The notes under the pieces were generated by a model, which was not told where the DNA came from, ran no database searches, and saw only the letters and a program-made list of their open reading frames with translations. A stretch of 64,000 nucleotides of DNA. Source: Rugalucina vietnamica (lineage: Eukaryota > Mollusca > Bivalvia > Lucinida > Lucinidae). The translations under genes and the position numbers were made by a program. The stretch is from contig OZ024876.1 in assembly GCA_964017185.1 (NCBI GenBank), positions 14,695,726 to 14,759,725 of the forward strand. Reading direction: 5' to 3'. Numbering within the stretch: the stretch's first letter is position 1; every line of letters starts with the position of its first letter. Positions 1-64,000 of this stretch are shown one piece after another.

Positions 1-380
1 TCCCCCCCTCTGGATCCGCCCATGTGTTAGTGGTCATTTCATATGAAATTTATTAAACAAGCGGGAGCCTTTGGCGAGTTTAATTAATTTCATATGAAAT
101 GACCACAAGTGTAAGATTCGTTTTATCATATGACTTTTTTAAAATAGGATTTTATCGCCTTCGATGTGGACATATTTTCAATGAAATTTAGAAAATTTAC
201 ATTGTTGTTACGGATGTCGTCAATGATGTTACATATTCCCGCAAAAGTGTTAATACACATGTGGTCATAAAATTTTTATGACGTGACGTTATCCACTGGA
301 AAACAGTGACGTCATATGATAAAAACAAATTATAAACCTACCACATTGATTAATATTCTTATTTTTTTCTCAACGTTTTT
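1..380. other. AT-rich sequence, no gene seen
   Basis: Contains a short inverted repeat (CATTTCATATGAAATT at 36-51 and its counterpart near 90-105). No coding signal or recognised element. Confidence 0.4.
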
Positions 381-1012
381 AGCTCGCCTGTACGAAAGTA
401 CAGGAAGAGCTATTGTAATCACGCCGATCACTCCGACATCGGCGTTGGCGTTCGCGTTCGCATTGCTCAAATGTTAAAGTTTTTGGTTAAAGTTTTTATA
501 AGTCTGTATCTCTTGAACATGTTGATGCTTTGCATGTTAGTAGATATTGGTCTGAAGTTTTATGCAGTACCATCATGACCCACCCTGGGTGACCTTGAGG
601 TCAAGGTCACAGACTTGGAAATTTTGTGTTAAAGATTTTGGTTTAAGTTTTTATTATATTAAAGTCTGTATCTCTGTATCAAGTTGATACTTTGCATGTG
701 AGAAGATATTGGTCTGAAGTTTTATGCAGTACTATTATGACCCACCTGGATGACCTTGAGGTCAAGGTCACAGACACAGACAGAAATTTTGTGTTAAAAG
801 TGTTGGTTAAACTTTTTATAAGTCTTGAACATGTAGATGTATTCAAGCTGATACTTTGCATGTTTGTAGATTTTGGTCTGAAGTTTTATGCTGTACCATT
901 ACAACCCACCTGAGTGACCTTGAGGTCAAACTGGTCATGGGTCATAGATTTTGATAGATTTAGTGGCAAAGCACAAGTCAGGCGAGCTACGCTGTTCTGC
1001 GACAGCTCTTAT
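381..1012 (+). repeat. Composite repeat with AGCTCGCCTG start, copy 1
   Basis: Begins with a hairpin (AGCTCGCCTGTACGAAAGTA, then CAGG) and ends GGCGAGCTACGCTG...GACAGCTC. Inside are three degenerate units of about 160 bp containing TGACCTTGAGGTCAAGGTCA and GGTCTGAAGTTTTATGC. A second copy lies at 2558-3628. The class is unknown to me; no protein is encoded. Confidence 0.75.
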
Positions 1013-1735
1013 TTTAGACCAAATGTCGCACCTGCTTGATTTTTTTAGACGAATTGTCCATTATATGAAATGTCCTTTAGACGAAATGTCCTTTAGATGA
1101 AATGTCATTTAGATGAAATGTCCTTTAGACGAAATGGCATTCAGACGAAATGTTCTTTAGACGAAATGGTTTTAGACAAAATGTCCTGCAGCCTTTAATT
1201 TTTGTATGGCTTTCCTGAATAAAATATTATGTAATGCATTCAGGGCTTTTTCTCTATACTAAACTGGGTCCGGTTTCCGGTACCAAATTTTTTCCCAATT
1301 GGCTGAAAAAATTCCCAATTGACCTGGAACATTCCCAATTAGCAGTAAAATCCCAATTTAAAAGGTAAACTTTCCATATTTTGCTAAAAATTGCACTATT
1401 TTTCCCAAAATTGTTGTATTTTTTCCCAAAACCACACAATTTTTTGCCAATTTCATTGGTACCAAAAATTTCCCATAAAGGTCAGAAAAAGCCGTGGCAT
1501 TTATAATTTTCTTTGATTTGTTCAGTCATTCTTTCTTAAAATATTTAAATAAAAAAAATATTTAAATAAAATTTTTCAATTTTATTTCATTGTCTTGATC
1601 ACAAACTTTGTTGTTTCGACAAAGAGGTTATTACTATTAGACAAAATGACAAGTCGACAATCAGCCTTTTAGACAATGTGGTTGAGTAGATTAAAGTATC
1701 TTTTGACGAAGTGTCGTACATCCCTCTATGAGAAT
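1013..1735. repeat. Degenerate short tandem repeat ACGAAATGTCCTTTAG
   Basis: Between 1051 and 1190 a unit of about 16 bp (GACGAAATGTCCTTTA) recurs roughly eight times, and the inverted form with TTTTGACGAAGTGTCG occurs near 1690-1715, suggesting one degenerate transposon. The middle (1250-1500) is AT-rich with repeated TTCCCAATT. Confidence 0.5.
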
Positions 1736-2557
1736 AGAGTACAGTACATGAGGGATATGCATCATCTATCTACATGAAGAAATAAGTTCCATGGGTAAAA
1801 CTGGAATGTAAAAAAAAAAAATGCAATTGCACTTGGGAAGCATTATTTTTTATTCCAGCAAGTGAACGATCAAATTCTACCCAAATTATTCATGGTGTTT
1901 TGAGGAAAACAACATTATGTCAAAACAGTAACTGCAAAGCTGATCAGAGCCTTTCCTTGTACCATACGGATATCTCAATTCCTCTACTTTCTAAATCCAA
2001 AATTTCCAGCCTCTAGCCATCCTTTGTGCTTGTGCAGCTCGGTTTGTGACTGACCTGTTCAGAAACCACATTGTTGGTTTTCTCATGGCGTTGCTCACCT
2101 TCTAAGGGTGACAAAGTACAGTGGTAAATGTTGAGGTTTAACTCGGTGCACCAAGATGACAATAAATTCTTTTGAATGTCAACAAAATGATGATAATATG
2201 ACTATATGTAGTTTTATTTTAGTTGAATTTGAATCACTAACATGACTAAAGTCTCCTGAATAATACCAAAATTTATCATTTGAGCTGCCTCACGAGAAAA
2301 CCAACAATCAGCATATGCGAAATCAAAGGCGCAGATCAGCTCTGCGGTAAATGCAAAATTTGTTTTCGCTACACAGATAGTACAATCCATCTTCTTCTTA
2401 AATCTGAAATTTCAAGCTTCTAGCCTGCTTCTGTGACTGTACACTAGCTGGTTTGCGTCGGACCTGGTCACAACCCAAATTGTTGGTTTTCTCACGCACA
2501 GGCTCAAATGTCTTAGAATTCTACATATCTCATGAATCTGCAGATGCACCATTTATT
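1736..2557 (+). repeat. MITE-1 fragment and copy
   Basis: 1928-2098 is a MITE-1 right half. 2282-2505 is a fuller copy with GAGCTGCC and GGCTC ends whose central hairpin is largely lost. The rest is unclassified AT-rich sequence. Confidence 0.7.
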
Positions 2558-3628
2558 AGCTCGCCTGCACGAAGTGCACAGAGCTATTGTTGTCACCTCA
2601 TCGTCCCCGTTTACGTGTATGTTTACGTGTATGTCCGCATCACACTTTCGGTTAAAGTTTTTAAAATTGTTATATCTTGATAGTCACTGACCAGAAATCA
2701 TTCATATTTGGAACATTGCTGCATATGAGGGTCCTCTGTGATTTAGTGTGAAGGGACCCGTGGGGTCATGCCTGGGGGCGGGGCTAGAGGTCAATATCTA
2801 GAACACCTTTGTACAATGCTCAGATGCTGTGTTAGTTTCTCATCAACTGTAAAGCCTAGAACTGTCAAACCTTACATTAAGGCTTCTCCTTGATGTCCTG
2901 ACTCGGCACCCACATTGACCTACTGACCTTGACCTATATTTCATGCTCCAGTGACTTTGTCATTTTTGAAGCCAACCCTTAATATCTCATCAACTATAAA
3001 GCTTACAACCATCAAACCTTGCATATGGCTTCACCTCGATGTCCCGACTCGGCACCCTCATTGACCTACTGACCTTGACCTATATTTTATGCTCCAGTGA
3101 CTTTGTCATTTTTTAAGCCAACCCTTAATATCTCATCAACTATAAAGCCTACAACCATCAAACCTTGCATATGGCTTCTCCTCGATGTCCCGACTTTGCA
3201 CCCACATTGATCTAGTGACCTTGACCTATATTTCGTGCTCTAGTGACTTTTTCATTAAAGTTTTTAGAAGTCTATATCTCTTGAACATGTTGATGTATCA
3301 AGTTGATACTTTGCATGTTGGTAGATATTGGTCTGAAGTTTTATGCAGTACCATCATGACCCACCCTGGGTGACCTTGAGGTCAAGGTCATGGCCTTAGA
3401 AATTTTTGTTTAAAGTTTTGGGTTAAAGATTTTTGAAGTCTATATATCTCTATGTTGATGGATCAAGTTGAAACTTTGCATGTTTGTGGATATTGATCAG
3501 ACATTTTATGCTGTACCATCACAACCCACTTGAGCGACCTTGAGGTCAAGGTCATGGGTCATAGATTTTGATAAGTTTAGTGCCAAAGCACAAGTCAGGC
3601 GACCTACGCTGTCCTGCGACAGCTCTTA
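2558..3628 (+). repeat. Composite repeat with AGCTCGCCTG start, copy 2
   Basis: Same family as 381-1012, with the same terminal hairpin and GCGACAGCTCTTATT end. The middle carries three copies of a unit of about 120 bp (starting near 2880, 3005 and 3130) with CTACTGACCTTGACCTATAT and AATATCTCATCAACTATAAA, absent from copy 1, followed by the TGACCTTGAGGTCAAGGTCA units that copy 1 has. Confidence 0.75.
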
Positions 3629-5450
3629 TTCAGTTATTGTCAGAGTGCATACCAGTCTTGAAAACTGTATCAGTGTTTTCCCTCACTTCAAGGGGTCCCT
3701 GGGACTCCCTCATTTGCTTTTTGAGAGTCCCTGTACAAATTCTAAGAGTCCCCAGTTAAAGACTGACAATTTTTGTTAAAACTTAATTCAAACAAAACAT
3801 TAATTGGACAAAAATTGTTGGCTGGGACGTTAAACCTCAACACAAACAAACAAACAAATAGACTCAATTTGGGGATTCTGTTTCTTAAAAAAAATGAATG
3901 TGATTTATTTCATAGTTGTCTCAATTACAATTTGAAATCATTACCATAATTATAGTATAATTGCTTGAGGCAGAGTGCTGTCTTGAATTATTAAATATTG
4001 TGTAAACATCAATAAAGCTTGACATCACAAAACCTGTCTTATTATCATTTTAATTTAGTAAATAGCTTTATATACAATTTTAGGCCAGTGCCGTGCACAG
4101 TAGAAGCATTGTTTCTGAACACTTCTTCATGTCACATGTTACAGAACAAGGGGTGCATTTAGCACCCTAAATTTTATGCTGAAAGCCGTTTTTCTCATTA
4201 TTTGTGGCTTATATGAGGAAAACAAATATTCAAAGCATAATCACACTTTATGTCATTTGGCTGAAAAAATATCTAGAAACTTGAGTGAATGATTTATGGC
4301 TTAAACTTTTAAATGATGCATTATTTTAACTTTTATGTCTGACAGATGCACTTCACAGGTGTGTGTGCGTGTGTACGTGTGATTGGCTTAATGCATACAT
4401 ATACATATATGTGTAATTGCCAGGGTCATTATAAATTTATCTTTCAAAAAGCATAATACTTTTATTCTAATAAACATACATGCTCCAATAAGCGCGTAAC
4501 CTGGCTGTTTATGAAAAACATGTACACTGCGTGAATTGCGTATGAGTATTTTACAACATTTAATTGCATTTAAAGTTATATTTAACGAATCAAACTCTAT
4601 TTGTCAACAATTGTAGCACTAAATGACATAATCATTGATATGTTAATTCGGCAGTTAATGTGTTGTTTTCTATCATGGTGTGGGCTAATTACAGTGGCTG
4701 CATTGTTTATTGTCACCTCCCCGTGACCAGCATCGGTTTGCCTATACATGTATATATTCTATACATTTTCACTTCTCCCTCAGCTGAAAATAGTAGGGAG
4801 AATATTTGTCCCTAGTTGCCCTGTAGGCTATTCCCTGATTCTTCATGATGGTAAGGACACAAATGAAAATATTTTAATTCACTTTAAAAAAAAATGTCCT
4901 TTGTTTTACTTTAAATAGACTTAAAAAAAATATTTGTCTATATAGCATAGTAGAAATTAAAGGTAAAATTCAAGATTTTGGGGCAGACCCAATCGTTGAC
5001 TCCAATTTTCAATATCCATGGTCGGGGAGTTTGGCGTTTGTTAGTTTGTGGCACTCGTCTCAACCCAAGACTGCATTATATACAAATTTGTAGTGACTGA
5101 ATGAGAACTTTGCTTATGAAACCAAGGAGTCCCTTTACATGTAAAAAGTTGCGAGGCCAATAGTATACATATTAGGCTTTGAAAAAAAAAAAAACACAAA
5201 AAAGTAGGAAGGTCATTTGACCTCAGCGTTGGTTGTAGAAAAAAATATCAAAACATTCCAAAGTGTAAAATGACTTTGGACATAATCCAGTCGCATTGAA
5301 TTTTGTGTTCAGCTTAAATCTTAAGATAGTGTTTCAAAACATTGGCTCTATGATTAAAGATTGCTAATATGTCTATACAATCGTTTTAATAGGGATTATA
5401 TTCAAGACAGTGTACAGTAAAGCCTGTCAAAATAATTTAGACTGAGTGTA
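3629..5450. other. Unclassified AT-rich sequence
   Basis: A SINE-B tail (GGGACGTTAAACCTCAACAC, then repeated CAAA, 3823-3860) is the only recognised item. Otherwise AT-rich with homopolymer runs; no ORF with gene-like features. Confidence 0.4.
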
Positions 5451-5830
5451 GGAACAAATCATCAGGAAAACATGTCCATGTAATGTATACCCCCTTATAC
5501 CCCACTTTTATATAGTAAAACTTGGGTATGCAGGGGTAGACCTAATTTTCTCTTTTATGATCCAAAACATACATTGCTCAACACATAGATTGTGGGTACT
5601 CGTTAGAACCGCCTTACCGAGGCGGTTCTAACGTCTACCCACAATGTATGTTTTGGGTGGAAATATTTAAAAAATCAAAATTTTTCCAATGAAATTTTCT
5701 ATTTTTGATTTTGAAAAAAAATCTCTGTATTATTGCATGGGCGTGTTTTCGTAATGTGTGTTGCATTATGCCAGGTGAGAATGTCAGTTGATGCACTACC
5801 ACTAGGCCACTGAACAAATTATACTGAAGA
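5451..5830. repeat. Palindromic repeat with CATAGATTGTGGGTACT
   Basis: Inverted-repeat element whose centre is ACCGCCTTACCGAGGCGGT flanked by TAGAACC/GGTTCTAAC and the arms AACATAGATTGTGGGTA. Relatives lie at 16700-16945, 38740-39010, 45700-45970 and 61560-61675, so this is a dispersed palindromic family. Confidence 0.65.
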
Positions 5831-5993
5831 ATGTTTTTCTGTCAGTGTAGAGAAGACCCATGTCACATTCTATATTTCTTTTTTTTTTTGGGGGGGGGGG
5901 GGACTTGGGGGTGGGGTAGCAGTTTTACTAGTTTTTCGTCTTTTTCAATAAATTATTATATTTCAAATCCTACAAGATGGGTCAGTCAGGGCC

Positions 5994-6213
5994 CAGTTGT
6001 TCAAAATTAACAACATCGTTTGTTATAATGATTCGTTAAAATTTCAAACATGAATATTACAAATACATGAATATGTTAATAAAATGTGAGAATCCTTTGC
6101 AATCACATTTTATCAACATAAAAACAACAGTGTATTTGCTTATGTAGTTGGCATTTACTTAACAAGTTGAGGTCTTAACAATGACATTAAGCTAACAAAG
6201 TTTTGAACAACTG
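5994..6213. mobile_element. MITE-2, TIR CAGTTGTTCAAAA
   Basis: 220-bp non-coding element with perfect 13-bp terminal inverted repeats CAGTTGTTCAAAA/TTTTGAACAACTG, and an internal inverted pair around AATGTGAGAATCC...TTTTATCAACA. A second complete copy is at 40201-40433, inside a SINE, and a fragment at 14205-14350. Confidence 0.8.
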
Positions 6214-6435
6214 ACCCCAGGTGGGGTGAAAATGGGAGAGCTTAGAGAAAAAACACCTTGCATATCCACACCCAGTCTTGGCTAGTCTAATACTGCGTCA
6301 TGTGCATGGCTCAAACCCTCATCAGGCGCTTTCCAAAATGATTATGAATAAAATAAATGTATCAAAGACAAATAGGAAGAGGAATATCATTCATTAATGT
6401 TCAGTAAGTCTGGGATGTTGAAAGAAAATATATTT

Positions 6436-6672
6436 GAGCCACGCCATGAGGAAAGCAACAATGTGGTTTCCCAACACTGAGGTCCGACACAAACCGAGCT
6501 CTACAGTCACAGTAGATGGCTAGAGGCTGTGATTTTGGATTTAGAAAGTAGAGGAATTGTACTATCCGTGTAACGAAAACAAAGGCGCTGATCAGCATTG
6601 CAGTTACTTCGAAGCTGATCTGCATCTTTGTTTTCACCTATGCTGATTGTTGGTTTTCTGGTGTGGTGGCTC
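6436..6672 (-). mobile_element. MITE-1 copy
   Basis: Ends GAGCC/GGCTC flanked by ATTT on both sides. The asymmetric part reads in reverse (AATTGTACTATCC before the hairpin). Hairpin arms have diverged. Confidence 0.85.
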
Positions 6673-6712
6673 ATTTATATGATCACTATAGATATAAAAA
6701 TGTTACTTATTT

Positions 6713-6926
6713 GAGTCGCCTCATGAGAAAACCAACAATCTGCATATGCGAAAACAAAGACGCGAAGCTGATCAGCGCCTTTGTTTTTGCTACACGGATA
6801 GTACACTTCCTCTTCTTCTTAAATCCGAAATTTCAAACTAATCTAGCCTGCTTCTGTGAATGCACAGACCAGGTTGTGTCGTACCTGTTCGGAAACCGCA
6901 TCGTTGGTTTTCCCATGAGGCGGCTC
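6713..6926 (+). mobile_element. MITE-1 copy with half hairpin
   Basis: Ends GAGTCGCC and GGCGGCTC. One arm of the central hairpin is missing: AAGACGCGAAGCTGATCAGC runs straight from the left part into the right arm. Confidence 0.8.
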
Positions 6927-7106
6927 AAATGTTACTTATTTACTCCTATTGCATAGTTGTGATTACTCATTGTGCATTAATTTGTTTAAAGTCATATGAC
7001 ATGTTTTGTTATGGAGATCTTACATTTCATACTAGCCTTTCCATAAAAAAAAGTCTTTTTTCATAACGGGAAGACAAAGACAAAGCCACAGATCTGCTAA
7101 AGCCCC

Positions 7107-7797
7107 TATCTCACTGGAATGCGACAACTTTAGAATAGTTCGCAAATTGTTTGCGACTATTTGCAACAAAGATAAACTATATAAACACAGCTTTCACATT
7201 GCAGTCTCATTGAATGTACATTTATGCAACAAATTCACTAATTTCGGTCTAATTTTGAAAAGATATCTTGCGACTGTGCGACTGTCATACTACAGTCGCG
7301 AGACATTCGTGAGAGTACTAGTGTCTCACTACCTTCCCAAGAATGTAGATTTATTTTCATTTTCCTTCGTACGACAGTCGCGAGACATTCCTGCGAGAGT
7401 CACCATTTGTACGAATGTCGCTTAGTTTTATTTTCTCACCAGATAATCACGGGTGTTCGCATGTTTTCTCAAGACTGTCGCACGACTGTTGTATGACATT
7501 CGTACGAATGTTGCGAAAATTTCGCATTGTAAATTTCGCCTAAATTTCGCAGCGACAGATTCGCGACACTCGCACGAAAGTCGTATGACTGTGGCATGAC
7601 AGTTGCGCGACAGTCTTGCAAAATATTTTGTCGAAAAAATTCGCATAAATTTTTTAAACATGTTTAAAACCTTCGCAACCAGTTCGCGACTCACGAAAAT
7701 TCTCACGACACTCCTGAGGCACTTGCATGAATGTCGTGTGAAAATCTGCGACTTAATTCGCAAAACAGTCGCAAGAAATTCGCATGCCAGTGAGATA
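7107..7797. mobile_element. 691-bp TIR element rich in GTCGCGA words
   Basis: Terminal inverted repeats TATCTCACTGGAATGCGA and TCGCATGCCAGTGAGATA (one mismatch in 18). The interior is built from short degenerate repeats of CGAATGTCGC, ACTGTCGC and ACATTCGTACGA on both strands, which makes long meaningless open frames. Looks like a non-autonomous DNA transposon of unknown superfamily. Confidence 0.75.
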
Positions 7798-7855
7798 CTA
7801 CTTAAGCTGTTGATCGGCACTTTGGTTTATGCTACATAGATAAGAGGCACATCAC

Positions 7856-8072
7856 CAGAAATTGAACAATCTGCATAAGCGTAACAAAAGACGCAGATCA
7901 GCTGTGCAGTAACTCCACAGCTGATCAGTGCCTTTGTTTTTGCTCCTGATGATGATAGATGAAATGATGTCTCTTCTTAGTACAATATCCGAAATGTTTG
8001 TGTGACTGTACAGTCTAATTTGTGTCAGACTGGGTCGGAAACACAGATTGTTGATTCTTCATGTGAAGGCCC
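7856..8072 (+). mobile_element. MITE-1 copy, degraded
   Basis: Hairpin CAGCTGTGCAGTAACTCCAC, then AGCTG, is recognisable, followed by GTGACTGTACAG and TCGGAAACACAGATTGTTG. An unrelated insertion or deletion interrupts the middle. Confidence 0.6.
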
Positions 8073-8592
8073 ATATCATAACGCCTCTTGTTTCTTTAAG
8101 TCCCTATGGTCATACATGCCACATCTGAAGGGAAATTCCAAGGGCAGACTTTTTCATGATGCAAAAACAACACATTGTTTAAAAAAAGTGTTTCGGTGAG
8201 AAAACAAATGTTTTTTTCCCCAAAAAATTTAATCTGTAATTTCACTTTTACCATGACCTTTCTCACCAATAAGCTATTCTATTCTTATGCTCAAAGCAAT
8301 ACAAAACATGAAATGCAACTGCAATTGTACCTAAATTATGCATAATACAGTAGTTCATAAAAAAGCCTACCTAAAAAGCCTACCTTTTTATTTACCCAAC
8401 GGAAGGGAGAGGGCAAACAAAATTATTTTTTTCAATGAAACTTGGTCAATTTTTTGTCTACTCTTACTAATAAGAATTCTTCATACTTCATTGGGTAGCA
8501 TGGTTTTGGATTCTGGGACAAAAATCACCATGAAAATTCACATTTAGCTGCCAATATTTAAATGTAAATACCTATTTATCAAGAACAGCATA

Positions 8593-9239
8593 GGTTCCAT
8601 TCACAGTTTCGTACTTTTGAGGTGGGCCAAAAATTTCAATATTAAGGGGTAGGGCATGACATTGGGCTGTAAATTATCCTCTTTCAATAATTTGCCGACA
8701 TCTTTCCCCATATCGGATCAATTATGCCTCAAACATGTGAAAAATACTTATTTTCTATTTTTAGACTGGTAAAAACCGGGATTATATAAAGATCCCGGAT
8801 CGCTCGCCAGTCATAGCCGGTGACGCTCTTCACTGTCGACTTTGCAGGGGTTATCTTTGTTCACAAATAGCGAAAAAAGTAGCTGGATGGCACATATTTG
8901 TGCACTGCTCATTATGATCCTGGATAGATTCGCTAAGTATGTGCATGCGATTTATGGGGCGTCCTTTTGCACAGAACATGCATGGGGGCCCAGACTTTAG
9001 GCATATTTTACGAAAATTCACTGGTCTGAAAGAGGGGGTAGGGGAAAATATCCCCAACACAGGTAGGGTGATAGTCATTGCTAGGCGATTTAAATGATGT
9101 TATTTTGTTGTTAGACATTCGATTTAATGATTTTATGGGAGAAATCGGATTGTTCACCAGATTGGACAGAGCTATTATCAATTTTTGCGGATCTAGCTAA
9201 ATTAACTGAAAAATGCTCTAAAAACTGTGGATTGCTACC
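8593..9239. repeat. 647-bp direct repeat, left copy
   Basis: Begins GGTTCCATTCACAG and ends GTGGATTGCTACC. Its partner at 9569-10215 has the same length and I count three substitutions. Contains a TATA-like hairpin CCGGGATTATATAAAGATCC. The 75-codon open frame on the minus strand is conserved only because the pair is recent. Confidence 0.9.
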
Positions 9240-9568
9240 TTAAAGCAATAACCGATTTTTTTAAATTTCCATTTCAAGGTCTCAGTTGCCTTTGATCAGG
9301 TGGCCCAATGTATGGACATAACTGTTTCGTGATCTGTTGGTCACTCGCACGACCGCAGAGTGAGTAAAGCTGGATGCGGTTAGTTGGGGCTCTATTCCTC
9401 AAAAATTGACCTAAAAATGCCTCGAAACCATATGACTCGTTCTGACTCCTCCTGAAAGGCCAGATTTAATGCAAATCCACTTTCTTTGCCTGAATTTAAT
9501 TAGAATTATGTAAAAGAATAGTTTGAGACGAAAATTGCCAGAAACTAGTGCAAAAAGTATTTCTTTAA
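9240..9568. other. Unique spacer between 647-bp repeats
   Basis: 329 bp starting TTAAAGCAATAACC and ending TTTCTTTAA, so it has TTAA at or near each junction with a repeat copy. No coding signal. Confidence 0.6.
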
Positions 9569-10215
9569 GGTTCCATTCACAGTTTCGTACTTTTGAGGTG
9601 GGCCAAAAATTTCAATATTAAGGGGTAGGGCATGACATTGGGCTGTAAATTATCCTCTTTCAATAATTTGCCGACATCTTTCCCCAAATCGGATCAATTA
9701 TGCCTCAAACATGTGAAAAATACTTATTTTCTATTTTTAGACTGGTAAAAACCGGGATTATATAAAGATCCCGGATCGCTCGCCAGTCATAGCCGGTGAC
9801 GCTCTTCACTGTCGACTTTGCAGGGGTTATCTTTGTTCACAAATAGCGAAAAAAGTAGCTGGATGGCACATATTTGTGCACTGCTCATTATGATCCTGGA
9901 TAGATTCTCTAAGTATGTGCATGCGATTTATGGGGCGTCCTTTTGCACAGAACATGCATGGGGGCCCAGACTTTAGGCATATTTTACGAAAATTCACTGG
10001 TCTGAAAGAGGGGGTAGGGGAAAATATCCCCAACACAGGTAGGGTGATAGTCATTGCTAGGCGATTTAAATGATGTTATTTTGTTGTTAGACATTCGATT
10101 TAATGATTTTATGGGAGAAATTGGATTGTTCACCAGATTGGACAGAGCTATTATCAATTTTTGCGGATCTAGCTAAATTAACTGAAAAATGCTCTAAAAA
10201 CTGTGGATTGCTACC
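9569..10215. repeat. 647-bp direct repeat, right copy
   Basis: Near-identical to 8593-9239. Followed by ATAGGGC, where the left copy is preceded by GCATA. The arrangement could be two LTRs around a short interior or a truncated 976-bp tandem duplication. Confidence 0.9.
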
Positions 10216-10399
10216 ATAGGGCTTTCTGATCTAGCTATACATTGAAATCAATGACGTGTACATTTTGACAGGTGTGAAATAGCAGGTATGACATTTTTTA
10301 ATGCAAATCACAGGTCTTTCAAAGGGTTTGAGTTGGCCATAGCAGCATTATAAGCCTACAATTTTTTCCAGTTTAGAAATTTCTAAGACTGGCCATTTT

Positions 10400-12538
10400 T
10401 AGCTCACCTGAGCCGAAGGCTCACAAGGTGAGCTTATAGGATGGCCATGATCCGGCGTCCGTTCGTCGTCCGTCCGTCGTCGTCGTCCACAATTTCAAAG
10501 ATCTTCTTCTCTGAAAACGCTTGGCCGATCTAGTTGAAATTTTATGTGGAGCCTCCTTGGGTACTGGCATTTCAAGTTTGATCGCGAAATCCAGGTCACA
10601 TGACCAAGATGGCCGCCACGCCCATATATGGTAAAAACCCATCAAAAATCTTCTCCAGAACCGGTGGGCCGATTTCCACGAAACTTGGTATGTAGCATCA
10701 GGGACTTCAGCCCATCATAGTTTGATAAAATGATGACCCTTGGATGACCTTGACCTATTTTACGGCAAGGTCAAATTTGGAAACATAGGCTTTTACATGG
10801 GAAAAAGTGAAAACTATGGATTTTTTGAAAACTATTGCAGCCTGAGGCCTGAAAAGTGGTAGATGCAAACAACTAATGGAGTAGATGAAGGTATGTGATT
10901 AATTTAGGGCAAGGTCATCTCTTGACCTTGGCCAGTCTGTCGTCCATTCACACTTTTCAAAGATGTTCTTCTCTGAAACTGCGTGGCCAATCGAAGTGAA
11001 ATTTTATGTGGAGCATCCATGGGTAGGGGAGACGAAAGTTTGATTGCGAAATCCAGGTCACATGACCAAGATGGCTGCCACGCCCATATATGGTAAAAAC
11101 CACTCAAAAATCTTCTTCTCCAGAACCGGCAGGCCGATTTTCATGAAACTTGGTATGTAGCATTTGGGACTCCAGCCCATCATAGTTTGATAAAATGATG
11201 ACCCTAGGATGACCTTGACCTAATTTACGGCAAGGTCAATTTTGGAAACATAGGCTTTAACATGGGGAAAAGTGAAAACTATGGATTTTTTGAAAACTAT
11301 TGCAGCCTGATGCCTGAAAAGTGGTAGATGCAAACAACTAATGGAGTAGATGAATGTATGTGATTAATGTAGGTCAAGGTCATCTCTTGACCTTGGCCAG
11401 TCTGTCTTCCATACACACTTTTCAAAGATCTTATTCTCTGAAACTGCTGGGCCAATCAAAGTGAAATTTTATGTGGAGCATCCATGGGTATGGGAGACAA
11501 AAGTTTAATCGCGAAATCTAGGTCACATGACCAAGATGGCTGCCACGCCCATATATGGTAAAAACCACTCAAAAATCTTCTCCAGAACCGGTTGGCCGAT
11601 TTCCACGAAACTTGGTATGTAGCATCGGAGCTTCAGCCCATCATAGTTTGATAAAATGATGACCCTTGGATGACCTCGACCTAATTTACGGCAAGGTCAA
11701 GTTTGGAAACATAGGCTTTTACATGGGAAAAAGTGAAAACTATGGATTTTTTGAAAACTATTGCAGCCTGAGGCCTGAAAAGTGGTAGATGCAAACAACT
11801 AATGGAGTAGATGAAGGTATGTGATTAATGTAGGTCAAGGTCATCTCTTGACCTTGGCCAGTCTGTTGTCCATACATACTTTTCAAAGATCTTCTTCTCT
11901 GAAACTGCTGGGCCAATCAAAGTGAAATTTTATGTGGAGCATCCATGGGTAGGGGAGACGAAAGTTTGATCGCGAAATCCAGGTCACATTACCAAGATGG
12001 CCGCCACGCCCATATATGGTAAAAACCACTCAAAAATTTTCTTCTCCAGAACCGGCCGGCCAATTTTAGCGAAACTTGGTATGTAGCATTTGGGACTCCA
12101 GCCCATCCTAGTTTGATCAAATGATGACCATAGGATGACCTTGACCTATTTTACGGCAAGGTCAATTTTGGAAACATAGGCTTTTACATGGGAAAAGGCG
12201 GAAACAATGGATATTTTGGAAACTGTTGCAGTCTGAGACCTGGGCTAGATGCAGACAACCAATGGAGTCAATGAAGGTAAGTAATTAATGAAGGCCAAGG
12301 TCATTTCTTGACCTTGACCCAAAGTCATTTAAATATCAAAATTAAAATTGTGGTTTTCTCATAAATCACTGGGTTTGGAAACTATTGCAGCCTGAGACCT
12401 GAAACTTTGCAGATGCAGACAACTTATGAATTCAAAAAAGGTGTGTGAGTATTCAAGGTCAAGGTCATTTCATGATGACTTAATACTGCAGGATCAGGCT
12501 TCAGGTGAGCGTTCTCAGGACCAATGGTCCTCTGGTTC
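10400..12538 (+). repeat. Long composite repeat, AGCTCACCTGAGC family, copy 1
   Basis: Starts with the hairpin AGCTCACCTGAGCCGAAGGC, then TCACAAGGTGAGC, GGATGGCCATGATCCGGCGT and a CGTCCGTCGTCGTC tract, and ends CAGGTGAGCG...GGACCAATGGTCCTCTGG. Inside are about four units of roughly 460 bp (starting near 10496, 10960, 11425 and 11884) each with CACATGACCAAGATGGC, CCCATATATGGTAAAAACC and GATGACCTTGACC. Non-coding; a second copy is at 55871-57393 and fragments at 14364 and 28904. Confidence 0.8.
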
Positions 12539-13055
12539 ATCATGGTTCTACACTGTTCATGGTCATCTTTCAGCATGGTTCTACACTGTTAATGGTCATC
12601 TTTCATCATGGTTCCACACTGTACATGGCCATCTTTCATCATGGTTCCACACTGTTCATGGCCATCTTTCATCATGGTTCCACACTGTTCATGGTCATCT
12701 TTTATCATGGTTCCACACTGTTCATGGCCATCTTTCATCATGGTTCTACACTGTTCATGGTCATCTTTCATCATGGTTCTACACTGTTCATGGTCATCTT
12801 TCATCATGGTTCTACACTGTTCATGGTCATCTTTCATCATGGTTCTACACTGTTCATGGTCATCTTTCATTATATATTGGTTCTACACTATTCATGGTAA
12901 TCTTTCATCAAATATTAGTTCTACACTGTTCATGGTCATCTTTAATTAGGGCATGGTCATCTTTCATCATGGTCCTACACTGTTCATGGTCATCTTCCAT
13001 CATGGATCTACACTGTTCATGGTCATCTTTCATCATGGCTCTACACTGTTCATAG
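12537..13055. repeat. 33-bp minisatellite
   Basis: About 15 tandem units of 33 bp (TTTCATCATGGTTCCACACT, then GTTCATGGCCATC). The period divides by three, so several frames on both strands stay open, including one of 209 codons; these are artefacts. Confidence 0.95.
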
Positions 13056-13328
13056 CTGATAAATATTTTCTCTTTATCTTATTATTAATTCTTTGCGTCT
13101 TTTTTACTTTGACCCACCATGTTATTATTATCAGTGCACCAGGCTGGCTTCGTGCCAGGAAGCTTTAAAGCTATTGGACTTGTTTGTTTGCAATATTTAT
13201 TCTTTGGCCTTGACGAAGTAAATGAGGTGCAACATAGGAGTGTGATATTATGTCCCAGTAGATATTATTGGAAAATCAGATGAAGCCCTTCCTTGTGCCT
13301 GACTGAACCCATTCTTGCCTAGATACTC

Positions 13329-13554
13329 GTAACTCATTTAAGCATGGCGTCCTTTTTATGGGACATAGGAAAACCGTATAGTCCCAGACCTGATGATTCT
13401 GCGGCATTCCATCTGAGGCTATTCTGTTTGCACAGAGAAATTTCATCGAATATGAGATAAAAATTAATCATCACCCTCCTGATTCACCTAAAAATGAAAA
13501 TGGACTCATCCAAATGATAATGATGGGCAAGTCCATTTGCCATATATGGGTTAA
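13329..13554 (+). mobile_element. TTAA-flanked MITE-3
   Basis: Family marked by a central hairpin GAGGCTATTCTGTTTGC/AAACCGTATAGTCC, the left end CTCATTTAAGC and the right end CATATATGGG|TTAA. Here the left TTAA reads GTAA. Confidence 0.75.
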
Positions 13555-13924
13555 AGGGGCACATAGACTGTTCTTGGTGTGATTTGAATCACATTGCTAT
13601 GTCAGGCTTAAAATTATGAAAAATATATAAAGAAGTGGAATTGCATTTAAAATACAAAGTTGTCTATCTGTACTTTGTTTTCATACGCCGATGCAAACAT
13701 TTTAAATCAATGAGCGTAAAAAATTATTTAAAAAAAAAGAGATCATTTGAGCCTCGTCAGTGACCCCTTTGGTTTGGCCAGTTGGAGCCAAAGTGTCAAT
13801 TAGTGAATTACTTGTATTTTGCAAATTAACTGGAAAGGCTAAAACAAACAGCCTGTTCTTCAAAGTTAAATTCCTGAAGAAAAATTAAACATTTCAGAAT
13901 GTTACAGCAGAACTAATGTAATAT

Positions 13925-14138
13925 GAGCCGCGACGCAAGAAAACGGTATTTGGATTTCCAGCCAGGTCTGACGCAAACAGGCCTCGCTGCATAGTCACAG
14001 AAAACGGCTACAAGCTTGACATTTTAAGTTTAAGAAGAAGAGGAATTGTTCTATCCATGTAGTGAACATAAAGGCGCTGATCAGCTGTGCAGTGACTGGT
14101 CAGCTGTGCAATAATCTCGTTTTCTCACGATGCAGCTC
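13925..14138 (-). mobile_element. MITE-1 copy
   Basis: GAGCCGCGACGC and GATGCAGCTC termini, flanked by ATAT on each side. The hairpin region contains a partial repeat of CAGCTGTGCA. Confidence 0.8.
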
Positions 14139-14738
14139 ATATCTTGCATGACATTTAGCCCATCCCATGTTATTAAAATTTTATATTTCATTCAATGATC
14201 TTATTCGGGAGAAAACCAGCTCTGTTTTTTGCAAAGGATTCTCACATTTTTTCAACAAAAAATAACAGTGTATTTGCCTATATAGTCAGCATTTACATGT
14301 ACTTAACAAGTTCTTAACGGTGATGTTAAGCTAACAAAGTTTTGAACTTAACTGGCCTCAGATTTTTAGCTCACTTTGAGCTCGCAAGGTGAGCAATTGA
14401 GCATATAAGAATGTGGACTGAGCCAGAGCTTCCTTTGGTCCATCAATGTTTCAAACTTGAATACGACCAGTTGCAACCAATTTTTAATGTGAAACATTCA
14501 TATAAGGGAGCTAGAAGCTTGAAATTTCGGAAATAAGAAGAGGGATTGTATACTGTGTAGCGAAACCAAAGACATGTAGTTACTGCCCCGTTGTTTTTCA
14601 CCTAGGCATGTTGTTTGTTTTCTTATGCAGTGGCTCAAATACAGGAAATGGTTTTAAAGATGATGGAGTAGTGACCATTTAATATGATAGACTGACTTAT
14701 GGAAGACTTATCCTTGTACCTGTGTTCTCGGTTTATTT

Positions 14739-14973
14739 GAGCCGTATCGTGAGAAAACCAGATTTTTGCCTATGCGAAAACAAAGGCGCAGATCAGCTTC
14801 GCAGTAACTGCGAAGCTGATCAGCGCCATTGTTTTCGCTACTCGGCTAGTACAATTTCTCTTCTTCCTAAATCTGAAATTTCAAGCTTCTAGCCATCTTC
14901 TGTGACTCTACAGAACCGTTTGTATCAGACCTGGTCGGAATCCCCAAAGACTGGTTTTCTGGCATCGCGGCTC
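14739..14973 (+). mobile_element. MITE-1 copy, intact
   Basis: Flanked by ATTT. Central hairpin TTCGCAGT-A-ACTGCGAA is perfectly paired, and both ends are of the type pairing with CCAGA/TGG. Confidence 0.88.
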
Positions 14974-15002
14974 ATTTCATACTCACTCAATTAAAAATGT
15001 AG

Positions 15003-15200
15003 GAATCGGGGTTGCCTAATGCATCAGACTGAATCGAGAGGGTCCTTGGTTCGATCCCAACAAGGGTCACTGTGTCCTTGAACAAGACAAATTAACATCC
15101 TAGAGTACTGGTTAATACTCAGGAAATGTTGACATTACTAAAACTTGTTGACGGGGGGTGGGGGGGTGAGGTGTTAAACCTCAATACAAACAAACAAATG
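15003..15200 (+). mobile_element. SINE-B, tRNA-derived
   Basis: tRNA-like head with GGTTCGATCCCAACAAGG as box B, body AGAGTACTGGTTAATACTCAGG, tail TTAAACCTCAATACAAAC followed by CAAA repeats. Relatives at 32640-32822, 37938-38109 and 40160-40580. Confidence 0.75.
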
Positions 15201-15456
15201 GACTCTGGAGAATATCTGTTCAACTTGGATATATTTTAATTTATTTTTAGCTGATCACATTCTGAAAATACTGTTTGGCAATGTAGCAACTAATGCACTG
15301 AAATAACCTTGTGTGTCCTTTTCTATATACAGAAAGTGAATCTTGGTTATCAGTCACTTGTGTACTGAATGTTTTCATATTTATTTTAGAGGATATAACT
15401 TTAATAAAACAAATAAAAGTTCTATAATGCTAATTTGTATGCATGCCTTAATAACA

Positions 15457-15690
15457 CTTTTGGCAGAGCGGTTAAGATCGCTGTTTCTTAATCACTCGAT
15501 CATCTCACTGCTGTGTCTGGTGTGGGTTCGAGCCCCGCATACGTGAGACAAGCCAAGTTCTTCTTGCGGGTGTGCGAGGTGGTTATCCCGTTTTTGTCCC
15601 ATCTACTGATTGGCCCATCTCAAATTGCATAGGGACGTAAAACTGAATAAAAAAACCAACAACAACAACAAAAAACAACAACAACAAAAA
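15457..15690 (+). mobile_element. SINE-A, tRNA-derived
   Basis: Head resembles a class II tRNA (GCAGAGCGGTTAAGATCGCT ... GGGTTCGAGCCCCGC), then a fixed body (GTGAGACAAGCCAAGTTCTT) and end GGGACGTAAAACTGAAT with an A-rich tail. Ends 190 bp before the L1 exon. Not a functional tRNA because no acceptor stem closes. Confidence 0.8.
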
Positions 15691-15883
15691 AAGCAAACTT
15701 GGGTTCCGTGTTCCATTTACTTGATCAATAGCTTAAAGTGGACAATGCTCGTCCTCTTTGTCCGCATCATTATTAGGAGGACTATTATCATGCTCAGTAG
15801 ATTTGAGTACCAGCAAAGCTCTTTTAATCTGGTAACCTTGGCTGCTTATTGTTGCTTTAAATGAACATTTCATTTTTTTGCAG

Positions 15884-16432
15884 CATGTGGCAGCACAGAC
15901 ATCAGAAACAATGTGGACCAGTTTCAGAAACTTGCCAACTGTACCGTGATCGAGGGAGAACTCCAGATCCTGCTTATCGACTACGCCAAACCCGAGGATT
16001 ACGACAGTCTTCATTTCCCAGACCTGGTCGAGATCAAGGATTTTCTGCTTCTGTATCGTGTACAGGGATTACGTAGTCTTCGAAATATTTTTCCAAACTT
16101 GGCTGTGATCCGGGGGGAGAAGTTATTCAGTAACTATGCTCTCATCGCGTTTGAAATGCAAAGTTTGGAAGAGCTCGGTCTCGTTAGTCTCACGTCAATA
16201 CCAAAGGGTGCGGTGCGCTTGGAGGCCAATCCTAATCTCTGCTACATTGAAACAATCGACTGGACCAAGATTGCCACAGGGGTTTCCGAGAAGGATAACT
16301 TTTTCAAGGGGAATAAGGATACAAAGGAATGTGTGAATATGTGTGACAAAAGCTGTAACAAGACGATGGGCTACGACAGACTGGAACCGAGATGTTGGAC
16401 TCTCTATCCTAATGATTGTCAGCTCATGCTGT
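15884..16432 (+). CDS. INSR: Insulin-receptor-like gene, L1 domain exon
   Basis: Internal exon of an insulin/IGF-type receptor tyrosine kinase, encoding the extracellular first L domain that forms half of the primary ligand site. It follows a pyrimidine-rich acceptor ending TTTTTTTGCAG and ends at a GTAAGT donor. It is 549 nt, entered and left in phase 1, with 182 full codons open. Landmarks seen are CGSTDIRNN at the start, the sequon NCT in LANCTVIEG, QILLIDYAKPEDY, LLLYRVQGL, FPNLAVIRG, NYALIAFEM, LCYIETIDW, and the first Cys-rich residues NMCDKSCNKT. By human numbering recalled from memory, the site-1 positions Asp12, Arg14, Asn15, Leu36, Leu37 and Arg65 are kept, while Phe39 is replaced by Asp and Phe64 by Tyr. 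Human INSR exon 2 is of nearly the same size and phase. The signal-peptide exon was not found upstream. Confidence 0.96.
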
Positions 16433-16699
16433 GTAAGTAGAATTTATTGTATAGCTTTCGTAGCATGCATTGGACCTCCCAGGATGGCTGAAAAAATTGT
16501 TGGCTGGGAAATCTGTGATTGGATTTCTGGCAATATGATGTCATACACAAACCAGGCTGTTGAGTGTTCATGTTCAGAAGCCAGCTACGGACAGTTTTTG
16601 TCTGCAAGTCAGGCCTGAAGACTACCATGTTGGTCCCTTGAACACAATTGGCACAGTATAGTCTCCCGCCTAGTCACAGTATGGTCATTACGAAAACTT

Positions 16700-16945
16700 G
16701 CCCATGCAATAAACAGAGATTTTTTTAGCTTTAAAAACGGAAAATATTCTACTGAAAAATTTTGATATTTTCCTTATTTTTGCTCAAAACATAGACCGCC
16801 AAGGCGGTTCTAACGAGTACTCACAATCTATGTTTTGGAGCAAAAATAAGAAAATTAGGTATCCCCCTTTATCCCCCAGTTTTGCTGTATAAAAGTGGGG
16901 TTCAAGGGGGTATACGTTACATGGACATGTTTTCGTGATGTCTTG
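16700..16945. repeat. Palindromic repeat with CATAGATTGTGAGTACT
   Basis: Same palindromic family as 5451-5830: ACATAGACCGCCAAGGCGGT at the centre and TTTGCTCAAAACATAG / CTATGTTTTGGAGCAAAA arms, then AAGTGGGGTTCAAGGGGGTA. Confidence 0.65.
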
Positions 16946-16999
16946 CCAACAGATTGTCTTGGAAAATTGTCATCGGACCTCAGTTTACAGTCTCATCCA

Positions 17000-18198
17000 T
17001 AGTGGTGTAACGATGCATCGGACTATCGATGTATTGCAATAGTGACCGTTCCGATTGTACTGCATCGATGGTAAAATTATACATCGATGACTATCGCCGA
17101 TAGTGTGTTGAACTATCGATAGTTTCGATAGTTTTCTTCTTCCCGCATTTTCAGTTTTTCGGCGAGTTTGAATGTTTATTTTCGTTTTCATAAAAGCGAA
17201 AGTGCCCACGGCGACACAGCTGATTGTCAAGTGACATAAAACAGATTACCTTTATTGGTTAATCCTTATGCAATTATTGGATAATTACCTCATTGGATAA
17301 TTGCCTCAATAATCAGAACATCACCGTTAGTCATAATTTCACACCGACATGTATAATAATGTCAGCTGCTTCATCACAAATGCTGATTGGCTAATTAGCG
17401 TCACGTGTCGAAAGCAACTTTGACAAGGGGCGGTTGAGAGGGCGGAGTCATAGATTATTGACAAGAAGACACGCTACTGTGATGTAATAATTGCAATTTA
17501 TCTACTGTTAGCCTTTGAACTAGACTTTGGAAGAACCGATCGCTGTGAAACCGTTTCGTTTTTATGAGCAAAATACGTTACAACCACCCATTAGCCACAT
17601 TTTTAACATTCAATAGGCTTGTAATTGTGTTTCCTTGCAAAAATCCCGATTCAAATGCATTTTCCAGGCTTAATTTTCCAAAGAAACGCTCTATTTTTAC
17701 GTTGAATTTTTGGCTGCCATAATAGACCGTATCTATTGTTGCATATATATTATCCTCCTATAGTGGCACACCTCAAACTGGAGTCTTCTCCTTAGTGACT
17801 TACTTACAGAGACTTGTATGACCATAATGCCTCATCCATCACTGTATTTACAATCAACTCATAGATGTGGACCCCCTCTCTCCCCACCAACTGCTCCCCT
17901 ACCCCCCCACCCCCCCACCCGAATAAAAAAATAATAATATGATTTAATGGGCTACTAAAACACAACTGATAAGCATAAAATGTCTTGTTTATGCTTTTGT
18001 GGATGTAATACATTCAGAAACACAGTTTGAATGCTTTAATACATTTTAATTCCTCCTAAAACAGGAAATATTCTTAAAGTCAATAGTATCACAATAGTAT
18101 TGCAATAGTACCCTGCAATGGTACTACTATTGCAATAGTGATTCCTGCAATGTCAATACTATCGCAATAGTCATTTTTGGACTATCGTTACACCCCTA
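17000..18198. mobile_element. hAT-type non-autonomous element
   Basis: 1,199 bp with TIRs TAGTGGTGTAACGATGC and its complement at the right end (CGTTACACCCCTA), flanked by a perfect 8-bp duplication CTCATCCA at 16992-16999 and 18199-18206. TIR sequence and 8-bp duplication are diagnostic of the hAT superfamily. Subterminal regions are rich in ACTATCGATAG and ATTGCAATAGT words on both sides, typical transposase-binding arrays. No transposase ORF remains. Confidence 0.93.
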
Positions 18199-18256
18199 CT
18201 CATCCATAGTACTGGTGAAGCCCAGGATTGAGCTCACAACCCCTGTTTTTACATTT

Positions 18257-18489
18257 GAGCCGCCTCGTGGGAAAACCAACAATGTGGTTTCCGAAGAGGT
18301 ATGACACAAACCGGCCTGTACAAGCACAGAAAAGAGCTAGAAGCTTGAAATTTTGGAGTTAAGTAGAGGAGGAATTGTACTATCCGAGTAGCGAAAACAA
18401 AGGCGCTGATCAGCTTCGCGGTCACCGCGAAGCTGATCTGCGCCTTTGTTTTCGCCAGTGCAGATTGTTGGTTTCCCATGAGGAGGCTC
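18257..18489 (-). mobile_element. MITE-1 copy, intact
   Basis: ATTT on both sides. Hairpin TTCGCGGT-C-ACCGCGAA perfectly paired; both termini are of the CCAACAAT/ATTGTTGG type. Confidence 0.9.
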
Positions 18490-18694
18490 ATTTAATGACT
18501 TTTTTGGAATTATTCAGTGTTAGTAATTAAAATAGTAAATCATTTTTACGAAATATTGTCTAGAAAAAAGTTAAAAGACGAAAAGAAAAATACATACATA
18601 TTTATATACATACAGGATCTGTCAGCAGACCTTGCCTTAAAACAGCAATTTGATGTGGGTGTTTAAGTCTTCTTAGAATTGATCAGATCTATAT

Positions 18695-18929
18695 GAGCCT
18701 GTGCGTGAGAAAACCAACAATTTGGGTTCCGACCAGGTCCGACACAATTCAGGCTGTACAGTCACAGAAGATGGCTAGAGGCTGGAAATATTGAATTTAG
18801 AAAGTAGGGGAATTGTACTATCCGTGTAGTGAAAACAAAGGCGCCGATCAACTTCGCAGTTACTGCGAAGCTGATCTGCACCTTTGTTTTCGACTATGCA
18901 GATTGTTGGTTTTTGTCGTGCAGCGGCTC
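18695..18929 (-). mobile_element. MITE-1 copy, intact
   Basis: ATAT on both sides; hairpin arms TTCGCAGT and ACTGCGAA. Confidence 0.88.
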
Positions 18930-19153
18930 ATATAAAATAAAGCTGGTGTCTCAGGAAACTAGCTCTTTTCTCTGTAATCTGTAAAACACAGACGCAGGTT
19001 GTGAATTTCTTGTTTGTATATAGGCATCTATTCAGGCTTAACACTTATAGGCTTATTCCCCACTAAGAAAACAATCTGGATTAAGGGTGGTTTTTCGCAG
19101 AATACATGACTTTTCTGATGACCAAACATGACCTCAAATTGAATTTAATGATT

Positions 19154-19321
19154 GAGCCTTCGCTTGAGAAAACCAACAATCTGGTTTCCGAACAGGTCCG
19201 ACACAAACTGATCTGTACAAGCACAGAAGATGGCTAGAGGCTGGAAATTTCGGATTTAGGAGGAAGAGGAATTGTACTATCCCTGTAGTTAAAACAAAGG
19301 CGCTGGTTTTTGCTCAGTTCA
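19154..19321 (-). mobile_element. MITE-1 copy, left part
   Basis: Normal minus-oriented copy up to AAAACAAAGGCGCTGG, where it breaks off before the hairpin. Confidence 0.75.
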
Positions 19322-19390
19322 TCTTAAAAACCTTTTACTAGGGTGCTCGTTAGAATCACTTCGGGAGGCAAAAGCACCAACATGGGTAGT

Positions 19391-20239
19391 CAGGGTTCGC
19401 ACAGGCTTGAAAAGTACTTGAAAATGAAGGGCTGTCTTGAAAAGTACTTGAAAACCAAATTTGCCTTGAAAAGTGCTGGAAAATTAGCCATTGGCCTTGA
19501 AAAGCACTTGAATTTAACTTCTTCCGGTATTCCAGACAATAAGATTCGGTTTCAAAATCAAATGTGAGCATTTAAGAAGAAGTTTGGCAAGTTTGAATAC
19601 AAAAAGATCGTCGAGAGCGCCATAATGAAGAAACAGGCCGAATGTGTATGGCGCGAATCGGTAACTGAGTTGCGTCCCTTGCAAAATGGTCGCGAAAATT
19701 TGGGCCGAAAATATATGGTGCGAATCGGTTCGTACCGTAATTGGGTTGCTTCCCTTGAGGAATGGTTCATGATTTATTGCATTTTCTTTATCTGCAATGA
19801 AAATCCATGATGAATACAGACTAAACGGAACCAAAATGACGTCGAAATGACATTTTTTCGAGGGCAAATTTAATTTCAACATTTCTTAACAAAATGGGAA
19901 AGTGCGTGTACAGCAGGGACTGGCCGAAACGTTATCCTTGGGTCAAGGAAACGGACAATAAACACAAGGCACATTGTCGTGCATGTAATAAAGATATTGA
20001 TGTGGCTCAAATGGGTGAAAGTGCTTTGCGCTCACACGCGAGTGGAGATCGACATAAGAAACATGAGCAGTCTTTATCTGGGACTTTCACAAACTTCTTT
20101 ATCAAGAAGGAAACAAAAGTTAAGACAGAACCCCCTACTACAGCATCCACCCCAAGTCCTTGAAAATGGTAAGATTTGTCCTTGAAAAGTCCTTGAAAAA
20201 GTCCTTGAATTTTACTTGGCCTTGCCTGTATGAACCCTG
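19391..20239 (+). mobile_element. hAT-like element with zinc-finger ORF
   Basis: 849 bp bounded by CAGGGTTCGCACAGGC and GCCTGTATGAACCCTG, an inverted pair. The subterminal regions carry repeated CCTTGAAAAGT words (four near the left end, three near the right, all in the same orientation). A zinc-finger ORF fills part of the interior. It interrupts MITE-1-like sequence: the right flank continues GTAGTACAATTC as in the MITE. The flanks share GTAGT but no exact 8-bp duplication, so superfamily assignment is tentative. Confidence 0.7.
19894..20163 (+). CDS. BED/C2H2-like zinc-finger protein fragment
   Basis: 89-codon ORF starting ATGGGAAAGTGC and ending in a stop just before the right CCTTGAAAA repeats. 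It reads MGKCVYSRDWPKRYPWVKET, then CRACNKDIDVAQMGESALRS HASGDRHKKH (split here), a Cys-x2-Cys ... His-x5-His finger at about residues 29-54, followed by a Ser/Thr/Lys-rich tail with KVKTEPPTT. This resembles the N-terminal DNA-binding finger of hAT-type transposases and their domesticated relatives. The catalytic part is absent, so it is either a decayed transposase end or a short finger-only protein. Its codon structure is intact. Confidence 0.65.
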   Translation: MGKCVYSRDWPKRYPWVKETDNKHKAHCRACNKDIDVAQMGESALRSHASGDRHKKHEQSLSGTFTNFFIKKETKVKTEPPTTASTPSP

Positions 20240-20349
20240 GTAGTACAATTCTTCTTCTTTCTAAATCCATAATTTTCAGTCTCTAGTCATCTTCTGTGCT
20301 TGTACAGATAGGTTTGTGCCGGACCTGGTCGGAAACCCGAAGACCGTTT
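20240..20349 (+). mobile_element. MITE-1 right half
   Basis: Plus-oriented MITE-1 right half beginning GTAGTACAATTC directly at the zinc-finger element and ending CCCGAAGACCG, followed by T-rich sequence. Confidence 0.75.
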
Positions 20350-20351
20350 TT

Positions 20352-21190
20352 TTTATGCCCCCAACTTCTTCAGTTGAGGGGGCATATTGGTTTTGGTCTG
20401 TCCGTCCAGTGGTGTGAGTGCAGTCAGTCTGTGATGTGTGAGTAACGCTTAGCACTTGGTCAGGAACCGTGATAGCTAGGATCTTGAAATTTGGTATGTA
20501 GTTTGTATATATGAAAATTAAGAGGACCCATTTTTTTCTTTCAGGTAAATTCAAGGGGCTAGGGGTCCATACTGTGAGAGTTATTTCCCTTTTTAATTCT
20601 TGATAAAGTGAATAGATAGTGGGTACCTTGTGTGCGCAACTCCTCCTACAGTTTTATTCCGATTCTCTTGAAACTTTACAGATGTTGTGACCATGCTTTG
20701 AAGATATGCATGTGGCTTGGATATAATCCTCAGATTAATTTTTGTCACTTTTTTCGCAGTTTGAACAGCCATTTTTCGGGCAATTTGACAATGAAAGTAA
20801 ATGGGCAGTGGGTACCTTGTGTGCGCAACTCCTCCTACAGTTTCATGCCAATTCATTTAAAACTTTAAATGTGTTATGGGCATGGTCTGAAGATATGCAT
20901 GTGGTTTGGATATAATCCTTGGATTATTTTTTGTCATTTTTTTCACAATTTGAACTTAGTCATTTTTTCGGGCATTTTAGTGAACGGATAGAGGGTACCT
21001 TGTGTGCGCAACTCCTCCTACAATTTAATACCAATACTTTTGAAACTTTGCAGACATTGTGACCATGCTTTGAAGATATGCATGTGGTTGGGATATACTC
21101 CTCAGATTAATTTTTGTCACTTTTTGAGCAATTTGAACTTAGTCATATTTCGGACATTTTCACATCCTGAAAGTGAGTTACCAGTTGGGG
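20352..21190 (+). repeat. Composite repeat with GCCCCCAACTTCTTCAG hairpin
   Basis: Starts with a short palindrome (GCCCCCAACTTC...GTTGAGGGGGC) and contains three units of about 185 bp beginning near 20620, 20806 and 20990, each with GGTACCTTGTGTGCGCAACT, CCTCCTACA and GAAGATATGCATGTGG. Ends at CCAGTTGGGGGCATAG. Non-coding. Confidence 0.75.
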
Positions 21191-21294
21191 GCATAGTGTT
21201 TTATAAACACATTTTCTAGTTTTTCTTTATCAAATTCTGTCTTTTTCTGGTCCTCTGCAACTGCTACATGCTGCAGTTGATCAAGTGTTTAGGT

Positions 21295-21533
21295 TTAACC
21301 CGTATTTGACAAATGGATTTTCCCATCCTTATCATTATGGTGAGTCCACTTTCATTTGTAGGGTCGTCAGGAGTGATTTTTAAATTTTATTCAATTTTTC
21401 GATGAAAATTCTCTAAGCAAACAGAATAGCCCCAGATGGGACGAGATGGGACGCCGCATTCTGCGGCGTCCCATCTAGGGCTATTCGGTTTGCCTATGCC
21501 CCATAAAAGGGACGCCAGGCATAAATGAGTTAA
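21295..21533 (-). mobile_element. TTAA-flanked MITE-3
   Basis: TTAA at both ends (TTAA|CCCGTATTTG ... CATAAATGAG|TTAA). Central palindrome GACGCCGCATTCTGCGGCGTC between AGCCCCAGATGG and CTAGGGCT. Confidence 0.85.
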
Positions 21534-22304
21534 TGTTGACATCACTCAGGACAAAATGTTAAATGGTTTCTGATCAATATTTAACCGCTTTTTGTCTTGT
21601 TCTAGAACTCGTTTACTCCTCTTGTCTCTAGTCACATACACATGGTTGCTGTCATTTTGACGAAGCAACGAGAAAACAGTTCTTCAGTATTTCAGTCTGG
21701 TGCAATGGTAAACGAGATTTTGGAGCAATGGAAACTAGATTTTGGATTGAGGAATCAAAGAGACTGTACTGTACAGTTCTATAGAGGCAGCAGAAAACAC
21801 AAATGCACTGATCAGCATGCATGCTTATTTACAGCACATCTTGGCATAGGCAAAAGCAACATTTCTCAGGACACTTGTCATTTATATGGACTCCGAAGAA
21901 AACATTTTGTTATAATTAAAAATATTTTTATTCGGTCAGTACACTAGGCCCCTCTCAATCTACACATATTGCTAAGTTCATTAGTGAAACCTAGCTGGGG
22001 GTGGGGATGGGGAAGCGTGTGTGTGTGTGGGGGGGGGGGGGGGTATTGGTTCTGGTGCATATGCACTGCACACTTTAATTACCCTTATAAATCAGAAATA
22101 AAATGAATGTCAATAAATGCAGTCATAGTTATATGGGCTTCTTTTTTTAAAGTAATGAAACAGCAAGGTTATCAACAACTAAATCACACAAAGTCATGGT
22201 AAATTGTTCAAGTACAAGTACTTGCAATATCAATTTTAATGATATTTTATAGAACATAAGCAACCTTGAATTCATAAGGAAGTATAAAATATAGATGATG
22301 ATTA

Positions 22305-22580
22305 TGCACCAGCCATTTGTAACCACCGCTCCCCCACCTACGAAGAAGGGCAGGGATTATGACTTTTCAGCTTTCAGTGCCCTGCTATGAGCCTCACCCC
22401 TAGGGGGCAAACTGGAGGTCAAAACTTTGCTCTTTTCCCCGCCCTTCGCCACAGAAAATCCCCCTGGGGTAAGGATCTTAATATCAAAGCCCCGTCATTT
22501 CCCCTGCACTGAGAGGACACTCAAAAGGTAATTTCCCTGCACTTTAGCCTGGCTATCCCCCACCCTTCCTTGTAGGTGTG
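22305..22580. mobile_element. MITE-5, left-complete
   Basis: Starts TGCACCAGCCATTTGTAACC and runs through CCCTGC...GGCAAACTGGAGGTC to a GT/G-rich tract where the right TIR is lost. Complete relatives at 35883-36196 and 58869-59154. Confidence 0.7.
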
Positions 22581-22698
22581 TGTGTGTGGGGGGGGGGGGG
22601 ATGGTTAAGTACCTAGAAAGCAGTCTGGTAGTTTTGACATGAATGAAAATTTGTTGCGTTGGATATTAAGCAACACAAACTCCCAAACATCTTTATAT

Positions 22699-22932
22699 GA
22701 GCCGCCTCATGGGAAAACCAACAATCTGTATAGCCGAAAACAAAGACGCAGATCAGCTTCGCGGTAACCGCGAAGCTGATCAGCGCCTTTGTTTTCGCTA
22801 TTCGGATAGTACAATTCCTCCTCTACTTAACTCCGAAATTTCAAGCTTCTAGCCTGCTTCTGTAGCTTTACAGGCCGGTTTGTGTCAGACCTGTTTGGAA
22901 ACGACATTGTTGGTTTTTCCACGAGGTGGCTC
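22699..22932 (+). mobile_element. MITE-1 copy, intact
   Basis: ATAT on both sides; hairpin TTCGCGGTAACCGCGAA fully paired; ends CCAACAAT and ATTGTTGG. Confidence 0.9.
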
Positions 22933-22950
22933 ATATATATATAAACTGAT

Positions 22951-23170
22951 TTAAAGCCTGGTGTCCTTTATGTGGGACATAGGCAAACAGTATAGCCCCA
23001 GATGTGACACCGCACAATGCGTCGTCCCATTTGGGGCTATTCTGTTTGCTTAGAGAAGTTAAATCGAAAAATGGTATAAAATTTTAAAATCACACCTGAA
23101 GCCCCTAAAAATTAAATTGAACTCAACCAAATGATAACTATGGGTGAATCTATTCATCAGTAATGGGTTA
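22951..23170 (+). mobile_element. TTAA MITE-3 copy
   Basis: Begins TTAAAGCCTGGTGTCC, contains CAAACAGTATAGCCCCAGATG paired with CATTTGGGGCTATTCTG (longer word split in text), ends near CAGTAATGGGTTA. Inserted 18 bp after a MITE-1 copy. Confidence 0.7.
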
Positions 23171-23606
23171 TTGTCTGGCTTAGGGTTCAAGTACCTTCAT
23201 AAATGATAAATATTTATTTTTCAATATTTAATCTTGATTAAATTGCCAAAAATATCAAGAAATACACTGCTTGCAGCAATGCTTCCTTGCAGAAAAAAAA
23301 CATGGCCTTGAACATAATGTTTGCCCTTGAAAATATTGTTTGTGGAATTGGTAAAAATCAATAGGGTTGACTGCTTGCTGAGTCTGATAGCTGCTGCACA
23401 ACTGATTATGAACTACGTCATGAGAAAATATTTTTTGTCTGCAAATGGGATAAACAAAATTGAATATGCAAAACAGGCTATGTGGTCTTTGCAGCATGTG
23501 CAGCTGTTCAGCACATTTCTTTTTATACACAATGTATAGTAAATTACAATCACTATATCATAGGTCAGTTGCTAGACTTGAATGTTTACAAGTGGGAAAT
23601 ACATTT

Positions 23607-23822
23607 GAGCCGCGTAATGAGAAACCCGGATTTTGCCTATGCGAAAAAAAAACAAAATAACTGTGACTGCCAAGCTGATCAGCATCTTTGTTTTCGCTAC
23701 ACGAATAGTACAATTCCTCCACTTTCTCAATCCAAAATTTCCAGCCCCTAACCATATTCTATGCCCGGTTTGTGACGGACCTGGTCGGAACCCAGATTGT
23801 TGGTTTTCTCACGCACAGGCTC
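23607..23822 (+). mobile_element. MITE-1 copy, hairpin reduced
   Basis: ATTT on both sides. The hairpin is shortened to ACTGTGACTGCCAAGCTGATC. Confidence 0.8.
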
Positions 23823-23911
23823 ATTTTACAGTCTCATTGTGGGCTGTGTATGTGCACTTTGTGAACATTTTTAATGAAGCCATACTGTAGTGACCCCCAC
23901 ATACATCAAAT

Positions 23912-24127
23912 GGGCCGCGGCGTTGGGAAACAGGCCATCGGGGTTTCGGACCAGGTCTGACTCGAACAGATAGCTAGAAGCTTGATATTTTGGATTTTGA
24001 ATGAAGGGGAATTGTACTGTCTGTGTAGTGAAAAGAAATGTGCTGATCAGTTGTGCAGTTACTGCACAGCTGATCTGCGCCTTTCTTTTCGCATAGGCAA
24101 AATTCGGGTTTTCTTATGACAGGGCTC
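23912..24127 (-). mobile_element. MITE-1 copy
   Basis: Flanked by AAAT and AAGT. Hairpin is of the second type, GTGCAGT-T-ACTGCAC, well paired. Confidence 0.8.
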
Positions 24128-24586
24128 AAGTGGTTATTACAATGTGAGGGCTGGGGAATTTTGCCCATTCAGCTTGTTAGACCCAGTCCTGCTCCCGAGG
24201 ATATAAAACTTTTCATGCTCTACTCAGCTGAGCATGAAATTGAAACATCCATATTTAACCAAAATCTGTTATTGAATTCATGGCGGATGTCAATATTTAA
24301 AAGAATTTATATATTGGTTAGAAGGAAGAGATTAGTTTTCAAGGAAAAATGCTCAAGCTGCACTTGAAATACCAGGTGTGTCTTTCAACACGTTTTTTAA
24401 GTGAATAAGTGCTCCAGGGGGAGTAATATAGGTGTGTTTTGTGGTTAAAATTAAACCATTTTGTGGTTTAACATCCCAGTCAACAATGTTTTAATTATGT
24501 TGGGATGGACCCACCTGCCTAGATATTTATCAGTTTTATAGGTAGTTAATGTGCCTTGCTCAAGGAAACAACCCGGTCCCATGGAG

Positions 24587-25178
24587 GTCCAACTCCCAGC
24601 CTAGAGCTCAGTCAGGAGTCCAACTCCCAGCCTAGAGCTCAGTCAGGAGTCCAACTCCCAGCCTAGAGCTCTGTCAGGAGTCCAACTCCCGGCCTAGAGC
24701 TCAGTCAGGAGTCCAACTCCCAGCCTAGAGCTCAGTCAGGAGTCCAACTCCCAGCCTAGAGCTCTGTCAGGAGTCCAACTCCCAGCCTAGAGCTCAGTCA
24801 GGAGTCCAACTCCCAGCCTAGAGCTCAGTCAGGAGTCCAACTCCCAGCCTAGAGCTCTGTCAGGAGTCCAACTCCCGGCCTAGAGCTCTGTCAGGAGTCC
24901 AACTCCCAGCCTAGAGCTCTGTCAGGAGTCCAACTCCCAGCCTAGAGCTCAGTCAGGAGTCCAACTCCCAGCCTAGAGCTCTGTCAGGAGTCCAACTCCC
25001 GGCCTAGAGCTCTGTCAGGAGTCCAACTCCCAGCCTAGAGCTCTGTCAGGAGTCCAAGTCCCGGCCTAGAGCTCAGTCAGGAGTCCAACTCCCAGCCTAG
25101 AGCTCAGTCAGGAGTCCAACTCCCAGCCTAGAGTTCAGTCAGGAGTCCAACTCCCAGCCTTGAGGTCAATCAGGAGTC
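24587..25178. repeat. 31-bp satellite
   Basis: About 19 tandem units of 31 bp (GTCCAACTCCCAGCCTAGAG, then CTCAGTCAGGA), varying mainly at CTCAG/CTCTG and CCCAG/CCCGG. It is embedded in what looks like a reversed SINE-B (GGTTTAACATCCCAGTCAAC at 24466, GAAACAACCCGGTCCCATGG at 24565). Confidence 0.95.
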
Positions 25179-25954
25179 CAACACCTGGTCCCATGGAGGT
25201 CCAACTCCCAGCCTAGAGCTCACCTGGTCCCATGGAGGTTCAACTCCCTGATTTTCTATTTACATGCACTTGCTTTGTGTTGTGTCTATTGTGACCCCTA
25301 TATGCAGCAAGATTCAGATACTGAACTTTAAAAGTATCTGTATATCTGACTTAAGAAACTGCACATTGATCAAAGTGAATAATAAACTAGATTTCGTACT
25401 GGGCTGTCCACTGTCTGGATCATGTGCACAACTAGAATCACAGCCATTGCAATGGCACAACCCTTTGTATTCCCCCCCCCCCCCCCACACACACACTCTG
25501 TGCGCATACATTCAAAAAATGTAAGAAAAGTGAGACCACAAAAACCTGCTACATAGCACCCCATGTACATTACATTTCCATATATTGATATCGTCAAGGT
25601 CATATGGTGTTTGTTTACAACATATTATCACCCGGAGGGCATAAATGGTTGTCTTTATGCATAGGGTATAATGACAGTCGTCAAACAAATATAAAAAGAT
25701 TTCATGTATATTGTTTAGAAATTTCCATAAAATCGTGTTTTTACGAAGGTCAGTAGTGAGGACATAGACTAGACTGCATAGCACTGAGTGTCTGATGCAT
25801 ACTTCTTGGTGAAACATTGAAACATCAGATAAGATTTTAACCCTACTGTAAGTTCTTCATACAACATAGATATTGTCCTACAGATTTATTAAAGCATTTA
25901 TAGTCTGTTCTATATAACGAAAAAGGTATGTTCTTGCCCTTGGTGGTAGCTATA

Positions 25955-26160
25955 ACTTAAGGCTGACATCTAGGCAAACAGTATAGCCCCTGATGTGATG
26001 CTGCAGAATGGTGCTTTGCATCTGGGGCTATTCTGTTTGCTCAGAGGATTTTCATCAAAAAATGAAATAAAAATTGAAAAACATACTTGTTGCCCCTAAT
26101 AATGAAAGTAGACTCAACCATATGATAATGATGGGCAAGTCCATTCATCACAAAAGGGTT
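25955..26160 (+). mobile_element. MITE-3 copy, degraded
   Basis: TTAAGGCTGACATC start, GGCAAACAGTATAGCCCC ... TCTGGGGCTATTCTGTTTG centre, right end CACAAAAGGGTTTT with the TTAA lost. Confidence 0.7.
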
Positions 26161-26255
26161 TTACAGTTGTTTCCAGAATAGTAGAGCTGAATATTGAAGA
26201 CAAGAAAAGTTGAAAAAATAAAGTAAAGGAATTGATACAACTAATTTAAATTTTA

Positions 26256-26484
26256 GCAACTTCACGAGAAAACTAACAAAATGCTTAGGAGAAAACAAAG
26301 GCATCAGTTGTGCAGTAACTGCAAAGCTGATCAGTGCCTTTGTTTTCACCACTCGGATAGTACTATTTCTCTTCTACTTATATCCAAAGTTTCAAGTTTG
26401 TAGCTTTATGCTGTGACTGTACAGCCTGGTTTGTGTCGGATATGGTCGAAAACCCAAATTGTTGCTTTTCTCATGCACCGGCTC
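26256..26484 (+). mobile_element. MITE-1 copy, diverged
   Basis: Left end AGCAACTTCACGAGAAAAC, hairpin TTGTGCAGTAACTGCAAAG, right end TTTTCTCATGCACCGGCTC. Immediately followed by the perfect palindrome GGAAAAGGTCC-TTCA-GGACCTTTTCC. Confidence 0.7.
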
Positions 26485-27099
26485 ATTGGAAAAGGTCCTT
26501 CAGGACCTTTTCCACAGTGTTTACTTTGAATATGAAGAAAATTTTACCCATGATCGACTGCTCTCTCTCAATTACGCGTTTTGACACATAAAGCGCTTAA
26601 TAAAAACTAGTGGACCCGTCTATACTGACTAGACAGTTAACCGCAATCAATTAAATTTATCCATTGTTGACACTCCCCGTCAAAAAGCGGTAAAATCTAG
26701 CAAGCAGTCTCGATCGTGGTGACTGCTTATCATAGTGCATCTAGGTTTAGATCGTAGATACCCTGACGAGGGGTACAGATACTATAGGAACTCTATATGG
26801 CTGACTTTTAGTCCAACGCATCGGTCCCATGGGTCTGTTTCTGGTAGTGTGGTTGCAGGTCAAAATTCAGAACTCTGTCACAAATTGACTGCACTGCAAA
26901 ATGGTTCTCTACACATCAACATATTGATTGTAATCGTGTTTCCTTTAGTATTGTCTTTGATTCCATTACGTCATAAATTTTGGTCAATGCCTTGAGTGAC
27001 AGATACACACACTGGTCAAGCGTTCATAACAAGAAACGACATTCATGTATAGGAAACGAAACTGAAACGTATGAGAATCGAAATTAATGACGAACCAGA

Positions 27100-28434
27100 G
27101 CACGGCTAACAAACCTTTAAATGCGTAACCGCGGTTAAGAAAAGAAATCCGATTCATGTCCTTCCGGTTTCGCATCAGATGACCAACAAAAGGTAAACAA
27201 ACTTTTGCAGCTCGTGTTTCCGAGTAAAATATTTCGATTCGAAGACAAATATTATAATTCTCTCAATGCTATTTTATTAGTTAGACATTGCTATATTTGG
27301 ACCCCAAAGGATTTCCAGAAATTTTTCTTTATAATCATGATTTTTATTCCCTACCTCAAAACACATGTTGGGATTGCATTGTACACGACGAAAATGTGGG
27401 TCAGTCGCAGGGATATTTTTAGATTTCCGCTCATTACGTCCATATTAACGGAAAGCAATACAGTGCGCAGATGATTTTAACATTGTGTGAGATCTGGTGA
27501 CAGTTTCGTTGCCTCTGGCCAATGCATTCTATGCATATGTGGTTAAAAGCTGTGTCAGCATTTCGGTTACGAATTTAATCATTAGAATGATAGCAATATA
27601 ATCATTATAGAACACATGTATTTAAGTTTTTGTTTTTGTTAATTGTTTTACGCTGAAGATTATTGTCACATTCTCTCGTCCTTTCTTAATAGGTGCTTAC
27701 TCAAATTTGGTGTGTTTGTGATATTTGCAGTGAAAATATTTGATATAAAATAATACAAACTGTCTATGAAATACATGTAATACAATAGTTCACATGCATG
27801 ATATTCCTGTTCATGAAGACGATTTTACAGCATTCTGTATACTTTAATTTGTTTTTTCTTGGTTTTATGTCTTTCAAAACGCTTTACAGGGAAATAAATA
27901 CCATAACTTGAACAGGTTGAGGTTTTCAAACGTATCTTGAAATATATCCTTCATATTTTAATGATTAAATGCGTACCCATCTTTTCCTTCCCTTCAAATC
28001 GATAATGCCGGGCACTAACTCAACGAAATACTGGCACAGCCATCAGATGCAATTTAGTTAATACATATCTGTAAATTTGTCGTGGAACAATCACTAAAAT
28101 TTGATATTTACCAGCAGATTGTCCAATTTTTAGTTGTATTTCGACGACTTTGGCCTTGTTGGAACACCAGGTTCGAAGAAGGGAATAAATAACTCTTAGA
28201 CCATCAAATTATTTTGCGAGCTACTTTGGTGCTGACTTACAATAGTAAATAAGTGACAAAATAGCATTCATAGATAATCCATATATTGCTGTACTAAAAT
28301 ATAATCATCAATCGATCCTAGTAGTGTACGTTTTGTTTACCTTTTCTTGGTCTTCATATGCGCAACCGGAAGGGCGTGAATCGGATTTTCTTTCTTAACC
28401 GGCGGTTACGCATTTAAAGGTTTGTTAGCCGTGC
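27100..28434. mobile_element. 1.3-kb long-TIR element
   Basis: 1,335 bp with inverted ends of roughly 95 bp with small gaps (GCACGGCTAACAAACCTTTA at left; its complement at right), flanked by AGA on both sides (27097-27099, 28435-28437). Second blocks of the arms include GGTTAAGAAAAGAAATCCGA and AGGTAAACAAAC. A 3-bp duplication would fit PIF/Harbinger, but no transposase ORF is present (the largest frame, 27205-27474, has no recognisable domain). Ends 115 bp before the first Cys-rich exon. Confidence 0.8.
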
Positions 28435-28549
28435 AGAGAATCAACAATACTGAAATTTAGAGCAAAAGGAATCTCTTATAACAAACGGCTGCTGACCTTT
28501 TCATTGGTTTCTTTTTAAAGAAGCCAACTTGTGTATCTTTGTTTTTCAG

Positions 28550-28731
28550 CCTGCCCAGCGTCCTGTGCTAGTGGTTTGTGTCATGGATCAACTTGCTGCA
28601 GCCCCGACTGTATAGGTGGCTGCACGGGACCTTCCTCTTCCGACTGTATCGCCTGCAAGGACGTGATCGAGTACCAGCCACCCGGCAAGAAAAAGAAATG
28701 TGCCAGGAATTGCTCGGGTGGTACATACCAG
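28550..28731 (+). CDS. INSR: Insulin-receptor-like gene, furin-like Cys-rich exon 1
   Basis: First part of the furin-like cysteine-rich region between the L domains. The acceptor is GTTTTTCAG and the donor CAG|GTTGGT. The exon is 182 nt, enters in phase 1 (T from the L1 exon plus CC gives Ser) and leaves in phase 0. The 60 complete codons hold 11 cysteines in receptor order, from CPASCASGLCHG through CSPDCIGGC, DCIACKD and CARNCSGGTYQ, matching the human CTAEGLCCHSECLGNC region in spacing. A basic stretch, PPGKKKKC, sits in the loop before the tenth cysteine. The intron before it is 12.1 kb. A 108-bp palindromic element lies 41 bp past its donor and a 1.3-kb TIR element ends 115 bp before its acceptor. 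Confidence 0.95.
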
Positions 28732-28772
28732 GTTGGTAGTAACATCTTTATTATAACATTTTGTGTAATTAT

Positions 28773-28880
28773 CCCAGCAGGCACATGACGTCAGAATGAC
28801 GTCAGATCGACGTCGATGCGACGTCATGACGTCGCATCGACGTCGATATGACGTCATTATGACGTCATGTGCCCGCTGGG
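28773..28880. mobile_element. 108-bp palindromic element with CRE-like sites
   Basis: Almost perfect palindrome from CCCAGCAGGCACATGACGTC to GACGTCATGTGCCCGCTGGG. It contains eight GACGTC cores, four of them full TGACGTCA octamers, which match the CREB/ATF consensus. It starts 41 bp after the first Cys-rich exon. Confidence 0.85.
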
Positions 28881-28903
28881 AATAATGTTGTCTGGTGTTT
28901 TTT

Positions 28904-29080
28904 AGCTCACCTGAGCTGAAAGCTCACAGGTGAGCTTATAGGATAGGCAGCGGTCCGTCAGCGTCCATCGTCCACAATTTCAAATAAGAATATTTCTGAA
29001 GCTAGTGGACCAATTTTGATCAAAGTTAATGTGGACCATTATTGGGTTGGGGGCATTGACTGCATTAGGATTTAGAGCAG
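28904..29080 (+). repeat. AGCTCACCTGAGC repeat fragment
   Basis: Left end of the composite repeat family of 10400-12538 (AGCTCACCTGAGCTGAAAGC, then GTGAGCTTATAGGAT). Truncated after about 170 bp, followed by a MITE-6 fragment and a diverged MITE-1 (29160-29356). Confidence 0.7.
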
Positions 29081-29708
29081 ATTGTATCAAAATTTCTTGC
29101 TCAGGCTAAAATTTCTTGCTCAGCCTGAGTTGAGCACGAAAAAAGTTTTATAAGCTCGGGCCTAGGCTGACATAAACTAACCTGTACGCAGTCACAGAGG
29201 AAGGTTAGAAGCTTGGAATTTGAGATGTAATTGAAGGGGAGTGATTGTACTATCAATCCAGAGAAAACCAAGTCACTGGCCAGCAAACTGCACAGCTGAT
29301 CTGTATCTTTGTCTTTGCATTATGCAAAAAGCAAGTTTTTATCATGATATGGCTCAAATATTATGGATTCAATTTGTATTGAGGTTTAACATCTACGTAT
29401 GTATTTACCAGTAGTGATCGCAAGGACACAAGCTGGTGCCATTGGGGTTTTAACCGAGGACCTCTTGATTTGGAGTCATATGTTCAACTGCTAGGCCACT
29501 TCCTCCCCTCTTTAATAGAAATTAGAGAAAAAAAAAAAAAAAAAACACAAGGCGGTACACATGTGATGTTTGCTGATATTATTTTGTAGTCAATTCATGA
29601 GGTTGCTTGAGTAGCTTTCCAATTTTGGATTTATTCTTTCATTTTAGCTCATACATTATCCAAATAATAGAAAACATGTCAAAAACATTAATATAAGAAT
29701 CATTTATG

Positions 29709-29912
29709 AGCCGTGTCATGAGAAAGCAAGCATTTTGCATATGTGAAAACAAAGGCGCAAATCAGCTTCACAGTCTCTGCGAAGCTGATCAGCTACTTTT
29801 CGCTACTGTGGTTGTACAGTTTCTCTTTTTCTTAAATCCAAAATCCCTTGCCTTTTTCGGTGACTGGCAGGCCGGTTTGCGTCCGACCTGGTCGGAAACC
29901 AAAGACCGTCTT
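29709..29912 (+). mobile_element. MITE-1 copy, right-truncated
   Basis: GAGCCGTGTCATGAGAAAGC left end and hairpin CTTCACAGTCTCTGCGAAG; stops at CGGAAACCAAAGACCG. Confidence 0.75.
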
Positions 29913-30013
29913 TAAGTCAAGTCATGATGTGACAAGGATTGGGATCATTACCCTCTTCTTTCAGCAATACTACTATATTTTTTATTTAGTTTTACGTCCC
30001 TTTCAAGATTATT

Positions 30014-30209
30014 TCAGCTTATATGTGACTGATCAGTAGGTGGTGCGAAAACAGGAGGACCCTGAGAAAAACCACATGGCATACCCGCAAGCAGAAATTG
30101 ACTTGTCTCACGTGGCCAGCGCAGGGCTGGAACCCACGCCAGACACAGCGGTGGGATGATCGAGTGATTAAGAAACAGCCCTCTTAACTGCTCGGCCACA
30201 GGGGCTACC
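30014..30209 (-). mobile_element. SINE-A, reverse
   Basis: Complement of the 15457 SINE: GGGCTGGAACCCACGCCAGA is box B in reverse and AAGAAACAGCCCTCTTAACT the head. The GTAAAACTAAAT tail lies at 29985-30000. Confidence 0.78.
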
Positions 30210-30319
30210 ATCACTACTATAGTTATTACATAAACTTGTTACATATGTTTATTGATAGTTATTATAATCTTGAACTGCCACTCATTTTTGAGAGCACATG
30301 GTACTGTAATTCATGAATT

Positions 30320-30509
30320 GAGCCGCGTCATGAGAAAACCAACATTTTGCATATGTGATCAGTGCCTTTGTTTTCGCTACACGGATAGTACAATTCTTCC
30401 ACTTTCTAAATCCAAAATTTCCAGCCTCTAGCCATCTTCTGTGCTTGTACAGCTCGGTTTGTGTCAACCCTGTTCGAAAACCACATTGTATGTTTTCTCA
30501 TGGGCAGCT
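30320..30509 (+). mobile_element. MITE-1 copy, left arm deleted
   Basis: GAGCCGCGTCATGAG left end, then directly GTGATCAGTGCCTTTGTTTTCG; right end TTTTCTCATGGGCAGCTC. Confidence 0.75.
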
Positions 30510-30711
30510 CACACACTTGTCTCACGGTTTATTTTCTCATGCACGGTTTGTTTTCTCATGCGCGGCTCACACACTTGTCTCACACTACAAGATCTGCAGC
30601 AGACTGTCGTATTGATTAGAGTTTTTTTTTGTAACAACTTGTTTACTCTGCCATGCTGGACTCAATGTGGGACTGGGAAAAAACAAGAGTCATTATTGAA
30701 ATCACTACAGC

Positions 30712-30947
30712 TTAACTCATTTACGCCTGGCGTACCTTTTATGGGACATAGGCAAACACCAAACAGCATAGCCCCAGATGTGACGCCGCAGAACGCGGCG
30801 TCCCATCTGGGGCTATTCTGTTTGCTTGGAGGAATTTCATCGAAAAATGAGATAAAAATTAAAAATCACTCCTAACACCCATAAAAATGAAAGTGGACTC
30901 ACCCAATTGATAATGATGGCAAAATCCATTCGTCACATATGGGTTAA
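30712..30947 (+). mobile_element. TTAA-flanked MITE-3, intact
   Basis: TTAA|CTCATTTACG ... CATATGGG|TTAA. Central palindrome GACGCCGCAGAACGCGGCGTC, with AGCCCCAGATGT/CATCTGGGGCT arms. Confidence 0.88.
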
Positions 30948-31026
30948 GTCACAGTTGTGATTTGTAAACAACTTTTCATTACATTAGGTAGGGCTGTAGC
31001 TAAAAGGGGCTTGTATCATGATAAAT

Positions 31027-31326
31027 GAGCCGCATCGTAAGAAAACAGGATTTTTTGCCTATGCGAAAACAAAGGTGCAGAGCTGCGAAGCTGATCAGCA
31101 CCATTATTTTAGTAGTAGTAGTAGTAAAGATTAGGCTTTTAACGTCATCCTGGGCCAAACGGACTTAATCCATATTCCCACCACAAGGACGACCATTATT
31201 TTCACTGCATCTCTCCTTCTTAAATCCGAAATTTCAAGCTTCTAGCCTGCTTCTAGACTGTACAGGTCGGGTTGTGTCAGACCTGGTGGGAAACCCCGAA
31301 GACCGATTTTCTCGTGTCGCTGTTCA
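31027..31326 (+). mobile_element. MITE-1 copy with an insertion
   Basis: Left end GAGCCGCATCGTAAG and right end CTCGTGTCGCTGTTC. About 85 bp from TAGTAGTAGTAGTAG to CACAAGGACGACC interrupts it after the hairpin; this resembles a piece of a different repeat. Confidence 0.7.
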
Positions 31327-31540
31327 AATTGCCTTGTATGCACACAAAGGCATACACAGATCAGCTGTGGTGTAGCATGCATTTGATGACTATCTATATC
31401 CATGGTTCAAGTCTTCTACAGCCAAAGTAAGTGGTAGGAATATGCACCAAGCGCAGGTAACCTGCCCCAGGAACAGTAGGCTGGGATAACAGACTGTCTC
31501 GTGGCTGCATATTGAACCTTTAAAACAAATACTAGTGGTC

Positions 31541-31765
31541 CCCAAGGCCGAGCGGTCAAGAGCGCTGTTTCTTAATCACTCGATCATCTCTGCGCTGTGT
31601 CTGTTGTGGGTTTGAGCCCCGCATTGGCTACATGTGAGACAAGCCAAGTTCTGCTTGTGGGTGTGCCAGGTGGTTTTTCTTGGGGCTCTCCCATTTTCGC
31701 CCATCTACTGACTGGCCCGTCTCGTATTAGCTGAAATAATCTTGAAAGGGGTGTAAAATTTTGGC
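31541..31765 (+). mobile_element. SINE-A
   Basis: AAGGCCGAGCGGTCAAGAGC head, GTGGGTTTGAGCCCCGCATT box B, GTGAGACAAGCCAAGTTCTG body and CTTGAAAGGGGTGTAAAATT tail. Confidence 0.82.
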
Positions 31766-32074
31766 TATAAGTGCCAGGGGCCAGCTAGGTTTAGACTGAG
31801 TCCACCTCCCAGATATGGCTGTAGGTTTTGTCATGCTTGATCAGGTTCTTCACAGCTTCAGACTTTTTAATATTGTTTCTGAAACACATTTTTAACATTT
31901 TCTTGAACAAAAATTATAAACTGATTCTTCATTAGGCAAAAATGGTTATAAAATTACCTTGTATGCAAATTGGTATTGGGTGGTATAATCATTAGAAGCC
32001 CAGATGTTTTCATTGTTTAAATCTATTGAATGTCTGACAAGGCTTTATGGATGTTTATTCAGCATGTAATATTT

Positions 32075-32308
32075 GAGCCGCGTGATGAGAAAATCAATAA
32101 TTTGGTTTCCAAACAGGTTCGACATAAACCGAGCTGTACGAGCTTATCAGATGTCCAGAGGCTGGCGATTTTGGATTTAGAAAGTAGAGGAATTGTACTA
32201 TCCTTGTAGCAAAAACAGTGGCGATGATCAGCTTCGCAGTTACTTCGAAGCTGATCAGCTCCTTTGTTTCTGCATATGCAAAATGCTGGTTTTCTCATGA
32301 TGCGGCTC
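32075..32308 (-). mobile_element. MITE-1 copy
   Basis: Flanks ATTT and AAAT. Hairpin TTCGCAGTTACTTCGAA shows one unpaired position. Confidence 0.82.
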
Positions 32309-32639
32309 AAATTTTAGATTTTTTTTTCTGATAGATATTACATTGTCATCATAAACCTTAAGATTATGAAGGATGTCATGGGGTGTTTTATGGGAAAATA
32401 AAATCCCTCCTACATAGAAGGACTTTTAACTAAACTGAGAATGCTGTAGCCTAATTTGTATGGTACCTTTAGCAAAAACTACACAAATAGTTTTGTTTAT
32501 AATGCAATGACCTCATAAAAGGGTTTCATAAATAATCCCTTTTTTGCTACTCAACAAATAAAGACCAAATGTATTGTCTATGTAATGCATTGTAGAGAAG
32601 AGCGGAATTTTAAGTCAACCCCGGCAGTTTGTGTCATAG

Positions 32640-32822
32640 GAAGAGTGGCACATAAAACCTCCGAAAGTGCTGGTAAATACCTAGGATGCAGTGCAATGTT
32701 AACCCACAATGCAAAACAAAACTAACTCCCAAGAGTACTGGTTAATAACCAGGAAGCGGTGGCTCCATCCTGACATGACTGAAAAATTGTTGAATGGGAT
32801 GTCAAACTTAAAATCAAAACAC
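32640..32822 (+). mobile_element. SINE-B body and tail
   Basis: AGAGTACTGGTTAATAACCAGG, CATCCTGACATGACTG and TGGGATGTCAAACTTAAAAT match the 15003 element (words split). The tRNA-like head is diverged. Confidence 0.65.
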
Positions 32823-32826
32823 ATTT

Positions 32827-33055
32827 GAGCCCTCGCATGGGAAAACCAACAATCTGCATAGGCGAAAACAAAGGCGCAGATCAGCTTCACAGTAAGTGCA
32901 AAGCTGATCAGCGCCTTTGTTTTCGCAACACGGATAGTACAATTCCTCTAAAAATCCAAATTTTCCAGCCTCTAGCCCTATTCTGTGCTTGTACAGCCTG
33001 GTTTGTGTCGGACCTGGCTGGAACCCAAATTTTTGGTTTTTCCATGCGAAGGCTC
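32827..33055 (+). mobile_element. MITE-1 copy next to exon acceptor
   Basis: ATTT on both sides. Right end lies 42 nt before the second Cys-rich exon, so the branch-point region of that intron is at or beside the MITE boundary. Confidence 0.87.
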
Positions 33056-33097
33056 ATTTTTAATCATTTTGTTTCATGCTGTTGCTTGTAATTTCAG

Positions 33098-33296
33098 TTC
33101 AAGAACCGCCGCTGCCTTCTCCATGACCAGTGTGTTAACTTCTCGGATTACCCAGTCGGCCCAGATGTCCACTTCAAGCTTGTAACAGCGGCCAACTTTG
33201 GGCCGGGGCTCTGCGTCGACAAGTGTCCTGCGGGTACAAGAGAGGACAATAACGACATGTCAAAATGTGTGCCTTGCGTCGGAAAATGTCCAAAAT
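33098..33296 (+). CDS. INSR: Insulin-receptor-like gene, furin-like Cys-rich exon 2
   Basis: Second part of the cysteine-rich region, following acceptor TGTAATTTCAG and ending at donor GTATGT. It is 199 nt, enters in phase 0 and leaves in phase 1. It encodes FKNRRCLLHDQC, a sequon NFS, a spacer with HFKLVTAANFGPG, then CVDKCPAG and CVPCVGKCPK, with seven cysteines in all. CVDKCPAG followed by a C-P-C-x-G-x-C-PK ending is the usual close of the insulin-receptor Cys-rich region just before the second L domain. In human INSR the two Cys-rich exons seen here correspond to roughly one exon, so an extra intron is present at this point. A MITE-1 copy ends 42 nt upstream and a 763-bp TIR element starts 32 bp past the donor. 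Confidence 0.95.
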
Positions 33297-33328
33297 GTAT
33301 GTACATGTTTGCTGTAGAATGAAACCTA

Positions 33329-34091
33329 AAGTCCAATTCGCATGCGCAAAAAATACACGCGTGTAAATATACTCCAGTGTGTATTTATACAACGGTGTGC
33401 AAATCAACCTGAGGGTAAATTTAAATTGCGTTCGCATGGGTTTTATCGCCAGGAGTATTTTTGTAGGTAAATTTATCATTTCTGGATTAAAACCTGTTCA
33501 TTTAAGTTTTCTGAATTTGCAAAACAAGAAGAGGCTGCTTCAAGGTGTTCATGCATGTAGACTTTGGCAGCAGAGGGGAATCATGTAATGGTCAGGCATA
33601 ACCTTAGCAGTTATACAGTTCCCTTTTTTCATCCTTTCACAAGGAATTACTGTTAAAATGCCCCAAGAATCCTAACCAAGAAATGATGAAAAAATAGTGT
33701 GGCTGTTTGCACTCCATATGATCTAAAATGTGATGAATGGCAATAAACTCTTATTTAGCAACAATGTCCACAGTTTCAGCAACTGTCATATAATCAGGTA
33801 GGAACAAAAAATGTGAAAATTAGTTATCTAAAAGCAGAATTTCGACTTGAAATAAAAATACTCATGGGTAAATTTACTTTGCGTTCGCATGGGACAAAAT
33901 AGTAAATTTACACGTGTGTATTTGTAAAAATAAAATTTGCATCTGGTCAGACCCAGGAGTAAATTTACCCATATGTAAATATACTCCGGTGTGTATTTGC
34001 GTTCGCATGCGCCATTTGCTTACCCCGAGTAAAATTTGCACACCGGAGTATATTTACACACATGTATTTTTGGCGCATGCGAATTGGACTT
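33329..34091. mobile_element. Long-TIR element, copy 1
   Basis: 763 bp, TA on both sides. TIRs begin AAGTCCAATTCGCATGCGC and contain TACACGCGTGTAAATATACTCC (or CACATG variant) on both ends, with subterminal repeats GCGTTCGCATGGG. No transposase. Starts 32 bp after the second Cys-rich exon. Confidence 0.88.
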
Positions 34092-34378
34092 TAGTGTATT
34101 TTATCATAAAGGGAGTGTGGTCAATAGTGTTGCATATGTCTGTGTCTCCCAGATACACTGTGGAGCGTAACTTCTTTTTTGAAGTTAAGAAATGTTTGGG
34201 GAAAAAAGAATAACATAAAATCCAAGGACCTTTATATTGATTGATAAACACCATGATTAAGTCCATGTTTTTTAAAGAATAAACCTTTGCATGACATAAT
34301 AATTGCAATTATAGCTATCTTCTTGTGGCAAAATTATGAAAAAGTACTTTTGAATACAGTGAAAGAGAAGGGTGTCTA
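34092..34378. other. Spacer between the twin TIR elements
   Basis: 287 bp of unclassified AT-rich sequence; no coding signal. Confidence 0.5.
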
Positions 34379-35112
34379 AAGTCCAATTCGCATGCGCAAA
34401 AAATACACGCGTGTAAATATACTCCGGTGTGTATTTATACTCCGGTGTGCAAATCAACCTGAGAGTAAATTTAAATTGCGTTCGCATGGGTTTTATCACC
34501 AGGAGTATTTTTCTATGTAAATTTATCATTTCTGGATTAAAACCTGTTCACTTAAGTTTTCTGTATTTGCAAAACAAGAACAGACTGCTTCAAGGTGATC
34601 ATGTAGACTTTGGCAGCAGAGGGGAATCATGTAATGGTCAGGCATAACCATAGCAGTTATACAGTTCACTTTTTTCATCCTTTCACAAGGAATTACTGTT
34701 AAAATGCCCCAAGAATCCTAACCAAGAATGATGATGTTTGCATTCCATATGATCTAAAATGTTATGAATGGCAATAAACTCTTATTTAGCAACAATGTCA
34801 CTGTCATATATAATCAGTTAGGAACAAAAAATGTGAAAATTTGTTATCTAAAAGCAGAATATTGACTTGAAATAAAAATACTCATGGGTAAATTTTACTT
34901 TGCGTTCGCATGGGACATAATAGTAAATTTACACGTGTGTATTTGTAAAAATAAAATTTGCATCTGGTCAGACCCAGGAGTTAATTTACCCATATGTAAA
35001 TATACTCCGGTGTGTATTTGCGTTCGCATGCACCATTTACTTACCCCGAGTAAAATTTGCACACCGGAGTATATTTACACGTGTGTATTTTTGGCGCATG
35101 CGAATTGGACTT
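34379..35112. mobile_element. Long-TIR element, copy 2
   Basis: 734 bp, same family and orientation as 33329-34091, with several small deletions. Left flank TA, right flank AA. Both copies share the inner words TCACAAGGAATTACTG and GGCAATAAACTCTT. Confidence 0.88.
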
Positions 35113-35126
35113 AACTCAGAAGACTA

Positions 35127-35345
35127 GTTGAGCCGCGACGCCAGAAAAGCAGTCTCCAGGTTTTCAGTCCATTTCTAACACAAACCGGCCTGTGCAGCTA
35201 CAGAAAATGACTAGAAGCTTGAAAGTTTGGATATAGTAAGAAGAGGAATTGTACTATTTGTGTAGCGAAATCAAAAGCGCTGATCAGCTGTGCAGTTAAA
35301 GGCGCTGATCAGCTGTGCAGTTACTGCACAGCTGATCTGCGTCTT
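35127..35345 (-). mobile_element. MITE-1 copy, right-truncated
   Basis: GAGCCGCGACGCCAGAAAAG left end. The hairpin half GCGCTGATCAGCTGTGCAGT is present twice in tandem; truncated at CTGCGTCTTTATTATACC. Confidence 0.75.
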
Positions 35346-36670
35346 TATTATACCCCCGGCATTTATGCCGACGGGTATATAGCTTTCGCTTTTCCGTTCG
35401 TCCTTTCGTCCGTTCGTATGTTAGTTAGTTAGTTAGTTCGTTTCTTCGTTCGTAATTCCGGAACGTTCGTGGAATTTACGTCAAAGTTTTGGTTAAAGTT
35501 TCTCTAGAGGTGTATATCTCCTGAACCAATGGTCAGAAACCATTCATATTTGGACCATAGGTACCCTATAGGGTTTGCTTTGTTTCCATGAGTTCGGACC
35601 CCAGGGCCCATGCCCGGGGGTAGGGCTGGAGGTCAAAATCTAGGTCACCTTTAATTTGCGACAAAGTTTTGGTTAAAGTTTCTCTAGAGGTGTATATCTC
35701 CTGAACCAATGGTCAGAAACCATTCATATTTGGACCATAGGTACCCTATAGGGTTTGCTTTGTTTCCATGAGTTTGGACCCCAGGGCCCATGCCCGGAGG
35801 TAGGGCTGGAGGTCAAAATCTAGGTCACCTTTAAAATATGCTATTTACAATTTTAATATTTCTTATCTAAGTCTATATCTTATGCACCAGTCATTTGCAA
35901 CCACGTCCCCCTCGGGGCCGGGGAATAGCGGGGATATTGACTTTTCTCTTTCCAAAGCCCGGGTATATGCCCAGCACTGCAGGGATACTCTTATGGTCAA
36001 AGCTCTGCCAAAGTCCCCGCTCTAATCCCGGCAGGTAAATGTAAATTTTCATGGCCATTTTGGGACAGGAATCAAAACCCCTGCTATTCCACGGCACTGC
36101 GGGGACAATGCTGAAGTCAAAACCCTGCAGTTAAGCCCGGCTATGCCCCCGCTATTCCCGGCCCCGAGGGGGCCGTGGTTGCAAATGACTGGTGCATTAA
36201 CAAACAATCATAGGGATGTATTCTTATTTAGTTCCTAGATACCCTATAGGGTTTGCTTTCATATTCCATGCTCGGTACCATCTCCAGGGGTGGGGCTAGA
36301 GGTCAAAATCTAGGACTTATTTATAATGTGATAAATACCATGATAAATTTTCTGCAAGTCTATTTTCTTGACATCCACAAAGTCTTGTCAGAAAGCATTA
36401 TTCATACTTAGACCATAGGTACCATGTAAGGTTCAGACACTAGGGTCCATGTATGTGTGTGTGTGGGGGGGGGGGGGGGAGGGTCAGGGCTAGAGGTCAA
36501 AATCTAGAACTTCTTTAAAAATTGTATTTTCTCTACTTTTCTTTACCACCATGTTTAGAAATGATTCGTATATGCACCAAAGGGACTCTATATGGTTTGC
36601 CTTGTTCCTAATGACATTAGACTCTAGGGTCCGTGCCCAGGGTGGGGCTAGAGGTCAAGATCTAGGACAT
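35346..36670 (+). repeat. Composite repeat with TATACCCCCGGCATT hairpin
   Basis: Begins with palindrome CCCCCGGCATTTATGCCGACGGG, then a CGTTCGTCCTTTCGTCC tract. Two tandem units of 181 bp (near 35470-35650 and 35651-35832) are almost identical, with GGACCATAGGTACCCTATAG and GGGCTGGAGGTCAAAATCTA. A MITE-5 is inserted in it, and weaker units continue to a T-run at 36670. Confidence 0.75.
35883..36196. mobile_element. MITE-5, complete
   Basis: 314 bp with TIRs TGCACCAGTCATTTGCAACC and complement, flanked by TTA on both sides, which fits a PIF/Harbinger-type target. Inner part is CG-rich with GGGGCCGGGGAATAGCGGGG paired with CCCCGCTATTCCCGGCCCC. Confidence 0.85.
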
Positions 36671-37081
36671 GTTTTTTTTTTTTTTTTTTTTTTTTTTTGA
36701 TATTATTGAAGAATGACATTCTACTTTACATCTAGGACCGAGGACCTGACCCTCAATGTCCGCGATCAAGTCCTAGATTGAGTATACAAGTCAGCTCTGT
36801 ATACTGTTCTAAAATAGATCTGTCATTCTACTACACTCTCCCCCTCCCCTTCCCATGGTTTTAGACAGTGCTTTTTGCAAATACAAATTTATAAGATGTA
36901 CTTGTTGAGGGCGCTCTCTTTCATCAGAATTGAGGTTCAGTGGGCATGTTTGGATTGGAGGGCGGTGGGCTAAGGGGTGGGGGCGTTGGAGGGAGCTACC
37001 AGCCGGGGGTATACGTGCCTCTCAAGGCACTTTTTCTAGTTTTCGCCTGTGCAGATTGTTTGTTTTCTTGTGTGGCGGCTC
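36671..37081 (+). other. Unclassified sequence and MITE-1 right end
   Basis: T-run, an inverted pair AGAATGACATTCTAC / CTAGGACC...GTCCTAG, and G-rich sequence. From 37038 it is a truncated MITE-1 right end (TTTTCGCCTGTGCAGATTGT ... GGCGGCTC) finishing 34 nt before an exon. Confidence 0.6.
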
Positions 37082-37115
37082 ATATTTATTACATGTATAT
37101 TTCTCATGTTTACAG

Positions 37116-37214
37116 TATGTGCTGGTAAAATTGTGGACAGCATTAACTCTGCCCAAGAGCTGAAGGGTTGTACAACAATTACTGGTCCCTTGGAAATCAA
37201 CATTATGGGCGGAA
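37116..37214 (+). CDS. INSR: Insulin-receptor-like gene, start of L2 domain
   Basis: Short 99-nt exon opening the second L domain. The acceptor is CATGTTTACAG and the donor GTAAGT. Phase 1 on both sides (T from the previous exon plus TA gives Leu). It encodes CAGKIVDSINSAQELKGC, then TTITGPLEINIMGG, matching the human segment that ends with ELRGCTVINGSLIINIRGG. No stop interrupts the 32 internal codons. The immediate upstream 34 nt follow the right end of a truncated MITE-1 copy (GGCGGCTC at 37074-37081), so the MITE lies just 5' of the polypyrimidine tract. Confidence 0.94.
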
Positions 37215-37602
37215 GTAAGTATTGGGAGCTAACTCTGTATTTGTTGTAAATAGCACACAGTGCGCCTAACTTTTCAAAATAACTTAAAGTAACTTAAGGT
37301 AACGAAATATCGTTCTAATAAGTGCACACTGCTATCGAAAAAATATCATATATATTTTTAAGTGTTTCAGTCGTTGCAAAATAGTGTTTGTTCTTTTAAG
37401 GATTATTTTTAATGCATTTAATACGGTGTAAATATGCAAAACTATTGTAAAATGCCAATATGCTTGCGGAGCAGGGTGCGCTTATGCACATTATCTTTTG
37501 GAAATGACAAGGGTATGTGCTTATTGGAGCATGTGTGCAATTTAGAATGAATATGGAGATCAACCCATAATCATGAAATGGCCTCTCCCATCGTTATCAT
37601 TT

Positions 37603-37836
37603 GAGCCACCTCGTGGGAAAACCAACAATGTGGTTTCCGAACAGGTCTGACACAAACCGGCCTGTACAGCCACAGCAGCAGGCTAGAAGCTTGAAATTTT
37701 GGAGTTAAGTAGAGGAGGAATTGTACTATCCGAGTAGCGAAAACAAAGGCGCTGATCAGCTTCACGGTTACCGCGAAGCTGATCTGCGCCTTTGTTTTCG
37801 CCTATGCAGATTGTTGGTTTTCCCATGGGGCGGCTC
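37603..37836 (-). mobile_element. MITE-1 copy, intact
   Basis: ATTT on both sides; hairpin TTCACGGTTACCGCGAA with one mismatch. Confidence 0.88.
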
Positions 37837-37937
37837 ATTTGGTTTGTATAAGTACCACTTACATGTTTAGGTATATCAAGAGTATTAGTTCTGAAATTTC
37901 CTGATAGCATGCGCTATTTGCAAATCAGTCCTGATTG

Positions 37938-38109
37938 AGAGAGTGGGATGGCCTAGTGGTAGCGTGACAGATTTCAAATCAGGAGTTCTGGGAACAAACC
38001 CCACTGTCACAGTGATCAAGACACATAAACTTCCAGTAGTACTGGTTAATCCCGACATGACAGAAACATTGTTTAGTGGAAAGTTAAACCAAAATACAAA
38101 CAAATAAAA
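37938..38109 (+). mobile_element. SINE-B, full
   Basis: Clear tRNA-like head (GGGATGGCCTAGTGGTAGCG as box A, GGGAACAAACCCCAC as box B), AGTAGTACTGGTTAATCCCG body and AAAGTTAAACCAAAATACAA, then ACAAA tail. Confidence 0.82.
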
Positions 38110-38184
38110 AGCCCTTTTTTTCAGATTAATAGTGACCATTATGAGACTGTGACATTTGTCAAAATCCACTTCATGGCCACACTG

Positions 38185-38445
38185 GCTCATTCAAAACTTA
38201 TCCTGAAACCTTTTGAACAAATGTGCCACAATGTGAGAAAGTCTCCTACCAGGTCTGACACAAACTGGCCTGTGCAGCTACAGAAGATGGCTAGACCCTT
38301 GAAATTTCAGATTTTAGAGAGATGGGGAATTGTAGTATCCATGTAGTGAAAACAAAGGCGCTGATCAGCTGTGCAGTTACTGCATAGCTGATCTGCACAT
38401 TTGTTTTCGCATGGGCAAAAATCCAGTTTTCTCATGACGCAGCTC
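38185..38445 (-). mobile_element. MITE-1 copy, left end diverged
   Basis: Right end ATGACGCAGCTC and hairpin GCTGTGCAGTTACTGCATAGC are clear; the left terminus is rearranged. Confidence 0.7.
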
Positions 38446-38739
38446 ATAAAATTATGATGAAGAAAAAGGAAGCCACAGAGCGATAACTGCAGTCATGTTC
38501 GTCATATGATGTTTGTGTTAATCCACTTCAAAATTCAGTTTAGTACTATGACTCTTGTTCCTTGTATGATATCATGACAAAGCCAACAATTGTAAGGCTC
38601 AAGGTTGAGCAAACATAGATCAGCCTTGGCTACCAGTCCAGCCTGATCAATCTACACTGTTGACAGGGTTTAGGTAGGATTTAGCAAATGGCCGTCTCTG
38701 ATTTGTTAGCATTGTATACCATACTAACAATGAAACAAA

Positions 38740-39010
38740 AATGGAAATCATGCAAACATGGCCATGCAATGTATAGCCCCTTATACCCCACTTTTGGAGT
38801 TCAAGGGGGTAAACATTTTTCTTCATTTTGTTCCACAACATAGATTGTGGGTACTCAGTGAGACGGTGCTAACATGTACCCATAATCTATATTTTGAGCA
38901 AGTTGACGAAACTTATCAAAATTTTTCTAGTGAATATTGTCAATTTCTAAAAAAATATGAAAAATCTGTATGTTACGTATACATGGGCTTGTTTTCGTAA
39001 TGAGAAAAGA
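38740..39010. repeat. Palindromic repeat with CATAGATTGTGGGTACT
   Basis: Same family as 5451-5830: ACATAGATTGTGGGTACTCA and TACCCATAATCTATATTTTG arms around GTGAGACGGTGCTAACAT. Confidence 0.6.
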
Positions 39011-39376
39011 CTATGACTATATGGGTTTATTGAGTCCTGTGAACTTCCTTAATGAGAGTTTGATAAGACACTTGACTGATTTCTCAGTGTCTAGTAAAGA
39101 GAAAATTAGGTGTTGTTTTTCCTGAGTATCAAGGTCATTTAAATTTTATTGTCACAGAAAACATATCAGGTGGAGTTTATTTTACAAAAATAATATTGTT
39201 TAGAATATTGCGAAAATTGACAGTGATCGCACATGAAATGTCATGTGGAAGCCTATTTTTGGCATATGTGGAGACAGAGACACAGGGCAGTGCATTGTTT
39301 TTCAGCTGTGTGGTAACCAGGCAGCAGTTCAGTCTATTGTTTTTACTGTTTTTATAGCTAACACAATCCATTTAAT

Positions 39377-39585
39377 GAGTCTTAGCATAAGAAAACCAAC
39401 AATTTGGGTTTCCGACCAGGTCTGACGCAAACCAGCCTGTACAGTCACAGAAGCAGACTAGAGCTTGCAATTTTGGAAGAATAAGGGGGATTATGCTATC
39501 TACTAAGCATGAAAACTATCAAAGAATTAACTAAAACCTGCATTCCCTGATTAATGCATGTCATGTTTTTGTCATGCCATGGCTC
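39377..39585 (-). mobile_element. MITE-1 copy abutting exon acceptor
   Basis: Diverged copy: GAGTCTTAGCATAAGAAAAC left end, CCGACCAGGTCTGACGCAAA, and ATGCCATGGCTC right end. Only 14 nt (ATTTATGATTACAG) separate it from the central L2 exon, so the branch point and most of the pyrimidine tract must lie within it. Confidence 0.78.
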
Positions 39586-39599
39586 ATTTATGATTACAG

Positions 39600-39747
39600 G
39601 TCACATTGGACAGGAGCTGGAGGAAAATTTAAGTGAGATCGAAGAAGTGACGGAACATATCCGTATCTACCACTCGTATGCTCTGCTGTCTCTCTATTTC
39701 TTGAAGAATCTACGAGTCATCCATGGTACCAAACTGTATCAGGACAG
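39600..39747 (+). CDS. INSR: Insulin-receptor-like gene, central L2 exon
   Basis: Central part of the second L domain, 148 nt, entered in phase 1 (A+GT gives Ser) and left in phase 2. It encodes HIGQELEENLSEIEEVTEHI, then RIYHSYALLSLYFLKNLRVI and HGTKLYQDR, matching the human [20 protein letters not shown] and YALVSLSFFRKLRLIRG segments. The acceptor GATTACAG lies only 14 nt past the end of a MITE-1 copy. The donor CAG|GTAAGA is immediately followed by an imperfect second copy of the exon's last 46 bp with its own CAG|GTAAGG donor at 39801. Using that second donor would add 53 nt and put TAA right after the codon AGG, so the first donor is taken as real. Confidence 0.94.
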
Positions 39748-39802
39748 GTAAGAATCTACGGGTAATCCATGGTACCAAACTGTATCAGGAGTCAGGACAG
39801 GT
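39704..39802 (+). repeat. Tandem duplication across the L2 exon donor
   Basis: A 46-bp segment ending in the exon's donor (39704-39749, AAGAATCTACGAGTC...CAGGT) is followed directly by an imperfect copy (39750-39802) carrying a 7-bp insertion and two or more substitutions. The copy brings a second CAG|GTAAG donor 53 nt downstream of the first. Confidence 0.9.
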
Positions 39803-39816
39803 AAGGCAGAGAAATG

Positions 39817-40045
39817 AGCTGCCTCATGGGAAAACCAACAATGTAGTTTTCGATCAGGTTCGACTGAAACTGGTCTATACCGTCATAGAAGGTGGCTAGA
39901 AGCTTGAAAGTTAGAATTTACAAAGTGGAGGAAAGTTTTGTACTAACTGTGTTGCGAAAACAAAGGCGCTGATCAGCTTCGCAGTTATCGCGAAGCTGAT
40001 CTGCGTCTTTGTTTTCGCATATGCACATTGTTGTTTTTTTCTCAA
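39817..40045 (-). mobile_element. MITE-1 copy, right end lost
   Basis: Starts GAGCTGCCTCATGGG 14 bp after the duplicate donor. Hairpin TTCGCAGTTATCGCGAA. The right end fades after TTGTTGTTTTTTTCTC. Confidence 0.75.
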
Positions 40046-40159
40046 ATAGATCAGTTGTTGTCAGAAAAGTCTTCAGGATCTGGACAATGTCACAGCAACC
40101 AGAGAATAGCCCCATAAAATTGCTAGTCTATTGAAAAAGTTTGATTTATATAACTAGAG

Positions 40160-40580
40160 GTTGGCTTAGTTGCAGAGTGTGGGACTTGGGATCAAGACGC
40201 CAGTTGTTCAAAATTAACGACATCGTTAGTTAACAATTCGTTAAAATTTCAAATGTGAATATTACAAAATTAATACATTGTTATTTTTTGTTGATAAAAT
40301 GTGAGAATCCTTTGCAATACACATTTTATCAGCAAAAAATAACGGTGTATTTGCTTATGTAGTCTCCGTCGGCATTTACTTAACGAGTTGAGGTCTAAAC
40401 GATGATGTTAAGTTAACAAAGTTTTGAACAACTGACCCTGGTGTTTGAACCCTGATGGTTTTGGGTTTGTCAGGAAGCAAGGGACTTCAAACAGCACTGG
40501 TTAATACCCAGGACGAGATGGCTCTGTCCTGACATGACTGGAAACTTGTTGACTGGGATATTAAACTGCAATACAAACAA
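40160..40580 (+). mobile_element. SINE-B split by MITE-2
   Basis: SINE head GGCTTAGTTGCAGAGTG to GGATCAAGACGC, then MITE-2, then the SINE continues with CTTCAAACAGCACTGGTTAA and TATTAAACTGCAATACAAAC. Confidence 0.72.
40201..40433. mobile_element. MITE-2, complete, nested in SINE-B
   Basis: Same TIRs as 5994-6213 (CAGTTGTTCAAAA / TTTTGAACAACTG). Confidence 0.85.
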
Positions 40581-40620
40581 ACCATTTAAGATGGGATTGT
40601 TTGCCACATTTGTTTCAAAT

Positions 40621-40854
40621 GAGCCACCACATGGGAAAACCAACAATCTGCATAGGCGAAAACAAAGACGCAGATCCGCTTCGCGGTTACCGCGAAGCTG
40701 ATCAGCGCCTTTGTTTTCGCTACTCGGATAGTACAATTCCTCTTCTACTTAAATCCGAAATTTCAAGCTTCTAACTCTTTTCTGTATTTGTACAGGTTGG
40801 TTTGTGTTGGACCTGTTCGAAAGCCACATTGTTGGTTTTCCCACGAGGCGGCTC
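40621..40854 (+). mobile_element. MITE-1 copy, intact
   Basis: AAAT on both sides. Hairpin TTCGCGGTTACCGCGAA is perfect; ends CCAACAAT and ATTGTTGG. Confidence 0.9.
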
Positions 40855-40893
40855 AAATTGTATAGATTAACATCATGTTGAAGTCATTCTAAT

Positions 40894-41129
40894 GAGTGCC
40901 GCGTCATGAGAAAACCAACAACATAGTTTCCGAACAGGTCCGACACAAACTGGCCTGTACAGCTACAGAAGCAGGCTAGAAGCTTGAAATTTTGGAGTTA
41001 AGTAGAGGAGGAATTGTACTATCCGAGTAGCGAAAACAAATGCGCTGATCAGCTTCGCGGTTACCGCGAAGCTGATCTGCGTCTTTGTTCTCGCCTATGC
41101 AGATTGTTGGTTTTCCCATGGGGCGGCTC
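40894..41129 (-). mobile_element. MITE-1 copy with long flanking repeat
   Basis: Hairpin TTCGCGGTTACCGCGAA intact. Instead of 4 bp, the flanks share ATTCTAATGAGT (left copy 40888-40899 overlapping the GAG terminus, right copy 41130-41141). Confidence 0.85.
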
Positions 41130-41165
41130 ATTCTAATGAGTACCAGTAGTTTATCTATATTTTAG

Positions 41166-41392
41166 CCGCGTCATAAGAAAATTAACAATGTAGTTTCTGA
41201 ACAGGTTTGACACAAACCAAGCTGTTCAAGCACAGAAGATGGCTAGAGGCAGGAAAGTTTCGATTTAGAAAGTAGAGAAATAATTTATTGTTTAACCGAT
41301 GTTCTGAAAACAAAGCGCTGATTAGTTCCCAGTTACTGATCTTCACCTTTTTTCGCATTTGCGGAATGTTTGTTTTCTCATGACGCGGCTCA
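41166..41392 (-). mobile_element. MITE-1 copy, diverged
   Basis: Left end AGCCGCGTCATAAGAAAATT, right end TCATGACGCGGCTC; hairpin mostly lost (CTGATTAGTTCCCAGTTACT). Confidence 0.78.
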
Positions 41393-41474
41393 TATACTGC
41401 AGTACATAGAAAACGCAATTTAGTTACTGTGTGTTCAGAAATTTAAGTTCTCACAAGATTGTCACCAACGTACC

Positions 41475-41704
41475 TTAACTCATATAAATCTGGCGTCCTT
41501 TTTATGGGACATAGGCAAACAGTATAGCCTCAGATGTGACGCCGCAGGATGCGGCGTCCCATCTGGGGCTATTCTGTTTGCTTAGAGGAATTTCATCGAA
41601 AAATTGACTAACATTTTGAAAATCGCTGCTGATGCCCCTAAAAATGAAAGTGGACTCATCCAAATGGTTATGATAGGCAAGTCCATTCTTCATATATGGG
41701 TTAA
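41475..41704 (+). mobile_element. TTAA-flanked MITE-3, intact
   Basis: TTAA|CTCATATAAATC ... CATATATGGG|TTAA, palindrome GACGCCGCAGGATGCGGCGTC. Ends 42 nt before the last L2 exon. Confidence 0.88.
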
Positions 41705-41746
41705 TAAAATCCTGCTTAATTCACATGAATCCTTTGTGTTTTGTAG

Positions 41747-41961
41747 ATACTCGTTGGTGGTTTTTGACAACCTAAATCTGCAGGAATTGTTTCTGGAGAA
41801 GGTGGCTAGAAACCTGACGCTTCTAAACGGTACCGTCTGGTTCCAGTACAACCGTAAACTCTGCTATAAAAAGATTGAGACGTTCCTTAAAATGATCGGC
41901 CATGAAAAGAAGGTGTTAGAAACGGACATTTCTAAAGAAACAAATGGAGACCAGATGCCAT
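41747..41961 (+). CDS. INSR: Insulin-receptor-like gene, end of L2 domain
   Basis: Last part of the second L domain and the constitutive exon just before the alternative exon array. The acceptor is TGTGTTTTGTAG and the donor T|GTACGT. It is 215 nt, entered in phase 2 (AG+A gives Arg) and left in phase 1; from memory human INSR exon 6 is also 215 nt. It encodes YSLVVFDNLNLQELF, a sequon NLT and another NGT, VWFQYNRKLCYKKIETF and ends SKETNGDQMP. The ETNGDQ motif corresponds to human KTNGDQ just before the Cys that starts FnIII-1. The terminal T must be completed by GT or GC of one of four downstream exons, giving that Cys (TGT or TGC) each time. Confidence 0.95.
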
Positions 41962-42284
41962 GTACGTATATTTTTCTTTCTTTTTTTTTTCTTAATTATT
42001 AGGTAATGAGTTAAAGTGATCCCTGTTGAAACTCTGAAAACTTATTCATTGTGAAAAGCAAACACAAACTATTGGAATCGAAAAAAAAAAAAAAAAAGAT
42101 TCTTGATAAAAGCATGATAGGTCAGTGCTAACAATGTAATGAAAAAAAAAAAAACAATAAAAAAACGTACAAAACAGATTGTCAGTTGTGATAGGGTTTT
42201 TCAAAGAAATATTTACACAATTGACATGTTTTGTCAAGCCAGCAATGATGTCATGATTGAAGGTTGACAACAGTTTGTCATTAT

Positions 42285-42518
42285 GAGCCGCGTCCTGAGA
42301 AAACCAACATTTTGCCAATGCGAAAACAAAGGCGCAGATCAGCTTCGCAGTAATCGCAAAGCTGATCAACGCCTTTGTTTTTACTACACGGACAGTACAA
42401 TGCCTCTACTTTCCAAATCTAAAATAACAAGTCATTAAGCATCCTGTGTGCTTGTACAGCTTGGTTTGTGTCCGACCTGTTAGAAAACCACACTGATTGT
42501 TTTCTCGTGTCAAGGCTC
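42285..42518 (+). mobile_element. MITE-1 copy
   Basis: GAGCCGCGTCCTGAG and TTTTCTCGTGTCAAGGCTC ends; hairpin TTCGCAGTAATCGCAAA partly paired. Confidence 0.82.
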
Positions 42519-42794
42519 ATAATTATGTTTTCACCTACCTTCTTACAAATACATTCTTATCAACAACTGTCTTTTGTTTAGCAGTTCAGCAGACTATGAT
42601 GTCATCAAGCCACTTTATTATCAGTTTGTCATAAAATTATTTTCAGCTTTTACGTTTTTTGTCTAGAATTACGTATGGACATTCGATAGAAATACGCATA
42701 CGGGCCCAGGCATGGGCATGTGCCCATTGAGATCAGAGTCTTTTTGACTGACAAGGACAAGGATTTTGAATAATTGTTTATAATATATATACTC

Positions 42795-42915
42795 CGGGCC
42801 CGAGGTTTTAAAACTTTTTTCATGCTCAACTCAGATGAGACTAAAATTTATCCTGCTTATAAATGTTAAAATGCCAACAATTGTTGGCATTTTAACATTT
42901 ATTAGCAGGATAAAT
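42795..42915. mobile_element. MITE-6, partial
   Basis: CCCGAGGTTTTAAAACTTTTTTCATGCTC left end and the palindrome ATGCCAACAATTGTTGGCAT (with longer arms TGTTAAA/TTTAACA). Right end missing; a separate right end lies at 43258-43320. Confidence 0.75.
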
Positions 42916-42962
42916 TACAGGCTTCTGTGATCTAAACCTTAAATTTCAATTTATTTGCACTA

Positions 42963-43150
42963 CAGGTCAACCTCATTATAACGCTATCTTTGGGGTCCAT
43001 AGAAACAGACCGTGTTATAAGTGAACCGTGTTATAATGAGGTTATTTACTATAGACATATAGCAAAATAATCAACTTGGGAGCCATGACATGGCCGTGTT
43101 ATATTGAAAACCGCATTATAATGAGGCGCGTTGTAATGAGGTTGAAGTGT
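42963..43150. mobile_element. MITE-7, uninterrupted copy
   Basis: TIR TCAACCTCATTATAACG at left, complement at right (GTAATGAGGTTGA). Interior contains GACATATAGCAAAATAATC, the empty version of a site filled by MITE-1 in the copy at 43649. Confidence 0.82.
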
Positions 43151-43402
43151 ACTTTGTCATTTATGAGCAGTTTTCCGCCCACCTACTGATTGGCCCGTCT
43201 CATATGAGCTGAAATAATCTTGAAAGGGACGTAAAACTGAATTAAAAAAAAAAATTATGAGCAGTTGAAATTTCAGCCTCAGCTGAGTTGAGCTCGAAAA
43301 AAGTTTTATAACCTCGGGGCCGAGACTGCTCTGCCCGTAAATCAATGAGCCTAGGTAGATGCCCAGGATGGTCTTAGTCTTGGCTCTGAGTACTTGTCAT
43401 TT

Positions 43403-43630
43403 GAGCCATGTCATGAGAAAACAAACAATATGGTTTCCGAACAGGTTTGACACAAACCGAGCTGCACAAGCAGAGGCTAGAGGCTACAAATTTTGGATTT
43501 AGAAAGTAGAGGAATTGCACTATCCGTGTAGCGAAAACAAAGGCGCTGATCAGCTTCGCGGTTACCGCAAAGCTGATCTGCGTCTTTGTTTTCGCCTGTG
43601 CAAATTGTTGGTTTTCTCATGAGGCAGCTC
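43403..43630 (-). mobile_element. MITE-1 copy
   Basis: GAGCCATGTCATGAG and TCATGAGGCAGCTC ends, hairpin TTCGCGGTTACCGCAAA; left flank ATTT, right flank AATT. Confidence 0.83.
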
Positions 43631-43720
43631 AATTAATCTGCTTCGCCTGTACACTTCAACCTCATTATAACACCCCTCACTATAATGCAGTTTTCAATAT
43701 AACACATTATTTTGCTATAT

Positions 43721-43954
43721 GAGCCATCCCATGGGAAAAACAACAATCTGCATATGCGAAAACAAAGGCGCAGATCAGCTTCACGGTGACCGCGAAGCTG
43801 ATCAGCGCCTTTGTTTTAGCTACACGGATAGTACAATTCCTCTACTTTCTAAATCCAAAATTTCCAGTCTCTAGCCATCTTCTGTGATGGTACAGGCCGG
43901 TTTGTGTCGGACCTGTTCGGAAACCACATAGTTGGTTTTCCCACGAGGCGGCTC
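43721..43954 (+). mobile_element. MITE-1 copy nested in MITE-7
   Basis: Exactly bounded by ATAT duplicates (43717-43720 and 43955-43958), confirmed by the empty site in the uninterrupted MITE-7 copy, which has one ATAT. Confidence 0.93.
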
Positions 43955-44030
43955 ATATGTCTATAGTAAGTAGCCTAATTATAACACAGTTTCACATATA
44001 ACATGGTCTGTTTCTATGGACCTCAAGAGA

Positions 44031-44206
44031 CGAGCGGACTGGCGCAGGGGTAGAGTGGTTGACTCCGGTCCCAGAGGTCCGGGCTTCAGTCCTCAGCCGG
44101 GGTGCCTTTCGTTGTAGCCTTGAGTGAGTCACATTTCCACAGCTCCTGTGGTAATGGTCAGAAATTGATCGACTCAGTAAACAGCAAAAAAAAATAAAAA
44201 AAAATG
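44031..44206 (+). mobile_element. SINE-C, tRNA-derived, nested
   Basis: Head GGACTGGCGCAGGGGTAGAG and GGGCTTCAGTCCTC as box A and box B analogues, then body to TCAGTAAACAGC and an A-rich tail. Confidence 0.75.
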
Positions 44207-44492
44207 TTATAATGAGGTTGTGCTGTATCTGGCTAGAATATCAGTATTTTGAGCCAGGATATGACAAAACTTGTCCACGAAGCAGCAGCCTGATTATGTT
44301 TAGTATCTGGTGATAATAAGAAAATGTTTGAAAAACAAATACATGTACAGATGAAACTTCTTTCTTAGGCTATTGTGGTTATTTTGTGGCTCGTTAGCTT
44401 TACTGGTAGCATGGAAATGGACATTTACCACAATATCTGGCATGTTGCTGTCATGGAAATATTTCTACAGTCATTATTTGTCTTCACACTGA

Positions 44493-44722
44493 TTAACTCA
44501 TTTAAGCTTGGCGTCCTTTTAATGGGACATGGGCAAACAGAAAAGCCACAGATGGGACGCCGCAGAACACGGCGTCCCATCTGGGGCTATTCTGGTTGCT
44601 TGGGGAGCTTTCATTGAAAATTGGAATAAAAATTCCAAAACACTCCTGATGCCCCTAAAAATGATAGTGGACTCACCTAAATGATAATTATGAGTTAAGT
44701 CCATTGGTCATATATAGGTTAA
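44493..44722 (+). mobile_element. TTAA-flanked MITE-3, intact
   Basis: TTAA|CTCATTTAAGC ... CATATATAGG|TTAA with palindrome GACGCCGCAGAACACGGCGTC. Confidence 0.87.
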
Positions 44723-45012
44723 GGAAGAGTGATTGTCAGTTAATGGTGAAAAAATGTGCTCATGTGTACTGAGTCCGTCTCTTTTTTGTTTACTGAGTAA
44801 CAGTATGGCTAGGAGAAGTAATTATTCCGGCATGAATATTTCCCTGGACTTTAAACACTAAAACAACCATTCAAACATTCTATTTTATCATTATCATTTC
44901 CTATTTTTATTATAGGGAAATTTAAAAAAAAAAAATGATGTGTAATTATCACCAGATACTCGCATTAATTTGGCTAATAACTGTTATTACTTGAATCACC
45001 AGGTTTTCTCAT

Positions 45013-45247
45013 TGAAGCGCTGCATGAGAAAACCAACAGTTTTGGATTCCGGCCAGGTCCGACACAGAACAGCCTGTACAGTCTCAGAAAATAGTCGGAT
45101 GCACAAAATTTCTGGTTAAGAAAGAAGAGGCATCGTAGCATCAGTGGAGCGAAAACAAAGGAGCTGATCAGCTGTGCAGTAACTGCACTGCTGATCTGCG
45201 ACTTTGTTTTCGCCTATGCATGTTGTTTGTTTTCCAATGCGGTGTCT
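45013..45247 (-). mobile_element. MITE-1 copy, diverged
   Basis: GAAGCGCTGCATGAGAAAAC left, TTCCAATGCGGTGTCTC right; hairpin GCTGTGCAGTAACTGCACTGC. Confidence 0.75.
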
Positions 45248-45699
45248 CTACTATTAGGCTAATTTGTATCTACTTAATCAATACTTCCAGTTTTCCAGCA
45301 GAATTTAATGCTCTTTAATTGTAGTAGAAACTCTAGAAATTAATAGACATAGGTTTCAGTCATTTTCAGATGCAGTTTTGAAGGAAACGGATGTGCAGTA
45401 AAACCCACGCATTGGTGGCTATGGACATGTTCTTTCTAGGCAGCTCATACATAGGCATTGACCCAGCTGATCTGTGCCTTTGTTGTTTTTTTGCACTATC
45501 TCAAGATGTGCCAAAGTTATTAATAAAATTATTTTCAAATCATATATTGAAATGTTACATGTGGGTTTTAGTCTATGTTTAATTAGGCATATAAATTTCT
45601 TCAATTCTTTGGAATATAATGGCAAAATCAATGTTTTTGAGTCTCAAAATAAACTAAGTCTTTACTAACATGCAGTGTAAGTAGATAATGACATCAGGA

Positions 45700-46135
45700 G
45701 AAACTTTGCTTTTGCAAAACATGACGAAAACACGCCCATGTTATATACAGTTTTTTTTCCTAAGATGAAAAATTGAAAATTTTCACTAGAAAAAAAATGA
45801 ATTTTTTTATATTTTTGTTTATATATTGTTCAAAACGTAGATCATGGGTACAGGTTAGAGAACCCACAATCTATGTTTTAGAGCAAAATAAGAAAAAAAT
45901 TAGTTTTACTATATAATAGTGTGGTTTAAGGGGTATTCATTGCATGGACATGTTTTCCTGATGTAAAAAGGCATGGATCAGCCTAGGGGACTTGAAATGC
46001 ACTGCTGATCAGTGGCTCTTTTCCCATTCATTTGTTGTACAATTACTCAACTTCTAAAATTCTAAAATTTCAGCTCACTAATTTTGTTTCCTGCCTTCGG
46101 AGTCCAGTTTGTGCCGGACCTTATTGAAAAGTAGG
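45700..46135. repeat. Palindromic repeat and MITE-1 fragment
   Basis: 45700-45970 is a member of the CATAGATTGTGGG palindromic family (AACGTAGATCATGGGTACAG). 45975-46135 is a degraded MITE-1 right half ending about 80 bp before alternative exon A. Confidence 0.55.
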
Positions 46136-46214
46136 AATACAGATTTTATTGCCACAGGAGTCGTTTACCAATTCCGTTCCTTTATCGTACTAATCTTGTT
46201 CTCTCTTAATCTAG

Positions 46215-46341
46215 GTGACATTCAGGAGCTAGCATTTTCGGTGTTAAAAGTGACACCCCATATTGCTATATTGTCCTGGTCTAATTTTAACATCACGGAT
46301 CAGCGTCATTTGATCAGTTACACAATTAATTATAAAGAAGC
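46215..46341 (+). CDS. INSR: Alternative exon A, start of FnIII-1
   Basis: First of four interchangeable 127-nt exons. The acceptor is CTTAATCTAG and the donor GC|GTAAGT. Entering with T+GT gives the conserved Cys, then DIQELAFSVLKVTPHIAI, LSWSNFNITDQRHL, ISYTINYKEA. It matches the human FnIII-1 start ending in GFMLFYKEAP; from memory human exon 7 is also 127 nt. PHIAILSW aligns with human FDKILLRW, which holds Asp483, Lys484, Leu486 and Arg488 of insulin site 2. It carries an NIT glycosylation sequon. It is 31/42 identical to variant C, 24/42 to B and 16/42 to D by my count. Exit is phase 2 (GC+N gives Ala). Confidence 0.94.
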
Positions 46342-46813
46342 GTAAGTGATATCATCGGCTGCATGTCCTTCATAAAATTCTCTCACAACTTTTTATCCCA
46401 GTTGAAACTTGAAGCATCATGCTACATGTTACACCATAATGAGTGGGAAAGTACACATAAAACAAAAAAAAAAAATAAAGATTAAGAACATGAGATTTAG
46501 TTTATTGTAGAATTATTCATAGCAACTCATAGCATGTGTAATTATCTTTTAGTTATCAATAAAGGTTTACTTTTTGAGATTTCTTTGAAAAGATTTTGTA
46601 TTTGTATTTGAACAAAAACATTTAAAAAAAATAAAATATTTTAAATGAAATTTTCATGTTTAACAGCTGAAAAAAAAAACACACAAAAAACTGTATATTG
46701 CAAAGGCAAGTTTTCGCGATGTGTTTTCTTCATTTAATCATTTCATTGAAACATCAATAGAGAAAAGCAGTCTTATGATTGTATATGGCTGTCAGATGCT
46801 TCAAGTTTCATTT

Positions 46814-47048
46814 GAGCCGCGTCATGAGAAAACCGGATTTTTGCCTAGGCGAAAACAAAGGCGCAGATCAGCTTCGCGGTAACCGCGAAGCTGATCAGCG
46901 CCTTTGTTTTCGCTACTCGGATAGTACAATTCCTCTTCTTTCTAAATCCAAAATTTCAAGCTTCTAGCTCTTTTCTGAGCCTGTACAGGCCGGTTTGTGT
47001 CGGACCTGGTCGGAAACCCCGAAGACCGGTTTTCTCGCGTCGCGGCTC
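46814..47048 (+). mobile_element. MITE-1 copy, intact
   Basis: ATTT on both sides. Hairpin TTCGCGGTAACCGCGAA perfect; both ends of the CCGG type (AAAACCGG and CCGGTTTT). Lies between alternative exons A and B. Confidence 0.92.
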
Positions 47049-47371
47049 ATTTTTTACCGTTTCTTGAATATGTTTGTGAATGAGACAATGTTTAGTGTTT
47101 TATGCTGTTTTGTCACGTTTAAACAACCATTGCCATGGTAACATGATTTGTTGAATTTTCACCATTTTCTTGCTTGATGTTTTGAAAGGGTCATTCCCCA
47201 CTTGTCATATCTCATTTGCAATTTTTCAAGAACATGCATAGCATGAATGTTTCTCTATAATCAGAGCTTGTAAGAGCGCTAGAAAATGAAATTTGATGAT
47301 GTTTACATGTCGTTTTTCTATCGACGGAAGAGGGTAGATGGCATTTTGAAACAATGATGCAGTCAATAAAT

Positions 47372-47555
47372 GAGCCGCCTGATGAGAAAACCAACAATCT
47401 GCATAGGCAAAAACAAATGTGCAGATCAGCTTCGCGGTTACACCGCGAAGCTGATCAGTGCCTTTGTTTTCGCTACAGGGATAGTACACTTCCTCTTCTT
47501 CGTAAATCTGAAATTTCAAGCTTCTAGCCTGCTTCTGTGCTTGAATCAAGGCTAT
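47372..47555 (+). mobile_element. MITE-1 copy, right-truncated
   Basis: GAGCCGCCTGATGAG left end, hairpin TTCGCGGTTACACCGCGAA with an enlarged loop; ends after CTGCTTCTGTGCTTG. Confidence 0.78.
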
Positions 47556-48440
47556 GTCGTCCTTTAGTTATCATAAAAATATGTATACAAATATATCAGA
47601 AATTCTTTTAAACTACACTAACGAAAATCATCAAATATTCTAGTGCTCTTTATTTCTAAATTTGTGTAATTTAATCAGTAATAATTGCACGTTATATTTT
47701 CTAAGCAGAGTGAAACCCATTGATTTTTTGCTTGGCGCTTCGACACAGCAATAAATACGAAAAAAGCTGCAAATCTCTCAGAGATTATCCACTCTATTTT
47801 TTACTGGGCCAATTAAGTTGTGAAAGAACCATCTTCTAGCTAGATAGAGAGCTAGTTTGGTTGGTACTGAGTCCTGCTAGGGTAGGAACATCCCCCCTCC
47901 TTGTCCTTTGTACCTGTGTATTATAACCAGAAATTCAAACCCACATTGTTTCAACATTCAGTATACATTGTACCCATAAGCAGAATTCAAGCAGTCATAA
48001 ACCAGGGAAATGGTTTGTATAAATGTTTTGAATTGTTTTGTGTTTCTCAGGTCAATAGTGATTATTGTTTGGTCAATTTACCGTGAATGTCCTAAACTTT
48101 CCGACACCAAAAGCTCCCGTTAGCATTTCTATACCAACTTGGCTGCTGCAGTTTGGCTACTTTATGGAAGGCATAACATCAAAATAATATATTTAGCATG
48201 GCAAACAGTAAGCTCTTGATCAGAGGGCAGTTTTACATGGGCTTGTGTTTTTTGCGAATATTAATGTCTGAAAGTTTAGGATACTTTTGGGTAACGCTGT
48301 ACAGTTTTGTGCCGTCGTGCTCGTGCTGCTGCGTAACTGCGTACTCCCTGTTCTGTCGCGCGGGAATGATGTGCCGTGTTGGTGAATGTACCGAATGTTT
48401 ATATGTTGTTGATGACAATTTTGATTCTTGTTCTTCCTAG

Positions 48441-48567
48441 GTTCAATCAAGACGATTGATTTCAGAGTTTTAAATGCTGCACCCCACATAGCTATCCTTA
48501 CATGGAAGCCTGTCAAGCTACCTGATATGCGGCACCTTATAAGTTATACTTTGAATTATAAAGAAGC
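48441..48567 (+). CDS. INSR: Alternative exon B, start of FnIII-1
   Basis: Second member of the array, 127 nt, acceptor TTCTTCCTAG, donor GC|GTAAGT, phases 1 in and 2 out. After the Cys it encodes SIKTIDFRVLNAAPHIAI, LTWKPVKLPDMRHL, ISYTLNYKEA. It keeps the core PHIAIL-W and RHLISYT but replaces the loop after the Trp (KPVKLPD against SNFNITD in A), which removes the glycosylation sequon and adds two lysines and two prolines. Like human WEPYWPPD, this loop is Pro-rich. Only 70 nt separate its donor from the acceptor of variant C, against 2,099 nt back to variant A. Confidence 0.94.
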
Positions 48568-48637
48568 GTAAGTGTTACTTGTAGCTGTATTGTATTGAGA
48601 TGTTTTTGCATTATACTGTATACCATTCTCCTGATAG
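48568..48637 (+). other. 70-nt intron between alternative exons B and C
   Basis: Very short intron flanked by exon B (donor GTAAGTGTT) and exon C (acceptor CTGATAG). B-to-C joining gives a frameshift with TAA close to the end of C, so this intron should not be productively spliced in the same transcript. Its size is near the practical minimum, which would disfavour simultaneous recognition of both sites. Confidence 0.8.
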
Positions 48638-48764
48638 GCGATATACACCAGCTGGGGATAGCGATACTCCGGGTAACCCCACACATAGCAATTTTCTCGT
48701 GGGAAAATTTCAACATCACGGACCCGCGCCATCTAATAAGTTATACTATCAACTTTAAGGAAGC
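48638..48764 (+). CDS. INSR: Alternative exon C, start of FnIII-1
   Basis: Third member of the array, 127 nt, acceptor CCTGATAG, donor GC|GTAAGT, phases 1 in (T+GC gives Cys) and 2 out. It encodes DIHQLGIAILRVTPHIAI, FSWENFNITDPRHL, ISYTINFKEA. It is the closest relative of variant A, sharing the NIT sequon and most of the second half, so A and C look like the most recent duplication pair or have exchanged sequence by gene conversion. The acceptor has a weak polypyrimidine tract (ACCATTCTCCTGATAG), which may matter for choice between B and C across the 70-nt intron. Confidence 0.93.
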
Positions 48765-49753
48765 GTAAGTGAACCTACTCACAACCCTAAAATTTCCACC
48801 AGTTGCCCAAGAAAACGGAACTGCTATCAGTGCATGGCTTCTCAGTGTCACGGGGACATATTGACATTTTGACAGTAGGCTAAAAGAGGCATCTGTACAA
48901 GCACAGTAGATTTAGCTGATCTGGCAAGATACATGTACACACTTCTAGATGATATTATCATTTGATATGTGGTTGCTGGTTTTGGGTGCATGTTAGAAAC
49001 TTTAAATTGCGTGAATTAAAACATTGTTTTAGTGCATGAAAAAATATAGTGATTAAAAGACGAAACGAAAGTTTCATTCAGTGATGGAATTCTTTGTGCA
49101 TTATACTTTTCTCAAAACTATCATTCAGCTATAATGCAAACAGTTATTGGCTTAAAATGCATCCTTGCTGAATACTCTAGTGACTTTCATATTATAAAAA
49201 GGTTTCTTTGAAAACTGAAAGCCTGTTTTGGAGAGGTGTTAAGTAATATTATAAGCATGCTATAGGAAGTCTATGTGATGTTTAAAAAGAAATCTTTTCA
49301 TGTAATTATATTATATTCAGATTTTGCATGAGGTGTAGATTTGTAATAACAATGAAAGAAAAGGTGTAGTATGTTAATGGTAGAAAAAGCTTTTCTTTGT
49401 GTTCTTAGTACATGTATGTTGACAGATAAAATGATGCCTGTTTTGGTCATACACTCAATGTTAGATACAAATGGAGAGGCTGAGGGTTAGGGAAAACTGG
49501 GCGGGGCACAATTATATGTAGTGTTTGTCCACATGTGTAATCTCTGGTGGAAGACTTTACTGACACTTGGTGTGTAGCTTTATTAACACACTTTATGTAT
49601 TTTGGCTTAATACCAGTGTATGTCATGTTGTATATAATTGCACTGTAGCACAAAAGGCTGGTATGTTCCGTTTTCTTGTAAACAAACTGGTGGGAAGTGT
49701 GTCTTGTGTTATTTTAATTTTTAAGTCACTTAGCATAATCCTCATCTCTGTAG

Positions 49754-49880
49754 GCGACATTCGAGTCCTCAAGCTCTCTGTAACCACCATTGGAAGTGAA
49801 ACAGTGTTTTTTAAGTGGACCAATTTCCAAACCCGGGATGTTAGACACTTAATTGGTTACTATCTTAAACTTACAGAAGC
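49754..49880 (+). CDS. INSR: Alternative exon D, start of FnIII-1
   Basis: Fourth and most divergent member, 127 nt, acceptor CTCATCTCTGTAG, donor GC|GTGAGT, phases 1 in and 2 out. It encodes DIRVLKLSVTTIGSETVF, FKWTNFQTRDVRHL, IGYYLKLTEA. The site-2 strand reads SETVFFKW in place of PHIAILSW, and there is no NxS/T sequon. It keeps the Cys, the Trp, RHLI and the terminal EA at the same positions as the others, so it is a true alternative of the same segment rather than the next constitutive exon. No further copy was seen in the remaining 14 kb. Confidence 0.92.
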
Positions 49881-51150
49881 GTGAGTTTTTGTTCTGTTTA
49901 AACCACTAGATGTTTTGTATTCTTATGTTTTATTAACTACTTATATTGAGTTTGTTGCTTCCTCTACACTCAAGCTAGGCAACAGGAAGTGACATCAACA
50001 GGAAATGACATCATGATGATGTCACTTCCTCTCTACCTCTATCTGATCCCACTCACACCCTGAAGATAAATTTTGATATCAGTAAATCAACACCAGATTT
50101 TGAATCATGGATACCACTTTCAATATAAAAATTTAGCAAATTAATGACCACACTCAAGTAGCTTATGCTCTTGCCACACTTTAGTCATTGAATTTTAGAT
50201 ATCTTCATGATGTTTTTTTTTTTTTTTTCTGTTATTGTTTGTAGAACTTTCTTCTCTAATCATGCTTGGAAGAGAAGCAACAAATTCCTGTTCAAGGTTC
50301 AAAACCTTTGAAAATGATGGACACCTTATCGCTTTGCTGAATAAGTTAGCCTAGTACTCACAATGTGCTGAATATAAAACATGACAATGTGCTGAATATA
50401 AAGCGAAGCAACTTGGACTCTTATCATTCTTAGTAAAGTTTGGGTGTCCAAATTTTTCAGGGCTATTCTAAAAATAACCAGATTAAATTTGCATGGCTTC
50501 AAAAGAATAATAAAACATACACTTTAAAAATTCAGATGAGTTTCTGTATTTACTGATATCACAATTATGGCATGTAGGGTTAAAATTCTAAGATATTGAA
50601 TGTCAAAGTAACTTAAATTTCTTTTGAGGGAAGAAATGGCAAGGAAATAATTGATTTTAAAAAGGGAGACAATTGCATTGCCCCTTTTTGGTGACAAGTT
50701 TATTTTCTATGTTAAATACTATGAATGATCTCTATAGATATTTTGTTTACCTAGTCTTTCAGTAACCCCTTACTCAAATGATACTTTTTTTCTGTGATCT
50801 TTTCTTTGAATTTGATAATACACTTTTGATAATTTTATGAAAAGTAAGTTGAGAATGTTCACTTTTACAAAGCAACATATATTCAAAAAATGAATAATTA
50901 GCTGTTATGAATTGTATTTTTTTTTATTTATATACTTAAACTGACATAGCTTACTTCCTGAAACATAACTTATTTTTTGCGTTAAACTATGCTAAAAAAA
51001 CACACAAAAAACAACAAAAAAAAAACAGACTTTATAATTAAACTTTGAAAACTAAACTTAAGCTATATGATTGTTTTTAGGTATTATATTGTGATATTGA
51101 ATTATTGACATTATGTTATTAATATTTTTGGCTGAAAACTAATTTACCTA
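49881..51150. other. AT-rich intron sequence after exon D
   Basis: A palindrome around GGAAATGACATCATGATGATGTCACTTCC (49998-50030) and homopolymer runs only. I found no further alternative exon. Confidence 0.5.
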
Positions 51151-51227
51151 TACACTAGTCATTTGTAACCACAGCCGCCAAGCTCTGACTTCTGGTCCAT
51201 GGTCCAGCATATCCTGGATAAAAGCCT

Positions 51228-51471
51228 GGCCCCGAGGTTATAAAACTTTTTTCATGCTCAGCTCAGCTGAGACTAAAATTTATCCTGCTCATAAATGTTA
51301 AAATGCCAACAATTGTTGGCATTTTAACATTTATGAGCAGGATAAATTACTAGTTTATGAGATATGAACCTGAATTTTCCACTAATTTTGACTATTTCAG
51401 CATTTATGAGCAGTTGAAATTTCATGCTCAGCTGAGCTGAGCTTGAAAAAAAGTTTTATAACCTCGGGGCC
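51228..51471. mobile_element. MITE-6, complete
   Basis: 244 bp with TIRs GGCCCCGAGGTTATAAAACT and its exact complement; central palindrome ATGCCAACAATTGTTGGCAT with longer flanks. Flanked by 42-bp direct repeats at 51193-51234 and 51472-51513. Sits within a MITE-5-like sequence (51155-51965). Confidence 0.88.
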
Positions 51472-51549
51472 TGGTCCATGGTCCAGCATATCCTGGATAA
51501 AAGCCTGGCCCCGCTGTAGGGACAGCTCTTTGGTAAAACTACAGCTGTT

Positions 51550-51772
51550 TTGAGCTGCATCATGAGAAAAACGGACTTTCACCTATGCGAAAACAAAGTG
51601 GCAGATCAGCAGCTGCTGTGCAATAACTGCACAGCTGATCAGTGCCTTCATTTTCACTTCTTCTGAAGTCTGAAACTTTAAGCTCCTAGCATTCTTCTGT
51701 GACTGTGCAGGCTGGTTGGTGTCAAACCTGGTTGGAAACCCCCGAAGACCAGTTTTCTCGCGCCACAGTTCT
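51550..51772 (+). mobile_element. MITE-1 copy, diverged
   Basis: GAGCTGCATCATGAG left, GACCAGTTTTCTCGCGCC right; hairpin GCTGTGCAATAACTGCACAGC. Confidence 0.78.
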
Positions 51773-52117
51773 TTTTAAACTCTGCTGAGTCTGTGCTATT
51801 TTTTTCCCTTCACTGGCTACTTTGCTAATATAAAGCGGAAATTCTAGGTATTTCCCCTCCACATTTTAAGGGCAGTTTATTAGTCAAAACTTGTCTCATT
51901 TCTATGATTATCCCCCACTGTCTTCTTGGGGTGGGGAAACATGGTTTCAAATGACTAGCGCATAAGTAAGTAAAGTCATACTGAATAAGGTGGGACAGAT
52001 ATGTGGTTATTATTCCAAAACCCTGGCTTTTAATACAGCAGCCTATGTGGGTTATTATGACCTTGGTACACTCTGCTAAAGTAATTCTGTTACTTTTAAA
52101 TGAGTTTCCTTAAATAT

Positions 52118-52340
52118 GAGCCAATACACGAGAAAAACGGTCTTCGGGGTTTCTGACAAGGTCGGACACAAACCAGTCACAGAAGCAGGCAAGAAGCTTG
52201 AAATTTTAGATATAAGTAGAAGAGGAGTTGTGCTATCCGTGTAGCGAAAACAAAGGCGCTGATCAGCTTTGCAGTTACTGCTACTGATCTGTGCCTTTGT
52301 TTTTGCAGGCAGAAATTTCATTTTTCTCATGATACGGCTC
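52118..52340 (-). mobile_element. MITE-1 copy
   Basis: GAGCCAATACACGAG and TCATGATACGGCTC ends; flanks ATAT and ATCT; hairpin reduced. Confidence 0.8.
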
Positions 52341-52454
52341 ATCTGTACATTTCGTCATGGATTTTAAACTAAGCTACAGTTTGCGATGAAAATAAGCAGG
52401 AAGCTTCAAGGTTTTTGTGACAGAAGCATAATCATGATGACCATTATCACTACT

Positions 52455-52456
52455 AC

Positions 52457-52519
<63 letters not shown>
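52455..52519 (+). repeat. (CAT)n microsatellite
   Basis: About 21 CAT units; encodes poly-His in one frame, without a gene. Confidence 0.97.
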
Positions 52520-52689
52520 GGTCTCTATGTCCATTACACTAGAAAAGTGTCTGAATAATTCTACATAAAAATTGTTTTTAAAACATACACTTGAATGCAA
52601 AAGAAACACATTATTTTATAATATGCATTTGGAGTTGTGTTTTCTTTCAATTTAGATATCTATCTGATCACCACTTTACAATGTTATTT

Positions 52690-52932
52690 TGGTGGCCCAC
52701 GTGGCCAAGCCGTTAATTCTTAATCACTCGATCATCTCACCGCTGTGTCTGGTGTGGGTTTGAGCCAGGCACTGGGCACATGTGAGACAAGTGAAATTCT
52801 GCTTGCAGGTGTGCCAGGTGTTGTTTTCTTGGGGGTTCTCCAGTTTTCGGCTTTTCGCCCCACCTTCTGATTGGCCTGTCTCATATGAGCTGGAATAATC
52901 CTGAAAGGAACGTAAAACTGAATTTAAATAAA
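52690..52932 (+). mobile_element. SINE-A
   Basis: GTGGCCCACGTGGCCAAGCC head, TGTGGGTTTGAGCCAGGCAC box B, tail GAACGTAAAACTGAATTTAAATAAATT (split: GAACGTAAAACTG, A-rich). Confidence 0.8.
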
Positions 52933-53031
52933 TTAAATAAAACAATGTTGTTTTCAAATCCAAGGTTTTAAACACAATATATAGTGAAAAACAATAACAT
53001 CATTATAAGGATAGAATGAAAATTAATAATT

Positions 53032-53259
53032 GAGCCCCATCATGAAAAAAAAACAACAGATTTTTCTTAGGCGAAAACAAAGGTGCAAATCAGCTACTGC
53101 ACAGCTGATCAGCGCCTTTGTTTTTGTTACTCGGATAGTACAATCCTTCTATTTAAATCCAAAGTTTCAAGCGTTTAATCATTTAATGCGGCTGTACATG
53201 CAGGTCTGTGGTGGACCTGATCGGAACCACTGAAGACCGGTTTTCCCGTGCCCTGGCTC
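53032..53259 (+). mobile_element. MITE-1 copy
   Basis: GAGCCCCATCATGAA left and TTCCCGTGCCCTGGCTC right; left hairpin arm deleted. Confidence 0.8.
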
Positions 53260-53426
53260 AATCAAGCAAGAACATAAGAATATGCTTCTGGAAATGTCCT
53301 CAGATGGATTATTTACAAGAAAATGGAGGTAGACAATAATGTGTTTTGTTTTTGCACTCAATTATAAACATTCCTTTAAAATGACATTTAGATTCATGCA
53401 AAACAAAAAGTATTCTTCCTTTTGAC

Positions 53427-53504
53427 AGACAGACAGATGGATCGACAGACAGGCAGACAGACAGACATACATACAGACAGACAGACAGAGAGAGAGAGAT
53501 AGAT

Positions 53505-53581
<77 letters not shown>

Positions 53582-53602
53582 AAGATGGATGGATGGACAG
53601 GC

Positions 53603-53639
<37 letters not shown>

Positions 53640-53652
53640 GACAGACAGACAA
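53427..53652 (+). repeat. (GACA)n / (GA)n microsatellite
   Basis: Long interrupted GACA array with GAGA and GGAT stretches; on the minus strand it gives Cys/Leu/Ser-rich open frames that are artefacts. Confidence 0.97.
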
Positions 53653-53861
53653 TCATCCATTTTTCCTGTGTCATAAAACTATTCATATTCATCATTTGGG
53701 CATATGAAAATTGAAATTAACAGAGTGTTACCAAAAATAATTTATCCTGCCTTGCCGAATCCAAGCTTTTTCCAGCAATTAAGAGAGCTAGTCTAGTTCA
53801 GTGTTATTCTGCCACTAGCTACTGTTCAGGGAATTGGGAAATTTTTCTACTAATTTGATAT

Positions 53862-54096
53862 GAGCCGCATCGTGAGAAAACCGGATTTTTGCCTATGCGA
53901 AAACAAAGGCGCAGATCAGCTTCGCGGTAACCGCGAAGCTGATCAGCGCCTTTGTTTTCGCTACATGGATAGTATATTTCCTCTTCTTCTTATATCCTAA
54001 ATTTCAAGCTTCTAGCCCGCTTCTGTGACTGTACAGGTCAGTTTGTGTCAGACCTGGTCGGAAACCCCGAAGACCGGTTTTCTCGCGTCGCGGCTC
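53862..54096 (+). mobile_element. MITE-1 copy, intact (good type copy)
   Basis: 235 bp, ATAT on both sides. TIRs GAGCCGCATCGTGAGAAAAC and GTTTTCTCGCGTCGCGGCTC. Hairpin arms AAAACAAAGGCGCAGATCAG/CTGATCAGCGCCTTTGTTTT with TTCGCGGTAACCGCGAA at the tip, one internal mismatch. Confidence 0.94.
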
Positions 54097-54244
54097 ATAT
54101 AGCATTAGGTGCCAGTTGCCTTTTCCCCATAATTTTGGTACATTAGGACTCAGTTGCAAGAGTTGTCACCAAGGAATTGAAAGCTAGATAGGGAAACATG
54201 CATAAAATATAACACAAATTTGGTCATTAACTATCAGCTCATGT

Positions 54245-54481
54245 GAGCCGCTTCATGAGAAAAAAACAGATTTTTGTCTATGTGAAAACAAAGGCGCAGA
54301 TCAGCTTCGCAGTGACTGCGAAGCAAATCAGCGCCTTTGTTTTCACTACTCAGATAGTACAACTGCCCTTCTTCCTAAATCCGAAATTTCAAGCTTCTAG
54401 CCATCTTCTGCGCTTGTACAGCTCGGTTTGTGTCAGACCTAGTCGGAAACCCGGAAGACCGGTTTTCTCGCATGGCGGCTC
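54245..54481 (+). mobile_element. MITE-1 copy
   Basis: ATGT on both sides. Hairpin TTCGCAGTGACTGCGAA; CCGG-type right end. Confidence 0.87.
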
Positions 54482-54861
54482 ATGTTTTACCCTGGTTCTA
54501 ATACATGTAGGTGTGACATGGGTCCAGTGTATGGTGAATTTCTTGATAAATGTCTAATGATCTTTTACTTAGAACTGTCATGCTCAATCTGTCGGTCGTA
54601 TTTGAATCCTCCTTGACACTTTTGATCACTTACAAAGGGGATGAATTTTGCAAAGTGGGTTTTATTTGTTAATTCTACCAACTTTTTCACAATTTTCTCA
54701 TAAATATCTAGATTGCAAAGTGCAGCATTTGTACAAAATGGCTACCATGTCCCTAGTGAAAAAGGCAGAAATCTTCTCCAAAACTTTCTTGGAGATAGAA
54801 GAAAGTCTTGGCAAGCTTGAACCCTGATCCATTAATTAAAAAGCAAGTAGAAACTTTATAA

Positions 54862-55096
54862 GAGCTGCTGCACAAGAAAGCTAACAATTTGCATATGCGA
54901 AAACAAAGGTGAAGATCAGCTCCGCAGTAACTGCGAAACTGATTAGCGCCTTTCTTTTCGCTACAGGGATTGTACATTCCCTCTTCTTCTTATGTCCGAA
55001 ATTTCAAGCTCCTAGCCTTCGTCTGAGACTGTACAGGCCGGTTTGTGTCGATCCTGGTCGGAAACTCAAATTGTTGGTTTTCTCACACGAAGGCTC
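54862..55096 (+). mobile_element. MITE-1 copy
   Basis: GAGCTGCTGCACAAG left, TCACACGAAGGCTC right; hairpin TCCGCAGTAACTGCGAA. Confidence 0.8.
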
Positions 55097-55099
55097 ATA

Positions 55100-55866
55100 T
55101 ATTGTGGCAACTGGTAACTTAATGATGCTAGATTTGTTATTTATTTGTATATCAGTACAATATCTCCCATGTATTTCCCCACCAGAAATAAAATTGATGC
55201 ATGTGTCCCATAGGCTCTGAAGTATGAATGACATTACTTTAAAGGACATTTTAAAGGATATTGAATTTTTGTGGTAATTTTGTTTACGCCACATTTCATT
55301 TTTTCATGAAAAAATCAATGAAAGCTGTTATGCAATAATGTATGTCTAAATGATGATGATGATGATGATAATGATAATGATGATGATGACCATGAAAGTT
55401 TATGATTAATGGATCATTCTTGGTTATAGAGAACTTGAACTGCCTCAGTAGTGATTTAATTTCAGTTGTTGTATTTTATGCCAAACATTTGCACTCACTC
55501 TAACAGCCATCATCAATCTATTCAAATATTTTATACTAATAATAAAAAAAAAATCATTGATTAATAGTAGTGAACACTTAGCTTTTCTAATTCTAACTTA
55601 ATTTAGTAGTTATTTTATTCCTTTTATTTTACTTGATGTTCAGTTGGAATACAAAGAAAAAGGTTTTTGCTGCCATGATTTGAAATCAAACTCACAGTTA
55701 GCAAAACAAATGGAAGCAAAAAGAAAATAAAAAAATAAATAATTGGACCAATTGATAAAAAAAATTATAAAATGTATTATAAAACAAAAAATTTTAGTGC
55801 AAGTAGTAATCTGTATTTCTATTGTATCTAATTTGAGATTAGGCTGGTGAATATACATGAAACTCT
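55100..55866. other. AT-rich sequence, (GAT)n tract
   Basis: GATGATGATGATGATGATAA tract at 55352-55390. No gene seen. Confidence 0.5.
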
Positions 55867-55870
55867 TTTT

Positions 55871-57393
55871 AGCTCACCTGAGCCGTCAGGCTCACAAGGT
55901 GAGCTTATAGGATGGCCATGATCCGGCGTCCGTCCGTCCGTCCGTCCGGCGTCCGTCGTCCACCATTTTCAAAGATCTTCTTCTCTGAAACCGCTTGGCC
56001 AATCAAAGCCAAATTTTACATGAAGCATCTATGGGAAGGGGGAACCAATGTGTATATAAATAATCCAGGTCACATGACCAAGATGGCCGCCATGCCCATA
56101 TATGGTAAAAACCCTTCAAAAATCTTCTTCTCCGGAACCACTGGACCGATTTCAACCAAACTTGGCATGAAGCATCGATGACTCAAGTACTACAATGTGT
56201 ATATAAATCATGACCTTGCGGTGACCTTGACCTATTTTACGGCAAGGTCAACATAGGTCGCCTTTGCATTTGAATGGGAAAAATTGTTAAATTGTCATTT
56301 AAAGGAAAAATCTTGCAGAAAATGAGCAGTAGGACTGAATATTAATGATTCTGAAAAAAATTGGGCACCAGGGGCTCATCTGCCCCCACCCCGGGGCAAT
56401 ATACATGTATATTATCATAATATTCAAACATCTTCTTCTCTGAAACCGCTTAGCCAATCAAAGCCAAATTTTACATGAAGAATATATGGGAAGGGGGAAC
56501 CAATGTGTATATAAATAATCCAGGTCACATGACCAAGATGGCCGCCATGCCCATATATGGTAAAAACCCTTCAAAAATCTTCTTCTCCAGAACCGGTTGA
56601 CCGATTTCAACGAAACTTGGCACGAAGCATCGATGGCTCAAGCACTACAATGTGTATATAAATCATGACCCTCTGATGACCTTGACCTATTTTACGGCAA
56701 GGTCAACATAGGTCACCAATGCATTTGAATGGGGAAAACTTTTAAAATGTCATTTAAAGTGAAAGTCTTGCAGGAAATGGGCAGTAGGACTGGATATTAA
56801 TGATTCTGAAAAAAATTGGACCCCAGGGGCTCATGTGCCCCCACCCCGGGGCAATATACATGTATATTTCCATAATATTCAAACGTCTTCTCCTCTGAAA
56901 CCGCTTGGCCAAACAAAGCCAAATTTTGTGTGAAGCATCTATAGAATGGGGGAATCAATGTGTATATAAATAATCTAGGTCACATGACCAAAATGGTCGC
57001 CATGCCCATATATGGTAAAAACCCATCAAAAATCATCTTCTCTGAAACCAATAGACTGATTTCAAGAAAACTTGGCGTGAGGCATCGATGGCTAAAGTAC
57101 TCCAATGTATATATAAATCATGACCCTGTGATGACCTTGACCAAGTTTATGGCAAGGTCAACATGGGTTGCCTATGCATCTGAATTGGGAAAACTGTTAA
57201 AATGTCATTTGAAGGAAAAAGCCAACAGGAAATTGGCAAATGGACAGAATATTGAAGATTTTGAAAAAAGAAAATGGCCCAAGGGCTTCATCTGCCTCTG
57301 CACTGGAGTTAAATACCATAATATTCAAACATGTTTATTGGTATATGCAGCTGATCTCAGGTGAGCGTTTACAGGACCATTGGTCCTCTGGTT
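55871..57393 (+). repeat. Long composite repeat, AGCTCACCTGAGC family, copy 2
   Basis: Same terminal hairpin and ending (CAGGTGAGCG ... GGACCATTGGTCCTCTGG) as 10400-12538, with three internal units of about 450 bp. Its units carry AATGTGTATATAAAT, absent from copy 1, so the two are different subfamilies. Confidence 0.8.
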
Positions 57394-57409
57394 TTTTCTT
57401 CCTTTATTA

Positions 57410-57865
57410 GAGAGGTTGAGAAAATAAACTTGTAACGTGTACGTGTACTTGTAGCTTTATTTACCCGTACACGATCGTTTTGAGCGTAAAATCGTTTGAG
57501 AAAATCGAACGTGTACGTGTAGATTTCATAAAGTATATACAGCTGAATTTTTTATTGTTTATACATGTGTTGATATATGGTCACATGTACGTCGATTCGC
57601 CTTTGGTCAGATATACTTCGGCTGCACGTGCAAAACGATTTGGCAACACTTCATCGAACTTCGTTTCTGCTTGTACCTACCTGACCTATCGATAGAAACA
57701 TATACACTGATAATGAAAACTTACAAGTCGCAAAATTTCATTCACAGCCTAACTGATTCTCAACGTGTAGCGAGTATTTTGAACTTGTAATAAATGACGA
57801 AGTTTGGGGATAAAACTGTTCTACACGTACACGTACAAGTTACAAGTTCATTTTCTCAACCTCTC
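57410..57865. mobile_element. TIR element with ACGTGTACGTGTA ends
   Basis: 456 bp with TIRs GAGAGGTTGAGAAAAT and ATTTTCTCAACCTCTC (right end read as GTTCATTTTCTCAACCTCTC), then AACTTGTAACGTGTACGTG against CACGTACACGTACAAGTTAC. No ORF of note. Confidence 0.82.
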
Positions 57866-57943
57866 TATTTTTTTTTTAACAACTCGAAATAATGTGATTT
57901 GTTTGTGTAGATTCACCAGCCATTCTCAGATGAGTATTAGTAT

Positions 57944-58196
57944 GAGCCGCGTCATGAGAAAACCGGATTTTTGCCTATGCGAAAACAAAGGCGCAGATCA
58001 GCTGTGCAGTTACGATCAGCTGTGCAGTAACTGCACAGCTGATCAGCGCCTTTGTTTTCACTACTCGGATAGTACAATTCATCTTCTTCTTATAGCCAAA
58101 ATTTCAAGCCTCTAGCATGCTTCTGTCACTATACAGGCCGATTTGTGTCGCACGTGGTCGGAAACCCCGAAGACCAGTTTTCTCGTGTCGCGGCTC
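57944..58196 (+). mobile_element. MITE-1 copy with duplicated hairpin half
   Basis: GTAT on both sides. Contains GATCAGCTGTGCAGT twice before ACTGCACAGCTGATC, so one hairpin arm is duplicated. CCGG-type left end. Confidence 0.88.
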
Positions 58197-58545
58197 GTAT
58201 GATGTGAAGGTGCCCCACATATAGGTGTTGTCTCTCTCAGCACATCCTAGATAGAAAACCCTTATGTTGTCACTTTGTAAACTTTTCAGCGCTACTTTAT
58301 GAGAGGGTATAATGGTGGGGGGGATTTATGAAATACAAAATGTCTGTTTTAACTGTTTCCCTGCATCAGAAATTTGAAAATAAAACATGAATGTATTACA
58401 GAAAATATCAAACTACTATAGCAATGAAATTAAACCACACCAGACTATAAAATTAAGGTTAAAATGTTGCACATTTTATTGAGGATGATCAAAAACTGAG
58501 CACAATTTTATTGATGTTGTGGGCTTGTATCCTTAACATCTTAAA

Positions 58546-58755
58546 TTGAGCTGCTTCATGAGAAAAACCAACATTATGCATATGCGGCAAAGCTGATATT
58601 AAAGCGCCTTTGTTTTTGCTACACAGATAGTATGGTTCTTCTACTTTTCTAAATAAATTAATTCTGGTCTCTAGTCATATTCTGTGCTTTTACAGCTTGG
58701 TTTGTGTCACACCTGGTCGAAAACCAAAATTGTTGGTTTTCTCATGCAAAGGCTT
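58546..58755 (+). mobile_element. MITE-1 copy, left arm deleted
   Basis: GAGCTGCTTCATGAG left; right TTTTCTCATGCAAAGGCTT. Confidence 0.75.
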
Positions 58756-58868
58756 AGTTGTCAACATTATGTGACATTACTCTTGTAAGCACAATTGAGC
58801 TGCATACATTTAAGTGCATTTGAGTTGCGTATACTTTTAGCAGACAGTCTACATTCTATGAACCATTA

Positions 58869-59154
58869 ATGCACCAGTCATTTGTAACCACTGCTCCCCC
58901 ACCTACGGGGCAGGGTGGGGATTATGACTTTTCGGTTTTAAGTGCCCTGCTCTAAGCCCATGCCCTTAAGAGACATACTGGAGGTCAAAAGTATGCTCTT
59001 TGATCTGCCCTCCTTGGGGTAAGGATCCTAATGTAAACCCTGTCATTTTCCCTGCACTGCGGGGGCAGTCAAAAAGTTATTGCTCTGTACTTTAGCCCTG
59101 CTATCCCCCACCCTTTCCAGTAGCTAGGGGCGGGGTTTACAAATGACTGGTGCA
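58869..59154. mobile_element. MITE-5, complete
   Basis: TIRs TGCACCAGTCATTTGTAACC and ACAAATGACTGGTGCA (right). Flanks TAA and TAT. Confidence 0.82.
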
Positions 59155-59212
59155 TATGTATGCAGATGTATTTGAGTGTTAATTTTCTCTGCAATTGCTA
59201 TATTTCACATTA

Positions 59213-59490
59213 TTAACTCGTATAAGCCCGGCATACTTTTTATGGGACATAAGCAAACAGTATAGCCCCCAGATGTGAAGCAGCAAACAGTATAGCCCCC
59301 AGATGTGAAGCTGCAGAATGTGGCATCCCATCTGGGGCTATTCTGTTTGCTTAGAGGATTTTCATAAAAAAAAAAAAAAAAAAAAAAAAACTATAAAAAA
59401 AATCTGAATAAACATTCAAAATCACCCCTGATACCCCCAAAAAAGAAAGTGGACTCGCCCAAATGGTAAAGATGGGAAAAGCTTGTGACA
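59213..59490 (+). mobile_element. MITE-3 copy with internal duplication
   Basis: TTAA|CTCGTATAAGCC left. A 30-bp stretch GCAAACAGTATAGCCCCCAG-ATGTGAAGC occurs twice in a row; long A-run at 59368-59390; right end unclear. Confidence 0.72.
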
Positions 59491-60330
59491 GAAGTGTAAG
59501 CTTAAGAAATGATTGCACAGGTTAAATAGATATAGAGTTTTCAGTGGCTGTAAACCTGAGGCTGTCGCCAAGTAGAGGTTGTTTACTGGTTTCATTGTCA
59601 CGTTAACTAGCATCAAGTCCATGGAGAGATAAACATAAACCCTAGAAATGCTAAGAAAACAGACAACAAAATTGCATGTAAACAGTTGAAACAAAACAAA
59701 AAGTAAGAATTTAAATAACACTTTCAGCTGAAACTTAAAAGTATTGACCATTCAAATACTGAATATCAGCTGCTGTGTGGGTGCAAATCAAGGGGAGGGG
59801 GGCTTAATAAGCCACCTTTATTTGGCAAATTAATTTAGCGTTTGTAGTCTCAGACATTATTTACGTTAAATTTTTATTTAGAATATACATGTATATGCAG
59901 GTAAGTTCATGTTATCCTCAAATGGGATATTGTTAAATATTGTTATGGTTTATACATTAAAAATGAAATTTCTTAAAACACATTTACAATTGAATTGTTG
60001 TTGAAACTTTTTTATTTCTGTGTTACAGTGTACATGTACATAAATAATGTTACTTTATCACTTATTGATGAAGCAATCAGTGTTTTGTTTTGTCATCATT
60101 TTTGACCAGATAGGCAAAAATTGAAATGAAAAAGAAATAAACATTGAAAACTGGACAGATTAGTTGGAGTAATTCTATATAATCAACAATTTACAATTGA
60201 AATACTGTTGATAATACATTATGATACTGTAAGTTCGGAAATTTTTGTTTATTTCATGACTTTTCAGTTTCCATGTAATTCACCAGGTAGTGAATTGACG
60301 AGTATTTGTAAAGTTTTTATAAGGCTTTAT
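59491..60330. other. Unclassified AT-rich sequence
   Basis: No repeat family or coding signal recognised. Confidence 0.4.
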
Positions 60331-60332
60331 AT

Positions 60333-60564
60333 GAGCTGCCTCGTGGGAAAACCAACAATGTGGTTTCTGAACAGGTCTGACACAAACCGGCCTGTACAGC
60401 TATAGAAGCAGGCTAGAAGCTTGAAATTTTGGGGTTACGTAGAGGAGGAATTGTACTATCCGAGGAGCGAAAACAAAGGCGCTGATCAGCTTCGCGGATA
60501 GCGAAGCTGATCTGCGTCTTTGTTTTCGCCTATGCAGATTGTTGGTTTTTCCATGAGGCAGCTC
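60333..60564 (-). mobile_element. MITE-1 copy, intact
   Basis: ATAT on both sides; hairpin TTCGCGGATAGCGAA. Confidence 0.88.
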
Positions 60565-60833
60565 ATATTATGTGTTTTATATTGCCGAGGCAACAAATTC
60601 ACTAATTATTCCAAAAATAAAGTCCTTCTGGACATTTCCGAACTTACAATATGGTTGTTGTATGCCATAGAGTTTTTGAATTTTCGCTTATATGATGACG
60701 GAAATGTATTTTTTTTTTATATATATATACATGTATATATAAATTATTCAACTGCAAAGGTATGTCTAAATGAGGTTGAATAATCAAGTGTGATATGTTG
60801 TGGGTACTTATTGCATATTATCAAGTCAATATG

Positions 60834-61371
60834 AGTGGCGACAAGAGAAGACTCATCTTCTGATTTAGTCGGACACAAACTGGCCTGTACGGTCACAGAA
60901 AAAGGCCAGGAGCTTGAAATTTTGATTTCGCATATGCAAAATGTTGGTTTTCTAAAGATGCGGCTTATATGTCTCTCCATAGATGTACCTTTTACTGAGT
61001 GTCAAACCATCTAATTCTGGCATCCTATTTAAAGCACACAGTAGCAAACTTTCTGAAAATGCCCCTTAAAATGAAAGTGGACTTGCCGAAATGATAATGA
61101 TGGGAAGGTTTATTAGTCACAAATGGGTGAAATGAGGCTCTGCATGAGAAAACCAACAATTTGGGTTTCCGATCAGGTACACAACACCATCCTGCTGGTA
61201 CAGTCACCGAAGCTTGAAATTTCGGATTTACAGGTTGTAAGAAGAAGAGGGACTATTATACTATCTTTGTAGCGAAAACAAAGACGCTGATCAGCTGTGC
61301 AGTTACTGTGCAGATCTGCATCTTTGTTTTCGCACATGCAGATTGTATGTTTTCTGGTGCGGCCGCTGAAA
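60834..61371 (-). mobile_element. Two MITE-1 copies and a MITE-3 fragment
   Basis: 60834-60966 is a MITE-1 lacking its hairpin. 61010-61132 is the right half of MITE-3. 61137-61371 is a MITE-1 flanked by AAAT with hairpin GCTGTGCAGTTACTGTGC. Confidence 0.72.
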
Positions 61372-61559
61372 TGAGCTCCTGGTCTGCAAGTGCTATGTCT
61401 CAACAATTTACTCTGTATCTTTAATATTCAGACAAAACAATCTAGCTTCCTTGACAAAAATACTGTGGTCTATAGGGAGAAAACCAAGTTGTCGAGTATT
61501 AATTAGCAGTATTTGTTACCTTTCTCATAGGTCTGTATGAACATGCGTCAGAATAATGT

Positions 61560-61675
61560 TAAGGATACCCGCTTGAACCCCAATTTAATTCAGTAAAACC
61601 TGGGTGTGAAGGGATATACATACAATTTTTCTAACTTTTGGTCCAAAACATAGATTGTAGGTACTCGGCACTCGG
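61560..61675. repeat. Palindromic repeat fragment
   Basis: Half of the CATAGATTGTAGGTACT family. Confidence 0.5.
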
Positions 61676-61817
61676 CATTCCATTCATCAAAAATGTGTTC
61701 AGCTTAGACATGAGTCTAGTCATATTTTAAGTTCTGAAAGGTGACACTATATTGCATGCTGGTATGTCGATTGATAACTGATTTTCTAATGTCCTTGGAA
61801 AGTGCTGAAGAATAAGA

Positions 61818-62048
61818 TCTGCATCATGAGAAAACAGGATTTCGCCTATGCAAAAACAGAGCCGCAGATCAGCCTGCAGTAACTTCACATCTGATCAGCG
61901 CCTTTGTTTTCGTTACACGGATAGTACAACCCCTTTTCTTCGTAAATTCGAAATTCCAAGCTTCTAGCCTTCTTCTGTGACTATACAGGCCAGTTTGTGT
62001 TGGACATGATTGGAAAGCCGTAAGACCGGTTTTCTCACGTCACGGCTC
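61818..62048 (+). mobile_element. MITE-1 copy
   Basis: GATCTGCATCATGAG left, TCTCACGTCACGGCTC right; CCGG-type right end; hairpin diverged. Confidence 0.78.
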
Positions 62049-62189
62049 ATATTATGCAGGCATCCAGCCTAGGCAAACGGAAAAAACAAGCCTCATTGAT
62101 CTCTTTTTCTGTTTCACTAGAAAACTTGCATTTCTGAGCGGGCTTGACATAGCTTGTACACAGTCACAGGAGATGATAACGAAATAAAT

Positions 62190-62425
62190 GAGCCGCTATG
62201 CGAGAAAACTGGTCTTCGGGGTGTCGGATCAGGTCCGACACAAACCGGTCTGTACAGTCACAGAATAAAGCTAAAGGCTTGAAACTTTGGATATAATTAG
62301 AAGAGGAATTTTACTATCCATGTGGTGAAAACAAAGGTGCTGATCAGCTTCGCGGTTACTGCGAAGGTGATTTGCGCCTTTGTTTTCGCATATGCAAAAT
62401 GTTGGTTTCCTCCTGCATAGGCTTA
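62190..62425 (-). mobile_element. MITE-1 copy
   Basis: GAGCCGCTATGCGAG left; hairpin TTCGCGGTTACTGCGAA; right end TGCATAGGCTT. Confidence 0.8.
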
Positions 62426-62814
62426 TTTTTCTTTTTCTGAAATATGACTGTGTGTGATCGAAGGCAATTTGCAGTTTCAGAAAGATTTCACGATGCTGTA
62501 AGCAAATTATAGTTTTCTCATAATGTACATCATATATTCTTCTGCACTTCCTAATAGCATAGGCAAAAATCAGGTTTCCTCATGACGCGTCTCGTTTTTT
62601 TAAGCCTCATCCTTGTGGATTTGGAGGATAGTCTAATAAATATCTGAACACATGTCTGGTGCACTCACGACAAAAACATCGAATAATCTAATAATTTGTC
62701 ATGTGAAAGCACATATGTAATCAATAGGATCTGCAAAAGCTTTACGACCTTGGTAAATGTAAATGTTATTCTTGAAAAATGCCCAATGGCATACAAAATA
62801 TACTCTTAACATTT

Positions 62815-63048
62815 GAGCCACCTCATGGGAAAACCAACAATCTGCTTATGCGAAAACAAAGACGCAGATCAGCTTCGCGGTAACCGCGAAGCTGATCAGC
62901 GCCTTTGTTTTCGCTACACGGATAGTACAATTCTTCTACTTTCTAAATCCAAAATTTCAAGCTTGTAGCTGTCTTCTGTGACTGTACAGGCCGGTTTGTG
63001 TCAGACCTGTTCGGAAACCACATTGTTGGTTTTCCTACGAGGCGGCTC
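62815..63048 (+). mobile_element. MITE-1 copy, intact
   Basis: ATTT on both sides; hairpin TTCGCGGTAACCGCGAA perfect; ends CCAACAAT/ATTGTTGG. Confidence 0.92.
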
Positions 63049-63519
63049 ATTTAAGACCAGTGCATTTTCTTTTGATGTTTTAGTAGGGAATTAAGTCTGG
63101 ACTTTTAGGAACATTTTGGCAAAAGTCTGTGAAAAACATCACATTCATTTTTGTGGTTTTTAACTTGATATCAGATTGACAAAATTCTGCTTTTGCCATG
63201 TGAAGAAGAAAAAAAAAAGAAAAAGAAATCTGCTTTTGCAATGTGAAGAAAAACAAAAACAAAAAACCCAAAGGGGTACGTACAACAACAGCAGTGCAGC
63301 ATTAGCTTATCAGTGCCCTTGATTTTCTTGGATATTTCAACCCCGTCTTGCTCTCCAATATGAAGGATTATCAAACTATCTATCTGCCTTCTGTAAATCT
63401 ATGTAAATACAGCTCAGTTTGCCTCAGACATGGACATAAACCTTTATTCAGATGCACTTCAGTGTTTGGATGTATTTGTCCCGAAATTGGGAGCAAACTT
63501 GCTGTAGTTGAGGTATACG

Positions 63520-64000
63520 AGAAAACTAGATTTTTGCCTATGCGAAAACAGGCCCAGATCCAAATATGGCAGTTACTGCACAGCTGATCAGCGCCTTTGT
63601 TTCAGTTTTCGCTACACAGATAGATAGTATACAATCCCTAAACCCGAAGACTGGTTTTCAGTTCATATTATTGGCAAAATTGCCTACTGGGCATGACAAA
63701 CACATATTTCCAATTAAATTCCAAGCGAACCCCAGGATAGGTGAACACATGGTGTGGAAACAATGGCTCCATCCCAACAAGACTGAAAAAAATTGTTGAC
63801 TAGGATGTGAATCCAGAAAACAGAATTGAGCCGCGTCATGAGAAAACCAATATTTCACATATGCGAAAACAAAGGGGCAGATCAGCTTCGCAGTAACTGC
63901 GAAGCTGATCAGCACCTTTGTTTTCGCTACACGGATACAGTGTAGTATAATTCCTTTACTCGGACCTGTGCGGAAACCATGTTGTTTTTCTCATCATAAT
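63520..64000 (+). mobile_element. MITE-1 fragment, SINE-B tail and final MITE-1
   Basis: 63520-63660 is a broken MITE-1. 63745-63812 matches the SINE-B body (GGCTCCATCCCAACAAGACT). 63827-63990 is a MITE-1 with perfect hairpin TTCGCAGTAACTGCGAA, missing about 60 bp of its right half. Confidence 0.7.

Follow-up and report, generated by a model that had tools for sequence, protein, structure and literature searches.

The DNA analysed here, a window of 64,000 nucleotides from the bivalve Rugalucina vietnamica (contig OZ024876.1), holds ectodomain exons of a gene that, judged by its predicted domains, is a member of the insulin receptor family of receptor tyrosine kinases. The family assignment, already made in a first-pass annotation from the letters alone, stands: Pfam identifies the L1, cysteine-rich and L2 domains (Recep_L_domain in two stretches, 1.3e-54; Furin-like, 9.3e-23), FnIII-1 is recognized by its match to PDB chains, and kinase exons lie 3′. 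Between the end of L2 and the remainder of FnIII-1 there are four tandem exons, V1–V4.

15884..16432, + strand: L1 exon, 549 nt; 49% identity to human INSR across the matched part
28550..28731, + strand: constitutive cysteine-rich exon 1, 182 nt
33098..33296, + strand: constitutive cysteine-rich exon 2, 199 nt
37116..37214, + strand: constitutive exon, L2 start, 99 nt
39600..39747, + strand: constitutive L2 exon, 148 nt
41747..41961, + strand: constitutive exon directly 5′ of the array (L2 end, ...ETNGDQMP), 215 nt, donor GTACGT
46215..46341, + strand: variant exon V1, 127 nt, phase 1 to 2; peptide DIQELAFSVLKVTPHIAILSWSNFNITDQRHLISYTINYKEA; N-I-T sequon present
48441..48567, + strand: variant exon V2, 127 nt; closest of the four to INSR/IGF1R (13/42 and 15/42 identical); without sequon
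48568..48637, + strand: intron between V2 and V3, 70 nt
48638..48764, + strand: variant exon V3, 127 nt; closest to V1 (31/42 identical); N-I-T sequon
49754..49880, + strand: variant exon V4, 127 nt; most divergent (12–16/42 identical to the others); without sequon
65746–65799 on the window scale, in flanking sequence: 54-nt exon 3′ of the array, encoding PVKNVSIYQGRDACSDD including the DAC cysteine
70480–101519 on the window scale: FnIII-2, FnIII-3 and kinase exon matches, including HRDLAARNCMV and DFGMTRDIYETDYYRKG; stop-free in the matched stretches

The next exon downstream of the array sits 1.7 kb past the window end. Within the window, no candidate for it was found against PDB chains in the three forward frames (E up to 1); the weak matches (1, 2 and 26 per frame, best E 0.0069) included a transporter and beta-hexosaminidase and no insulin-receptor chains. 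In the flanking sequence the 54-nt exon is followed by the remainder of FnIII-1 and then by the FnIII-2/3 and kinase exons. The homology probe started at mature residue 1, and the downstream exon matches include none to the transmembrane stretch. Exons were joined as far as the first FnIII-2 exon. HRDLAARN, DFG and a YxxxYY activation loop are the kinase motifs of insulin receptors. The inter-subunit cysteine of the DAC motif, which has a role in the human dimer and for which a dimer role is also noted in the fly receptor (Cys873), is present in FnIII-1, in the 54-nt exon.

Copies of the gene's other exons were absent from 214 kb by tblastn (E up to 0.05), bar two exceptions: next to the donor of the L2 exon a stretch of 14 residues is repeated in tandem, and the FnIII-2 and FnIII-3 exons resemble one another.

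Four homologous exons

The annotation described four stretches of exactly 127 nt with AG 5′ and GT 3′, and the letters bear it out at all four positions. The exons start with GT (V1, V2) or GC (V3, V4), completing a TGT or TGC cysteine codon, and all end in GC, again as described. The description of each as open over 42 codons is right about openness and wrong in its count: there are 41 whole codons, flanked on both sides by a split one (2 + 123 + 2). The phase is indeed common to V1–V4 and the upstream ETNGDQMP exon, which ends at 41961 in phase 1, and an approximate matrix rates the splice sites of the four much as it rates those of constitutive exons.

The claim that the four align to one another is confirmed by leave-one-out profiles, in which three copies were searched against the six-frame window. 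Each remaining copy was recovered (E 6.9e-25, 1.8e-15, 3.2e-22 and 4.2e-6 for V1, V2, V3 and V4), and the best unrelated matches had E 0.12 to 0.28. A V1–V4 profile without the upstream exon, searched against 177,635 PDB sequences, gave INSR or IGF1R as the top 34 of 37 matches (E up to 1; best E 0.0015 for IGF1R, 0.045 for INSR), in a register corresponding to human INSR 469–510 and IGF1R 459–500. Human INSR has one exon at this place, of 127 bp. Moreover, whichever of the four is joined to the exons that follow, a complete FnIII-1 results (for V1–V4, best PDB E 4.7e-23, 3e-24, 9.8e-22 and 2.2e-20).

There is no fifth copy in the window by protein and DNA profiles, and none in 214 kb around it by protein profile. 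A weak match at 69835 on the window scale (E 0.51) fell on the 8b exon and was rejected. Viral and prokaryotic contig collections yielded no relatives of the exons.

Could the array be an artefact of assembly, with one exon duplicated or several alleles or genes collapsed? Repeats are abundant here, with 48% of the window masked by self-similarity, and this would favour such an error. Yet the copies differ at 43–70 of 127 nt, their flanks are unalike (28–45% over 60 nt, ungapped), and V1 (queried together with the L2 exon), V2 and V4 gave, among the best candidates, no site outside the locus in the 1.09-Gb assembly. We consider an artefact extremely improbable.

Reading frame and exclusivity

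Each of V1–V4 splices in frame to the 54-nt exon. Of the 16 possible inclusion subsets, only the four singles were open as far as joined, through the first FnIII-2 exon. The 12 others, namely the 6 pairs, the 4 triples, the full set and the empty one, all met a stop, which comes two codons on if the array is skipped. Because none or at least two copies leads to an early stop, exactly one copy is the sole productive choice, and the reading frame thus supports the annotation's proposal of a mutually exclusive array.

In the mechanism that we propose, exactly one of V1–V4 would be spliced between the L2 exon ending at 41961 and the 54-nt exon starting at 65746 on the window scale, each choice swapping the first third of FnIII-1. 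Premature stops would enforce exclusivity at least as a backstop. For V2 and V3, the intron of only 70 nt may add steric hindrance to splicing from one to the other.

Age and selection

The V1–V3 nucleotide differences are distributed 8/5/29 over the three codon positions, and dS is saturated in five of the six variant pairs. For V1–V3 pairs, neutral simulation reached the observed identity in 0 of 4000 cases in each of six runs. The signal of selection is weaker for V4, where 8–111 of 4000 simulated runs attain the observed identity. Saturated synonymous sites, taken with the conserved V1–V3 peptides, mark the copies as old and as selected at the protein level; the saturation itself argues against a recent array.

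These data bear on a different account, in which the receptor is made from one or two copies only and the rest are rare or poison exons that frameshift the mRNA and lower the receptor level. Such a role is mechanically available, since any double inclusion leads to a stop, and V4 is both the most divergent copy and the one under weakest protein-level constraint. Against it, all four exons are open, have splice sites like those of constitutive exons by the approximate matrix and each complete FnIII-1; amino-acid conservation over saturated synonymous sites means that the protein itself is under selection, something a poison exon can do without; and even V4, joined to the L2 exon, scores slightly above V1 against human INSR (67.8 versus 65.3 bits). 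We regard this account as improbable.

The putative FnIII-1 ligand surface

The residues of human INSR that contact insulin at site 2 and site 1b were taken from a structural report (PMC6721835). By homology, 7 of the 14 site-2 contacts map into the exon, as do all three named contacts of the site-1b loop (Pro495, Phe497 and Arg498). Asp496 and Arg498, which form the alpha-CT salt bridge, are invariant across V1–V4. Contact positions 479, 481, 488, 495 and 497 differ among the variants, with residues K/N/R/T at 479, S/T/S/K at 488 and Q/M/P/V at 497. The N-glycosylation sequon of V1 and V3 lies within the site-1b loop.

Variation is not significantly concentrated at the contacts. Scored as the count of distinct residues, p is 0.24 at site 2 and 0.14 once site 1b is added; scored as mean BLOSUM62, it is 0.19 and 0.085. 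Post hoc removal of Arg498 gave p 0.056 for distinct residues and 0.026 for mean BLOSUM62. Only the BLOSUM62 score, and only after that post hoc removal, reaches significance, and we keep the ligand mechanism conditional.

Our main reading is that V1–V4 form a tandem mutually exclusive cassette that would alter the ligand or activation surface of FnIII-1, and we give it a probability of roughly 0.85. One gene could probably make four differently tuned receptors in this way. Cells would choose among receptors that share the dimer-activating geometry, while how strongly or how selectively each binds the animal's several insulin-like peptides, or how readily it is activated, may vary. The ligand step by itself, that the variants differ for the animal's insulin-like peptides, seems to us an even bet.

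In another reading the exons are mutually exclusive but serve to adjust the stability of the dimer, expression at the surface, glycosylation or proteolysis rather than ligand binding, and this we take as a serious possibility, though not the favoured one. The strand encoded by the exon probably also contributes to packing of the FnIII-1 core and looks towards L2, the sequon sets V1 and V3 apart from V2 and V4, and the contacts lack significant enrichment for variation. Moreover, opinion is divided on what insulin site 2 contributes on FnIII-1: it has the backing of cryo-EM structures and mutants in one study (PMC6721835), whereas a deep mutational scan of human INSR finds single site-2 mutations mild on average and doubts that the site is relevant in vivo (PMC12528385). 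On the other side stand the exon's coverage of half the human site-2 contacts and every named site-1b contact, and the chemical unlikeness of the variants at several of them (479, 488 and 497).

The rest of the assembly bears on the cassette reading. In its favour, ectodomain queries (L1; cysteine-rich/L2; L2 plus V1) matched solely at this locus at E up to 0.001, and six loci resemble an insulin A chain, two of which are near-identical to each other. Against it, the genome has other kinase-domain relatives, with 21 matches at E up to 1e-10 including the host gene's own two. If the reading is true, it would show how the signals of several insulin-like peptides could be separated by splicing on a receptor that is, as far as found, the only one. 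Further still, splicing might let this one gene decode several such peptides: each cell would pick one of four FnIII-1 faces, V1 and V3 carrying a glycan by the site-1b loop and TGCATG motifs, and each tissue would set selectivity or threshold without extra receptor genes. We hold this extension to be rather doubtful. A natural four-way swap of the FnIII-1 surface in an otherwise fixed receptor would be a ready-made experiment on the role of that surface.

Comparison with other receptors

A system that works alike is the IIIb/IIIc choice in Ig-III of FGFR1–3, where a receptor tyrosine kinase likewise uses mutually exclusive exons in a ligand-contacting part of its ectodomain (PMC12828087). FGFRs belong to another receptor family, with an Ig rather than an FnIII domain and two exons rather than four; a ligand effect is reported there, whereas the molluscan array is placed at the ligand interface by homology only.

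Insulin receptors themselves undergo ectodomain splicing that changes receptor behaviour, according to reports on mammalian INSR exon 11 (IR-A/IR-B; PMC4876481) and C. elegans daf-2 exon 11.5 (PMC2577065). Each of those is a single optional cassette belonging to the insert/alpha-CT region, whereas the present array has four duplicates at the start of FnIII-1, and skipping is unproductive. Daphnia pulex has also diversified an invertebrate insulin receptor, by whole-gene rather than exon duplication going by the title of the paper (PMC2978223). In an oyster splicing paper (PMC6611504), a term search of the main text showed that mutually exclusive exons figure as a general category and that insulin receptors occur in the reference list only. 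Among the papers listed by full-text literature searches, none describes an array of this kind in an insulin receptor in its title or abstract opening; two of the lists covered 20 of 130 and 20 of 64 papers, and most subscription journals were outside the coverage. The prediction from the array for ordinary mollusc RNA-seq is a clear one.

Intron sequences

Dscam carries another tandem mutually exclusive exon array. Sets of neighbouring homologous exons from which a single one is selected are described for Mhc, CadN and others (PMC9013439), and V1–V4 resemble them in arrangement; unlike in arrays of that type, competing RNA structures are not established for the V1–V4 introns. Among repeat-masked introns, 4 of 10 pairs (I1-I2, I1-I5, I2-I3 and I2-I5) beat all 20 crude block-shuffled controls, and the I1-I5 and I2-I5 pairings are located on A- or T-rich runs or close to them. 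For I1-I2, the strongest duplex has -48.3 kcal/mol, a value inside the spread of 2000 random 80-nt pairs (minimum -55.8; these controls were not repeat-masked). We saw no shared docking site among the array introns and no site pairing with several of them. Rbfox-type TGCATG motifs lie closely 3′ of V1 and V3, and V2 and V4 are without them.

The array and its host gene

On our reading of the sequence, the four-exon array is real and old, and its host gene apparently intact. The + strand of the window carries the 5′ half of a gene of the insulin-receptor family. With a human INSR probe, L1 is matched at 15886-16401 (49% identity), and so are two cysteine-rich and three L2 exons; the edges and phases of these six upstream, constitutive exons were assigned by hand. 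Joined, they give an open frame that continues into whichever of the variant exons V1-V4 follows (505 complete codons). Its Pfam matches are two Receptor L domains (1.3e-54) and one Furin-like region (9.3e-23).

Exons of the receptor gene. The first six are human INSR matches with hand-set edges; V1-V4 are each 127 nt, with AG/GT borders, phase 1 in and phase 2 out. Coordinates above 64,000 are counted on from the window start.
15884-16432, +, L1 exon
28550-28731, +, cysteine-rich exon
33098-33296, +, cysteine-rich exon
37116-37214, +, L2 exon
39600-39747, +, L2 exon
41747-41961, +, L2 exon
46215-46341, +, V1
48441-48567, +, V2
48638-48764, +, V3
49754-49880, +, V4
65746-65799 (C8:14761471-14761524), +, 54-nt exon reading A-PVKNVSIYQGRDACSDD (score 53 versus 26 for the next best, 335 candidates)
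69876-70051, +, exon completing FnIII-1 together with the 54-nt exon (in-frame joining)

About 50 bp including the 3′ end of the second L2 exon and its donor are tandemly repeated at 39748-39800. The repeat yields a second CAG/GTAAGG donor at 39801, use of which would lead to a TAA at the repeat junction.

The first-pass annotation had described four tandem 127-nt exons with AG/GT borders and a common phase, and all are present. Their donors are AGC/GTAAGT in three cases and AGC/GTGAGT in one, scoring 5.8-6.3 against 4.5-11.0 in the six constitutive exons (on an approximate matrix), and the V1-V2, V2-V3 and V3-V4 introns measure 2,099, 70 and 989 nt. Pairwise, the peptides share 12 to 31 of 42 residues. 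That the copies align with one another, as also claimed, is borne out by leave-one-out profiles, which retrieve every one (V1 6.9e-25, V2 1.8e-15, V3 3.2e-22, V4 4.2e-6). Profile search found no fifth copy in the window or in 214 kb.

The preceding exon plus V1 aligns to human INSR and IGF1R; its variant part covers, without gaps, residues 469-510 of INSR (mature numbering) and 459-500 of IGF1R. V4 aligns likewise to INSR, as far as 509. The four-variant profile alone ranks IGF1R (E 0.0015) and INSR (0.045) top among 177,635 PDB sequences, albeit with modest E-values. When the human exon was compared with single variants in a window search, V2 gave E 0.00018, V1 0.063, V4 0.095 and V3 1, so that V3 alone is unrecognisable to this probe.

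Nothing recognisable as the next exon lies inside the window. We placed the window at C8:14695726-14759725 of the 1.09-Gb assembly and extended the analysis by 120 kb beyond its 3′ end and 30 kb before its 5′ end. Each of V1, V2, V3 and V4 joins the 54-nt exon, the 69876 exon and the first FnIII-2 exon (70484) in frame; exons were joined as far as this last, and later ones are separate matches. The 54-nt exon carries the DAC cysteine, and an extra intron splits FnIII-1 where human INSR has one exon. The completed FnIII-1 domain best matches IGF1R with every variant (V1 4.7e-23, V2 3e-24, V3 9.8e-22, V4 2.2e-20). FnIII-2, FnIII-3 and kinase matches extend to ~101519, the kinase matches including HRDLAARNCMV and DFGMTRDIYETDYYRKG. 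The matched stretches have no stop, and a transmembrane stretch is unmatched among the downstream exon matches found. The gene looks intact where read.

Reading frame and splicing control

Among the 16 inclusion subsets of V1-V4, the four singles are open through the first FnIII-2 exon. Skipping all four brings a stop two codons past the junction, and every combination of two, three or four copies (six, four and one, respectively) contains a stop. One copy per transcript is therefore the only productive outcome, which agrees with the mutually exclusive array proposed at first pass; very probably, V1-V4 are mutually exclusive. Splicing would presumably follow the one-copy rule; at the least, frame and nonsense-mediated decay would enforce it, and joint inclusion of V2 and V3 may be impeded by the mere 70 nt of intron between them.

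The introns do not establish competing RNA pairing: four of ten intron pairs lay above 20 crude shuffles, two of these at A- or T-rich runs, and the best specific intron duplex was not beyond random pairs. TGCATG has been reported as an Rbfox site downstream of daf-2 exon 11.5 (PMC4876481). Here it lies, on the + strand, 19 nt past the V1 donor and, past the V3 donor, at 67, 223 and 269 nt. The V3-V4 intron (48765-49753, 989 nt) has four + strand copies versus 0.56 expected (P 0.0026, post hoc); TGCATG occurs within 300 nt downstream of one of the six constitutive exons, and the whole window shows no excess (57 on both strands versus 52 expected). As possible regulators of the array, Rbfox-type motifs are a lead only.

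Age and selection

NG86 dS is saturated in five of the six copy pairs and 2.8 in the remaining pair, dN ranges from 0.17 to 0.80, and between V1 and V3 there are 8, 5 and 29 differences at codon positions 1, 2 and 3. In simulations with an equal number of random changes (4,000 runs per directed comparison), the observed identity was attained in 0 of 4,000 runs in each of the six comparisons among V1-V3, and in 8 to 111 of 4,000 in the six involving V4. Intron sequence beside the copies is dissimilar. Judged by saturated dS, low simulated identity and unlike flanks, the duplications are old and V1-V3 clearly maintained as protein; for V4 the case also leans on splice sites, length, open frame and family fit.

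Ligand and activation surface

According to PMC6721835, site 2 of human INSR comprises Tyr477, Arg479, Ser481, Asp483, Lys484, Leu486, Arg488 and seven more residues, and the contacts of site 1b are made by Pro495, Phe497 and Arg498. Bridges to alpha-CT involve Asp496, Arg498 and Asp499, and K484E, F497A, D496A and R498E impair activation. By alignment, the array is located where these ligand and activation surfaces are touched. Asp496 and Arg498 are constant across V1-V4, and position 499 is His in all four. The varying positions (V1/V2/V3/V4) are 479 (K/N/R/T), 481 (T/A/T/G), 483 (H/H/H/E), 484 (I/I/I/T), 486 (I/I/I/F), 488 (S/T/S/K), 495 (T/P/T/R) and 497 (Q/M/P/V); N-I-T at 493-495 occurs only in V1 and V3.

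Variation is not significantly enriched at the contacts, whether by distinct residues (p 0.24 for site 2, 0.14 with site 1b) or by BLOSUM62 (0.19 and 0.085); a post hoc contact set without Arg498 gives 0.056 and 0.026, respectively. The fly receptor also has a DILP5-binding site 2 on FnIII-1 (PMC10560217). In human INSR, changing single site-2 residues has a mild effect on average (PMC12528385), which counts against a strong ligand role. That exon choice tunes ligand response is plausible.

Precedent in the literature

The first-pass annotation knew of no array at this insulin-receptor position, and among the papers listed in literature searches (20 of 130 and 20 of 64 in two of the listings) none, judged by title and abstract start, describes an insulin receptor with tandem alternative exons. 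In papers on the pearl oyster receptor (PMC4766514) and the cuttlefish receptor (PMC9654127), a term search of the main text finds neither 'splic' nor 'exon', and a term search of an oyster splicing paper (PMC6611504) finds insulin receptors solely in its references. Gene-prediction records of other molluscs may already include such isoforms. The device is of a known kind; its place and number are, as far as checked, new for the receptor family.

Receptor and hormone loci

Genome searches with ectodomain queries (E up to 0.001) gave one match for L1, three for cysteine-rich/L2—all exons of this locus, in agreement with a single-receptor reading—and four for L2-plus-V1, again all this locus; V4 was absent there and retrieved by its own query. 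The insulin family model matched eight places at weak E-values (0.003-0.26), all but one above its curated cut-off. Six are A-chain-like; the other two, one of them the place below the cut-off, are B-chain-like and lie ~4 kb from two A chains. The A-chain exons at C6:34390020 and C6:35964803, 1.6 Mb apart, are near-identical over ~1 kb (ungapped comparison), reflecting either a recent duplication or an assembly duplication. The matches therefore amount to some five or six genes for insulin-like peptides versus one receptor found. An added cysteine (CECCYH[KR]C) is present in four of the six A chains, a feature that fits molluscan insulin-related peptides.

Kinase-domain relatives are present at other loci: of the 21 matches at E up to 1e-10, 19 fall outside the receptor gene. 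One exon, C6:24749226-24749429, is 72% identical to the receptor's kinase (query residues 35-98) and perhaps belongs to a Venus kinase receptor.

Repeats in the window

Within the long L1 intron, an open stretch of 107 codons (19840-20160) resembles by eye a zinc-finger transposon fragment and has no Pfam match at E 0.1. The intron before V1 holds a long imperfect inverted repeat (43398-43959; 76% over 580 columns). An interspersed repeat of ~250 bp (46805-47058 and many others) has 48 matches of at least 100 nt in the 64 kb, in both orientations, and the self-similar share of the window is 48%.
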